Source of the DNA: Acorus gramineus
Taxonomy: Eukaryota > Streptophyta > Magnoliopsida > Acorales > Acoraceae
Direction: 5' to 3'
Assembly (NCBI GenBank): GCA_030737835.1
Contig: CM060850.1
Coordinates: 2,011,788 to 2,075,787, forward strand
Length of the DNA: 64,000 nt
Shown: positions 1-64,000 of the stretch, piece after piece
Position numbering within the stretch: position 1 is the first letter of the stretch
Layout of the letters: every line of letters begins with the position of its first letter
Notes under the pieces: generated by a model
Seen by the model: the letters and a program-made list of their open reading frames with translations, nothing else
Database searches by the model: none
What the model was told of the DNA's origin: nothing
Translations under genes and position numbers: made by a program

Positions 1-33
1 TGGTTATCCACAGCACAGACCAATGTAACCTAT

Positions 34-508
34 CTTTTTTAATTTATTTTTAAGTCTACGTAAATATACTATTTAAAAATCAATATTTCACTTCTTTATA
101 TTTATTTTTTAATCTTCATATTAAACTGTCTATTTGGCTTTTAATCCTTCCGTCAAGCGTCCGTTCATACACCGTTAATTTGTGAAATGTGATTTATTTT
201 TAAGTCCATGTAAATTATGTTATTTAGTGATTAGTCTCTCCCTTCTTCATATTTTACAGGGACTAGTCATTAAATAACATAGTTTACAGGGATTGATCAC
301 TAAATAACATAGTTTATAGGGACTTAAAAATAAAATCACATTTCACAAATTAACGGTGTATTAACGAACGTTTAACGGAGGGACTAAAAACTAAATAGAC
401 GGTTGAATATGGAGACTAAAAAATAAATATGAAGAAATGAGGGATCGATCCCTAAATGGGCATGTTTATAGTGACTTAAAATTAAAAATCCCTTTATATT
501 ATATATAT
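34..508. mobile_element. Foldback MITE, about 0.47 kb, two inverted arms
   Basis: The left arm (about 34-260) reappears inverted in the right arm (about 260-508). Both arms contain the words for 'accgttaatttgtgaaatg' and 'catgttatttagtga'. There is no coding capacity. Related copies are at 58081-58301 (one arm) and 62231-62505 (short complete copy with a perfect 9-bp target duplication), which suggests a Mutator-like foldback family. I could not find a convincing target duplication here, so the ends are approximate. Confidence 0.6.
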
Positions 509-584
509 GGACTACCTTCCTATATATATAAAAAAAAAACAAATAACATATGACTGATGATGTGACAATACCCCTATCTAATTT

Positions 585-1072
585 GTCAAGGCTAGGGCTG
601 TAACTCGGGCGGGTTGAGTTCGGATTGACCCCAATCCGAACCTAACCCGAATTCTAAACTATTCAAACCTAACCCGATCCAACCTGATTTTTAACCCGAA
701 TTAGACTAACCCGAACCCAACCCGCAATTAAATAGATCAATCCGACCCAACTGGATTTTTTAACATGATGTACAAATTAAATAAACCAACCCAACTCAAC
801 CCATAAGATTAGTTAGGTTTACCTAAAATTTGAACGGCCCAGATTAGGAGCTACAGAATGAACGACTATGATTTTTTTTAACTATTAGTTTACGGGTTTA
901 GGTTGGGTCGGATTGTGAGTGAGGCCAACCCGAACCCAATCCGATTTGTGAGTCAACCCGAATTAGTGAACCCGAACCCGATCCCGATTTGACCAACCCA
1001 ACCCATATAAAATTAGGTTCAATCCGTCGGGTTCAGATTCAACCCAACCCAAGTTGCAGCCCTAGCCAATGC
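585..1072. mobile_element. hAT-type MITE, copy A (element 593-1064)
   Basis: The 472-bp element starts TAGGGCTGTAACTCGGGCGG and ends with the inverted form (AAGTTGCAGCCCTA). Flanking 8-bp sequences GTCAAGGC and GCCAATGC match at 6 of 8 positions. A TAGGG start with an 8-bp target duplication is the hAT signature. The interior is dense in CCGAACCC/CCCAACCC words on one strand, perhaps subterminal transposase-binding arrays (inference). It has no transposase, so it is non-autonomous. A second copy in opposite orientation is at 8188-8544. Confidence 0.75.
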
Positions 1073-2530
1073 CCACTATACATAGACTACATTATATTTC
1101 ACAACCACCCCTGTTGTTTATCCACATTTTTTAATAAATTTGTGAGGTATCTAATGATTTTACAGATCCATTTTTCTGATTTTTATGAGTTTTAAAGAAG
1201 TTATATCGATTTTTTCAAAGAAAGAAAGTAAATTTAAAAGGATATTACTATAATTTATTATGTATAGTTTAAGGTTAACAACAAATCTAAATAGTTTCGG
1301 TTACCATAGATAATAAAATAAGTATTATCTAATAAAAGTATGGACATGGGGATTTAACAATTTTACACGAACCTTTTCTGATTTTCATAAGTTTATAGAA
1401 AACTATATAATTTTTTTCAAAAAATAAGCTCTCGCATGTTTTTTTTTAATGTAGAAGCACGGATCAAATTAAATCTAACACGATGATAACCGTTCGATCT
1501 TATTGAGACATTATGACTAAAATATTCTGTCCGATTTTAAAATTAAAATTACGATCAATGCAATTCTAATTTTTTATATTTTATAATTTAATTAAATTTT
1601 GTATTTTAAAATGTTATGGTCAGATGTCACTGTAAAGTTAAACAATCAAATTGTGACATAATTGGATCCCATAGAAGTACATTACCAAACAGGAATAACA
1701 CATAACCCATGATGTAACAATATTCAATCTAATTTGTCAAGACATGCTATATCACATGGACTGCATTCCACTTTCCACCACCACCCGCCGTTGTTATCTC
1801 CACATTATTTAATTCAGGAGCATAGAAGACCTGAACAAATTTTAACTCCTTTTCAAACAACTCTGGTTTTTTTTTTTTATTTATATGTATAAACTTCGTT
1901 TTGATGTTATACCCCGCTTAAAAGTTTAATTGCATACATACGCCTACAAAATCTCGTTGATGTGCACTTATACCATGAAATGACCATGATGACCTTTTTC
2001 AGTACTTTTTAAAGTGGTATAACTACAATTTATAAATGGTGTTGTGGGGTTAAAATTGTCTTCTTATGAGGCATGGTTAGATAATTAAACATGATTAAGT
2101 CGAAGAGGATGACACTTATCGACGGAAGGATATATATGCGAGTCAATGATGTTTTATAGGGGTGTTTGTGCAATTAGACCCTATGAGGCGGCTACCCCTA
2201 GCCATCCGAGGTAGCATGTTAATGTGTCAACTACGAACTCCTTTGGAACGCGATAGAGTGAATTTTGCTTTTCAAAAGGAAGATCTAGATTATTAAAAAG
2301 TTCATTAATTTTATACATAATTATATTCGTCAAAATTTGAATAAAAAATGAAGATAAATGATATCAGAACATTTAGATGGAACAAAATATCTTAATTTTT
2401 ATTTAAAAAATAGAATAACTGTGTGCAGTTTATCTCGATTATTTTTTTATACCAAACAGGAATAAACTGTTCTCTCACTTATTAATTCACATAATTACCC
2501 TTTATATCATCGTCCCGTTCCCAAATCATC
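1073..2530. other. AT-rich spacer upstream of the FMO gene with degenerate repeats
   Basis: No coding region is visible. Two short blocks are repeated: 1156-1225 resembles 1351-1430 (both read like 'ttttctgatttt.at.agttt'), and 1693-1825 resembles the sequence flanking the hAT MITE (541-592 joined to 1065-1140) but without the MITE. The last few hundred bases are the likely promoter of the FMO gene. Confidence 0.5.
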
Positions 2531-2533
2531 CCT

Positions 2534-2540
2534 TATAAAA
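2534..2540 (+). promoter_or_regulatory. Probable TATA box of the FMO gene
   Basis: TATAAAA lies 69 bp upstream of the ATG at 2609 in an otherwise C-rich context. This predicts a transcription start near 2565 and a short leader of about 45 nt. It was recognised by sequence and spacing only. Confidence 0.55.
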
Positions 2541-2608
2541 ACCCCCACCTCATGAATCATGACCAATCTAAAAAAAAAAAACAATATTTTTTTTCTAAGT
2601 AAAGACCA

Positions 2609-5600
2609 ATGGAGCGGAAGGTGGGCATAGTAGGAGCTGGCGTGAGCGGCCTCTTGGCGTGCAAGTACGCCTTGGAGAAGGGCCTCAACCCGATCGTCTT
2701 CGAAGCTGACCGAACCATCGGAGGCGTCTGGGCTCACACGGTTGAGTCGACCAGGCTCCAGACACCCAAAGCCTTCTACAGCTTCTCCGACTTTCCCTGG
2801 CCCGCCCACGTCAAGGACGATTTCCCCACCACCCACCAAGTCGTGGACTACCTCGACTCGTACGCGAGCCGCTTCGACCTCACCCGACACATCAAGTTCA
2901 ACACTCGAGTCCTGCAGATCGAATACCTCGGCGTCGGAGACGACGAGATCCTCTCTTGGGATCTCTGGTCCGGCGCCGGCGAGGCCTTCCATCCTGGTGG
3001 CAAGTGGCAGATCACAGTCCAAGACACCACAGCTGATCTACAATATGTACAGGTGGGGGTGGTGGGGGTGTCTGGATCCTATCAGATTTAGTCAGTCTCA
3101 AGTGTTCTTATGTTTTGAACTGTTAGATGTACGAAGTGGAGTTCGTAGTACTGAGCGTGGGACGCTTCAGTGGACTCCCGAACGTGCCGAGTTTTCCCCC
3201 AAACGGAGGCCCGGACGTGTTCCGTGGGGAGGTGATTCACGCCATGGACTACTCGAACATGGACAACGATGACGCGGCGAGATTCGTGAAGGGGAAACGC
3301 ATCACGGTCGTCGGGTTTTTGAAATCGGCGCTGGACATCGCGGCGGAGTGCGCGAGAGCGAATGGTTATGATAAAGAAGATTGTTATGTGTTTATATGTT
3401 TGGATTTGTGGTTTTGAACTGGTTGATTTTTTTTGTTGATTTTGATAGGGGTGGAGCGACCGTGCACGATGATATGCAGGACCCCGCGTTGGCTGATACC
3501 GGACTACAATGCCTGGGGAGTCCCTTTCGTGATGTTCTACCTTAGTCGATTCTCGGAGCTTCTCGTTCACAAGCCCGGTGAGGGTGTCTTGCTTGCGCTG
3601 CTTGCGAGCTTCTTATCTCCTCTGGTGAGATATTTATGACCCGAGTCTGGATCCAATCAGGTCTAGTACTTACTATTGGCATCGAACTGCATATCGTATG
3701 AGTGTGTAGTTCGATTGATATACTGTGTAGTTCGATACTGATAGTATTGATGATACCTAAGCTTGATTAGATCCAGACTCCTATGACTCCTCCAACACAC
3801 AGTTTTAACTTTTTTTATTATCTAATGGGTAGCTATAAACAGAACAAATTTCTATTCGTCAAACTATGCAATTATTATTATCATTAATATTTGGATATTT
3901 GCTTATTGATGTATCATGTTTTCGTAATAGAAATTAGACTTAGTTATTGTTGCATATAAAAGTTTAATTTAGCCAGTTTTTTTTTTTTTTAAATTAATCA
4001 TCAGAATACATATTAGAAACACAGTTTAATTATCTTCTTATTTTTATTGTGTTAATCTTATATCATGTTCGAATACAAAACTCTTGTTGACTATTTTGTC
4101 AGGACATGAACATTGTTACTATAACTGTTCTTCTCATTTAAAATAACTTTTGAAAATAATTCTTGAGAGATACCACTTTTTGTTTACAAACTTAAAAATT
4201 TATTTTTCTGTCTTTCTGCTTCTATCAAAGAGGTGATAGTTGAGGGTGATTGGAAAAATGTTTGATGTAAATATAATTTTTTGTTATAACCCAATCTCTG
4301 AAGGTTGTATTTAATAAACGTTGTCCGTGACTGGTGAATGTGAAACAAATGGTTTTGGTTGGTTGAGGCTGGCCTACAGTACTAAGTACCAACGAGCATC
4401 TTCTATAAATATAAATAAATTCTTAAATGGGGACCATTTTTTTTTTTTTTTCATAAATGGGGACCATATTTGTCTGTACACAACGTGATTTTTGTCAGAG
4501 ATCTAAACGAAGGATGTCCCAATATCCCACGTATCCCTCTGAAAGTGAGTGGATGAAACTTGTGGAATTGAATTAGAACATTAATATTTTTACTAAATGC
4601 ATGACCTAGTCTGGCTTCCTCATTTTTTATTTATGGAAACCAGTGCTATGTTTTACAAATGAATTTTTAAATGTTATGTAGGACAATAATAAAGCTAAGT
4701 TGTCAATTATAAATAAACAAAATTGAAATTTAAGAATAAAAAAATACATCTGCATAGTAGACGGTGATTACATTTTTTTTTTTTTTTAAATTCACACAGA
4801 TGTGAGGACCAGTTTTATAATTAAAATTGATTCACTACTGATTTTAAAATTAAAAACAGGGTTAAAAATAAAAATTGTCCCATGTTTCGTGAAGTCTAAA
4901 CTAATGAAGAATGCCATGCAACATTGTCATCTAGAGATGGTTTTTCTCCAAATTCGTGGAGAGCTACCTCTTATGGACATTTCCATTGAAGAAGTACGGC
5001 GTGATACCGAACCATAGATTCGCCGAAGCCTTCACATCTTGTCAGCTCGCGATACTGCCAAAGAATTTCTACGAGATGGTCGAGGAGGGGAGCATCGTAT
5101 TGAAGAAGTCAGAGTCTTTCAGGTTCTGCGAGAAGGGTGTGATTGTAGATGGAGACGGAGAGGACGCGCTGCTGGAGACGGATCTCGTGATCCTCGCCAC
5201 CGGTTACAAAGGCGATCAGAAGCTCAAAGACATCTTCAAATCCGCTGCTTTTGGAGAGGCGGTGGTGGGGACATCAGTTTCAACTGTTCCGTTGTATAGG
5301 TACGTGTTTCTATTGACACTTTTAAAAAGTCTCCTTTGAATATGTGTTCAGTTGTTTGGAAAGCAAAAAAATTCTAAACAGATCCAAATACCTTTTAATG
5401 TTTTTAGCTTATCTTCTTACTTTTTTTTACTCAAACATACGGTGACACATTGTTTTTCAAAGCTTGAAAAGGTAAGATTTTAATAACCCCACCGGTTACT
5501 AAGCCTTTCCAAAATCATCAATATTTTTAGGTTTATAGTTTTAATATTTTGATTTTAAGTGTAAAATCAGAAGGAGCCTTTCCAAAAAAAAAAAAAAATT

Positions 5601-6639
5601 CATTTTCTTTTTCAATTGATTTTCATTGAAATTGATTTTGGAGGTTTGTTGATGCACAATCTTGGATGAAAAACACAATAAAGTTAAAGAATTTGGATCC
5701 TAGCTAGAGAAATTGATGGAAATTTAATTATAACAAAGTAATAAAAGAGAGAAACTTTTCCCTGCCACGTTTTAAACCAAAACATTTAATCATTCCCTTT
5801 TGAAACTAATCACCACAATTGAATTTTGCTGTTATAAAACGAACTTTTTTAGACTTCTATCTTTGTACTTCAACATTTGGTTTTATATTCTGGTAAGAGT
5901 CAACAAAGCACTTTTATGAAAAAGCTTATTCAAAATACCATTTTCCACAACCAATCATTTTAATCAAGTGAAAAACCATATAACCCTTTGCAAACAGTTC
6001 GATATCCATATAAATCTCTGACTCTTCTTGAAGTCAAAATAATCCTATAAAAACACTTATGTAAATTAAAATAGCTCTATAAGTTAAATTTACATGTTCT
6101 ACGATTATTCTATTAGATTAACTGTGATTAAAAACACAGTACGTCAAAAAAATATTTAAAATGTGTTAAAATCTCCTACAAATGATCATATAAATATCGA
6201 GCAGTTTACAGGGGGCGGTTATATGAATCTTTCCTTTTAATCAATTAAGAGCATAAACTAAAGAGGGGCCAATTTTAAACCATGAAGGGAGTGCATTCAT
6301 CCGCGCATACCGCAACTGGCGATCATCGGATACTCGGAGAGCCTGTCGAACATGTACACGTCTGAGATGCGGTGTCGCTGGCTCGCGCACTTCCTGGATG
6401 GAGAATTCAAACTGCCCAGCATACGCGCCATGGAAGAGGACATCAAGGGTTGGGAACAGTACATGAAACGCTATTCCGGGGACGGGTACAGGAGGTCTTG
6501 CGTGGGTGCCCTCCACGTTTGGTACAATGACCAGCTCTGCAAGGACATGGGTTGGAACCATAGGAGGAAAAATGGGTTCCTTGCCGACTGGCTCGTGCCG
6601 TATGGACCCATCGATTATGATGGACCCTCCCCAAAGTGA
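2609..6639 (+). CDS. Flavin-containing monooxygenase (plant FMO1-like), 5 exons
   Basis: Exons 2609-3052, 3127-3364, 3449-3624, 4935-5299 and 6288-6639, all with GT-AG introns, give 1575 nt (524 aa), close to the usual 500-530 aa. The FAD-binding glycine motif GAGVSG is at residues 8-13. The FMO signature [11 protein letters not shown] is at 180-190, an NADPH-site motif [10 protein letters not shown] at 209-218, and LATGY at 373-377. The C-terminus ends in the conserved [20 protein letters not shown] block. Such enzymes use NADPH and oxygen to oxygenate nitrogen or sulfur; Arabidopsis FMO1 makes N-hydroxypipecolic acid in systemic immunity. The substrate here cannot be told from sequence, and the best match from memory is the 'probable flavin-containing monooxygenase 1' subgroup. 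The start codon is the first ATG after a TATA box. No coding lesion is seen. Introns 3 and 4 are long and AT-rich, and intron 4 carries a MITE. Confidence 0.92.
3625..4934 (+). other. Intron 3 of the FMO gene
   Basis: This 1.3-kb AT-rich intron runs from CTG|gtgaga to tctag|AGATGG. It contains poly-T tracts near 3980, 4440 and 4770 and no recognisable element or gene. Confidence 0.7.
5958..6243. mobile_element. Mutator-like MITE in FMO intron 4 (element 5967-6234)
   Basis: A 268-bp near-palindrome is flanked by a perfect 9-bp direct repeat, TTTTAATCA, at 5958-5966 and 6235-6243. The arms carry the family word 'ccatataaccc' and its inverse 'ggttatatga'. Relatives lie at 36956-37499, 41197-41618, 13797-13910/16025-16131 and 40884-41196. 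A 9-bp duplication with long inverted arms points to the Mutator superfamily. The element ends 53 bp before the exon 5 acceptor. Confidence 0.85.
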
Positions 6640-6936
6640 AATATATTTGTATTGGATGGTTTTGTTTCACTAGGAAGCTAGGTTCGCATGTGACAATAAA
6701 GGGGATGTTTTTTTTTTTTTTTCTTTCAAAAATCTATATAACATCCTGATTGTTTGGGTTATATTGATATACTCTTTGCTGTTAACATCTTGAAATTGTG
6801 GTTAGATTAATTTAACCACGCATGGTTAAATATTGAATATATTATTATATGTATTGATTGGATCTTTGGATGGTTTTTTTTTTTGTTTTCACTTGGAAGC
6901 TATAATCGCACATGACAATAAAGTGGGACAACTTTT

Positions 6937-8010
6937 TTTAAAATTGGGGAAATTAATTAGAGGTTTTGAGGATACTTCTGTAATAACAATAGATACCTTG
7001 ATTTTTTCTTGTTTTCTTTAGGTCCATAAGTTAGTGGTGGTATTTTGTTTAGGTTCTTCCATTCAACTTCTATCCATTCTATTTTTTTTCTCTCCTTTTT
7101 ACCCCTAAGTAAACATCATTTGCCTTTCTATCTCCTCCAACATCTCCCTTTCTCCCACAAATAACTCAACAAGTTGTGAGACTACCTCCACCAGCCCCCT
7201 ATTGCGCCGATTTTGACCCCAATGCCGATCACGCCCCCCGATCGTCTCCCGCGTCCCATCTGCGAGCCCAACCCCCTTCTCGCGACTCCGTCCGTAAGCC
7301 TAATCCTCTCTTGCAACCCTCGTCTGCGAGCCTAACCCCCTCTCGCGACCCGTACGCGAGCCTGACCCCCTTTCGCGAGCTCAACCCTCTCTCGTGACCA
7401 CCATCCGTGAGCCTAACATGTTACAGGTATAACAATGTACAAAATGAGTGTAACAGTGTACACAGTGTAACACACATAACCTGTAACATGTATAATAGTG
7501 TATACATTGCGCATAACAGTGTACATAATGTAACACAAAATCTGATATCTGTAAAAGGTATAATAGTGTACACAATGTGCGTAACAGTGTACGCAGTGTA
7601 ACACACACAATCTGTAACAGGTATAACGGTGTATATATTAGGAATAACAGTGTGCACAGTATAACACAAAACCGGGAGACGGCTCGCGAGACACGGTCGG
7701 GAGAGGTCAGGGGGAGCGATCAGCGTTGGGGTTGAGATCGGTGCAATGGAGGGCTGGTGGAGGTGATCTTACATCTTGTTGAGTTGTTTGGGGGAGAAAG
7801 AGAGAGGTTGGAGGAATTAGAGATGCAATTTATGTTCACTTGAGGGTAAAAGAGGGAGAAAAAAATAGAATGCATGGAAGTTGGATGGAATGACGTAAAT
7901 AAAATACCACCGCTAACTTAGAGACCTAAAGAAAACAAGAAAAAGTTAAGGGACTCATTTTTTTACAAAGGTGTCCCCAGGAATTTTTAATTAATTTTCC
8001 CTTTAAAATT
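6937..8010. mobile_element. Mutator-like foldback element with internal minisatellite (6946-8001)
   Basis: The 1056-bp element is flanked by a perfect 9-bp repeat TTTAAAATT (6937-6945 and 8002-8010). Its ends are GGGGAAATTAATTA and TTAATTAATTTTCCC. The arms pair over about 230 bp (for example 'tcttgttttctttaggtcc' near 7007 with its inverse near 7925). The core is GC-rich with repeated 'gcgagcctaaccccc' words (7260-7410), then a tandem repeat (7424-7672). The frames rich in Cys, Tyr and Val in this core are by-products of the repeat, not genes. Confidence 0.85.
7424..7672. repeat. Minisatellite, about 4 copies of a 62-bp unit
   Basis: Units begin near 7424, 7486, 7550 and 7613 with 'tgtaacaggtataa(c/t)' and share 'taacagtgtac.cagtgtaacacac'. 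Copies differ by point changes and short indels. The block is confined to the middle of the foldback element. Confidence 0.85.
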
Positions 8011-8179
8011 TTTATTATGTTTTATGTGAATGATATTGGAGTATATTTCATTATTGGAAAAATATCCAAAAAAAAATTATCTGAGTATTGGAAATATCAA
8101 ATTATTCATTTTTAAAAATTGTGAATAGAAAGTCTTTTTTTTTGCAATTTTAGAAAGTGAAATGACTTGATTACTGTTA

Positions 8180-8552
8180 TGTAGTCTTAGGGATGCAACT
8201 TGGGTATGGTTGAACCCGAACCCAACGACTTGAACCCGATTTTTACATGGGTTGGGTTGACCAAATCGGGTTCGGGTTCGGGTTAGCCAATTCGGGTTGA
8301 CTCATAAATCGGGTTGGGTTCGGGTTGGCCTCACTCATAACCCGACCCAACCCGAACCCGTAAATTAATAGTTAAAAAAAAATTTCATGGTTGTTCATTC
8401 TGTAGCTTCTAATCTAGGTAGTCCAAATTTTAGGTAAACCTAACTAATCTTACATGTTGGGTCGGGTTGATTTATTTAATTTGCAAATTATGTTAGAAAT
8501 TCGGTTTGGGTTCTGGTTGACCACCCGCCCGAGTTGCAGCCCTATGTTGTCT
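8180..8552. mobile_element. hAT-type MITE, copy B (element 8188-8544)
   Basis: This 357-bp relative of the element at 593-1064 lies in the opposite orientation. It starts TAGGGATGCAACTTGGG and ends GAGTTGCAGCCCTA. Flanking octamers TGTAGTCT and TGTTGTCT match at 7 of 8 positions. It shares the distinctive inner block 'gtaaacctaactaatctta' with copy A. It is shorter than copy A in the subterminal repeat zone. Confidence 0.8.
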
Positions 8553-8763
8553 ACTATTTAAATATTAACACACATATTTAATTGTTTAACATTCCATAAT
8601 ATATATATTTTTAAATCCCATAATATTAATAAATTATAAAATATTTCTAGATATTTCTAAATTTATAAAAAAATTGGAGCACTTATATATGTTTAATAAT
8701 ATACAAAAAAAAATCTTTATACAAGACATTTATAAGATGTATATATATATAAAATTTAAATAG

Positions 8764-10128
8764 TTAGAGCATCTCCAAAAGACTTAAAACCCACCTCCAA
8801 AAGCCTCCTCACACCTAGGTCTGTCAACGGATCAGGTCCAAGTCGGGTCAAGGTGGACCCGGACCCGACCCGTGGCAAAACCCGCGGCGGGTCATTGGAA
8901 ATGTGAACCCGGAACCGAATATGGTTAATAAAAAGAAAAGGGAGAGCTCTTGAATTTGTTTGCCTTATCATCCTATTAGGAAAATTTTGTATAAAATATT
9001 AGTTTTGAGTTTTCTAAACTGGTGTCTTGACATTATATTTGAACATATTTTTATAAAATTCAAAACAATAAACTCTAACATATAACATTCGAAGCAAACA
9101 AAAATCTAAACAATAACAATGAACTAAAAGGGATAGCTAATGGTTATTTATGTCGCAAAGTAAATGTTCAAAACAATAAACACTACATATTAACTTAAAT
9201 AACATTCAAAACAATAAACATTAACATATTAACATAAACAATAAACATAAATCATGCAACAAACCAATTAATTATACAAATTCAAAAGTTAATAAGGCCT
9301 GTCAACGGATGAGTTTGGTTGGTTATGGGTTATGAATTATAGGCTTGGTTATGGACTTATGGATACAAAAATGAGTTAAAACTTATACTTGTAATTTGAT
9401 AAATAAGAAAAAAAATTATGGATCAACTAATACTAATAGTTTTATAATATATGAGCATATATTAATAAAATAGTTGGATCTCAAGTCCAATGGGTCGGGG
9501 CAGGGTGACCCGGACCTGACCCGTTTGTATGTTCGGGTCCAAATCAGATCGAGTATATTACATATGTAATCGGGTCCGGGTCTGGACCCAACCCGTTGAC
9601 AGGCCTACTCACACCCCTCCCTCACTACATTTTTCCCTAAGACACTCTCTATGGGTGGAGAACCAAATTCATTCCTTATTTCCATAAAAGACTATATTGT
9701 CTCATTTCCCTTCTTTCATTTTTTTTGTTTCTTTATGTGAGCATGTTAGGTATTTCCATACATGAAATTTTTTCTATTCATTATTAATAATTATTTTTAT
9801 TATAAATAATTTTTTGTTTATTTTTCAGGTTTTTGAAAATTTTAATTTACTTTTAATTAATTTATATTCATTATTAATAATTTGTATTTAAATAATTTTT
9901 TTTCCAAATCAATATTTGATAGATTTTTAAATATATTTTTATTCATTTGATATTTGGACATCTTGTAATTTATAGATATGAATTGCTTATTTGGAATGAA
10001 AATAAGGTAAAAATGAGGAGGCTTTTGGACTTTGGAGTGATAAAAAAAAAGGCCCTCCATGTCATAGGGAGTCTTTTTTTTTCTAACAATGTAAGGAAAC
10101 ATTTGGGAGGTTGTTGGAGATGCTCTTA
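8764..10128. mobile_element. Tourist/PIF-Harbinger-type MITE (8767-10125), host of a nested hAT element
   Basis: The ends GAGCATCTCCAA and TTGGAGATGCTC are exact inverted repeats, flanked by TTA on both sides (8764-8766 and 10126-10128). A 3-bp TTA target duplication is the PIF/Harbinger signature. Without the nested element at 8816-9607 and one copy of its target duplication it would be about 560 bp. It has no transposase. Confidence 0.85.
8808..9615. mobile_element. Nested hAT-type MITE (8816-9607) with perfect 8-bp duplication
   Basis: CTCACACC is repeated exactly at 8808-8815 and 9608-9615. The ends are TAGGTCTGTCAACGG and CCGTTGACAGGCCTA. Subterminal zones are rich in GGGTCCGGGTC words. 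An extra inner end, AAGGCCTGTCAACGG, begins near 9295, so the element looks composite, with a third generation insertion or an internal end duplication. No coding capacity is seen. Confidence 0.85.
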
Positions 10129-10597
10129 GGAAAAAATAAAAATACCCACAAAATCTCTTAAAAGTTAGACATACCCAAATTAACCACTTTTAAAAATTAT
10201 ACAAAAAAGTCTAATTTCACAATTTTAAAAACTAAAAAGACAACCATACCCTTATGTAATTAGATGCTTCAAATGCCCCTAACCTTGTTAGATTATTCCA
10301 TACCAAAGTCGTATTTTTACTATAAAACCACAATTTCTCTCTATATGACCCAAACCAATCCCTTTCTCGCGACTGTTAAAAAAAAAAAAAAAAAAGCCTA
10401 AACCCTAGCCGTTGATTTGCACTTCGTATTTAGATAACATTTTTCTTATAATAAATTATGAATTTGATTTTTTTTTTACATAATTTGATCTAAGAGATTG
10501 TTGTTTAAATTTTTTTCATATGTTTTGTTATTATATATCATATTGTGTGTTTTTAATATCTTATTTTATGTTTTCTTTTCATTTTTTAGTGTGTATG

Positions 10598-12490
10598 ATC
10601 ATAATAGGGAGAATGACAAAATAATCTCATAAAAGTTAAAAATACCAAAATCAACCACTTTTTAAAATTATACCCAAAGAAGTCTCATTTTACAATTTTG
10701 GAAATGTAAAAAGTAAACTACCCTTATGTAATTATTGCCTCTAACCCTTGCTAGGTTTTTCCATATCTCTTAAATTTGTTAAATATTTTACACCTCTTAA
10801 TTTTATTAAAATATTTCACACATTCTCATGTAGATCTTTTTTTTACTCTCAATTATTTGTCATTAGGTGGATTTTGTGAGATATATACCAATATAATTTG
10901 AGTTTTTGATGATGGACTCCTTTAGATGTTGATGCTTTCATTAAATAAAAAATAGATATGTGCCAATGACACCTTAAAAATATGTAAATAAAGATGCAAA
11001 ATACTATACTATCATCTGCTGCATTGGGGCATAACACATATTCAAATTACAAACTATAATTATATATAATGAAAAATGATAAACAACATAAGGAAAGATA
11101 CAAGAAGCACAATTTAAAAAAAAATTCAAACAACACATAATTTGATCAAAGAGATCAAAATATCTAAAACAAAATCAAATTCATAATTTATTATAGGAAA
11201 AATGTTATAGAATAAGAAGTGCGAACTAATAAGACCTACGGATAAGAGGAATCATTGGTCTCTCTTTACATGTTTGCTTGTTATGCCTAAACTCTTTACA
11301 TACTCAACATTGAATTTTTTTCTTGTTTGTACTTCGAGACTCGATCATCCATTATGTGGCCGACCGTTCCTTAGAGCAAGTGGAAAAAAAAACTAACTAA
11401 TTCATCCTCTACGCGCTTCCAGTGAGTGTGATCACGAGTACCATGAATAATTTAATTTGTCCATAGTTTGAAGACAGGTATCCACGGTGAACCAATGCTC
11501 ACAATAATCCTCAGTATCATATCCACCACTTGTAATTGCAGGTTTGCAACTGCGTGCGAGCAGGGATAACTGCCTTACTTGAAATCCTGCTGCTTCTTCC
11601 ATATTTTTTGAAATCTAATTCATAAAATTTTATCAGTGATTATATCTTTCATTTTCAAACTTAAAATTTTATTAGTGATCTTACTTGAAATCCTGCTGCT
11701 TCTTCCATATTTTTTGAAATCTAATTCATAAAATTTTATCAGTGATTATATCTTTCATTTTCAAACTTAAAATTTTATTAGGGATCATGTCTTTCATTTT
11801 CAAACCTTTCAAGTGTCGTTTATAGTTGAAACTCGTCAATTTCATCCTCACTACTTCAATAAAGCTAACAATTGATAAAGATGGAGCCTCTAGCAATAAA
11901 GCAATGATACTCTCACAAATGTTTGTAGTGTCGAGCTCATACCCATTCATAGGAAAGTGCACCCATGTCCAATGTTCCTTTGGCACGTTATTCATCCATT
12001 TGTAAACATTCTCGGATTGCAATTTAATATTCAAATAAAAAAGAAAAAAGATATATCATTATAGATATATAAATCTGTCATGAACAATAAACACAAAAAA
12101 ACTCCTCCAAAATCAAGACTCAAATAAAAATAGAGAGATATTTAAAGAAATATTATGAATAATTTTAGGATTACCTCAATGTGATAGACATCCATTGCAA
12201 CAATTCAAAGTATCACACGGCTATGGTTTTAATTTATTTTTTAACGGGTAGGGAGAAAGGGGATTGATGTGGGTCATATAAAGAGAAATTGATCTTTTGT
12301 AGAAAAAATAGGTTTTTGGTGTGAATAACCTAACAAGGGTTAAAGATCTAATAATTACATAAGGGTAAATTAGTCTTTTGAGTTTCCAAAATTGTGAAAT
12401 GAAAATTTTTTTGGTATAATTTTAAAAAGTGACTTATTTGGGTATTTTTAATTTTTAGGAGATTTTTCTGGTCATTTGCCCATTATGATA
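10598..12490. mobile_element. Inner Mutator-like element (10607-12481) with transposase relic
   Basis: Termini GGGAGAATGACAAAATAATC and, inverted, GGGCAAATGACCAGAAAAAT define 1875 bp. The flanking 9-mers ATCATAATA (10598-10606) and ATTATGATA (12482-12490) match at 7 of 9 positions. The interior (about 11200-12034) holds a decayed Mutator transposase on the minus strand, so this was once an autonomous or near-autonomous copy. Confidence 0.75.
11400..12034 (-). pseudogene. Mutator (MULE) transposase C-terminal relic
   Basis: On the minus strand the reading from 12034 to 11726 contains NNVPKEHWTWVHF and DTTNICESIIALL, which match the MULE transposase motifs 'W...F......NN.SES'. Downstream, near 11575-11547, SYPCSHAVA matches the SWIM zinc-finger core (CxH). 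Then, in another frame, DTEDYCEHWFTVDTC matches the conserved tail. The frame is broken between these blocks. A 104-bp tandem duplication (11577-11680 and 11681-11784) interrupts the relic. The family would have cut and pasted the element; this copy cannot make a working enzyme. Confidence 0.8.
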
Positions 12491-12652
12491 TATAATTTGA
12501 ATTTGTATTATGCCCCAATGCAACAGGTGATATTGTAGTATTAAAAAACTTTATTCACGTATTTTTATGGTGTCATTGGCATATATCCAATTTATAAAGA
12601 AGCATCAATATTTAAGGGAGTCCATCATAAAAAATTCAAATTATATTAGCAT

Positions 12653-12903
12653 GGTAATCTATTTAGTTTTGGATTTATGGACCGTACTTCTTACGCCAAA
12701 ATCTGTTTATACCCGAACCGTGCAGAAGAAAGCAATCTTTTCTCTAACACTAATAAATGGAAATCTTGTATCGACTAAGCGAAATGTGCCGTTATGACCT
12801 TGATGTGTAAACTCACTTCGTTCCAATTTGTTACCGGCCCCAAACAGGTTTTTTAGAAGTTTTTTATAAAGATAACAAAAAAGCCAGGGTTTACTATGGC
12901 ACA
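12653..12903. other. Unidentified insertion of about 250 bp in the outer Mutator arm
   Basis: Alignment with the sister arm at 10607-11060 shows extra DNA here. It is bounded by the direct octamer ATTAGCAT (12645-12652 and 12904-12911), though the sister arm resumes only near 12940. The minus strand reads RSEFTHQGHNGTFRLVDTR within a 65-codon frame. I do not recognise the protein, and an organellar or retroelement origin is possible. Confidence 0.4.
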
Positions 12904-14094
12904 ATTAGCATACACTTCCTAATGGTCGCCTTAAGACATAGAGATATCACAAAATCCACATAATGACAAATAATTTAGAGTATAAAAAAGTTCTACATGA
13001 GAATGAGTGGAATATTTAACAAAAACAAGAGGTGTGAAATATTTTAACATAGTTAAGAGGTGTAGAATAACCAAACAAGGGTTAGAGGCATGTTAAGGAT
13101 ATAATTATATAAGGGTAGATTAGTCTTTTTAGTTTCTAAAATTATGAAATAAGATTTTTTTTTTTAGTATAATTTTTAAAAATGACTGATTTAAGTATTT
13201 CTAACTTTTAGGAAATTGTTTTGGGTATTTTCACTAGATAAAATAATTTTAAAAAATTCTTGTAACTTAGAAAATGACAATTTTGACAATATTAGCATTT
13301 TTATAGCATACTTAAAAAATTTTAAAAACATATGAACTCACATTCAAATAAAAATAATTTTTACATTTATATTATTTTTCAATTTGGTGATGGTTTGAAA
13401 AGTTTCAAATATGTGAGAGATTTTTTAAATTATAAGAGTTAATGTCATTTACATTATGAGATTGTTAAAGGAGACTTTTATAAGTAAAATTATTAAAAGA
13501 AGCCCTTTTGGGTATATTGCATATTTTTAGAAGACTTTTGGGTATTTTTCCTTTTAAATTTTAACATATATTGTTTATTTTATGCGCGTATGTTTACACA
13601 CAAAACTAAATAATCATTAAATCATAAGATATTTATCTTATCTATGATATATATCTATTTAATATAACTTAATAATTAAAAATAAAAAATAAGACTGGAG
13701 ATATGATTTTTTGTTTTGAATAATTTAAAAGTCGAACTCGTGATAACATGTCTTGAACTCAAGTTAATTATTTTTTTTTATTTTTTAGGTTAAAAAAATG
13801 GGAAAATCCATATAACCCCCTATAATCTCAATATATCCATATAATCCCTTGTAAATACACCATAAATGCAAATAACCCCTTGCAGTTAAAAATTCTTTAA
13901 CAAAGTTGAAATATTCCATACATATTTTGTTTTTAAAGCCATGATTAACAAATATGTATATTTTTAACCATCTGAAAATAACCAATATTTTTTTAAAAAA
14001 AAACTCTAAAGGAGAGTAAAATTGGAAATATGAGAGTTTTTTTTAAGTGCTAGCTGTATTTCAGGGGGTTAAATTCTTATTGGCAAACGTAAAA

Positions 14095-15530
14095 TTCAGA
14101 TTTTTGGTGTTTGGTTTGACCCAGAATAAACTGTGGATAAATAGTTGATAAGGGATGGATAAGGAGTTATTATTTTCAAAATGTCAACTTTGCCCCTGAA
14201 ATATCAATAGATGACTAAAAGATGACTAATGGGATATATGAGATTGCATTTGTCGGTTGTAAAAAGAAGTGTGTAAATGTATTCAATTCAAGGTTCGGGA
14301 CATCTGATGTAATTACTTATACGCTTTAGTGACAATTGTACATTGCTGTATTTCGAATTAAATGGAACATTTTTTGTGGAAATATAAATGTTTTTAACAA
14401 GGTGTCCACCTCACTGGAAGGCTAACAATAAATCAGATTGCATTAAGGTTAATTGTGTAAATTCCCAAATTACTAGCAAGAACTCACCCTAGGTACCTAT
14501 TGTATCCTGAGGGTTCCTCAAAATTCGAAAACTTTCTTCTTCTTCAGAGCTGTAGCAAGGAGAAATTTTTCATGGAAACAACCACATATTGCACATACAA
14601 GAAGCAAATAATCCAATCAGACCGAACCCATTCATTTTTTTACCCAGAAATCCATGAAAATAAATGATGCTCAGAAAATCCATAAAAAAAAAGAAAAACA
14701 TAATCAGATGAAAACCAACCCTTTCAAGATACAACAATTTAACAAGAAAAAAAAGAAGATCAAATCAATAATGTCACCTGAAAAAAGATACAACAACCGA
14801 AACCCTAAAATCCAATCAAGAAATTCAAAGCCCACAAATCCAAAACACCAAAACACAGACAGGGAGAATCGACGAAAATCGAAGAAGGAACCGCTCGATC
14901 CGAATGCACTCGTTCGACTGATGCACCGCCTTCCCCACGTTTGCAGCACCACAACCTCGTCGCAAGGCCGCTCGTCGAACAGACCAACGACAGATCTCCT
15001 GAGGCGGATGCGGTGAAGCCCTAATTTTTCACATCTAGGGTCATCCGATTTGGCAGTGAAGAAGAAGAGAGAGGATTTCGATGGGGACGAGAGTGTGAAG
15101 TCGTGGTGAGAAGTGGGTGTGGTGATTAATGATACACGTGTCGGCAGATTAAAAAAAGGTCCACCATTTTGGACGGTCAGGATAAGCATCTTCATTTTTT
15201 TTTTATTTGGACGGTTCTGATTGATGATGGTTGGCTAGATCCACTGATCTGACGGTGTAGATTAAATGGGGGTGTATCATTGGGTTGTGTTAAAGTAAGA
15301 GAGAGAATTTTTTTGTAATGATTGTGAGGGGTATTTTTATTCTCAGGAATAGATAAACCCTGTTAAGCTATTCTCAACTTTTAGTGGAATTGTTATCAAG
15401 CTTTATTCTAACTTATCCAGGCATAACTATCAGGATTTATCCGCACCAAACAAACAGCGAATAAGGGCTATTCTGCTGTTATTCACCCTTATTCTCTGTT
15501 TATGTTGGTTCCCAAACGGTTAAAGAAATA
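14095..15530. mobile_element. Possible DNA transposon carrying a GC-rich gene-like fragment
   Basis: The left end 'tggtgtttggtttgaccca' plus 'gtggataaatagttgata' matches, inverted, the right end near 15400-15465 ('aactatcaggatttatcc', 'gcaccaaacaaacagc'). The core at 14850-15120 is markedly GC-richer than its surroundings. On the minus strand it reads like a plant 5' leader and early exon (CT-rich, 'ttagggcttcaccgc'). A 163-codon open frame crosses it but resembles no family I know. A captured host fragment is plausible. Confidence 0.45.
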
Positions 15531-15592
15531 CATATTTTTACATCTTGGTTTAGATAACGGAATATGCCCAGTATATTCCAACTCTCTTAGCC

Positions 15593-16024
15593 CCTGTTTG
15601 GATGGGACAAAATGGGATTACATGTGGATAAGTGGGGGTAAAGCAAAAAAATGTATGTGGATGAGTGGATATAACATGGTATATGTATGCAAGAATAAAC
15701 TAGTATAAAGTGGTATATGAATTCCAATCAACCCCTGGAATTAAAGTTATTCTAGGTTATTCCACCAAAAGAATACGTGGGCTCACTGTCAAATCATCTG
15801 TCATCACCTTTTATAAATCATCTGTCAAATCAACCATTATTATTTTTTCACCTTTTATAAATCTTTATTGACACTCTATTCACATTTGACCCAAACAATA
15901 AAAACTTTATTACGTTTTACAACGAGAATAATTCAAAACACAATCAAACACAACAATCACTTTATTCTTATTTATACTAAAATAGTCATAAATATCATAA
16001 TAACTTAATTCTATATCCAAACGG
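15593..16024. mobile_element. Tourist-like MITE
   Basis: The ends CCCCTGTTTGGAT and ATCCAAACGGGGGG are inverted repeats, with TTA on the left and TTG on the right. The interior shares 'gtcaaatcatctgtcatcacc' and 'attattctaggttattcca'-like blocks with the element at 58388-58840, marking one family. Confidence 0.6.
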
Positions 16025-16448
16025 GGGGGTTGAAAGAATTTTTAACCACAATGGGTTATTTGGATTTATGGTGTGTTTATAGACGGTTATATGAATATAT
16101 TGAGATTATAGGAGGTTATGTGGATATCTTCCTATATGGATATCTGGAATATTCCATACGGTTATATGAATTTTTTCTTAAAAAAATATCTTTTAATAAA
16201 TTTGGATATAACAAAGAAAATTTGTTTGTTTTGCGTGTTGACAAGCTAAGATGAGACATGAAAAAATCATAAAATAATGATAAGAAAATATAAACAACAG
16301 AAATCATGAAAACCACGCCCGGTCAACTTATGGCATATGAAACTAAACCAAAATCTCATTGTAAATTTAATTATTTAACAATTTGAGTCCAAATCCATGT
16401 GGATGTAAGACGCATCTAATAAGTGATTAATTAAAATAACAAGGAACT

Positions 16449-17115
16449 AAACAATTGGTGGGCTGCGGAGTCAACCGATTGCTCATTTTGTATGGTTGAA
16501 TCAGAGACGATCGAGCATTTACTCCTCAATTGCACAATCTCGGCCAGGTTTTGGTACAGGTTTGGGGCTGCAGTCAGGTGTCAATTTCAGAACCTGAAAG
16601 ATCTTTGGGAGGTCATATGTGTCCATCTCAGTTAAGGAGATAAATGTGTTCAGGATCGTTTTCATCGCATAGTTATTCCACTGGGGCTGTGGGCCATATG
16701 GCGCACACGTAATGATTTGATATCCAAAAGACAGATCTTCTATATGGAAAATCTTTGGGAAGACACTCTCTACCTGTTGACGGATTATTGGGGCCATTTT
16801 CTGGTCGGCACAAGGCTTGTCTTTGCCTCCGGGGGTGAGATTTGGATTGATACGTGACCATCGCAGCTTGGGCTTGGGGCCCTGGCGTCTGCCTGTTGTG
16901 GCACTGCTCGTGTAATTGTCTAAGAGTTGTTAGCTTTGCTTTTGTGCCTTACCAGACCTGAGCTTCCTACTTTGGGTCCTCAGCCGGTCTCTGTACTTTC
17001 CTAGCTTTTATGTCTCTCTTTCCTTATATTTGTCTTCTATTCTTCCCTTTTCGGCCTAATTGTAATTCGTTTGGTTAGTTATGAATGAACTAACACTTCT
17101 CAAAAACAAAATATT
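16449..17115 (+). mobile_element. LINE (L1-type) 3' end, 5'-truncated
   Basis: The forward frame from 16449 reads NWWAAESTDCSFCMVESETI and then EHLLLNCTISARFWYRFG. This is the CxxC...HxxxxC zf-RVT module that follows reverse transcriptase in plant L1 LINEs. Further on, after a frame change, GLWAIWRTRNDLI is the usual LINE tail. The coding part ends near 16858. It is followed by a 3' untranslated stretch ending in a short A-rich tail near 17110. Everything upstream of the zinc module is missing, as is normal for LINE insertions. Confidence 0.8.
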
Positions 17116-18460
17116 CTGATTTAATTTGTTATGAATACATACATACATACATTTGAAATATATGTATGTATTAGTAGATGACCGCACTTTAATTAAGTTT
17201 CTTGATGAAATGTGTTTTAATTTATGTATTATATAGGTGCATGTGTATTGCTGTGTCTTTTGAGATTTTTTTCACAATTATGATCATGACCCTATAAAAG
17301 AAAGGCTTATGTAGTTATGTAACAAGAAGAATGAGAGGAGAGAAAAAAGGAATTACAAGAGAAGAGAACTTGCTGAAGAACGGGTTTGAATCCTCTGCTT
17401 GTTTTTTTATACTTGTTTTGTACTTTAATCAATCAGACGGTCATAAATTCATCATATAAAATGGATCCATTTTATCCATTCATGATTTGATATATTTATA
17501 ACCGTTTAATTTTAATTATAATGATATGATAATTCTATAATAAAAATTAAATAAGATACAAATAGAAAAAAATAAACAGATAGATTTAAACCTTTAGAAA
17601 AACTATATTTCTTTACATCTACTCAACTAATGTCTCAGTGTCTTGCGTTTTGTTTTTGACGTCTCTTTCTCTTTTACTTTTATAACAGACTTTTTTTTAG
17701 TACTACGTGGTATTAATAGTTTCTTTTGTGATCCCAATGCATCCGTCCACTATTGAAGTCTCATTCAAATATGTCTTGAATTGCCCGCTATCACCTATTC
17801 AATTGTTTGTTTACGAACTATTCTTTGTTGACAAATATGCGTGCCTGTGTTATAAGTCATGTTGATATATTTTTACAAGTAAAATGTTTTATTCAATCTT
17901 ATTTTTAATTTTACTTACGGTTTATATGTGTTTTAAATTTTATATATCTCTTTTGCTGAGTATGAAACATTGACGTCCAATGGCCGGCATTTGTAAATTA
18001 TTTTTACTTTTCGTGTATCACTTGAATGTCCTTTATTTTTTTTATATGGAACCGTTCCTTAATGAAAGGCAACAAAACCATACCCTTGATCAATAATTTT
18101 ATTTTTCCACTCACATTTGGTTCTTAAAAACCTCCACCTCTTTATAACTATCCAAGAGTCATACCGAGAAAGAGAACTTCTTTTTCTCAATAATTCAATT
18201 CTAAATTGTACAAAAAAATATTTAAGATGTTCAAAACGGGAATAAAGGATTTTAAAAATAATTTTTTTTAGTATCCTAATAAGAAGAGAATGAAAATAAA
18301 TGTTAAACTAATTAATGAAATTACTGCAAAAATATACTTTATATATCACTTAAGAGACTGTCCTCGTAGAATAATTGTTTGTCATAACTTGGATATTACA
18401 AATATGAGATTCTCGAATGTTTTGTCTTTTTAAAATTTACATACATTTACAATCATTTGA
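17116..18460. other. AT-rich spacer, no gene seen
   Basis: There is a short tetranucleotide run (ataca)n near 17135 and nothing recognisable as coding, RNA or transposon. Confidence 0.5.
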
Positions 18461-19272
18461 TTTTCAAAAGAGAAAATGATAGAAAAAAGTCTCTCAAAAA
18501 TAAGAAATACCCAAATCAGTCACTTTTTAAAATTATACCTAAAAAAGTCTCATTTCACAATTTTGAAAACACAAAAGACTAATCTACCTTTATGTAATTA
18601 GATCCTTAACATATTCCATACCTCTTAACTTTATTACAATATTTCACCCTCTTAATTTTGTTAATATATTTCACACATTCTCATATAGAATTTTTTTTTA
18701 TTCTAGATTATTTGTGATTAAGTATATTTTATGAGATATGTGTAATATAATTTAAGTTTTTTATGGTGAACTCCATTAAGTGTCGATACTTTCTTTAAAA
18801 AAAAAGGATATATACTAATAACACAATTAAAATATGTGAATAACTAAGTAAAAAAAAATGTGCATAAACATTTAGAATATTAAAATATCATCTCCTGCAT
18901 TAGGGCACAACACAGGTTTAAATTACATATTATGATTATAGAAAATAAAAAATAATAAACAATATCAGGTAAGATGTGTGTGTGTGTAAGAAACACACAA
19001 TATGATATAAAATAGCATAACCTCTAATGGGATTAATTTGGGTCATATAGAAATACATTGTTGTTTTATAGAAAACATATGTTGGTGGAATAACCTAGCA
19101 AGGGTCGGAGGGATATTAAGAATCTAATTATATAAGGATAAATTAGTCTTTTATGTTTTTAAAATTGTAAAATAAGACTTTTTTAAGTACAATTTTAAAA
19201 AATGATTAATTTAGATATTTCTAACTTTTTCACATAATTTTTTTTTATTATTATTATTTTCCCTTCTCAAAA
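18461..19272. mobile_element. Compact Mutator-like MITE (18470-19263), sister of the 10.1-13.2 kb elements
   Basis: This 794-bp element has flanking 9-mers TTTTCAAAA (18461-18469) and TTCTCAAAA (19264-19272), matching at 8 of 9. The left end shares 'aaatacccaaatcag.cac' with the element at 10607, and the right end shares 'cctagcaagggt' with 12320-12340. It has no transposase. It shows the normal arrangement of the two different ends, which is the key to reading the nested pair upstream. Confidence 0.85.
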
Positions 19273-19501
19273 CACCAATAAGTTAACTAATATAAAAATA
19301 AGTTGAAGAAGTCCACTAAAAATATGATTTCGGTGGACCAAAATCCACTAGAAACAAGCACAAACAACCAAATCCCCCGGATTCGGTTAATCTAAAGAGG
19401 AACCGCCGCAACAAGTGACCAAATCTGAAACTCCCGATATGAAGCTTTATCATTAAAAAAAAAAAAAAACACCAACCAACCTCCCAACCTCCCCCCAAAC
19501 C

Positions 19502-22500
19502 ATGGCAGACTCCACAGAGAAGAAGAAGCCCACAACAAAACCCAGCCCGAGATCCACCATGTCCATACAAACCCTCCTCTTCGTGGCCCTAACAGTCCCC
19601 GTCGCGGTCTTCGTGGCCCTCTACAACCTCGACCCCTTCGACCCGGCGCCCATGCCGGCCCACACCACCTATACCTCGGTCCACGTGCCGGTCCACTTCA
19701 GCGCCATAGTGGGCCGCAGCGAGCGCGTCGCGGACGGGCTGGTCCACGGCCCGGAGGACCTCGCGTACGACGCCGGGTCGGGCTGGCTCTACACGAGCTG
19801 TTCCGACGGTTGGATCAGGCGGGTCGGGCTGGGCGGGCTCGACCGGCCGATGGTGGTGGAGGACTGGGCCAACGTTGCGGGTGACGGTCGGGCGAGCCGG
19901 CCACTCGGGATCGCGTTCGGGCCTGATGGACGGCTAGTGATCGCTGATGCATATAGGGTCAGGTTTGACTTTGAATTGTCTTTTAATTTATTTATTTTTT
20001 TAGTATTATTTCATGTATTTTAGTAGATCTGATATATAAAGCTACATTGATATTAATTAAACTCTAACTAATTTGAAATTCAATTAATAAATTAACCGAG
20101 TTTAAACAATGTTATGCGCTCTCGTTCTGATTGGGAATACATAAAAAAAAAAGAGGTATATGTAATAAATGGTTTATATTAAATTTTTATGTAATAACAT
20201 GTATCACATAATATTCATTTACCCTAAGACGGGCCCCTTGTTTTTTTTTTCCAACCTAGCTAATGTTGTTATAGATCTTAATTTATTGTAGATTTGTGAA
20301 ACGGCAAAAACCTGTTTATGTATTTTTATTTTTAAATAAAAAAGAGAGAAAAACAATAACTTTAGGTTTGGTCCGATAATTAAATTATTTTGAGATTTAT
20401 TACTATTTTATTATAAATAACGATAAAATTATTTTGTGTTTGATTGTGTTTTGAATTATTTTTATTGGGAAATGTAATAATGAAGTTTTTGTTTTTTAAA
20501 TAAAATGTGAATAAAGTGTGGATAAAGATTTATAAACGATAAAAAAATGATGACAGTTGATTTATAAAAGATGATGACAGTTTATTTGACAATGAACCCA
20601 CATATTCTTTTGATTTGAATAACCTGAAATAATTCAATTATAATGGATGGATGAAATCTATATATCACTTCATACTAGTTAACTTTAACATACAGATTCT
20701 CATTTATTCTAGTCATCCAAACATCCATAATAAAGTTATTCTAAATAATTTCAATTTATTTTGGGTTTATTCGCGAATCATGGGTTAAAGGTCTGCATTT
20801 GTAGTAAAAATGTTTCTTCTTTAGTTCTTCTAAGGGTTTGCGTGCATCTTGAACACTCTACCGATCAGAATTTTTTTTATAGGGATATTTTAATATTTTA
20901 TTTATTTAAAAAAAAAAGTGACATAACCATTTTTTGGATCTAAATGGTCCAGAGTGCATGCCAAGGAGCATGTGACATACCCAACTTCATTAATGTCACA
21001 GCTGACGTGTGATCTAGAAATTGCTATACAAGTGAGAGAAGTTGACTATATAAAGCATGAAATAACAGCCTACCAAAAAAATAAGAACCATAGAGCATAA
21101 AATAACAAATAGTTTGTCATTGAATGGATCTGGAGTCGACATGGATAAAGCCAACTTGAACAAATTTAATGGCATGTGATGGTCGACATTTGCAAAGACC
21201 ATGGAGTCCGTTAGCACTGGCCATTTTTTTTCTTGACCTTAGTTTTATATTTTTGGTCTTCATGGTTCACACATTTGGTCAAGGCTTTTAATTTTGGAAA
21301 TGGTCCATGCAACAGTAATGAATCAGTGACACTATGATTATCCATAATCAGTACCAACTGGGATAGACTCATAGATATCCACATCTACATTAATTCCTGT
21401 CAGAGCATGAACAACCGCATTTATTTTTGGAGGATGATGATGCGAGTTTGGATCTTCTACTTATTTTTTTCAGCTTGTTTTGTGTTTTGATCAATCAGAT
21501 GATCATAAATTAATCAAATAAAATGAATCGAACGGTGATGCTCTACCAATATTCTAATAAATAGGGGATCTGTATTCGGATGATCCTCTAAATTTGTTGG
21601 GGTGTTATATACATTAAAACAACGCTAGTTTGTGTTATGTAAATTTAGTTTTTACAAAATTAGTGTAATTGGAAATATATCATTGCGTTAAAACGGATAG
21701 CAATATTAAATATATAGTCAATATTTAAAAATAATAATTTTAACAATAATTATTTAAATATATAATATTTATATTGATTTAATTCATTTAAAATTCAGAT
21801 TTATTTTGCAAATTTTTTTATGATGGCTTGGTTTTTTAAAAAGACAATGAGATTAAATTTTAATAGATAAACATTATTTAAAATAAAATTTAGTTGAAAA
21901 TAAAAGTATTGGGTTGGAATAATATGTTACCTGATCTTCCAAAACCACCGAGTTGGTCCCGTACAATGGAATTGATTCCTCTAAAATGAAGTATCTTGTT
22001 AAAGATGTTTTTAAAACCTCAAATGCAGTATCATTTGACTGCCTAGGAATATATCATAAATTTCCTTATATTTGATGTATATTTAAAAAAAAAAAAAAAG
22101 CTTTGTTTTCCGTTCGAAATAGACAATCAGTCAAAGAAGAAAAAAAAATTCCATTAATTAATGAAGATGAGATTATGCCATAAACAGGGACTGTTGAAGG
22201 TGACGGAGGACAGAAAGGTGGACCTCCTGACGGACGAGGCGGAGGGGGTGAAGTTCCGTCTAACGGACGGCGTGGATGTGGCTTCGGACGGCACGATATA
22301 CTTCACCGACGCGTCGTACAAGTACAGCCTGCACGAGCACATGGAGGACGTGCTCGGGGCCCGCCCGCACGGGCGGCTGATGAGCTTCGACCCCACAACG
22401 GGGGAGACTCGCGTGCTCGTCCGCGACCTCTACTTCGCCAATGGCGTCGTTGTCTCACCCGACCAGGACCTTGTCCTCTACTGCGAGACCCTCTTGTAAG

Positions 22501-23186
22501 TCTCTTGAGACTCCTCTCTGCTCCTCCATTTTTGTGATTCCAATTTCAGTTCCGAATAAAAGGATAAGTTCATTGGGCGCTGTTACGTTAAATTACTTTA
22601 ATGATGATGTTTACTATTTTTTAAAAAATAAAACAATTAATATAACACTAACCCACTGAAAGGATAAAAAAGTTGTTCATCATCATTCGTGCAGGAGGAG
22701 GTGCATGAAGTACCACATCAAAGGCGAGAAGAAAGAAACAGTGGAAGTGTTCATCGACAACATCCCCGGCTTTCCAGACAACATACGTCACGACGGGGAG
22801 GGCAAATACTGGATTGGATTGGCAACGGTGAGCAACCAAAAAAATCGCTTCAGCCTTTTGTTAGAACAGCTTTTCTGATGGTTGTTCATGTTTTGATGGT
22901 TTCAATACAGGGGAGGACACTCTTCTGGGATATTATATTGAAGTACCCATTTCTGAGGAAGATCCTGGTGATCATGTCCAGGTACGTGGAGCTGCCGGAC
23001 GGTCAGCAGGATGGCGGAGTTTTGGAGGTGGACCTGGAAGGGAGACCGGTCGCACTCTACACGGACCCCGGCTTGGGTGAGACCACGGTTGGGCTCAAGA
23101 TTGGGAACCAACTCTACTATGGTTCGCTTCTGAAGAGCTACATCAGTCGGATGGAGCTTCCCCAGTCCAGCACAAGCGCCAAGTGA
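19502..23186 (+). CDS. Strictosidine-synthase-like (SSL/APMAP-type) protein, 4 exons
   Basis: Exons 19502-19957, 22188-22495, 22695-22827 and 22911-23186 give 1173 nt (390 aa), the usual SSL length. A Lys/Pro-rich N-terminus is followed by a hydrophobic segment at residues 24-42, so a signal anchor in the endomembrane system is likely. Family blocks are [23 protein letters not shown] (across intron 1), [55 protein letters not shown] and YWIGLATG. The fold is a six-bladed propeller. True strictosidine synthase joins tryptamine and secologanin, but most plant SSL proteins have not been shown to do this, and I cannot place the catalytic glutamate without an alignment. Relatives have been tied to pollen-wall formation (LAP3) and stress. 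Intron 1 is 2.2 kb and carries repeats. No coding lesion is visible. Confidence 0.9.
20362..20735. mobile_element. MITE in SSL intron 1, relative of the Tourist-like element at 58388
   Basis: The inner words 'gtgtttgattgtgttttgaa', 'gaaatgtaataatgaag' and 'gatgatgacag.tgatt' are shared with 58440-58640. The ends 'aggtttggtcc' and 'catccaaacatcc' are poor inverted repeats, so this is an older, decayed copy. Boundaries are approximate. Confidence 0.5.
21120..21215 (+). mobile_element. Possible LTR-retrotransposon gag fragment in SSL intron 1
   Basis: A short forward reading ([11 protein letters not shown] and nearby) resembles the opening of Copia gag. No LTRs or other parts are nearby. It would be a small, old, broken fossil. 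Weak evidence. Confidence 0.2.
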
Positions 23187-24237
23187 AATGATATCATTAT
23201 CACTCAGTGAGAGTAAAATGAAGTGATTGATGGTGTAATCTGTTTATGCATATAAGTATTTTGAATGCTTGAGGTTCAGTTGGCTATGATGAATAAGACT
23301 AGATAAATATTTATAAGAAATAAAAATTTAATATATAAACCCCTGGTACATACATGTAGAAAAGCACAACCAGCCTGATCAAAGTATGGGGCCGCGTTTA
23401 ACAGATGAATTAACGATTTCATTATAGTTGGTCTTGGAGTCCAAGGTTGGGGTGTGCAAGACGATATTTGATATACCCTATCAACTATCGCGCTATCACC
23501 TCGACCTCGAGGCAATGTGACCTCTTTCTGGTATTTTGTTTTGTTTTGCTCTCTAATCTTCTCACCTTCATTCGAATTTGTTATCGCATTTTTGCTCAAT
23601 AAAAATGATTGTGACAAGAGTCTTATCAATTTCAACAAAAATAAATAAATAAATAGATATATATGAACCCTTGATTTATAAGAGAACATAATTCCAAGAG
23701 GATCTAGAATACCGATACTAACTTATATCAAATTCTGACATAACTATACCCACAAATTCTTTACAAACAAATTTTTTTTAAGCTTATTCACCCCTATTAT
23801 ATTTCTATGAATCCTTTCAATACCCAAGTCTCTGCAAATCTAGAACCGACAATCAAACGGGCATTAAAACATTTGTAAGCCGTTGACGTGATAAAGATTG
23901 TTTACGCCTCATACCAGCTTAGAACTCTCAATTGGAGGGACCCAACTATTTGGGGATTTAAAAAAAAAAAGAAGGGAACTGCAAGGCCTTAAATTATTAA
24001 CAGGTGATGGCTGGTCCTGAATTACAAATATTACAAGAAAACTGTAAACACGGGGGCAAGCGTAATAAATGCTTCAAAGCCTAATAGTCTGATATTCTGT
24101 TCAGTAATTCCTGATTATTATCACGATCAACCAGAAATGATAACTCACAACAAAACTCATTGATAGAGGTCAAAAAGGCTAGCCTGAGGTTTGTCGTTTT
24201 AACAATGATCCGTTGCATGTCTCTCTGATCAGATAAT
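23187..24237. other. Spacer between convergent SSL and MATE genes
   Basis: The two genes end tail to tail about 1.05 kb apart. No third gene is seen. The 3' untranslated regions of both must lie here; AATAAA-like words occur on both strands (for example near 23290 on the plus strand and in TTTATT form near 24070). Confidence 0.5.
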
Positions 24238-27200
24238 TCAGCTGGTAACCTGGAAGTTGTATGTAAGTTAGAAGAAATTGAACAATGGAAAATAATGAAC
24301 AAAAATGGGTGACTCATAATGGAAAAGAAGAAATAGATCTGGTTACTGATCATGCTCCTTAGTATATCCAATTATGGGATGTGCAACATCATACACAATT
24401 TGTCATCAGTAACAACAGCAATGGGTGATGATAACAAAATGGGGATGCTGGTGCTCCACCGGAAGATGAGATTATATAAAGGCAGATTGGGACAAAAACT
24501 TTATTTATTACAGATAATAAAAATAAAAAATAATGTGGTATCCAGGTTCTCTAACCACACAGTCATTCATGAATTGGATGAAGCCCCCTGAGAATAATAT
24601 TTTCTGAAGGGCATGAGGCTCTTGATTCATTAGGCTGCAAGCAGGTCTACTTGTTTCTGCTACATTGCAGAAAAAGGGCATGGGAAACAATGCTATCAAC
24701 ACATACAGATGTTCCATTTAAATAATTTCTAAACAATATTTCTATACAACAGCAAAATTCTAGGAAAATCTGCGTCCTTGGAAATCATGTTCATATGTTG
24801 TACTAAACTAGTATAACAAAATGTTCCCCAACTCATGATGAATAGTTTTATTTGATAAACAATATGAAGTAATTCAGATCATGTGGAGATTAGATTCAAG
24901 GAGTTTCACTGCATTTGTATAATTGTAAGCATATATCCCACTATTTCACTTACTAATTTGATCTATGAAAATACATATGATGTCTTTTTTTGGGTCTTAC
25001 AAGAACAAGCCATTTATGGTTTCTCAGTAGAGTGAGCATTTATATTCAAGATTAGGTAAGCAATCATTTCTAAACAGACAACTAGAATCTAAAAATAAAA
25101 AAGGACAAAGTAAAATATTATGAGGAAATGAGAAAAAAGACAAGTATATTGCGTAATCACCAACCTTCGAAGATTGTAGGTCCTTGTGCAAGAACCACCA
25201 GGGGCCCGATTTTGATCCCAACCTGGAAAAAAAAAAGTGGAAGAAAAGGTTTAGAGTGAATGAAAATATGTATAGCAGCAGTGGTCATCAGGTTTAGATA
25301 TATGATGTAGAACACATGCTATAGAAGAAGAAATGAAAAACAAACTAATGCTTCATAGAATTCATCTTCAACATGAAACATCACTTCATGAACTGATGCG
25401 TACAGAGACCACACGCAAACACACATGACACGTGTGACTTCTGAAGGTAATTGTTTCTCAACTTTACGTTTCAGAAAATATTTATGATTGCAAAAAGAAG
25501 TTATTCAAATAAAAGAAAATCTAGTAGGAGATGGCATGCGTAATACATATAGAAACAAACTTGAATAACTGATGGCATTATAAATTGGAATATTGTGAAA
25601 CAGAACCATGAGAGAGACTAATAGGCAATAAATGAAATAATGTTAAGGAGATATTCATGGATAAAGCAATTGGAGATGCATGTTAAAAGGAGGCAATGAG
25701 AAAGGTGACAGCTCCTCTCTCTCAGTGAAGTTTCGAGTCCCAATACGACATTCAATTGTTTGACCTAAAAAATGATACTGTATAATTTTCCATTTCCATA
25801 TAGGTTTGACACCATCATGCATATCTTTGATATAACTATTATAAAATATTACTATTTTTACATTTGAAAATCATACCTCCAAAATCCAGCCAACATACGC
25901 AAGCTCATAAAAAGAGTCAGGCCTGACCAAACTCCTGGAAGGCCAAGACCTGAAGATGCACACAGCAAAAATGTTGAAGAAATAGCCCCAACCACCATCT
26001 GCACAGTACAACAATGAAAAAATTAGGGCATCTCCACAGTAGAGTGCTTGTATTACTAATATATGTATATGTTACAAAAATTGAAAAATCTGGGGATGCA
26101 CCATACCATTGACCAAGCAGCGTATGAGAAGTCCGAAACACCATAATGGAGACCATCAAAAACAAAAGCTAGGGCATTGATGGGTTGGCTGGCACTAACA
26201 AACTGTAGCAAACAGAGAGATTACATCAAAGAGAAGTCAGAAAGGAGTACACCAATTCAGGTAGGAAGACATACCAACAACCCAGATCTGACAACTAGTA
26301 GCACTTCAATGTCCTTAGTGAACAATTCAGCTAGTGATCCAAATGACGTGGAAAGTACTACAGCTAGAGCAAGACCAGTAAATAATCCTGTCTGAGCAAG
26401 AACAAGCATGTTTACAAAAATTATACACAGAGAAGTTTAAAACTATTTGAAACACAAATTTTGTAGACTCCTGCACTGAATACAATAACCTAAATTGAAA
26501 GATCAAACCAAAGAAGACCAAAAGGTCATGAGAGAAGTCAGAGAACCATCACCTGTAGCACAAAGTAGGTTATCTGTTTCACTCTTCTGTAGTCAAATTT
26601 TGAGACAGAGCTTGCAATTAATGCCTGAGAATAAACAATGTTCAAACAATGCTTATTTTAATTATACAAATCACAGTACAAGAAAAAAATATTTTCAGGT
26701 ATGCATGACTGTATGAAGGAAATTATAAATGAAAATGATCGAGAAAAGAAGTCTGCCCATATAGCCTCCATTTGGTTCGAAAATAGGAATAAGATAGAAT
26801 AGAAATAGCCATTCTAGTAGCAATTCTGATTTTGTTTGGTTAATCTGTGTATGAAATGGGAAAACTGTGGAACAAATCCAGGTCAAAGCTATTTGAGCCA
26901 CCCCTTCTAATAACTGTTTAAGATTTCTCCAGAGTAGATCGGGATATGGACGGGCCTCATCCCAGCCATTTTTATGAACCAAATAGATTTATCCCCCCCA
27001 TTCCTGCTATCATTCCGGCCTCATCCTCAAATCAAACAGGGGATAAGTGAAAGCAAATGCAAAATATTAACTCCCAGGCTAGTTAATGTATTTTCACAAT
27101 CAGGAACAAACTACAAAAGATTCCCTTGTTTCAGCCACCCTCTAGATGATCTACTCCGAAGAACAGAGACAGCCTGAAAATGTCAGCATCCATCTATTTT

Positions 27201-30200
27201 GAAATCCTTGCAAACATCTAATTCATGTTGAAATGAAGAGGGAATACATGGTTTCTCAATGGTAGCACGTCTCTCAAGATAGTGAAATTGTCTAGTATCC
27301 TAGGCAAAGATACTCAATAAGATTGTTGAGATAATTGGATCTTTTGCACTGAAATTTTAAAAGTGAATTGTTAAAAATTTCTTTAAGGTGGGCCTACATA
27401 GATCACATTATTAGGCGTAATTGACTGTCAAAAAAGAATGAGTGGTGTTGATTATACCTATTAAGTTGTGATTTAATTTTGATACGGTTAAATAACACAT
27501 CTCTTATGCACGTTCAATTACACGTTTATTAAGCGAGTACATATTCAGTTTATTTCAATTTATGTGTAGAGACCAATAAAGGACCAATTTATAATTCCAG
27601 TCATTATGATGGGAAAAGACGGAATTTGGGTTGTCTATATAAATTATTGAGGTCCCCACTCTAAACCCGAATTCTCTTTCTCATACCCATCCCATCATTG
27701 TGTGAGAGGAGGTCAAAAAGTGAGAGGGACTTGGAGGTGGAAGACCTACCATTAGATCTCCAACGCAATGCCAATGGGTACGTATATTCTTCTCCTCTTC
27801 ATCGAACCGCATGAGATCTAGGGTTTTGGGGTTTTATTGTAATCCCAACAAGTAGTATTAGAGCCTCTTACAGAATCATTGAAGAAAAGGAATAATGTTT
27901 TATTTTCTAATCCCAAAATAAGCAATATGATTTATGATTATATTTCGGCTTATGCGGTATGCTTATGCTTGATGAAAACATCAATGCCAAATATGATGAT
28001 TTGGTCCATTTTCACGGAATCATAAGGATCGGCGTCTAATTTAAAAAAATGCTTGAAATAATTTGGTCCATGTATGAAGGGGTATTTGATCCCTTCAACA
28101 TTTTGGCTTTGGACCCAATGCATTGGCACTATTTTATTTTTTTTTAAAGTAGGGAGATGTGATCTTCTTCAAGAATAAAACAAATATAAACCCAACATGA
28201 ATAGCTTGTGATTCGTAATTGGTCATTTTTGAGGACAACAATAACAACTATATCAAGGGAACCAAAGATACAAAACCCTAACTCTTGCAGAAGTATATGA
28301 GACAGTGGGCCTCTAGGACTCTATTTGGTAGAAGCCAGTTCTGTTTTACTTGGGAAAATAAAAATAGTCATCAGAATATGTGATATTAAACTTACCAAAA
28401 ACAATTATGCAATGCAATCAGGTTATACAATTTGCATGATTTGTGTTACTACTAAGAATTTCAAAGAATTTGGTGAGGTGTGAAGGGGAGAAAAAAGTTT
28501 ATTAGATATATCATCACCATCTCAATGGTTCCACCTGATTTTTGCTGCACATACCCTGTTCTCAATTGGAATACTATCCCACTCCCACAGGTTAGAATGT
28601 TGACTATAGTAACTAATGGTATAGCAACAAAGAATTGGGAAAACAGGAATAGCAATTTCATATAGAACGCTAGAAAAGTGAAATAATTGTTATGAAGCTT
28701 GAATATGCTTGAATATCAAGGAGATAAAGTAAGAAGAAAAGGAAAACAATACCTGGCCAGACAAAGCTAAAGCATCTGAAAGAAGAGACACCGCCAACCA
28801 TACTTGCAAACAAATTTGATGAGCTGCCATGGCAACTGGCCCTTGCCGAGCAGCCATTGATGTGCCGAGAGTCATGGTAATCAGCACGGCCATAGTTCTC
28901 CCAAGCAGCAAACCACCTGAAGAAGATGAAGATGAAGAATTATTCCAGTAATTAAAAATCAGTATTACTTCCAAAAGATCAAGCTAAAAACACAATTGCA
29001 GATGGTGAAAAAAAGAAAATTGCACATGGAAAAGAACAGCAATCAGGGCTACGACTGCTAATTTTAACCATGAATAATAACAGGACAACAAAATCCTTAA
29101 AATTCTGAATTGTTAAGATTACATGAGACAAGGATACCACGCAACCGTGCTGCTTATAAATTAAACAGATTCAATATCAGTTGCTTCAACTATTTCCTAA
29201 CAATACTGACCAGATTTTAAATAGCCACCAAACTGCAAATCTTCAATTTTGGGAGGCAATAAAACCGCTCTTTTACTCAAAAACCATAGGAGCAAAAATG
29301 TCATAAAAATGTCATAAGATTACATGAAACAAGGATACCATGCAACTGTGCTGCTTATAAATTAAACAGATTCAATATCAGTTGCTTCAACTATTTCCTA
29401 ACAATACTGACCAGATTTTAAATAGCCACCAAACTGCAAGTCTTCAATTTTGGGAGGCAATAAAACCGCTCTTTTACTCAAAAACCATAGGAGCAAAAAT
29501 GTCATAATATACCTGAGGCACCAAACAAGATGCGATTAGAATTTAAAAATAGTGCTAATAATTTGTTTTGGAGCAACAGTCAAGTAGCAGAAGCGTATTG
29601 CACATGCATCAGCATAAAAACAATCTGGGCTTCTTACATGCCCTTGACATCCCAATAGAAAGTATCAGCATGCAGCCATGTGACTATGTGATTATCAGAA
29701 GTGTTGCATATATATATATATATATATACATATATGCGCTGCCACTTTCATTCTACAGCTGAAAGTGTTGTCCAACGTGTGTTCACTGCACATACCTACC
29801 AACCATATGACATGAGTGCTGATTTAGGAAGCACAAACACTTCGATGAACATGTTGTGTCAGTGTCCGACACGTATTGGACACACGACATGGCACATGTT
29901 GGACACGTATCAGGCACATCCCATACGTGTCCAAAATTCAAAATAATTTTTTGAATTTTGGACACGCATTGGACACACGATGGATATAGCATGGACACAT
30001 AATACTTATGCAGCTCAAAATTATAATTTTTCTCTTACCAATTATTTGTAAGGTTTACGCTCACATAAAGCCTAATGATGTTAAAAATCTTAATGGAGTT
30101 GATAGATAACACACATCCAATTTTCCATATGATCATAATATATAACATATATATTATTTGTTTATTTATTCATTGTCATGTCTTTGCCATGTCACCGTAT

Positions 30201-33200
30201 CGCGTTGTATAGGTGTCCCATGTCCGTGTCCATGCTCAATAGGCTGTTGAATCTAGTATATTAAAGTTACATGACCCTTTACAAAGAAAATATCATAAAT
30301 TGTTCTGGAATGATCAATTGACAAGAAAAAAACTGAAATTCCATAATGAAATGTCAAAGAACGTACTGAGATGCAACAGTGGCGATGGCAGCACCAGTTA
30401 TACCAAGTTTGAAAGAATACACAAGTATGGGAAGTAGGACTACTGCTGAAACATTACCAAGTCCTGCATATAGACAACCCAACATTTACAACTACTGGAG
30501 GGCCAAATGCAACATTTGTCAGGCTCAATAATATTATTAATTTAAAAAAATATCAAGTTTGAACAGATAACATATTGTTATAACATTGGGTAACATTAAT
30601 AGGAAATGCAATACAACTTTACTCACAGATAAAACACTTGGCTGGCAGCCCATGTCTCTAAGCTAAGGTTCCCAACATATCCTCAAGTTTTATGTTAAGC
30701 TGGTAAACAAGTAACCATATTGCTATATGTTTGGTAGGTCAACGGAAACACTGTCAAAAGAAAAGCAATACAACTTTATAGGAAGGATGAGGCAACCAGC
30801 AAGCCTCCCATTTCTCACTTCCAAAACTTCCTGAAATACAACTAACCATTATGGTAAACATAATGGTGAAGGTAGTGGTGCCAATGGAGAAGGTGGTGAT
30901 GCTGGTGGGTGGAACAGTGGAGATGGTAGTGCTGGTGGTGGAAAGGTGATAATGGTGCTGCCATTGTCGTGGAAGAAGAGTAAACCAGCAGTGGTCAAAG
31001 GAGCAGCTGGGGACAAGGTTGTAGTAGTGATTGGACTGCAACAGTGGGGAGGCACTGATAAAGGTAGAAATGGATGTGATGGTGACGAGTAAGTGACTGG
31101 GAAAATTTTGTGGTAATGCTGTACCGTATAAACAAGGTTCCTTTTCCCCTTCCAGAAGATATTTGCAATTGTTTTGCACATATTACAAGCAAAAGAACAA
31201 ATAAATTTCCTAGATCCTTAACCCACCACAGGATACACACTGCACGTCTAATCCTTTTGTCAATATAATATATCAATAAAATACTGAGTAGTCAGACACT
31301 TGCCAACACATAACAGGGGCGTCTTTGTATCCTTAAAACCACGGAAGACACCTTGAACAGCAAGAGACACGACAACTGCGGGAGCACCCAGGGCTCTTAA
31401 AGAAAGAAATCGTTGTGATGGATGGCGCATCGGTGAAGCCTGTTGAGAAAATGAGTTTAGGAAACAGTCCTCACCTGTAAGTAAAAAAATCATTTATGAA
31501 AGGATGAAATAACAAAATGAAAGATAGTTCGGAGGGATGCATTAATACTGAGGTGAGACCAAATGAAAAAGAAACTACTGTCCAAAAAACTGCAATAACA
31601 AAATAAAGATCTAGCGCTAATTTGGGGTGGGAAAATTTGAATTCAAGAGAAAATAAGAAAAACCGAGTAATGTGTTGGGAAAAAACAGAACAACCAAAAA
31701 ATGAAAATAAAAAGCTTAGTCTAGGCGGGCATTTGAAAGGAATTGTACATTTCTTGAAAATCAGAGAAAAGATTTTTATCTTTTGGGCATATATTGATTA
31801 GTGCTTTATATTTTTCAACACCTTTTCAGAGTTTCAAAGGATCATGTCATTATATTCTAAAGCCGATGACGCATTCCATCAATGCAGCAAGGAGAGAGAT
31901 GGTAAAGGAGAGAAAAAGATGCCATGACAATATAAGTAACAAAATAAGGTATAAATCTCTAAAGCCACCCATACGACTATGACAGTTATATCCATGATTA
32001 TTCCACGTGCAAACAACCAAATATGGCTTTGTTCTTTTCTAAATACGCAGGCCTTTATACGCTTTAGATAGAATAAAGAGAGGAGGAAAGGGGAATTTAA
32101 ATTTATTTCCTTACAGGTGATATGCCCATCAGGTTGAGAAAAAATCCAGATCCAAAGAAAAGAGCTAAAGCTTCAACTGTGCCAATTCCTGTAGCTAAAA
32201 GCAAGGCAGTTGAAACAGAGGGTAGTTGTTTCCTTTCTGCTCTCTCATCAGAATATGATTTATTGAGATCACTTCCTCCTCCAATACCTTTATCCAAAAT
32301 AAATTCAGCTTATGGTCAAAGAAAAAACACACTAGCACAAGAATTTCTAATCTAGTAATATATTAAGAACTTCAATATATACATCCAAAATAAAATCAGC
32401 TTATGGTCAAATTTTTAGTAGTCCATAAAGGAGACTGTTCCATCTTTCAACATACCTGAAACCGGATCTCTAGTGGCATTTTTTGAAATGTCTTCCGCTA
32501 CAAATGAAGTTGTAATGCTTAGGAGAGGAACATTAAAGAGCTTCGAAATAATATTGAAGATTGATACAGAGACACCAGCTGAAGCCAGCTCCATGGACCC
32601 TTAACAACACAATCAACAATCCAGAATTTGAACAGATTCAGTACGATGAAGAATTCATCAAGTACAAAACATGGAAAAACTTTAAGATTAAAAATCAAAA
32701 TGAAAAACCAACAGAATTAAGTTAATTGTCAGCCAACAGCATCAAGGTGAAATTGGATACTGAAGCCCATTAAAGAGCTTCGAAATAATATTGAAGATTG
32801 ATACAGAGACACCAGCTGAAGCCAGCTCCATGGACCCTTAACAACACATTCAACAATCCAGAATTTGAACAGATTCAGTACGATGAAGAATTCATCAAGT
32901 ACAAAACATGGAAAAGCTTTAAGATTAAAAATCAAAATGAAAAACCAACAGAATTAAGTTAATTGTCATTAAAGAGCTTCGAAATAATATTGAAGATTGA
33001 TACAGAGACACCAGCTGAAGCCAGCTCCATGGACCCTTAACAACACAATCAACAATCCAGAATTTGAACAGATTCAGTACGATGAAGAATTCATCAAGTA
33101 CAAAACATGGAAAAGCTTTAAGATTAAAAATCAAAATGAAAAACCAACAGAATTAAGTTAATTGTCAGCCAACAGCATCAAGGTGAAATTGGATACTGAA

Positions 33201-35291
33201 GCCAATGTGAGAGTGCTGGTGTAGTGGTGGTGATCACAGTGATAAATTGCCAAGGTAGAGGAAGTGAGAGCACAAGGCAAAATAATGTGCGGCAGCGGAT
33301 GCTGCTGAGATAGATGAAATAGCAAGGTGTTGCTTGAAAATAAATCCAAAGGCAGCGGAGAAATAGAAAACTAGGAAGGCTGTGGATGTAATGCTGTGGC
33401 TTGTAAGACAGAAGCACAAAAAGGTAAGTTGTGTGAATATTAAAGTTAGGATTTTTTTTAATGAATGATGATGAATTTCTATATTTGGTTAAACATGAGA
33501 TGAAAAGACCATTGTTGGAAATGTGTATAGAATAACATACAGGGAATGTGGAAATATAGAGAGATTACCTAGTCTACCAATATAAACTGTCTCCATAAGT
33601 TGGGCCAAAGGCTCCACTGCCTGTCCAAAAATTGCTGGTAAAGCAAGAAACACAAGCTCACCTTTGACACTTCCATTTTGCAGCCCACTGGCAATGGTCA
33701 GAAGAAAAACAGAAGATAAATTATTTTAATAAGTTAGAAAACGGAATATTTGAAAAATACAGTCATCGAGTATCATATTATGAATGCAAACATATTAACA
33801 TTATAAGAAAAAACAGACTTCAAGAAAATCATAAACTAAGAATATATTGTTCCTGAATTTTCCGGCGTATTCTTCCTCGTATAATACTTTTCTCTTTTGG
33901 TACACTTTAAGTCTTACAATATCTAATTATACACTTCACTGAAACTGTTTTGTTTTCTTATCTATCAATTTTGTTCCCTCATTATCAGATTCATTTCCCA
34001 TAGTGTGAGAAAAAGTAGATGACAAGTAGTCAGGTGAACTTTGTAAGTGACATAAATAAAAAACTTGGAAATTCTAAGCAGTAAAATTGGCAGAGTCAGA
34101 ATTTACCTACCATAAAACACACACACACAAGTCATACACACACACATATGGATTCATTTTGGTCCTCACATGCTCACCAAAACACTCTTCAAGTTCTCAT
34201 TGCTCCCAAATCTCTGAAACCTCTTAATCATAGCTCACTTTGTCTCAATTTTTCATTTGAACCTGTTGTTTTTTGTGTCTAACTCCAATAGTTTGAATTT
34301 GATTGTAGGAGGTTCTTGGAGGCTCGTGAAGTAGCATTTGAAGATCTTTGAAGGCTTTTGGAGGTTTATGGAGAGGGGGCTATTAAGTAACTCAATAGTT
34401 GTCACGGACAACACTTATTCTTTCTTTTCTGCGGGTGAACTCCTCATACGAAAGTGGTCTCACCTACTTTGGACACTGTGTTGCACGTTGTATAAACTTA
34501 ATGGTTAAAATTTATAAATAAAAAAATATGACTATTATAGATAAAGCATGCAGAATTTGTGTATGTATGTATAAATGCTCACAACTTCTCCATCTCAAGT
34601 TGGAAAGTTAAAGTAAAACCTTGTAAAACTGTGATGAAAACTGGAACATTCATTGGTAAGTAAAGAAGGGGACTGCAATGGCGATGCTTTGCACCAACCA
34701 ATGTAGCATCGAGTGAAGCATTTAACCACTAAGTTATAGCAACATCAAATGCAATCTAAATGCACAATACACAAACATAGAGATGAAATGATCCATGATT
34801 TCTACATATATAAAACTGCAAAAACAGCATACTAAGAATTGTTCCAATCTATTTTCAAGATCAGGCCCAGCAGTGAAAATTTTGTAGCGTTTTCATGAAA
34901 ACTATATATGATGTGTGTCATATGAATTGCCAAAGAAAGGATCTAAATGCCCATCATTTAGTACTCACACAATCCTGTCCTTGAAGCCCCAAAAATTCCA
35001 ATTCTTCTTCTCATTGTACTGTTCCTCCGGCTTCAACGAATTTATGTCATCACCAGCAGAACAACATCTAATATTTATGGGAGTAAAAGCATGCCCTCTC
35101 AAACCAGTCAAGCGTGAGAGTGTGAACTGAGAATTTCTTAATCCTAAATGAGAACGCCTGTTTACGCAGAGATCACGCACTGGAACACAACGTTGATGAG
35201 AAGAACATATAAATGAATTTTTCAGTGTCCTATCATGAATATTACTTGCTAGTCCATTACAGAAGAAGCTACTCTGCTGTGTAGCACTCAT
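24238..35291 (-). CDS. Plastid-targeted MATE efflux transporter (DTX45/46/EDS5 clade), 14 coding exons
   Basis: Exons in coding order: 35291-34969, 33687-33569, 32599-32456, 32287-32115, 31439-31304, 30463-30367, 29512-29412, 28916-28753, 26624-26553, 26391-26275, 26202-26107, 25998-25877, 25222-25165 and 24249-24238. They sum to 1734 nt (577 aa). The first ~75 residues are Ser/Arg-rich and read as a chloroplast transit peptide. Family blocks are LALPAIFGQAVEPLAQLMET, YIGRLGSMELASAGVSVSIF, GVFRGFKDTKTPLLCVG, GAAIATVASQYI, PVAMAAHQICLQVWLAVSLL and ALAFVFDGLHYGVSDFSYAA. MATE proteins export small organic compounds against a cation gradient. EDS5, a related plastid MATE, exports isochorismate for salicylic acid synthesis; the substrate here is unknown. 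Intron 5 uses a GC donor (G|GCAAGT). The last exon adds only VTS, so the exact C-terminus is uncertain. Exons 3 and 7 have partial tandem copies in neighbouring introns. Confidence 0.9.
26762..26990. mobile_element. Possible MITE in MATE intron 8
   Basis: 'ccatttggttcgaaaatagg' near 26770 recurs inverted as 'atttttatgaaccaaatag' near 26965-26985. No clean target duplication was seen, so the boundaries are rough. Confidence 0.35.
27324..27850 (+). mobile_element. LTR-retrotransposon fossil: one LTR plus primer-site remnant in MATE intron 8
   Basis: A 527-bp block starts TGTTGAG and ends CCCAACA. It has a TATA-like 'tctatataaatt' near 27640. It is followed directly by a degenerate initiator-methionine primer-binding site (TAGTATTAGAGCCT, compare TGGTATCAGAGCC). 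A short stretch of leader may continue to about 28100, and no other part or second LTR is visible. It lies antisense to the MATE gene. It is broken, old and probably of Copia type. Confidence 0.55.
27851..28752. other. Rest of MATE intron 8, no gene seen
   Basis: AT-rich intron DNA between the LTR fossil and exon 8. Nothing else is recognisable apart from the possible retroelement leader at its start. Confidence 0.4.
29114..29507 (-). repeat. Tandem duplication of MATE exon 7 with flanking intron
   Basis: Copy 29315-29507 and copy 29114-29305 are about 195 bp each and nearly identical. Each carries the exon 7 coding block for LLLWFLSKRAVLLPPKIEDL and its donor. Only the copy at 29412-29512 has the intact acceptor (tgcctcag|G). 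The other copy starts inside the exon and lacks an acceptor, so it is probably silent. Confidence 0.85.
29709..29728. repeat. (TA)n microsatellite
   Basis: A run of about ten TA units lies in a MATE intron, followed by catatatgcg. Confidence 0.9.
29817..30241. mobile_element. GTGTCC-rich repeat element in MATE intron 6
   Basis: Many copies of 'ttggacacg' and 'gtgtcc' in both orientations occur at 29845-30000 and again near 30215-30235 ('ggtgtcccatgtccgtgtcc'). The pattern, with 'aagcacaaacacttcgatg' near one end, is a dispersed plant repeat I have seen in other genomes, probably a non-autonomous DNA element. Ends are approximate. Confidence 0.45.
30464..31303. other. MATE intron 5 (GC-AG) with GGTGGT-rich tract
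   Basis: The intron begins with a GC donor and ends tatgcag|GACTTGG. It contains a low-complexity 'ggtggtg/gatgg' tract at 30850-31090. Frames crossing this tract (Thr/Ser/Pro/His-rich on the minus strand) are artefacts of the repeat. Confidence 0.6.
32533..33205 (-). repeat. Tandem triplication of the MATE exon 3 start
   Basis: Three units start at 32533, 32770 and 32969 (237, 199 and 237 bp). Each contains the intron 2 acceptor (gttaag|GGTCC), the exon 3 codons SMELASAGVSVSIFNIISKL and the intron sequence before it. Only the unit at 32533 runs on into the rest of exon 3 (32456-32599). The other two end without a splice donor. The middle unit lacks the 38-bp tail present in the other two. 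Confidence 0.9.
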
Positions 35292-36105
35292 AGTGAGGGC
35301 TTCCTAGTTCTAAGCAACAGGTATACTGTCATTCACTGTAATCTGCAACATTAAAGAAAATAATCAGAATTCACATCTCCACATCATCAGAGTGAAAACA
35401 TCAAAATCAGTACTTGAAAATTTACAAAAATAGAGCATATAAACCTTCCTAATTAAATCCATCATCAATGAAACTGGAGAGCATAACATATTCTTGTCAG
35501 TTATTGGTACCAATTCCAATGTAGCAGCCAATGGAAGGGAAAAAATCCAACATCTCAAAAATTATGAAGTTTATTATTTTTGGATTACAGAGAGAACCTA
35601 TTTGAACAAAGACATTTCAGATCCCGGCACAGTAACATGTAATACAATCAGAACATGAATACATGCATTTCATACTCCCATCTATGGACTTTACATTACG
35701 TATCTCCTGAGTAAGAGTCTCATCGGCATGGTTTAAGTCCAGTATATTGGATCACCTAGAATGATCATAACATGGCGCTTGGAGAAGATCTAAACCACAA
35801 TTTATAGGCAAAATTGAACAAAAAAAAAGGAACAAAAACTAAAACGGGATATATTGACGAAAAATCAATAGCGATTGGATAAATAAATGGGCTAGTAAAC
35901 CGAAACCAAAACCAATGAAAAAAAAAAAAAGCAAAATTACCTTTCAGTGTTGGATGAACCGCCATGAAAACTCGCAATCAGAGACCGGTCAGGAACCGAT
36001 TCGAGGTCGTCTGAGAACGAAAACCAGACCGAATATCGATTCGAAATTAAAGTAGGGTTTTACGAAAACCCTAGCGAGATGCACAGCTCATGTTATAGAG
36101 AGGCG
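35292..36105 (-). promoter_or_regulatory. MATE 5' leader with intron and short upstream ORF
   Basis: A leader exon (about 36070 to 35942) ends at a donor (CTGAAAG|gtaatt). A matching acceptor (gttgcag|ATTACAG) lies just 5' of the coding ATG, so the leader is spliced. An ATG in the leader exon opens a 12-codon frame (MAVHPTLKDYSE) that crosses the junction and stops before the main start, a candidate translational brake. CTATAACA near 36095 could serve as a TATA box. Confidence 0.55.
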
Positions 36106-36946
36106 GTTTTTTTTATCATTTCATTTTTAAGCCAACGTTCTGATTGGCGTGCTCGCCAAGCTGTCACGGGGCTTCCGAAGTGGAAGATTTGTTTTTAAAC
36201 TTTTTATTACAAGAACAGCCGCTGTTTCTCATATAGGCAGGCCCTCAAACGCACCGTTGGATGCGCGTGTTGTTGTTCGATTGACGGCCCGGATTGTTCA
36301 ACGTGGAGGATGGTTGATTCTGTGACTTTGCACGTGTAACGAATTTACTATCCTTGCTGTCCTCGTTGAGGCACTCGGTATTCTCTAATCTTTTTATTAG
36401 AGATTAACAGCAAATTAAATGAGAGCGGTAATCCCCCAGAGATGGCCGTAAAATAAAACATTCTTTTGCATGATCGGGTGTTTTTTTTCTTTTTTTCCCA
36501 GCATTGTCAGGCACAGTTTTTATTCCTGCCTCATTGTTACTCTTATATGCATCAATAAAAAAAAATATTAGAGCATATATTTATTTTGATTAGATATATA
36601 TTTTAATAAAAAAAATTCACATTATCTATAAATTTATTCATGCAATTCATTAAAGTCTATGTTTTATTTTTATAAAAACATGTACCTCATTAGAAGAAAT
36701 ATATAATTTTTAAAAAATTTAAAATATTTGTATATTGAATCTAAAATTGAAAAATTGACTGGACGTAATATTATCCTTTTATTTTTTCATTTGACCGTTC
36801 TCAGCATGAATAACAAAAGAATACGTTATCTTATATTTTTGGTAGGTGTAAGGTGCTCAATCAAATTTTTTTAATTAATCCACGTCAACATAGGTCATCA
36901 AAGTGTTTTTTTTATTAGATCATTCTCTCACCTCGGGTACTTCAAT
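36106..36946. other. Spacer upstream of the MATE gene
   Basis: The probable MATE promoter is in the first 300 bp. Nothing else is recognised. Confidence 0.4.
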
Positions 36947-37508
36947 ACTTTTTTTGGGAAGATTCTATATAAACCCCAGTAAACCCGGTAAACTGCTTGA
37001 AATCTATAAAACCCTTCATTTTTTCTAAAGTCTGTATAACTTCTGAAAACACATATGTAAATCCACATAGCTTTAAGTTAAATTTTCGTTGATAAATTTA
37101 AACTATTCTATGTATATTTTCTCTTGTTAACTCTAGTTAAAAACATAATATACCAAAAGGCTCTTACAATGTGTTAAAAATACAAAAAATCTTTCTGTAA
37201 ATGATGATTTTACCCCTCCAGATAGAATTTTATGATCTATTTGGAGAGATAAAATTATCATTTATAGAAGGTTTTCTGCATTTTTAACAAATTACAGAGG
37301 GTTTTTAGTATACAGTGTTTTTAATCAGAATTAACAAAATATAATATTTGCATAATATTACTCATTTGTCATCGAAAAATTAACCCCGGGGGTTATTTAA
37401 ATTTATATATGTATTTTTAGGGGGCTATATGAATTTTAAGAAAAGTATAGAGTTTATATAGATTTCAGATAATTTACATGGGTTATTTGGATTTTTCCAA
37501 CTTTTTTC
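36947..37508. mobile_element. Mutator-like foldback MITE (36956-37499)
   Basis: This 544-bp near-palindrome has flanking 9-mers ACTTTTTTT and ACTTTTTTC (8 of 9). The arms pair through 'ctgtaaatgatgattttacc' and its inverse near 37255. It is the longest complete copy of the 'ccatataaccc' family in the window. Confidence 0.8.
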
Positions 37509-38554
37509 ATTCACTTTGACGGTCTGGAGGGGGCTCACTCCCATAAGAAAGGCACACATTCTAAAAGTCACTTTGATATTTATTCTTATTCTCATTCTAT
37601 TTAAACACTCAAAAAATTTTGCTTGGAATTTTTTTATTCTTATGCTCATAATAAAATTTATCTTTTCACGTAATTTACATTCTTGAAAAAAAAGATGAAT
37701 TCTCCTTCTAAATTAGAGTTATCAAATTAGTTTTTAAGTCTCATAGACTATAAGGCTGACAAATCACATAATGAAAAGTCTTAAATGGATTGGTTCAGTA
37801 CTTCAGTTCATAGTTATTGTTTCCATCGTCTTTTAATGGATCAACTCATGCTAGCCCAACACCACCCAAAGATTAGGTTAACCCAGAGACTTTGTCCTTG
37901 TACCAAAAATGGAATATTACTTAAAATTAGGTACTATATGATTTAGATGTGTGTTTTAACAAAGAACATACAAATAATGGCCTTTTACATCCCCCAAAAA
38001 AAAAAAATAACAGAGAAATAATATTTTTACAAATTATAAAGAGGGATTATTTAGTGACCTAAAAATTAGTCAAATTAGTGATCCACTAAAAGAGAACATA
38101 TCATTTTTAACATAGTGGTACGAATCATTTTCTAAATCCAATGGTATTACACCATGTGTCCATGGTCTCTGACCTAATTAACGAGGGTCCACAATCTAAA
38201 TAGTACCATAGTAGTAACAATCATTAAAATCATACTGAAATCTCATCATGGCACGCAACTGTTAAAATTTGAAACACAAATATGAATTTCCCATACAAAA
38301 ACCCTATTCAGTTTAATGTATCATAAAATCATCACCGAAGACCCTGTAACCAGTGAAGATAAACAGGATTTCAAACCGGGCAACAAAGATTGTTATATCT
38401 AAAACATGTTGTCCGGTCAAAAATAATCTCCACTTAATGACATGCAACAAAGGACCTTTCATTGTAAAAAATTCAAATAGACATAAATACACTCGCACCA
38501 CCCTGTGTCCCTATCACAACAAAAATCATCACTCATACATATATAACAACCTGA
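37509..38554. other. Spacer, no gene seen
   Basis: AT-rich sequence. The last ~40 bp already resemble the 3' flank of the LysM genes ('aacaacctgatcaaaacatg'). Confidence 0.4.
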
Positions 38555-38961
38555 TCAAAACATGCCGAGACTGAGAAGACCCAGATTAAGCACCACAAAC
38601 ACATGCCCCCAACCCAACCCATGACGGAAACCCGCAGGCGTGCCGTTACAGTACGACGTGTTCGCAACGGTTCCTGTGATTATCATCCGGTTATTGTAGC
38701 CTTCGTAGGCGCACGTGGTGGAATCGCAACCCTTGACGTTCGTCGTGCCGAGGGTGAGGTTGCCGTTGCATTGCGTCGATGGACACCGCTTCCATACCGA
38801 CGTGTTGCGCCCTGTGAGACCTTGAGCGGGCTCACATGCGAGCTGCCAGGAGGAGGAGGAGCAGGAGCACCGGACGCAATCGTTGGCGGTGATGGCGTAG
38901 CTTCCGTTGGGGACGAGGAGGTTGTGGTCCATGGACTTTTTTGGTATGGATGATGCGCAGG
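38555..38961 (-). pseudogene. Lone terminal exon of a CEBiP/LYM2-type LysM gene
   Basis: The exon encodes ACASSIPKKSMDHNLLVPNG through the C-terminal GPI-type tail GLGWGHVFVVLNLGLLSLGMF and stop. It matches exons 2+3 of the two complete genes upstream but has no intron between them (it reads CSSSSWQLACEP straight through). The frame is open and the 3' acceptor (cacaaacag|CC) is intact. Similarity continues into the upstream intron to about 39240, so it is a genomic copy, not a retrocopy. No LysM exon precedes it. It may be a 5'-truncated relic or an alternative last exon for the gene at 42811-45074. Confidence 0.75.
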
Positions 38962-39289
38962 CTGTTTGTGGCATTCATTCAAACTGAAGATTAAATTCCA
39001 ACTGTCTAATAATAACCCTAGCAAAATCGAAGTGGATTAGGTAGAAAAAAAATGAATAAATGAGTATGATTTTACCAAAATAAGGAGAAAAAATGAGCCG
39101 GTATACTTTCACCTAATCTATTCTATTAGTATAAGAGGGATTCACGTATCAAATTGTATGTCAACACATCTTATAGATTACATGTTAAATCATTATTTAT
39201 TTTTTATATATTATTATTCACGATTTATTCACAATCAAACAACAAAAATTAATTTATATTGTATTTCTAAACAAAAATAATTATAAAAA

Positions 39290-39800
39290 AGCGACCTCCC
39301 TCAGGATCACACGAGGTGTGTGGCCTGAGAGAGCCCTCCCCGTCTCCTAGTTCACATGATTTATTCCTCAATCCGAATCTGATCCCCCAACGCACTAATG
39401 CGTCTTGCGCCCACCAGGTGACACCCCCAGTCCGTGAGCAAGTATAATGCCATATTGCCATGTGTAAAATATCTTCTGGTTTGTTCTCTCTTTTTGGCCA
39501 CCTGTTTTTGTGTTTTTTATTCCATCCATCTCTATTGTGCCACATCTCTTATGTCAGATAATTTATTTTTTCTTTGGTTTAGATTTGGACGACAACCAGT
39601 ATTGACAAAATCTCTCCTTCAAAACACCCTCCAAATCTCTCCTTCAACACTTCCTCTTCAACTCCTCCAACGCAACTCACATAAAGTACTCAGTGGATAT
39701 AGCGCCGAAGGCCTCCGACCGACTGTCAAGATCTCTCTCTATTAATCGTTCCGAAGTTTACAACCACCTCTTCGGCCCTCTGCTTATTCTGTTTTCGTAA
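39290..39800. other. Unidentified GC-richer block
   Basis: 39290-39440 is a GC-rich stretch with 'gcgacctccctcagg' and its partial inverse. 39640-39800 has a forward frame reading SSNATHIKYSVDIAPKASDR and then LSINRSEVYNHLFGPLL before a stop, with exon-like composition. I do not recognise the protein. It could be a fragment of a host exon. Confidence 0.3.
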
Positions 39801-39938
39801 TGCTGTTGGGTGTTTGTTGGTTTGTCCAATTGAACTGGTTTATTGGATCTCGTTTTCTCCATTGCATTCCCATGTGCCTTCTGCAGGTTCCGAGCTCGTT
39901 CGGCATCTCAGGAGCATTGTTAAGTCTCATTGGTTACT

Positions 39939-40883
39939 TTTATTTTTGGGTTTTTTTTTTTTTTGCGTGTATATCATTGAAAAACATGTTATTTATTTTT
40001 TTACCATCACAAATAGTATATTTATTTGTATATCATTAAAATATTTAAAATTATGCATTTTTACCATCTAATTAAATTCCATCAAATTTTCTACTAATAC
40101 CGTTAAAATCATGAAGAAATTACTAAAATATCCTTAATTTTTTATTTTCATATTGGCTATTACAAAATATAGTATTATTTTTATACCATCAAAAAATTAT
40201 ATTTATTTTTATACCATGAAAAAATAAAATAATTAAATTTTACTATAAAAACGAATTAATTCATATAAAACATAAAAGATGGCCACAATAAAAAGAGATA
40301 TAAAAAAAAATTTAACTCATAAGTCACAACTCATGTAAGCACACAATCCTCTATTAGATTTGAACCCAAAGAGCCTAAGTAAAGATAAAACACATTATAA
40401 TCTAAAAAAAAAAATATTGCCCCCGTCATGCAACATATGGCCAAAAATCATATGGAGTCAATTGATCTATATATTATACATTAAAATACCACATTAATGA
40501 TTGTTGTTGAAGAATGATAAAATCTACTATAGTTGATAAAAGAATAAAAAACCCTAACTCTTGATTCATAAAAAAAAAAAAAGGAAAGGGAAGAAGAAAG
40601 ACACATGTACATTTTGAAAAGAACAAGAAATTAATTATATTATTGTGTTTAATTATTTACATTATGGAAGATATCATGTCTAAGGTTATTTTTGTCATTT
40701 TTAATTATTGGTTAGAAAATTAACTCTAGTTAAGTATATCTTGGTTTTAAAAAATGACGGAATGGCACATTTGTTCATTAAAAAACATTTTAATGGTATA
40801 CAAATAAATAGACTATTTATGATAGTAAAAAAATAAATAACATGTTTTTCAATGGTATATATGCAAAAAAACCCTTTATTTTT
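39939..40883. mobile_element. Mutator-like MITE (39948-40874) with perfect 9-bp duplication
   Basis: TTTATTTTT occurs exactly at 39939-39947 and 40875-40883. The ends pair over about 120 bp ('cattgaaaaacatgttattt' near 39975 and its inverse near 40845). The interior is AT-rich without a coding frame. Confidence 0.85.
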
Positions 40884-41196
40884 TCTTCGGTAAAAATTCA
40901 AATAACCACCTTAACTTTTCATAAAGTTCATATAACCCCCTGAAAACAAATGTGTAAATCCAAATAACCCCTGAATTAAACTTCTGATGATAGTTGTAAA
41001 TATTCTACGAATATTCAATTTGGCTAACCCTTATTGAAAATATGGTATACCAAAAACATCCTACAATTGGTTAAAAATGCAAAAAAACCTATGTAAATAA
41101 CAATTTACCTATCTTAATAGATTATAAAACCTTGTACAATTATACAACAGAGGGTTAAAATTATCATATAACTCCTTGTCATTTTGAATTTTTTCT
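40884..41196. mobile_element. Partial 'ccatataaccc' MITE
   Basis: This is one arm plus the centre of the family seen at 36956-37499, wedged between two complete elements. It shares 'tgtgtaaatccaaataaccc' and 'aaaaatgcaaaaaa' blocks. No target duplication was seen. Confidence 0.5.
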
Positions 41197-41618
41197 GGGA
41201 AAAATACATATAACCCCTTGTAAACTAATTGAAATCCATATAACTCTGACTTTTCATGAAATCCATATAACCTTCTGAAAACATCTATGTAAATCCAAAT
41301 AGTCCCCTGAGTTAAATTTTCGTTGACAGTTAAATAGCTCTCTAGATAGGGTTTTATAATCAATTCAGAGTGATAAAATCGTCATTTATAGATAGTTTTT
41401 TGCATAACACGTTGTAAAATTTTTTGGTCTACTGTATTCTTGCCCAGAGTTAACCAAATGAAATATTCACAGAATATTCATCATCTGTTAACATAAGTTT
41501 AACACAGTGAATTATTTGAATTTTTATAAGTGTTTTCAGGGAGTTATATGGATTTCAAGAAAAGTCAGAAGATTATATAGATTTTGGATAGTTTACATGG
41601 AGTTATTTGGATATTTCC
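41197..41618. mobile_element. Mutator-like MITE cut by the LysM tandem duplication
   Basis: The 422-bp element starts GGGAAAAATACATATAACCC and ends GAGTTATTTGGATATTTCC. The flanking 9-mers are similar (ATTTTTTCT/TTTTTTTGT, 7 of 9). Its right half, from about 41391, is repeated at 45417-45643 at the left edge of the second LysM unit. Confidence 0.7.
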
Positions 41619-42810
41619 TTTTTTTGTTTATGTGTTTTTAGGGTTTTGAATTGAAATGAGGTTTTCAGTTTTTGTTATTGAAAATCTAATCCAAATTTTG
41701 GTCAGGAAGAGAAATATGTTTTGATCTGAGCATTCGATCTTCTTTTTCGATGTGAATAACTGCTCAGGTGAATAGTTCTGTGATGATCACTTTTAATCTT
41801 TATTTAAGATATGAAAGGTTTAAAGTTTTCTCTAAAAAAAAAAAAAAAAAGTTATGTGATATTTGGTGTGTTATGCTTGTTTTAAGTGGTATATTGTATA
41901 AATTGGGAGGTAACTTCTTGGGGTTTATAATTTATTTTTCGGATTTATTTTTCTGAATTTCTATTGAAAGTGTTAGTTTCATTTTTTGGGGCTTTTGGGA
42001 TATAGTTTCATTTTTTGGGGTTTTTGGGATAATATTTTTTGTTTAGTAGAGAATTGTTTTAGTTAGTGGGTATCATGTGAATTAGGTTGTTTTGTATGTT
42101 ATTGGATATGCGGATTTAATTTATTTGATTTTGGAAATGTGTAATAGGCTCTATGTGTGATAATGGTGGGGTTATTCGAGATGATTTTGTGTTTATTTAT
42201 TTATTTTAAAGTGAGTTTTGTGTGATTGAATGTGTGTGAATCTATTTTTTTTTATTTTTCGGAAGATTTGGGGACTGTATGTATAATAAATTTTAGGTCA
42301 TTGTGTGTGCTTTTCATGTGTTCTTTTTGTATCTACAATTACTACTATCAAATTAAATGTGTGTGAATCTTATAGGCAATGTTGTAAATGTAACGTTTTT
42401 ACATGCAAATCTAATTGTTTTGCTATCAACTCTTTGTGGAGTATGCCTTTAATTTCTACTCTTCCAATTGTGTGTGTTGCTTATTTCCATCAATGCCTAT
42501 TAGGCTATTACAACATTACTTTCAATCACAGATCTTGTTATCTATGGAGTTCAGTTTTTTTGGGTTTCCATAGCGTGTATTGTTCATGCTCTTGCTTTAT
42601 TTTGATGTGGAGGATTTGTACATGCGTTTTACATATGGGCTTTACTGGTTTCCAATAAGGACACGAGATTCATTTGTTCTTACGATGTCAGTTTCCATGT
42701 TTTTTTAAGGGAAATGTAGCATTTATTTGTATTTCAATAACGAGTAGAAAAATAAATAATATCTGGAGGGATGTGAGAATAAATCATCACTCATACACAT
42801 AACAACCTGA

Positions 42811-45074
42811 TCAAAACATGCCAAGACTGAGAAGGCCTAGATTAAGTACCACAAAGACATGCCCCCAACCCAATCCATGACGGGAACCCGCAGACGTGCC
42901 ATTACAGTACGACGTGTTCGCAACGGTTCCTGTAATAATCATCTGGTTGTTGTAGCCCTCGTAGGCACACGTGGTGGAATTGCAACCCACGGTGAACGTC
43001 ATGCCAAGGCTGAGGTTACCGTTGCATTGCATCGACGGACACTGTGCCCATACCGACGTGTTGCGTGTGGTGAGGCCTTGAACGGGTGCGCATGCAAGCC
43101 TATAAAATGAAAAAAAAACATGCATTTGTTGGTGTTGGTGATTGTTGGTGTAAAGAAAGTGGAGGGTGGGGAGGCTTTACTGATAGGAGGAGGAGCAGGA
43201 GCACTGGACGCAGTCGTTGGCGGTGATGGCGTAGCTTCCGTTGGGGACGAGGAGGTTGTGGTCCATGGAATTGTTTAGTATGGATGATGCGCAGGCTGTT
43301 TGTGGCATTCATTCAAACAGAAGATAGACAGTCAATTTTCTTTTTTGGATTTTATTGGGGTGGGCTCACCAAATTTTGGGTAGAAATAACCTTGCTCGAT
43401 TCCTCTCGGATATTAAATCTCAACCGTCTAATAATAACATTAGCAAAATTCTAAGCCCCTATCGCCTATCGGGCTATAAGAAATGGATCAGGGTGAATAG
43501 ATTAGGAAAAAAAAGCTTACTTGTTTATAAGAAATAAATGAGTATGATTATAGTAAAATAAATAAAAATATACTATTGTTCCATATCCTTTGTAATTGTC
43601 TAATTACAACTGATTTGATTTGTTACATTGATATATAAGATATTTAGATGTCAAATTACATGTTATCATTTATTATTATATCATTTTTTATCTTTTAAAA
43701 TTTACTAATATTATATAAATTATTCATGATCAATTAAGGGTGTGTGTTGTATTAAATGAAAAGTAAAAGAAAAAAAAATTAAATCATTAAAAAATATAAT
43801 GTTTGTGTCAAATAAGAAAAAAAAACAAAATTTTCATTATTTTTCATCTCATACTGTCTCATTAAAATATATAAAAAAATAAATTTCCTTCTCTGTATAT
43901 GAGAATTTAAAAGAAAATAAAATAATTTTTATCTCATGCACCAACACCATTAAAATTGATAAAAAAATATATATTTTACTTTCCTCAACTTTCCTGAGAC
44001 TTTTATTTTATTTTATTTTATTTTTCTTTTAAATTTGTACACATACACAACGTAAACAATAAAATTTTATTTTTATATGGTCAAACCAGAGTAATGAAAA
44101 ATACAACTAAATGAAAATGAACAGCTTGACTTTTAAAATCAGTCACAGAAAACCTCTCTGTCATAAATAAATAAAAAAAACCCGAAAATGAGTTATCTGT
44201 ACAAGTATAATTATTTATATTAAAATAATTGTCTGAATAGTCTCCATCGGTGCACAGAGAGGATAACATGATTTTTAAATATTTTTACTGATATAAAATT
44301 AAATAAGTTTTGTATAGCATAGCAATATAAAATAACTAAGAGGGTATACAAGCAAAAAGAACGATCTACAGTTAAATCTACTGCAGTAATGCTGAATGGG
44401 GGAAAGGTTAGGGACGGACCTCTGAGGGGGACGTCGAGGATCTGACCGGCCTGGAGCTTCTTCGGGCCGTCCATCCCGTTGAGCCTCAACAGCGTGTCCT
44501 CCCTGGTCCCGAATGCCGAGGCGATCTGCGCGACCGTGCTCCCGGCAGCCACCACGTGTCCGTAATGGACGGTCGGGAGCCCGTCCACGTCGTCGCAGCT
44601 GCAGGGGAGCGGGATCCGCAGCTTCTGCCCCAGCTGGATCTTGTTCGGGTCGGCTATCCCGTTCGCCGCCGCGATTTCCTGGTACTTCACGAATCCCGAG
44701 AAGATCGTGCGCGCGATGAAATCGAGGCCGTCCCCCTTCTTCACCACGTAGACCGGCTCGCGGTCCGAGGCGCCCGTCCCGTTCGAGCACGCGCAGGGGA
44801 TGGGGACGCGGACGGGTGACCCCGCGGGGACGGATTGGTTGGGGGACGCGGAGAGGGGGAGGCCGTTCGCGCCGAGGAGGGAGAGGAGGGAACGGACGCC
44901 GAAGAGGGACTGGACGGAGGAGAGGGTGGTGGAATTCGCGGGGGTGTAGCCTATCATGGACTGACACGTGGCGGTGGGGGAGGAGGTGCAGCTGAATTGG
45001 ACGGCGGAGGAGTAGGATAAGGAGGCGGCGAGGAGGAGAAAGAGGCGGAGCATCGTAACCGGACTCGTCTCCAT
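42811..45074 (-). CDS. CEBiP/LYM2-type LysM receptor-like protein, copy 1, 3 exons
   Basis: Exons 45074-44420, 43295-43181 and 43099-42811 give 1059 nt (352 aa), the size of OsCEBiP/LYM2. Residues 1-24 are a signal peptide (METSPVTMLRLFLLLAASLS). The ectodomain has CxC pairs (CAC at 94-96, then CSC) bracketing LysM modules; the clear ones are VYVVKKGDGLDFIARTIFSG and VHYGHVVAAGSTVAQIASAF. The C-terminus ends in a hydrophobic tail without charged residues, typical of GPI anchoring, and there is no kinase. Relatives bind chitin oligomers at the cell surface and signal with the LysM kinase CERK1. A W-box core (TTGACC) lies about 95 bp before the ATG, which would suit WRKY control. The 81-bp second intron is absent from the related exon at 38555-38961. 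The upstream frame extends beyond METSPV, but the signal peptide fixes the start. Confidence 0.92.
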
Positions 45075-45167
45075 TGATGGTGGTTTCTGGGATTCTTTTT
45101 TGGTGGGGTGGATGTTATATCGGTGGTGGGGAGGGGTTTTATTGTAAAAATGTGAGTGTTGAACTCT

Positions 45168-45173
45168 TTGACC
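45168..45173. promoter_or_regulatory. W-box core upstream of LysM copy 1
   Basis: TTGACC is conserved at 54083-54088 in copy 2. It may lie in the 5' leader, since a TATA-like ATATATTTATT (minus strand) is near 45340. The sequence is short and could be chance. Confidence 0.3.
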
Positions 45174-46752
45174 GTTGGAGGCCCAGCTAAGCGAATGGAA
45201 GTCCGTGGTGTCGGAGAGTGACTGAAGTGCTGTTCGAGGTTGTGGGCCCGACGAGGGTTCCATCTGCACCGTCCACAAAGTGCTTTTGGACGATCAGACG
45301 GTGTAGATGAGTTTACTCTCTCAAGTCTTCGTCGGCTCATAATAAATATATTATCATCATACTGATGACTTGAATTCTATGAGCCACGTGTGGACTAACG
45401 TCAATGGTAATTTACATATAGTTTTTTTGCATAACACGTTGTAAGATTTTTTGGTATACTGTATTCTTAGCCAGAGTTAATCAAATGAAATATTCGCAGA
45501 ATATTCATCATCTGTTAACATAAGTTTAACACAGTGAATTATTTGAATTTTTATAAATGTTTTCAGGGAGTTATATGGATTTCAAGAAAAGTCAGAAGAT
45601 TATATAGATTTTGGATAGTTTACATGGAGTTATTTGGATGTTTCCTTTTTTTTGTTTATGTGTTTTTAGGGTTTTGAATTGAAATGGGGTTTTCAGTTTT
45701 TGTTATTGAAAATCTAATCCAAATTTTGGTCAGGAAGAGAAATATGTTTTGATCTGAGCATTCGGTCTTGTTTTTCGATGTGAATAACTGCTCAGGTGAA
45801 TAGTTCTGTGATGATCACTTGTAATCTTTATTTAAGATATGAAAGGTCTAAAGTTTTCTCTAAAAAAAAAAAAAAAAGTTATGTTATATTTGGTGTGTTA
45901 TGCTTGTTTTAAGTGGTATATTGTATAAATTGGGAGGTAACTTCTTGGGGTTTATAATTTATTTTTCGGATTTATTTTTCTGAATTTCTATTGAAAGTGT
46001 TAGTTTCATTTTTTGGGGCTTTTGGGATATAGTTTCATTTTTTGGGGTTTTTGGGATAATATTTTTTGTTTAGTAGAGAATTGTTTTAGTTAGTGGGTAT
46101 CATGTGAATTAGGTTGTTTTGTATGTTATTGGATATGCGGATTTAATTTATTTGATTTTGGAAATGTGTAATAGGCTCTATGTGTGATAATGGTGGGGTT
46201 ATTCGAGATGATTTTGTGTTTATTTATTTATTTTAAAGTGAGTTTTGTGTGATTGAATGTGTGTGAATCTATTTTTTTTATTTTTCGGAAGATTTGGGGA
46301 CTGTTATGTATAATAAATTTTAGGTCATTGTGTGTGCTTTTCATGTGTTCTTTTTGTATCTACAATTACTACTATCAAATTAAATGTGTGTGAATCTTAT
46401 AGGCAATGTTGTAAATGTAACGTTTTTACATGCAAATCTAATTGTTTTGCTATCAACTCTTTGTGGAGTATGCCTTTAATTTCTACTCTTCCAATTGTGT
46501 GTGTTGCTTATTTCCATCAATGCCTATTAGGCTATTACAACATTACTTTCAATCACAGATCTTGTTATCTATGGAGTTCAATTTTTTTGGGTTTCCATAG
46601 TGTGTATTGTTCATGCTCTTGCTTTATTTTGATGTGGAGGATTTGTACATGCGTTTTACATATGGGCTTTACTGGTTTCCATTAAGGACATGAGATTCAT
46701 TTGTTCTTACAATGTCAGTTTCCATGTTTTTTTTAAGGGAAATGTAGGATTT

Positions 46753-49700
46753 ATTTGTGTTAGATTATATGTGTTATCTTATAATGTGTGTAGTGTATTA
46801 CACGTGTAACTCCTAGATATTTGTATATATAAGTGGATTAACCCCTAAGTGGAATACAAGGATTTCTATTATTTCATTCTTTCATTGTAACATGGTATCA
46901 GAGCCACCACCTCAAAAACCCTAATTTTTTTTTGTTGGAATCCTTCCGTCGCCGTCGTGCCTCTGCCGTTGCCGTCGCTGTCGTGCCCCTGCCATCACCG
47001 TCGTCGTCGTGCCCCTGCCGTCGCCGTCGCCGTCGTGCCCCTGCCGTCGCCGTCGTCGTCGTGCCCCTGCCGTCGCCGTCGCCGTCGTGCCCCTGCCGTC
47101 GCCGTCGCCGTCGTGCCCCTGTCGTTGCCGTCGCCGCCATTGCCGCTGCCGTTGACGCGCGCCGCCCTGCCGTTGCTCGCGCAGCCTTGCCCTGCCGCGC
47201 CCAGCCCTGTCCTGCCCGGTGCCCAGCCGCGCCCAGCCCTGCCCTGCCCAGTGCCCAGCCGCGCGCCCTGCTGCACCCTGCCGCGCCACGTCCAGCCCTG
47301 CCCGGTGCCCTGCCGTGCGCCCTGCTGCGCCCTTGCCGCGCCGTGCCCTGCCGCGCCCAGCCCTGCCGCGTGCCCTGCCCGGTGCCCTGCCCGGATTACT
47401 CGGGATCTGTCGCGCCCGACAGATCTGCCCGGGCACCGCTGATCCTGCCCGGATTTCCCGGGATCTGCTGGGGACAGCTCCTGCCAGGCTGTATCGAGCG
47501 TTCCGGATCATCTCGCGCACCCGACCCGGCACCCAACCCGAGCTCTCCCAGCATCAGACCCGGGCACTCCCAGCATCCGACCGGATCCGCGAACCCGGGT
47601 CCTCCCAGCATCCGACCCGGATCCGTGAACCCGGCCCAGCAACCCGGATCCGCGAACCCGGCCCAGCATCCGACCCGGATCCGCGAACCCGGCCCTGGAC
47701 GCGACCCGGACGCGACCCGAGTCTGCCCTCAGGTAGCCTCCGGCCGCCCTCTGCCGCCTCCGGCCGCCTCCTTGAGACTTCAAATCACTAAATCGGTCAT
47801 AACTTCCTCTCCGGAAGTCCGATTAAGGTGATCCAGGAGTCCATTTTGCTCGATTTTTCGTGCTCTACGTCCTCGTCTGCTTCTGATCCTCATCCGAGTG
47901 GTTCTGCACAATGTCAGAAACCAACGGCAACCCTACTCTTCCGACACCGGCGGCTTCGAAGGTATCTCGTCAGTCTACTTCGTCATTTCTCTATGAGGGC
48001 ATCTTGGGGGCCGCTCCTGCTACAAAAGACAACGACCTTCTAAGCAGCATTATCAACCGAAAGGCCGAGGACATCATCTTCCTCCTGTTGCCGCTGCGAC
48101 TGCTACTTCGATTGCCTCCATTCAGTCACACTCGGATATGCTTGTCCAGATCAGTCAGCGCCTAGACCACCTGATTCTGCAGCAGTCACTTTCTGGTGCT
48201 TCTACTCCCTTTGCCTTGTCTTCTACTATGGGTACTCCTGCTTATTGGATTTTTTATTCGGGTGCCTCACATCACATGACTCCTGATAGTTCTATCCTCA
48301 CTGCATGCTCACCTGCACCCTCACACCTCCCTTCGATTCATACTGCTAATGGCTCTCCTTTAGTCATCACGAGTGTGGATCGATCACCACCACATCCCAC
48401 CCTACTGGCCGCCTTTCATTACCATTTGTTTTGCATGCTCCTGAGCTTTGCATGAATCTTGTGTCTATTAGTAGATTGTGTGATTCTGGATTCACCGTTA
48501 CCTTTACCTCTTCTGGGTGTTCTGTGCAGGATCCACGTTCAGGGCAGAGGATTGGTGTTGGTCATCGGATTGAAGGACTGTATTATGTGGAGTATCTTTA
48601 TCTTCATGTACCTGATCCCTCAGTTTTCTGCGGCACTGTCACCTCTGATACTGACTTGTGGCATAAGAGGTTAGGCCATGTTTCTGAATCTCGTCTTAAA
48701 GACCTTATTAAGTCTGGTGATTTAGGTCATGTTTCTTTCTCTCCTCTTTCTGTTTGTGAGGGCTGTAAATTAGCCAAACCTGTTGCTACTCCATTCCATT
48801 CTAGTAATCATCAGTCCTCTATTCCATTTGAGCTTGTTCATTCTGATATCTGGGGTCCTTCTCATATCACGTCTAGAGTGGTTTTTTGTATTATATCAAT
48901 TTTCTTGATGACTATTCTCTCTTTACCTGGATTTATTTATTGCGTCATCGATCTGAGGTCCCAAAGATATATGAGGTCTTTACCACTATGATTCACACCC
49001 AGTTTCAGACTCGTATCAAAATCTTTAGGTCTGATTGTGCTCGAGAATATATTTCTTCCACGATGCGTTCTCTTCTTCAATCTCATGGCACTCTCTTTCA
49101 GCAATCATGCCCTTATACTCATGAGCAGAATGGTGTTGCTGAAAGAAAACATCGCCATATTCTTGAGACCGCTCGTTCCCTCTTACTTTCTTCTTCAGTC
49201 CCCAGCACATACTGGGCTGAGGCTGCTCTTCTATCTGTTCATCTTATCAATATCACTCCCTCTTCTGTCCTCTCCGGTATGACTCCTCATGAGCGCCTTT
49301 ACTCTTCCAAACCTGATTATAGTAGACTTCGCACTTTTGGATGTACTTGTTTCGTGCTTCTCCCTCCTCATCAACGCACTAAGTTGGCCGCTCGGTCAGT
49401 TAAGTGTGTATTCTTGGGGATTAGTTTTGAACACAAGGGATATCGCTGCTACGATCCTATTGGAGATCGTTTTTGGATAGCTCGTCATGTGTCATTTGTC
49501 GAAGATGTTCCCTATTTTTCTTCTACACCCACTGCCTCCTCTCCTCCGGTGCCTTCTCCTGTTCAGGCCTCTCCTATTGAGTCTCTACCTCTTCTCGGGC
49601 CGTCTGTTCTGCTTGAGCCCACTCCTAGTTCTGTTCTCCCTGAGTCTCATCTTGGCATTCCCACTGCTGACTCTCCTGGTTCTTCGTCTCCTCTTCACAC

Positions 49701-51643
49701 TTCTGCAGTCAACTCCCATGGTCCTCCCTATTCTCCTCTTATTGTGTCTCCGCTTTCTCCTTCCGCAGATGACTCCGCTGGTACTCCGTCTTCCACGGCT
49801 AACACACCTCCCTCTGATGTGGATCCTCGTCCCTTGACTCGCTACCCTCAGCGTGAACGTCATCCACCTGATCGTTTCAGTTTTGACTCTGGACCACTTG
49901 ACCGATTTGGCTTTGCATCAGTGAGTACCTATTCTCCAGAATTTCAGGCCTATCTCACCGCTATACATGCCCATCGTGAGCCCCGATCTTATCGAGAGGC
50001 AGTCGAGTACCCTGAGTGGCAGCAGGCCATGGCTGAGGAGTTTCAGGCGTTTGAGCAGACACAAACCTGGGATGTTGTTCCCCTTCCGGATGGTGTTACC
50101 CCTATCAGCTGCAAGTGGATTTTCAAGATCAAGCATCGCCCTGATGGTTCCATTGAACGACATAAGGCTCGTCTTGTTGCCAGAGGTTTCACTCAGGAGT
50201 ATGGCATTGACTATGAGGAGACCTTTGCTCCTGTTGCTCAGATGACTACTGTTCGCACCCTTCTCGCTGTTGCTGCTGTTCGTCGCTGGCCTCTCTTTCA
50301 GATGGACGTGAAGAATGCTTTTCTTCATGGTGATTTATCTGAGGTTGTTTATATGCAACCACCTCCAGGTCTCAGCACTCCTCCTCAGCATGTTTGTCGT
50401 CTTCGGCGGGCTATATACGGACTGAAACAAGCTCCTCGTGCCTGGTTTGAGCGTTTTCGCAGTGTTATTCTGACAGCTGGTTTTGTTGAGAGCCACCAGG
50501 ACCACTCTATGTTTGTGCGATCCTCATCGCAGGGGCGGGTAATCCTTCTTCTGTATGTTGACGACATGATTATAACTGGCGATGACTCCGCTGGTATTAC
50601 TCGGGTCAAGAATCACCTCAGTCGACAGTTTCAGATGAAAGATCTTGGTACTCTTCGCTACTTCCTTGGTCTCGAGATTGCACAGAGTGATCGTGGGATT
50701 CTGCTTTCTCAACAGAAGTATACAGCTGACATTTTAGAGCGTGCTGCCCTCTCCGATACCCGCAGTGCGGATACTCCTCTCGAGCTTAATGTGAAGCTTC
50801 GTCCTACGGATGGTGAGCTCCTCTCAGATCCTAAGACAGATCGTGGGTCAGCTTGTGTATCTCTGCATCACTAGACCTGACATTGCTCATGCCGTCAGTA
50901 TTGTTAGTCAGTTTGTCTCGGCTCCTCGATCAGTGCATTATGGTGCTCTTATGCGAATTCTTCGATATTTGCGTGTACTATCACTAGATCGATCTATCTG
51001 TCATCCTCTTCGACTCTGGTTCTCAGGGCTTACACTGATGCTGATTGGGCTGGAGACCCGACCACTAGACGCTCCACCACTGGTTTCTGCATATTTCTCA
51101 GAGATTCTATCATCTCTTGGCACAGCAAAAAACATGAGGTTGTTTCTCTTTCCAGCACTGAGGCTGAATATCGAGCCATGGCTATCACCACCAAGGAGAT
51201 TGTTCATCTCAGACGTCTCTTGGTGGATCTAGGAGTTACTATGACTGGTCCTACTCCTCTTCACTGTGATAACCGGTCTGCTATTCAGATTGCTAGCAAT
51301 CCGGTCTTTCATGAGAGGACCAAACACATTGAGATCGATTGTCACTTCGTTCGTCAGCACTTTCTTGCAGAGACATTATCGCTTCCGCATATCTCCTCTG
51401 CTGAGCAGCTTGCTGATTTCTTTACGAAGTCACATCCAATTCCTCGATTTCAGTTTCTTCTTCGCAAACTCACTTTGTATGATCCACCGTGAGTTTGAGG
51501 AGGGCTGTTAGATTATATGTGTTATCTTATAATGTGTGTAGTGTATTACACGTGTAACTCCTAGACATTTATATATATAAAAGGATTAACCTAAGTGGAA
51601 TACAAGGATTCCTATTATTCCATTATTTTATTCTAACAATTTG
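46753..51643 (+). mobile_element. Ty1/Copia LTR retrotransposon (46758-51638), broken
   Basis: LTRs 46758-46892 and 51506-51638 (about 134 bp, TGTTAG...) are flanked by the 5-bp duplication ATTTG (46753-46757 and 51639-51643). An initiator-methionine primer site, TGGTATCAGAGCC, follows the left LTR, and a purine-rich tract precedes the right one. The parts run in Copia order: leader/gag zone, protease (near 48250), integrase (48600-49600), reverse transcriptase (50020-50800) and RNase H (to 51490). It is interrupted by roughly four breaks, so it is a fossil. The LTRs differ at about nine sites, which suggests an age of a few million years under a typical plant rate (inference). The short LTRs suggest an Ale-like lineage, low confidence. 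The matching site in unit 1 (42725-42729) is empty. Confidence 0.92.
46940..47150. repeat. GC-rich tandem repeat in the Copia leader/gag zone
   Basis: Repeats of a 15/30-bp unit built from 'gccgtcgccgtcgtgcccct' are followed to about 47760 by degenerate 'ccgcgcccagccctgccc' and 'gatccgcgaacccgg' repeats. GC content is far above that of everything around it. The Arg/Ala/Pro/Gly-rich frames across it on both strands are repeat artefacts. Confidence 0.85.
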
Positions 51644-51724
51644 TATTTCAATAACAAGTAGAAAAATAAATAATATCTGGAGGGATGTGAGAATAAATCA
51701 TCACTCATACACATAACAACCTGA

Positions 51725-53989
51725 TCAAAACATGCCAAGACTGAGAAGGCCTAGATTAAGTACCACAAAGACATGCCCCCAACCCAACCCATGACGGGAG
51801 CCCGCAGACGTGCCATTACAGTACGACGTGTTCGCAACGGTTCCTGTAATAATCATCTGGTTGTTGTAGCCCTCGTAGGCACACGTGGTGGAATTGCAAC
51901 CCACGGTGAACGTCATGCCAAGGCTGAGGTTACGGTTGCATTGCATCGACGGACACTGTGCCCATACCGACGTGTTGCGTGTGGTGAGGCCTTGAACGGG
52001 TGCGCATGCAAGCCTATAAAATGAAAAAAAAAAAAACATGCATTTGTTGGTGTTGGTGATTGTTGGTGTAAAGAAAGTGGAGGGTGGGGAGGCTTTACTG
52101 ATAGGAGGAGGAGCAGGAGCACTGGACGCAGTCGTTGGCGGTGATGGCGTAGCTTCCGTTGGGGACGAGGAGGTTGTGGTCCATGGAATTGTTTAGTATG
52201 GATGATGCGCAGGCTGTTTGTGGCATTCATTCAAACAGAAGATAGACAGTCAATTTTCTTTTTTGGATTTTATTGGGGTGGGCTCACCAAATTTTGGGTA
52301 GAAATAACCTTGCTCGATTCCTCTCGGATATTAAATCTCAACCGTCTAATAATAACATTAGCAAAATTCTAAGCCCCTATCGCCTACCCGGCTATAAGAA
52401 TGGATCAGGGTGAATAGACTAGGGAAAAAAAGCTTACTTGTTTATAAGAAATAAATGAGTATGATTATAGTAAAATAAATAAAAATATACTATCATTCCA
52501 TCTCCTTTGAAATTGTCTAATTACAACTGATTTGATTTGTTACATTGATATATAAGATATTTAGATGTCAAATCACATGTTATCATTTATTATCGTATCA
52601 TTTTTTATTTTTTATAATTTACTAATATTATATAAATTATTCATGATCAATTAAGAGTGTGTTTGTATTAAATAAAAAATAAAGAAAAAAAAATTAATCA
52701 TTAAAAAATATAGTGTCTGTGTCAAATAAGAAAAAGGGATAAAATTTTCATCATTTTTCATCTCATACGGTTTCATTAAAATATATAAAAAATAAATTTT
52801 TTTCTCTATATATGAGAATTTAAAAAAAAATAAAATAATTTTTATCTCATGCACCAACACTATTAAAATTGATAAAAAAAAATATATATTTTATTTTTCT
52901 CAACTTTCCTTAGACTTTTATTTTATTTTATTTTATTTTTCTTTTAAATTTGTACACATACACAACGTAAACAATAAAATTTTATTTTTATATGGTCAAA
53001 CCAGAGTAATGAAAAATACAACTAAATGAAAATGAACAGCTTGACTTTTAAAATCCGTCACAGAAAACCTCTTTGTCATAAATAAATAAAAAAAACCTGA
53101 AAATGAGTTATCTGTACAAGTATAATTATTTATATTAAAATAATTGTCTGAATAGTCTCTGTCGTTGCACAGAGGGGATAACATGATTTTTAAATATTTT
53201 TACTGATATAAAATTAAATAAGTTTTGTATAGCATAGCAATATAAAATAACTAAGAGGGTATACAAGCAAAAAGAACGATCTACAGTTAAATCTACTGCA
53301 GTAATGCTGAAGGGGGGAAAGGTTAGGGACGGACCTCTGAGGGGGACGTCGAGGATCTGACCGGCCAGGAGCTTCTTCGGGCCGTCCATCCCGTTGAGCC
53401 TCAACAGCGTGTCCTCCCTGGTCCCGAACGCCGAGGCGATCTGCGCGACCGTGCTCCTGGCAGCCACCACGTGTCCGTAATGGACGGTCGGGAGCCCGTC
53501 CACGTCGTCGCAGCTGCAGGGGAGCGGGATCCGCAGCTTCTGCCCCAGCTGGATCTTGTTCGGGTCGGCTATCCCGTTCGCCGCCGCGATTTCCTGGTAC
53601 TTCACGAATCCCGAGAAGATCGTGCGCGCGATGAAATCGAGGCCGTCCCCCTTCTTCACCACGTAGACCGGCTCGCGGTCCGAGGCGCCCGTCCCGTTCG
53701 AGCACGCGCAGGGGATGGGGACGCGGACGGGTGACCCCGCGGGGACGGATTGGTTGGGGGACGCGGAGAGGGGGAGGCCGTTCGCGCCGAGGAGGGAGAG
53801 GAGGGAACGGACGCCGAAGAGGGACTGGACGGAGGAGAGGGTGGTGGAATTCGCGGGGGTGTAGCCTATCATGGACTGACACGTGGCGGTGGGGGAGGAG
53901 GTGCAGCTGAATTGGACGGCGGAGGAGTAGGATAAGGAGGCGGCGAGGAGGAGAAAGAGGCGGAGCATCGTAACCGGACTCGTCTCCAT
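51725..53989 (-). CDS. CEBiP/LYM2-type LysM receptor-like protein, copy 2, 3 exons
   Basis: Exons 53989-53335, 52213-52099 and 52013-51725 have exactly the exon lengths of copy 1 (655, 115 and 289 nt; 352 aa), with the same signal peptide, LysM modules and GPI-type tail. Visible protein differences are few: Gly to Arg in HVVAA(G/R)STVAQ, Gln to Leu in PKKL(Q/L)AG, and Gly to Arg in MQCN(G/R)NLSLG. The Copia fossil lies about 90 bp beyond its stop codon and could have altered its 3' untranslated region or polyadenylation. The promoter W-box and TATA-like region are kept. Both copies look able to encode full proteins, so redundancy or dosage gain is likely. Confidence 0.92.
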
Positions 53990-54327
53990 TGATGGTGGTT
54001 TCTGGGATTCTTTTTTGGTGGGGTGGATGTTATATCGGTGGTGGGGAGGGGTTTTATTGTAAAAATGTGAGTGTTGAACTCTTTGACCATTGGAGGCCCA
54101 GCTAAGCGAATGGAAGTCCGCGGTGTCGGAGAGTGACCGAAGTGCTGTTTGAGGTTGTGGGCCCGACGAGGGTTCCATCTGCACCGTCCAGAAAGTGCTT
54201 TAGGACGATCAGACGGTGTAGATGAGTTTACTCTCTCAAGTCTTCGTCGGCTCATAATAAATATATTATCATCATACCAATGATTTGAATTCTATGAGCC
54301 ACGTGTGGACTAACGTCAAAAGTCCAT

Positions 54328-54975
54328 GTGAACGCCAGGGCCGGCACGATATATTATGGGCTTAAGATAATTAAATAACATTTATTTTAATTTAAATTAT
54401 TAACTTTTTTAATTAAAAATCATTCTTCTAGTTTTTTGAAATATAAAATTATTAATGAAGTTTTTATATGTAAATTTTTATTTGATTCAAATAAAAGACT
54501 TTATTCTTTGTTGTTTACACCGCATAAATTTTTTTAGTCTACCGCAAAAAGAAATTCAAAAGGTTTTTTTTATATAATGAAGAAATAGAGTGAGAAGAAT
54601 TTTTTTTTTTAAATAAAGAAGGAATATATTGAAAATGATAAAAGAGTATGAAAAATGATAACAACACTCTTTTAGGCCTCATCGTTTCATATTCCTATTT
54701 TTTGGGATTCAAAAAAGATTTTAAATAAAAAATTTCGTTTTGCTATTTTTTAGATATCATAAGATGTCAATTTTTTTATTAGTTACTTTTTAAATATATC
54801 AAAATTACTATTAATTGTTTTGAAAAATAAATATTTTTTTTGTAAGGTGTTAAGTTATTATTGACTAACATATGAACCTACTTATAAATAAAAATAATTT
54901 AGAGGCATTTGTGCATCTGGTGGCCTTAGGCAATTATCTAAGTTACCTAATAAAAGAGCCGGCCCTGGTGAACGC
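54328..54975. mobile_element. hAT-type MITE (54336-54967) with perfect 8-bp duplication
   Basis: GTGAACGC occurs exactly at 54328-54335 and 54968-54975. The ends are CAGGGCCGGCACG and GAGCCGGCCCTG. The subterminal blocks 'cttaagataatta' and 'gcaattatctaag' also pair. There is no transposase. It lies just outside the end of LysM unit 2. Confidence 0.88.
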
Positions 54976-56005
54976 TTTCTTTTATTGTAAATGTAAACGG
55001 GAGGGACACATTAATAATATGAGCATTGTTACTCTTTTTTACAGTTTTATATATTTTGTTAGTCATTTATTGAAATATATATATTTTTTAGGTGAAGTAT
55101 ATATCTCGATAATTTTTTTTACATTTGCTAAAAAAATGAGTTTATTCCATTCGAAATGATATACACTGTTTATCAAATCATATATATTATTAGATGATGT
55201 TTATTATTTTTAAAAAAATTAAAACATGTGGGAATTATATGCAGAACTGTCCCTAACATTTTCCTTATATTATCAGCATACAATTTTCAACTAAATATTT
55301 TTTTTTCTTGAGATATATAAATTGTATGCGGTAACAATACTCCTTTAATTTCTTATATATTAGTGGTGGCTTTTTTTGTAAAAGAATTTATAGCTCTTTA
55401 GAACTTATGTACCAACATACCACATGAAGAACATAAATTGCATATCAATTTTTTTGCGTGTTACAACTTACAACTGAGGATCGCATACTCTCACATCGAC
55501 CCGCCCACGCAGACAAACAAAAGGGCGGCGGCGGCGGTGGATGACATTTTAATTTGGCGGTTCAAATGGGAGTTCGTTGAAGTCGTGTGTTTCTGGAATT
55601 CAAATTCTGTGTGTTGAAACGCGGTAGTGGGTGATGGACGATCTTTCTTTCCTATGATTAACAAAAGAAAAAAGAAAAGAAGGATAGAATCGATTATAGA
55701 GGGACCAGTGATGTCGCTTTCACCTTTCAGGACCTGATGGTTTGAGTGGTCCCTAGTATAATGAATTGAAGGCCCGTGACTAAGCCGATCAATTATCTAC
55801 AAATCTGAATCCGATCTAAATTTGTATATGATAAATCAGAAATATCAGATATTCAAAGATCCAATGGTTTTAAGGGCTGAATGTGCGTTGCAGTTGCGTA
55901 TGTGATGTGGAAACAATGAAACGCCCAATCGCGGAATCAAACAATCTCTTTGCGTCCAAAACATCACATGCAATGTTTCACTTTTATTGTGTTATTGAAT
56001 GGAGT
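54976..56005. other. Spacer, no gene seen
   Basis: AT-rich except for a (CGG)n-containing stretch at 55495-55565. No element is recognised. Confidence 0.4.
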
Positions 56006-56009
56006 CTTG

Positions 56010-56212
56010 TTTGTTTTTTTTTTATTGGAGAGACCCCATGTGGCTGATCTTAAGGTCAAGCTGGGAATGCTATCTCTGTCTATTTGTCTCGGTCCCATAG
56101 AAAATTCTTTCAAATAATCACCAATAAACATGTGTGTAAGTCAGCATCAAGACTCGAATCCATGACCTATCGGTAACACCGCTAAGCCCCGAACCGTTGT
56201 ATTATGATCACT
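56010..56212 (-). mobile_element. tRNA-derived SINE-like element
   Basis: Read on the minus strand, GGGGCTTAGCGGTGTTACC resembles a pol III box A. GGATTCGAGTC, about 30 bp later, resembles box B. The unit ends about 190 bp downstream in an A-rich tail (T-run at 56015-56025 on the plus strand). The target duplication is not clear. Confidence 0.6.
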
Positions 56213-56587
56213 GGGGACTGGAGTCTGTTAACACATCAAAACAACCATTCCGGGAATGTACTGAAATAAAATCACTATAGTCATTTGTAAATTACTTGTA
56301 TACCCACCTCTTTTAGTGAAATTTCAAATTCTGCCCTCTTTTAAAAAAATCCAGGGCATATGTGAATAAGGGTGTTTAGGTATTTTCCAGTCCAGTGTTC
56401 ATATCGCGAATGTTGTCAGCAACAAAAATAGGTATGTAATGGACATCATTTTTGACATGCTCACATTACAGTTTAGCTTCCTACCATCACGTATGACAAA
56501 CACAATGTTTGGAAATACACGTTCAAAAGAGCTCTAAGTTTAGACCACTTATTCTTTAGAAAATTTCAAAAAGAATTTATACTAATA

Positions 56588-56745
56588 TGTTTTTTTATAA
56601 CAGAGGATCCTCCGTAGCTGATTTTATGATCGAGCTGGATAGGTCACATTTGCTTGTATATCCCCAAACTCACAGAAATACACAAAGGTTAAGTCAGCAC
56701 CAAACATCGATACTAAGACCTACCCTTAATACAAGTAAGCCCATG
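56588..56745 (-). mobile_element. Second, partial SINE-like copy
   Basis: 'gtagctgattttatgatcga' here parallels 'gtggctgatcttaaggtcaa' in the copy at 56010-56212, with related sequence following and a T-run at the same end. It is more diverged, and the box region is poorly kept. Confidence 0.45.
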
Positions 56746-57508
56746 GATGACGCCATATGTATTGTGATGGGGTCAATTAACCCCATTAATTTTTTTAAAA
56801 AAATATTACTGTCATCACGGCAACCCAACCCACCAGTGACCCCACCACTCCAACAGCCCACCACCCTTTCTTGATTCTTTGATGGTTTATTTGTTTGAGC
56901 GCTGATACACTGAGTCGGTTTTGCAGCCCCATACACTATGATAATTTAATATATACTGTGCTATTTTAGTGTATGGTGTTTTATTGTAGTGTATGACGCA
57001 AAATTGTTATTTTTTCAATGCAAAAAAATACACTAATGTATCTCAGTATATACTTTATTTCATATGACTGCATGCATATACTTCAATGGGAGAGAGTGAT
57101 TTTTTTATAAAAAAAAAACGGAGTAAACTACAATTGAGATTGCAATGGGGGCTGGACATATCATTTTCCTTATTTTTTTTATTAATGTAAATTGTTGTTC
57201 TATTTTAAAAAAAAAATTATGTTTTTTATAAATATATGGTAAGAGTAGATTTTTAAATTTTTTTATGGAATTTATTTTTTTAAATGATCTCATCTATAAA
57301 ATTTCATAAAGTTACCACTGGATAAACCCTGACCATTGTGCAATGGCGACTGCTGGGTTACACTAGTCTTTTTTTTTAAGTGCTGTTTGTAATCTTATGT
57401 CTTTTTTGTTGTCTCTAATCATATATATATCTATTGTTAATATTTTTCTATAAATAGATTTGTTAGAAAATATATTTTATTTTTTATTAATATTTTATTT
57501 GAGTGGTC
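56746..57508. other. Spacer, no gene seen
   Basis: AT-rich; the short frames here have no family resemblance. Confidence 0.4.
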
Positions 57509-57745
57509 TTAGGATGCGTTTGGTTGCGCGATTGCAAAACTGATTTTATAGGAATATGGGTTTTAAAACTGATTCTGTAGGAAGCTCAGCTCTCAGCTTT
57601 TGAAAATCGCAGCTATTTTTTGTACTATTTGCCTAAAATCTGTCTGCGCGAAGCTGATACAATAAAACTATTTGGTTGTACGATTTTATAAACAGCTTCC
57701 TACAAATATAAAAGACGTACAATCGCGCAATCAAACACACCCTTG
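57509..57745. mobile_element. Short Tourist-like MITE (57512-57742)
   Basis: The ends GGATGCGTTTGGTTGCGCGA and its near inverse (TCGCGCAATCAAACACACCC) bound 231 bp, with TTA and TTG flanks. The interior repeats 'ttggttg.acgattttata'. Confidence 0.7.
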
Positions 57746-58054
57746 GTATATGTGCAAGCTAGAGACAAAACTGAATACGTGTTGTGTCTAACATTTTCCA
57801 AATCAAATAATATCAAATGTGAGAGATGCTGGTCTAATTAAAACACGGTTTTATTATGTGTATAAAATACATGTTTTGTACTTAATTTTTTTTTCAATTT
57901 CTTGAATTATTAATTAAAACGTGTATTATTTAACTATTCACGAAAACAAAATAGATTCTCCACATAAGATTATATACACGAATTAATATAGTACCATGTG
58001 ATAAGGCATTGGTCAACCGTGGAAAAAGAAAAGCAAGAACAAGAACCCTGGTTT

Positions 58055-58301
58055 TATATATATATATATATATATATATAGGATTTTTATTTTGAAGTAT
58101 ATGTAAACATGTTTATTTAGGAATCAATCTCTTCATTCTTCATATTTATTTTTAAGTTTTTATATTCAACCGTCTATTTGGTTTTAAGTCCTTCCGTCAA
58201 ACGTCCGTCCATGCACCGTTAATTTATTAAATGTGATTTATTTTTAGGTCCTTGTAAACTATGTTATTTAGTAAATAGTCCATTCATTCTTCATATTTTA
58301 T
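58055..58301. repeat. (TA)n run followed by one arm of the 34-508 foldback family
   Basis: 58055-58080 is a pure TA run of 26 bp. 58081-58301 matches 34-260 ('aaccgtctatttgg', 'aagtccttccgtcaaacgtc', 'caccgttaattt'). Confidence 0.75.
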
Positions 58302-58384
58302 ACGGTTATACCTCGTTCAGCTGTTCACCATGACAAACTAAATTATTTCACCATAACATTGCACCTCATGCTCGCATCATACTT

Positions 58385-58843
58385 TTAGGGCCCGTTTGGA
58401 TAGAGGCATAAGTTATTCTAGGGTTTATACATATTCCAGAAATTGTTGACTTCATCAATGGAATAAAAGATTTTGTGTTTGGTTGTGTTTTCAGTTATTC
58501 TTATTAGGAAACGTAATAATAAAGGTTGGAGTGTTTGGTTGATAAAGAATAAGATGTGAATAAGGTGTAAAAAGTTGATTTGACATGTGAGCCCCATTGA
58601 TGTATAAGAGGTGATGACAGGTGATTTGATGTGATGATATGTGATTTGATAGGTGGATCCACTTATACCATTGGAGGAATAACACAATTCCATGGGTGGA
58701 CTTGGAATACAAATAAAAGCTTATTCTCTCCTTATTCCGCATAGCTATACCCCCTTATTCCCTCTACCCAAACACCTTTTTACCTTATTCTCCTCTATGC
58801 CTCCCTTATTCCACCTTTATTCCTTTAGTCAAACGGCCCCTTA
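58385..58843. mobile_element. Tourist-like MITE (58388-58840)
   Basis: TTA flanks the element on both sides (58385-58387 and 58841-58843). The ends are GGGCCCGTTTGGAT and CAAACGGCCCC. It is 453 bp with no coding capacity. It is the best-kept member of the family also present at 15593-16024 and 20362-20735. Confidence 0.8.
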
Positions 58844-59264
58844 AGGGGGCTATATGCCCACCCAATTGAATGAGAAATCCAACCCATATTTAAAAAAATA
58901 AATATGATTTATATATATTTTAAAATAAACGCAACCCACACGTACCTATCCCAACCGACATCCACCCTCAATATAAAAAAGGCTCTCTCAGCTCTTCCCT
59001 TCTTTTTTTTGTTGGCCGGTGACTTCTTCGGCGAATTCGCCGCCCACTCCATACACATCACCAAGAAAAAAAAACCATCAACAAAAAAAAAAAAAATCCA
59101 ACTTTCTTGCTATTCCAAAAAAAAAAAAAAAAATCCAAGCTTCACCATTTTGGTAGATCTTTCATCTACCAACTTTATGCTTTAATCTTGTCGCTTGAAT
59201 TTGATTAAAATTTAAGACTTATGTTTACCATTTCTTTATTAAAAAAAAGTTTTCACCATTTTGA

Positions 59265-60130
59265 TCGGCGTCACCGTGGTCTTGACCCATGACTCGCACG
59301 CATCGAACAATCCACGCGCACCCACTATGCCGCCACGACCGGAGTAATGCATGAATCAACATATTCCACAACACCGAGTCCAAAACAGGACTTTCATCGA
59401 ACACTTTGCGAGCGTTATTTACAGACCCACAAACTCAGTATATGCTGATGAGGGTGTTGATGACGAAGGCGTCGGAGAGGAACCCAAACTTGAAAGCGTG
59501 ACAGTGAGCCTCCGTGATCTCTCTCGCGGAGCCGCGAATGGTGCACCCATATGCATAAATGGCCGGTCTGGGCGAGCCGGACTTCAAGATCAGGACTGAC
59601 CTGATAATTGAATTTTTGAATGGTACTTTGGTGAAATTTTAAAGTAGAGCTCTATAGGTTATTATAAAAAAATCTAGATTGTTTTAATATTACACACTAT
59701 CAATATTATTAAATAGATACATAATATTACATAATTATTTAAATTAAAATATTATATAATATCATATACACTTAATAACGAAAAAAATTAAATTTTAAAA
59801 ATTGAAATGTCTATTAAATTATGATAGAAGAGATTTAAAAAAAAGAAAAATTTTAAATTTGATTTAGGAAATATCAAACAGACTAAGAAAATTTCTTAAG
59901 AGGGATTAATTAAACTAACATATCTTCCCAAACAATTATCTTGATGGCCTTGTCCAGGGCCACTCTGTTCAAGATGTTCCTCATCAGGCAAATCAAGGAG
60001 AACCCATTGGGGTGGTCGATGAGCGGCAGAGGGAGATGAGACAGAGAAGGAGACGAGACGGCTAGCACCGAAGGTGTCGTTAACGAGGCCGGAGACGATC
60101 ATCTGGGAGTGGAATCTGGTGGAGGTGGGT
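59265..60130 (-). pseudogene. PPR-repeat protein pseudogene in two pieces
   Basis: On the minus strand 60130-59935 reads FHSQMIVSGLVNDTFGASRL, the usual start of a plant PPR protein, then continues in another frame as IDHPNGFSLICLMRNIL. After about 330 bp of AT-rich DNA, 59560-59265 reads EAHCHAFKFGFLSDAFVINT, a stop after LISIY, then VCGSVNNARKVFDESPVLDS and VLWNMLIHALL, a PLS-class PPR pattern. One frameshift, one stop and an insertion are visible and most repeats are missing, so this is a dead fragment. Working relatives bind organellar RNA. Confidence 0.8.
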
Positions 60131-60216
60131 AGGGTGGCATCTGGTCGGCTTTAGTCGGGATCCTTAGAAAGAGGGAGAGAGAGAGACCCGCGGAGGGAGA
60201 GAAGGAAGGAGAAGAT

Positions 60217-60236
60217 GGGGGGGGGGGGGGGGGGGG
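60217..60236. repeat. Poly-G run of 20
   Basis: An uninterrupted G20 sits next to a (GA)n-rich stretch. Its exact length is likely to be unreliable in any assembly. Confidence 0.9.
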
Positions 60237-61129
60237 AGTTGGGTTCATGGTGTAATATGTGATATATATATTAATGGTGCAACTTTCATCGGTTAAACCA
60301 AATCCGAAAACTATTTTTTTTTTTTGGATTTGGATATTTTTTTTATTTAGTTTGACTTTGGTTTTATTTTGAAAAAAATTGAATTACCTAAATCAAATCT
60401 ATTTAAATTTAAACATATGATTATTCATAATCAATATTCATTTATATCATTCATTTTACATTAAAGACTATATTGTTGTTATACCATCAATATTCATAAA
60501 AAAAAATGCATATACTAATTTATACTATAATCCTAACCTTTTAGATATTTATGTAAAGTAATAAATCAACCCCCAAAAAAAACTCTAACCAAGTAAACCA
60601 ATCCAAATTGGTAGGAAAAAAATGATTGGGTATATAAATGTTTATCTTTAACAGTTTGATTCGGTTCAGTTTAATTTAGGTTAATTAAACAATATTGGTT
60701 CGGTTTTCAGATTTTTAATTTGATTTTTTGTTCTATTCGATTCAATTTTTAGGTTAAATGTGATTATAATTTGGTTCAATTTGAGTTTGCAAAAAATCGA
60801 ATGAAACCGACCAAATTGCACCCCCAACATATATATAAAGATGAGTTTGCAGTTCATAAATTTCAGTCATGATACCTAGGCCCCAAAATATAAGCCCCAC
60901 TCACAAGCCCCATGAGGTGTCATCATCTCATTGGTTGTTTTTTTTTTTGTTAGTTGACTTTTTAAAAATGGTAAAATGGCAAAATACAAATATGTCCTTC
61001 ATTAAAAATCTCTCTCATCAACTCAAATCCCTCAATTTTCTCTATTCGGTTATTACCTTTCCATGTCAATCTTGAAATCCATTTAACCATTTCAAATTTT
61101 GAATTTTAAAATCCTTACCTAAATTACAA
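60237..61129. other. Spacer, no gene seen
   Basis: Repeated 'ttcggtt..g.tttaatt' words at 60655-60800 recall the low-complexity cores of hAT MITEs, but no ends were found. Confidence 0.35.
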
Positions 61130-61700
61130 TTGAACCTAAATTACACTAAAAAAATTGGATATTTATTGTATTCAAATTTAAATAAAAAACACATATGGTT
61201 ACTATATGAATTATTTACATCAAATACCTTTATTAAATATTTATATCTCTCACAACGATTTGTTACATTTACATCAGAATTGTTACATTTACATAAATAT
61301 AACAAACAATTTCATTTTCTTACCTAAATATTTTACATTCCATGCAATGTTTAAACAATTTAGAAACAGATTATATTTTTAATAATCAGTTACATTTTAT
61401 AAAAAAATGTCAAACACTTTTTTAATTGTGTGATACATTTAACAAACATATGTATTTGACTGTTATAGTAATAAATGTAACAAATATAAATTACTATTTA
61501 CATTGAAACAAATGCAATACAAATGTTACATTCATAAATGTAACAAATATAAATCAATACATGCATGCGGTTGACTGTTACATTTACGAATGTAACAAAA
61601 ATAATACAGATTTAAAAAATTACATTGTCAACAATGTAACAGTAACATCAAACAAACTACTCATATATAAAATGTAACGATTTCGAGTGTTACATTTAGA
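61130..61700. repeat. Degenerate TGTTACATTTA / TAAATGTAACA repeats
   Basis: More than a dozen copies of 'gttacattta' or its inverse occur in both orientations, often face to face (for example 'tgttacatttacgaatgtaac' near 61583). This makes many small hairpins in AT-rich DNA. No coding frame. Confidence 0.7.
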
Positions 61701-62221
61701 TATTGAAACAAAAACAAATCAAAATGTGATAAATGACATTCAATACATGAAAAAAAATTGTGTTTAAATATTTAAAATAAAAAGCAAAACACAATTTTTT
61801 TACAAATCTAATAATGTCAAACCTGATCCGAGAGACATTGATGTGAGATCCAAATCGGAAAAAAAAAAACGATTTCGTGCCTTCTCCTCAAAAATAGAAT
61901 TTCTGATTTGTTTCCATGTATTCTTCATAAACAAAATCAATTCCATAATGCAAAACCTCCTCATTTTGTATACAAGACAGATTTTCAATTGTTTCAACAT
62001 TAATGATTTCTCCGGTCCCTCTCAAATATTATTGCAAGATTTTAAGAATCCATTAATGATGAATAAATACAGAATTTTTAAAATTAAATGATACTCCACA
62101 ATCATAGGGATACATGTTTAGGTAGTTATCAAGTAAAGGGTATCATAGACAATGTACACTTACCACATCATGGGGCTGTGATGGGGCCTGAAAAATTGGG
62201 GCCTAAGAATCATTATTGCAT

Positions 62222-62514
62222 AAATTTTAAGAGTTTTTTATTTTTTAGTCCATGTAAACTATATGATTTAGTGATCGACCCCTTACTACTTCATACTTCA
62301 ATTTAAATTCCTAGATTTAAAGGGTATGTTTCTTATTAATCCGTGGGAGAGACCTATCACTAAATTATTTGATTTTTTTTTAATCCCTCTGAGGGACTAA
62401 AAAGAACATATCATTTAAATATAGGAACTTAAACTGAAATATCAAGAAATAATGAATCGATCACTAAATCATATAGTTTATTGAGACTTAATAATAAAAA
62501 AACTCAAATTTTAA
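62222..62514. mobile_element. Short foldback MITE (62231-62505) with perfect 9-bp duplication
   Basis: AAATTTTAA occurs exactly at 62222-62230 and 62506-62514. The ends are GAGTTTTTTATTTTTTAGTC and its near inverse. It belongs to the family at 34-508 ('gatcgacccctta', 'tatgatttagtgatcg'). Confidence 0.8.
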
Positions 62515-62609
62515 ATAGGGTGGATCATCTAACTGGGTGGGATTAGAGAAAATTGGGGTGCCCTTACTTTTAAAGGACTAATCCGTCACTAAAATGAGAT
62601 TTAAAAAAT

Positions 62610-63340
62610 GGGTTTTTTTTTGCATATATGCCCCTCTTAAAACCTATATTTGTGGAATTAGTCATCTCATTTCCACCATTGTATAAATATCCCTAAAATT
62701 CTTATAAGTCGTACAAATATGCCCCTCCCTTAGTCACCATTAGGAATGCAGACCTTATCATAGTTAGATTCTTAAACCGACCCCATAAAATGACCACTTT
62801 ACCCCATGTAAACCACCTACCCTACCCAATCTTGTACTCTCTCTCTCTCTCATTTCTTCTCTTCCTCTTCAAACCCTAACCCAAACAAAAAAAAAATTCT
62901 CAGCCTCTGCAAACCACAAATCACTTGTATGTCCACATTCTACAAGAAATAGCACATTAAAACTTGGGATTTGGGTTGAGATGAGAGCTCACTGATGAAC
63001 TCATGTGGTTTGGGTTTGGTTAATTAGGGTTTGGTTTGGTTTAATTTATAAGAGGGTATGATTAATGTAGTTTGATTTACAAAGAAACTGAAGAAGGAGA
63101 GAAATGTAAGAGAGAGAGAGAGAGAGATGGTAGAAAAAATGAAGAAAAGGGAGAGAAGGGTGAATGAAGGACATGGGGTTCAGCTAGGCAAATAAAGCAG
63201 GGAGGACATTTTGAACTATTTATATGTGATTAATGTGCACGACTTATAAGAATTACAAGGGTATTTGTATAATGGTGAAAATAAAAGGGATAATTTTACA
63301 AATACTGGTTTTAAGAGGGGTATATATGCAAAAAAAAAAC
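62610..63340. mobile_element. Foldback element of about 0.73 kb
   Basis: The ends 'gcatatatgcccctcttaaa' and its inverse 'tttaagaggggtatatatgc' are exact or nearly so, and the arms pair for about 100 bp. The core has (CT)n at 62831-62852 and (GA)n at 63110-63127 that also pair with each other. The core reads like a plant leader ('aaaccctaaccc'). The target duplication is unclear. Confidence 0.65.
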
Positions 63341-64000
63341 TAATAAAAACTATTACTTTTTTCTTGTATACGCACGGGGTTTCTATCTAAGCTTCATAAT
63401 CATACAAAAAAAAATCAAAATCAATAACAACCAAATAATAGTTTTTTAATTCCAGATCTTCATAAAAAACAATAAAGCCATAAAAACTTAATGAAAATCA
63501 AAATCAAACGAAACAGTACTCCACAGCTCCATAGAACATAATGACCAAATTAACCTTGCTATAGTAAACTAACCAAAATGTCCTAATGAGTGAATGAGCA
63601 TTCATTACATCTCAAGAGAAAACCACCCTCATCAAAACATAACACAAAACCCTAAGCACAATCAACATGAAATTGAACCAAACAATGTCAAAACCTTAAC
63701 AGCAAATTCTATATAGCTCATCAAAAATCAACATGTTCGATCATCTTGGACAACTAAGCCACTTCTTCCGTTATCTTCTCATCATGGGCGACTCCCCCGA
63801 CTTCCTCAATCGCCTCTTGCACAATTTTATTTTGATATATATTTCTTTAAAAATATAATTTCTACAACTCTTACAGTAGAGATATGATATATTTTACTCT
63901 AGTCCAAACCAATTTTCTTAAATCATACACTTTTTTTTATTGAAGTTTATACTGAGACATGTGACCACCCCCTCCCCCACCATCTACTATCACACTCTCT
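63341..64000. other. Spacer to the window edge, no gene seen
   Basis: AT-rich. 63725-63825 is slightly richer in GC ('tcatcatgggcgactccccc') but shows no clear frame. Confidence 0.35.

Follow-up and report, generated by a model that had tools for sequence, protein, structure and literature searches.

Inverse self-insertion within a MuDR-type Mutator-like element family of Acorus gramineus

Mutator-like elements (MULEs) of maize and rice host other transposable elements, and more than one third of the coding-MULEs hold nested elements (Zhao and Jiang 2014, PMC3903597). MULEs with multiple terminal inverted repeats (TIRs) are described with internal TIRs lacking a recognisable target duplication, which were judged not to derive from nesting (Ferguson and Jiang 2012, PMC3310237, section 3.1), although section 4.2 retains as one possibility that they arose by nesting and lost the duplication afterwards. 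Mu killer of maize is an inverted duplication with about 1.3 kb of mudrA transposase sequence and two TIRA ends (Skibbe et al. 2012, PMC3440606). Self-insertion of artificial transposons is a topic of PMC4744444. Inverse self-insertion of a MULE was not found at the level of titles and abstract openings, which is no proof of its absence. A citrus MULE with an inverted insertion (PMC4334395) was rejected as a parallel, the event appearing in the accessible part of that paper as linked to a deletion and not as a nest.

The window, a stretch of 64,000 bp of A. gramineus DNA (assembly GCA_030737835.1, contig CM060850.1, positions 2,011,788 to 2,075,787), contains a locus in which the ends of one MULE family follow each other in the order A, B, A', B' (Table 1). 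The initial annotation had read A and B' as a single reversed element split by an inserted B...A', and self-comparison and an empty-site alignment agree on this reading: the order is that of an outer Mutator-like element at 10136-13234 (minus strand) opened by a plus-strand relative at 10607-12481. The self-comparison gave A/A' as an inverted pair (10150-10393 versus 12466-12227, 78%), and not as the only one, since B and B' were also inverted (10617-10882 versus 13223-12944, 79%; 10890-11060 versus 12647-12482, 81%). The left part of the element at 18470-19263 is colinear with B and its right part with A', and both B and B' match that left part. The top inverted match scored 237 bits, as compared with a maximum of 48 bits over 100 dinucleotide shuffles of 10136-13234.

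Table 1. Coordinates of the features of the nested locus and of the reference element (positions in the window).
Feature	Position	Strand	Details
Left 9-bp target duplication, outer element	10127-10135		TAGGAAAAA; 7/9 letters agree with 13235-13243
Outer right half (A)	10136-10597	-	TIR ~10136-10304; inverted matches to 12227-12466 and 19026-19262; colinear with inner 11118-11225
Left 9-bp target duplication, inner element	10598-10606		ATCATAATA, equal to TATTATGAT in the orientation of the outer element
Inner element (B...A'), internally deleted non-autonomous derivative	10607-12481	+	Ends, duplications, family copies
Inner left TIR and start of B	10607-10765	+	10598-10761 inverted match to 12489-12323, 81.5%
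C-terminal transposase remnant with stops	11201-12040	-	Post-MULE stretch into SWIM/C-terminal piece; tblastn of four L031 pieces, six-frame translation, Pfam of L031/L033 pieces
106-bp tandem duplication within remnant	11574-11785		99% identical
Scar	12033-12082		Longer relatives L031 and L033 have ~1.6 kb here, including DBD and MULE domains in L031
Inner right TIR, end of A'	12323-12481	+	Self-comparison
Right 9-bp target duplication, inner element	12482-12490		ATTATGATA; 7/9 with left copy
Outer left half (B')	12491-13234	-	TIR ~13060-13234; inverted matches to 10617-11060 and left part of 18470-19263
296-bp insertion in B'	12648-12943		Missing from B and from 18470-19263
Right 9-bp target duplication, outer element	13235-13243		TAGATAAAA
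Uninterrupted 794-bp family member (reference element)	18470-19263	+	Empty target site 18928-18936; flanks TTTTCAAAA / TTCTCAAAA, 8/9

The outer halves end in ...TATCATAAT and start with TATTATGAT, respectively, and both align to the identical 9 bp of the reference element (18928-18936). In the family alignment, for which 38 of the 41 entries yielded a row, the two halves overlap by exactly nine columns, and the stretch is continuous in the other rows. The junction 9-mers, proposed in the initial annotation as a Mutator target duplication, flank the inner element exactly, with seven of nine letters alike; as the outer pair also agrees at 7/9, neither duplication is exact. The outer halves, which belong to the same family as the inner element, join at one site and the 9 bp of that site are duplicated, as expected for an inverse nested self-insertion. 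The nested structure is real, and the order of the insertions, the target duplication and the orientation of both elements are demonstrated. The inner target 9-mer is nearly palindromic, so that its agreement may stem partly from inverted and not direct repetition.

The same order of ends could be produced by rearrangement, that is by inversion or recombination between neighbouring elements of opposite orientation or by template switching in excision-gap repair, and substrates for recombination exist, since family members lie close together elsewhere (the C1, C112 and C7 pairs given below). A recombination joint, however, would lack the 9-bp direct duplication seen here exactly at both TIR tips, rearrangement would not give outer halves that meet gap-free as they do in the empty-site alignment, and the locus L081 repeats the pattern at another site with a 9/9 duplication. 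On the empty-site alignment, rearrangement in place of insertion was rejected, and we regard it as extremely improbable.

The outer TIRs (10139-10304 versus 13231-13059) showed 79.8% identity; the right tip is without the terminal GGG (reading ATA) and the left one reads GTG. When compared with the family tip pattern, the inner tips had seven ungapped mismatches on the left, which is one base shorter, and two on the right, the terminal GGG being kept at both. No match to the four transposase pieces of L031 was obtained in either outer half by tblastn (E up to 0.01). A genome search with the 296-bp insert of B' returned the insert itself and one further 35-bp match only, and its assignment to a known repeat was dropped on this basis. 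Rfam gave no match at gathering scores within the window. An even older element enclosing the nest, its degraded TIRs lying at about 8056 and 13551, was considered but is not claimed, as the flanking 9-mers agreed by eye at only 5/9.

The initial annotation correctly recognised a Mutator-like element broken up by an inverted relative of its own family, but the transposase ascribed there to the inner element is reduced to a C-terminal part with stops. The L031 pieces corresponding to DBD_Tnp_Mut and MULE found no tblastn match in the inner element, and a Pfam scan of its 109-aa open remnant found nothing. The intact transposase gene of an autonomous MULE is thus not present, and an autonomous inner element was discarded.

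Hundreds of copies of the family are present in the genome, where the TIR-tip pattern gave 333 matches versus one with the reversed control. In the flank test, 41 entries were tried and both ends were found for 35; for 18 of these 35 (the inner element included), the flanking 9-mers taken at the exact offset agreed at seven or more of nine positions, as compared with 3.8% for swapped flanks. The remaining 17 scored below 7/9 at automatically placed ends, among them the reference element, because the automatic end-finder set wrong ends for this element and probably for other copies too; re-read from its tips, the reference element gave the 8/9 listed in Table 1. The longer relatives L031 and L033 contain transposase sequence in several open pieces. 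Pfam assigned DBD_Tnp_Mut (3e-16), MULE (2e-14) and SWIM (6e-6) in L031; three of its four pieces and the sole L033 piece scanned were above the Pfam cut-offs, and the domains are absent from the copies of the window. The 850-bp interruption of L031 was considered as a third self-nest and rejected, as it consists of a GGGTCGGGT-rich repeat with a further occurrence at 8817-9608 of the window. Long inverted repeats and 9-bp duplications of AT-rich sequence, together with the DBD_Tnp_Mut, MULE and SWIM domains of the longer relatives, make the family one of MuDR type, within the MuDR/TIR-MULEs.

Kinship was determined from an alignment of 36 rows (31 of the 39 fetched loci, the inner, outer and reference elements, and both L081 elements), eight loci having been dropped because no single match spanned the left part. 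The inner and outer elements rank 17 and 12 of 35 to each other, at a K2P distance of 0.21 that is about the median for each; the B/B' distance was 0.181 pairwise and 0.213 in the multiple alignment. Each of the two is nearer to other copies, and a recent sister relationship between them was rejected.

The locus was almost certainly made by two cut-and-paste insertions, one after the other, of members of one MuDR-type family; as a nest it is of an ordinary kind, and its scars document the event well. The outer element, devoid of transposase coding sequence, inserted first, in minus orientation, with duplication of 9 bp (10127-10135/13235-13243). Later, an internally deleted relative with only a C-terminal transposase remnant entered an AT-rich interior site of the outer element (family letters TATTATGAT) in plus orientation, thereby splitting its host and duplicating the 9 bp of the site. 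The two elements were presumably moved by the transposase of a relative elsewhere, L031 and L033 being examples that have the sequence. Decay followed, in whatever order, and left two differences of nine in both duplications, the 296-bp insert in B' and the 106-bp tandem duplication in the remnant. The nest is thus a tidy and fully resolved case in which a seemingly impossible A, B, A', B' order derives from one inverse self-insertion.

The locus L081 is another inverse self-nest, independent of the first, with the 9/9 duplication TTTCTTATA. In addition, coordinates indicated a same-orientation nest at C11:11060336-11061882 and an abutting pair, perhaps nested within a TIR, at C6:18152941-18154419. 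Same-orientation pairs about 85-110 bp apart are also present (C1:3836563/3837425 and C112:85166/86021 lie close in the same orientation), and another close pair is of opposite orientation (C7:11914748/11915629). Nests could be a property of the family if its members preferentially landed in or next to other family copies, by self-targeting or local hopping. In favour of this, the L081, C11 and possible C6 nests come from partly overlapping best-scoring lists of 40 loci each, whereas random insertion predicts 0.4-4 nests genome-wide for 430-1500 copies, and the spaced same-orientation pairs point the same way; the nest of the window prompted the search and is not an independent find. The sampled loci are, however, best-scoring and non-random, the number of copies is uncertain, and loci with several copies may be picked up more readily by the search. 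Furthermore, in 118,688 bases of flanking sequence from the 39 fetched loci (L053 and L059 counted whole) only one extra family-like TIR fragment was seen, at L054, and a common AT-rich target taste would yield the same pattern. A preference of this kind is considered rather unlikely.

The arm pairs are 84% and 81% identical, ungapped, and the longest exact match in A/A' or B/B' does not exceed 16 nt; the A/A' alignment has 121 gap columns, with 83.5% identity over the TIR side taken by itself. Because the arms cross, either B/B' or A/A' may pair fully, but not both, and the large hairpin anticipated in the initial annotation does not form as one simple hairpin, although the predicted fold does pair B with B'. 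If transcribed, the nest might act as a silencer, B/B' double-stranded RNA giving small RNAs and methylation of the family TIRs, in the way originally suggested for Mu killer. In silico, the order as found was 69 (plus strand) and 120 (minus strand) kcal/mol more stable than the same DNA carrying the inner element in flipped orientation, and had 333 and 279 predicted inner-outer base pairs versus 0 and 1; allowing G-U pairs, the predicted B/B' helices reach 30 bp (plus) and 23 bp (minus), and the TIR tips are common to hundreds of copies. The flipped control, however, was itself far better than shuffles (-748 versus -577), which indicates that single elements already fold via their TIRs. The crossing, diverged arms also argue against a silencer and, as the inner and outer elements are not closest kin, near-identical arms may never have existed. 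For Mu killer, antisense transcripts are favoured over read-through hairpins in the portion of PMC3440606 available to us. Neither outer half matches an L031 piece, so the inverted arms consist of terminal and subterminal sequence; the parallel drawn earlier with Mu killer, which duplicates transposase sequence, fails on this point, no inverted duplication of transposase coding sequence being found. A silencing role of the nest is judged highly unlikely. Equally doubtful is the broader model in which the family repeatedly inserts into its own inverted copies and the nests, the younger L081 one more than that of the window, would be putative hairpin loci feeding small RNAs against the shared TIRs; if true, self-insertion by the family would limit its own spread. 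Should such nests prove to be sources of small RNAs they would matter more, Mu killer being one maize locus, and with two or more inverse self-nests of the same family, independent of each other, the idea that self-insertion creates silencers could be tested across nest age and arm identity.

As far as Mu killer is described in the consulted part of PMC3440606, the resemblance lies in an inverted arrangement of Mutator-family sequence with TIRs at a single locus; here the arms are diverged and crossing, and the outer copy is without a transposase match. The comparison is an analogy only. In section 14 of PMC3903597 the inserts of nested MULEs are sorted by RNA or DNA class, and the case of an element entering an inverted relative of its own family does not figure there. 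The multiple-TIR MULEs, in the sections of PMC3310237 cited above, have extra family TIRs inside the element, as here, whereas the internal pair of the present locus has a duplication. The closest likeness is to the non-autonomous TIR-MULEs or MuDR-type plant MULEs, which share the 9-bp duplication, TIRs of about 150-170 bp and, in a longer member of the family, the DBD_Tnp_Mut, MULE and SWIM domains; there is no difference in kind, the inner and outer copies being internally deleted and decayed members with TIR pairs about 80% alike.

The region consists of two members of one family of MuDR-type Mutator-like elements (MULEs), one nested within the other (coordinates in the table). In self-comparison A and A' form one inverted pair and B and B' another, and the uninterrupted 794-bp element at 18470 has a B-type left end and an A'-type right end; the top inverted match within the nest scored 237 bits, versus at most 48 in 100 dinucleotide shuffles. 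The outer element lies on the minus strand, where it reads from 13234 to 12482 and then from 10606 to 10136. The last letters of its first part, TATCATAAT, and the first letters of its second part, TATTATGAT, both align with the same nine bases, 18928–18936, of the 18470 element. Aligned with 38 family rows, which came from 36 of the 39 loci fetched from the genome (three had no row), from the inner element and from the 18470 element, the outer halves overlapped by exactly nine columns. The insertion point was uninterrupted in all 38 rows, with a one-base gap in L043, and several rows (e.g., L067 and L033) were divergent on one side of it. The family consensus at the site is TATTATGAT, so one copy of the duplication is unchanged and the other carries two differences. 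The outer element is flanked by its own pair, TAGGAAAAA/TAGATAAAA, also matching at 7/9. These alignments directly demonstrate the insertion of the inner element into the outer one, and both inverted pairs, the shared nine-base site and the nine-column overlap bear out the inverted self-insertion read by the initial annotation. The nest is a new, well-resolved case of a kind of event already known.

Coordinates of the nest, of related family loci and of other features (plain numbers, window; C, genome contigs)
Feature	Location	Strand	Remark
Inner element	10607-12481	plus	B...A'
Outer element	10136-10597 + 12491-13234	minus	A + B'
Reference element	18470-19263		uninterrupted
Insert in B' arm	12648-12943		296 bp
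TIR fragments	8041-8183; 13461-13551		degraded, family-like
GGGTCGGGT-rich repeat	8817-9608		also L031:3514-4366
L081	C57:2380230-2381950		second inverse self-nest, L081:13-1564
L081 outer pieces	13-288 + 1063-1564
L081 inner element	289-1062	plus
L081 duplication	280-288 + 1063-1071		TTTCTTATA, 9/9
Self-nest	C11:11060336-11061882	same orientation	from coordinates; outer 1-190, inner 2-771, outer 183-771
Abutting pair	C6:18152941-18154419	same orientation	may be a further nest
Neighbouring members	C1:3836563-3838187; C112:85166-86704; C4:28786855-28788051	same orientation	about 85-110 bp apart
Open frames	44220-45376; 53135-54291		near-identical, about 9 kb apart; first with LYK-type LysM domains
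Retrotransposon frame	48877-50871		RVT_2, rve; between the open frames

The B' insert matched only itself and one 35-bp stretch in the genome search. The two further terminal inverted repeat (TIR) fragments beside the nest might be the ends of an older element enclosing it, but by eye their flanking 9-mers match at only 5/9. The window genes include LYK-type LysM, strictosidine-synthase-like and RVT_2 retrotransposon genes.

The ungapped identity was 84% for B/B' (K2P 0.18) and 81% for A/A' (K2P 0.22). Inner and outer elements as closest kin were ruled out by their mutual ranks in a 36-row comparison: by distance from the inner element the outer ranked 17th of 35, and in the opposite direction the inner ranked 12th of 35; their K2P was 0.21, with medians of 0.22 for each and 0.19 over all pairs. 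The two were probably already separate lineages at the time of insertion, although their long terminal branches, like the 7/9 duplications, point to considerable later decay as well.

The initial annotation placed a transposase within the inner element, a label that goes beyond the sequence. Between 12032 and 12083 the inner element is missing a stretch of about 1.6 kb that the longer relatives L031 and L033 carry; in L031 this stretch includes the DBD and catalytic (MULE) parts. The remnant at 11201–12040 (minus strand) matches only L031 pieces downstream of the MULE domain and contains a 106-bp tandem duplication, and stops occur in all six frames over 11200–12260. At E 0.01, none of the four transposase pieces of L031 found a match in either outer half or in the 18470 element. 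In L031 and L033 the transposase sequence is split over several open pieces, introns and frameshifts being undistinguished; L031 has DBD_Tnp_Mut, MULE and SWIM domains, and the single L033 piece scanned has MULE. The GGGTCGGGT-rich repeat of the window interrupts L031 and occurs in L051.

In the 398.6 Mb searched, the tip pattern GGGAAAATGACNAAAAAAATCTC (at most two mismatches) gave 333 matches, 100 of them listed, versus one for the reversed control. Since 27 of 70 sampled tips fit this pattern, the family was roughly estimated at about 430 elements; first-look candidate counts from seven DNA searches were 997–1448. The target duplication survey covered 41 entries, made up of the 39 fetched loci plus two elements of the window (inner and 18470), with both ends located in 35. 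Of these 35, 18 (inner element included) had flanking 9-mers that lie at the exact offset and match at 7/9 or more, versus 3.8% of swapped flanks, and 30 of 35 measured entries were 0.66–0.85 kb long. The copies around L042, about 770 bp long, form a young group: the 39 best-scoring loci other than L042 itself are 90–96% identical to it, which suggests fairly recent mobilisation.

Self-nesting recurs at L081, whose target site lies about 50 bp from that of the window nest on the family map. Identity between its arms is 87% and 89%, and they share exact runs of up to 40 nt; this nest is younger than the window nest and a better candidate hairpin source. The flanks of the 39 fetched loci held little additional family sequence. 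Clustering of abutting or near same-orientation members could reflect local hopping or a common taste for AT-rich targets. Chance insertion alone would be expected to give 0.4 to 4 self-nests genome-wide if the family has 430 to 1500 copies. A preference of the family for its own copies as targets is hinted at, short of proof because the loci were picked by score and the window nest in advance.

As to the large hairpin proposed initially, inverse orientation adds fold-back in silico, but the arms cross and neither arm pair, A/A' or B/B', has an exact run above 16 nt. Owing to the order A-B-A'-B', complete B/B' pairing rules out complete A/A' pairing. The predicted plus-strand fold comprised 136, 97 and 48 B/B' pairs and 90 between part of A and the TIR side of B'; B/B' helices, G-U included, were at most 30 bp long on the plus strand and 23 bp on the minus strand. 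Predicted energies were −816.7 (plus) and −843.3 (minus) kcal/mol for the real order, −748.1 and −723.4 kcal/mol with the inner copy flipped, and −577 ± 13 kcal/mol for 12 plus-strand shuffles. Because the real order folds more stably, with 333/279 inner–outer pairs versus 0/1 when flipped, fold-back is gained through the inverse orientation; the flipped control also folds well, so the elements fold anyway through their own TIRs.

The silencing suggested initially by analogy with maize Mu killer goes beyond the sequence. The available text of PMC3440606 describes Mu killer as a locus where about 1.3 kb of mudrA is duplicated in inverted orientation, along with two TIRA copies; antisense transcripts are favoured there over read-through hairpins as its agent. 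Inverted order is thus common to both, whereas transposase arms, on that description, belong to Mu killer and not to the window nest. In maize and rice, MULEs often host nested elements, according to the portion available of PMC3903597. MULEs with extra internal TIRs are reported, in the available part of PMC3310237, to have no internal target duplications and are therefore not regarded there as nests, although nesting with later duplication loss is still held possible.
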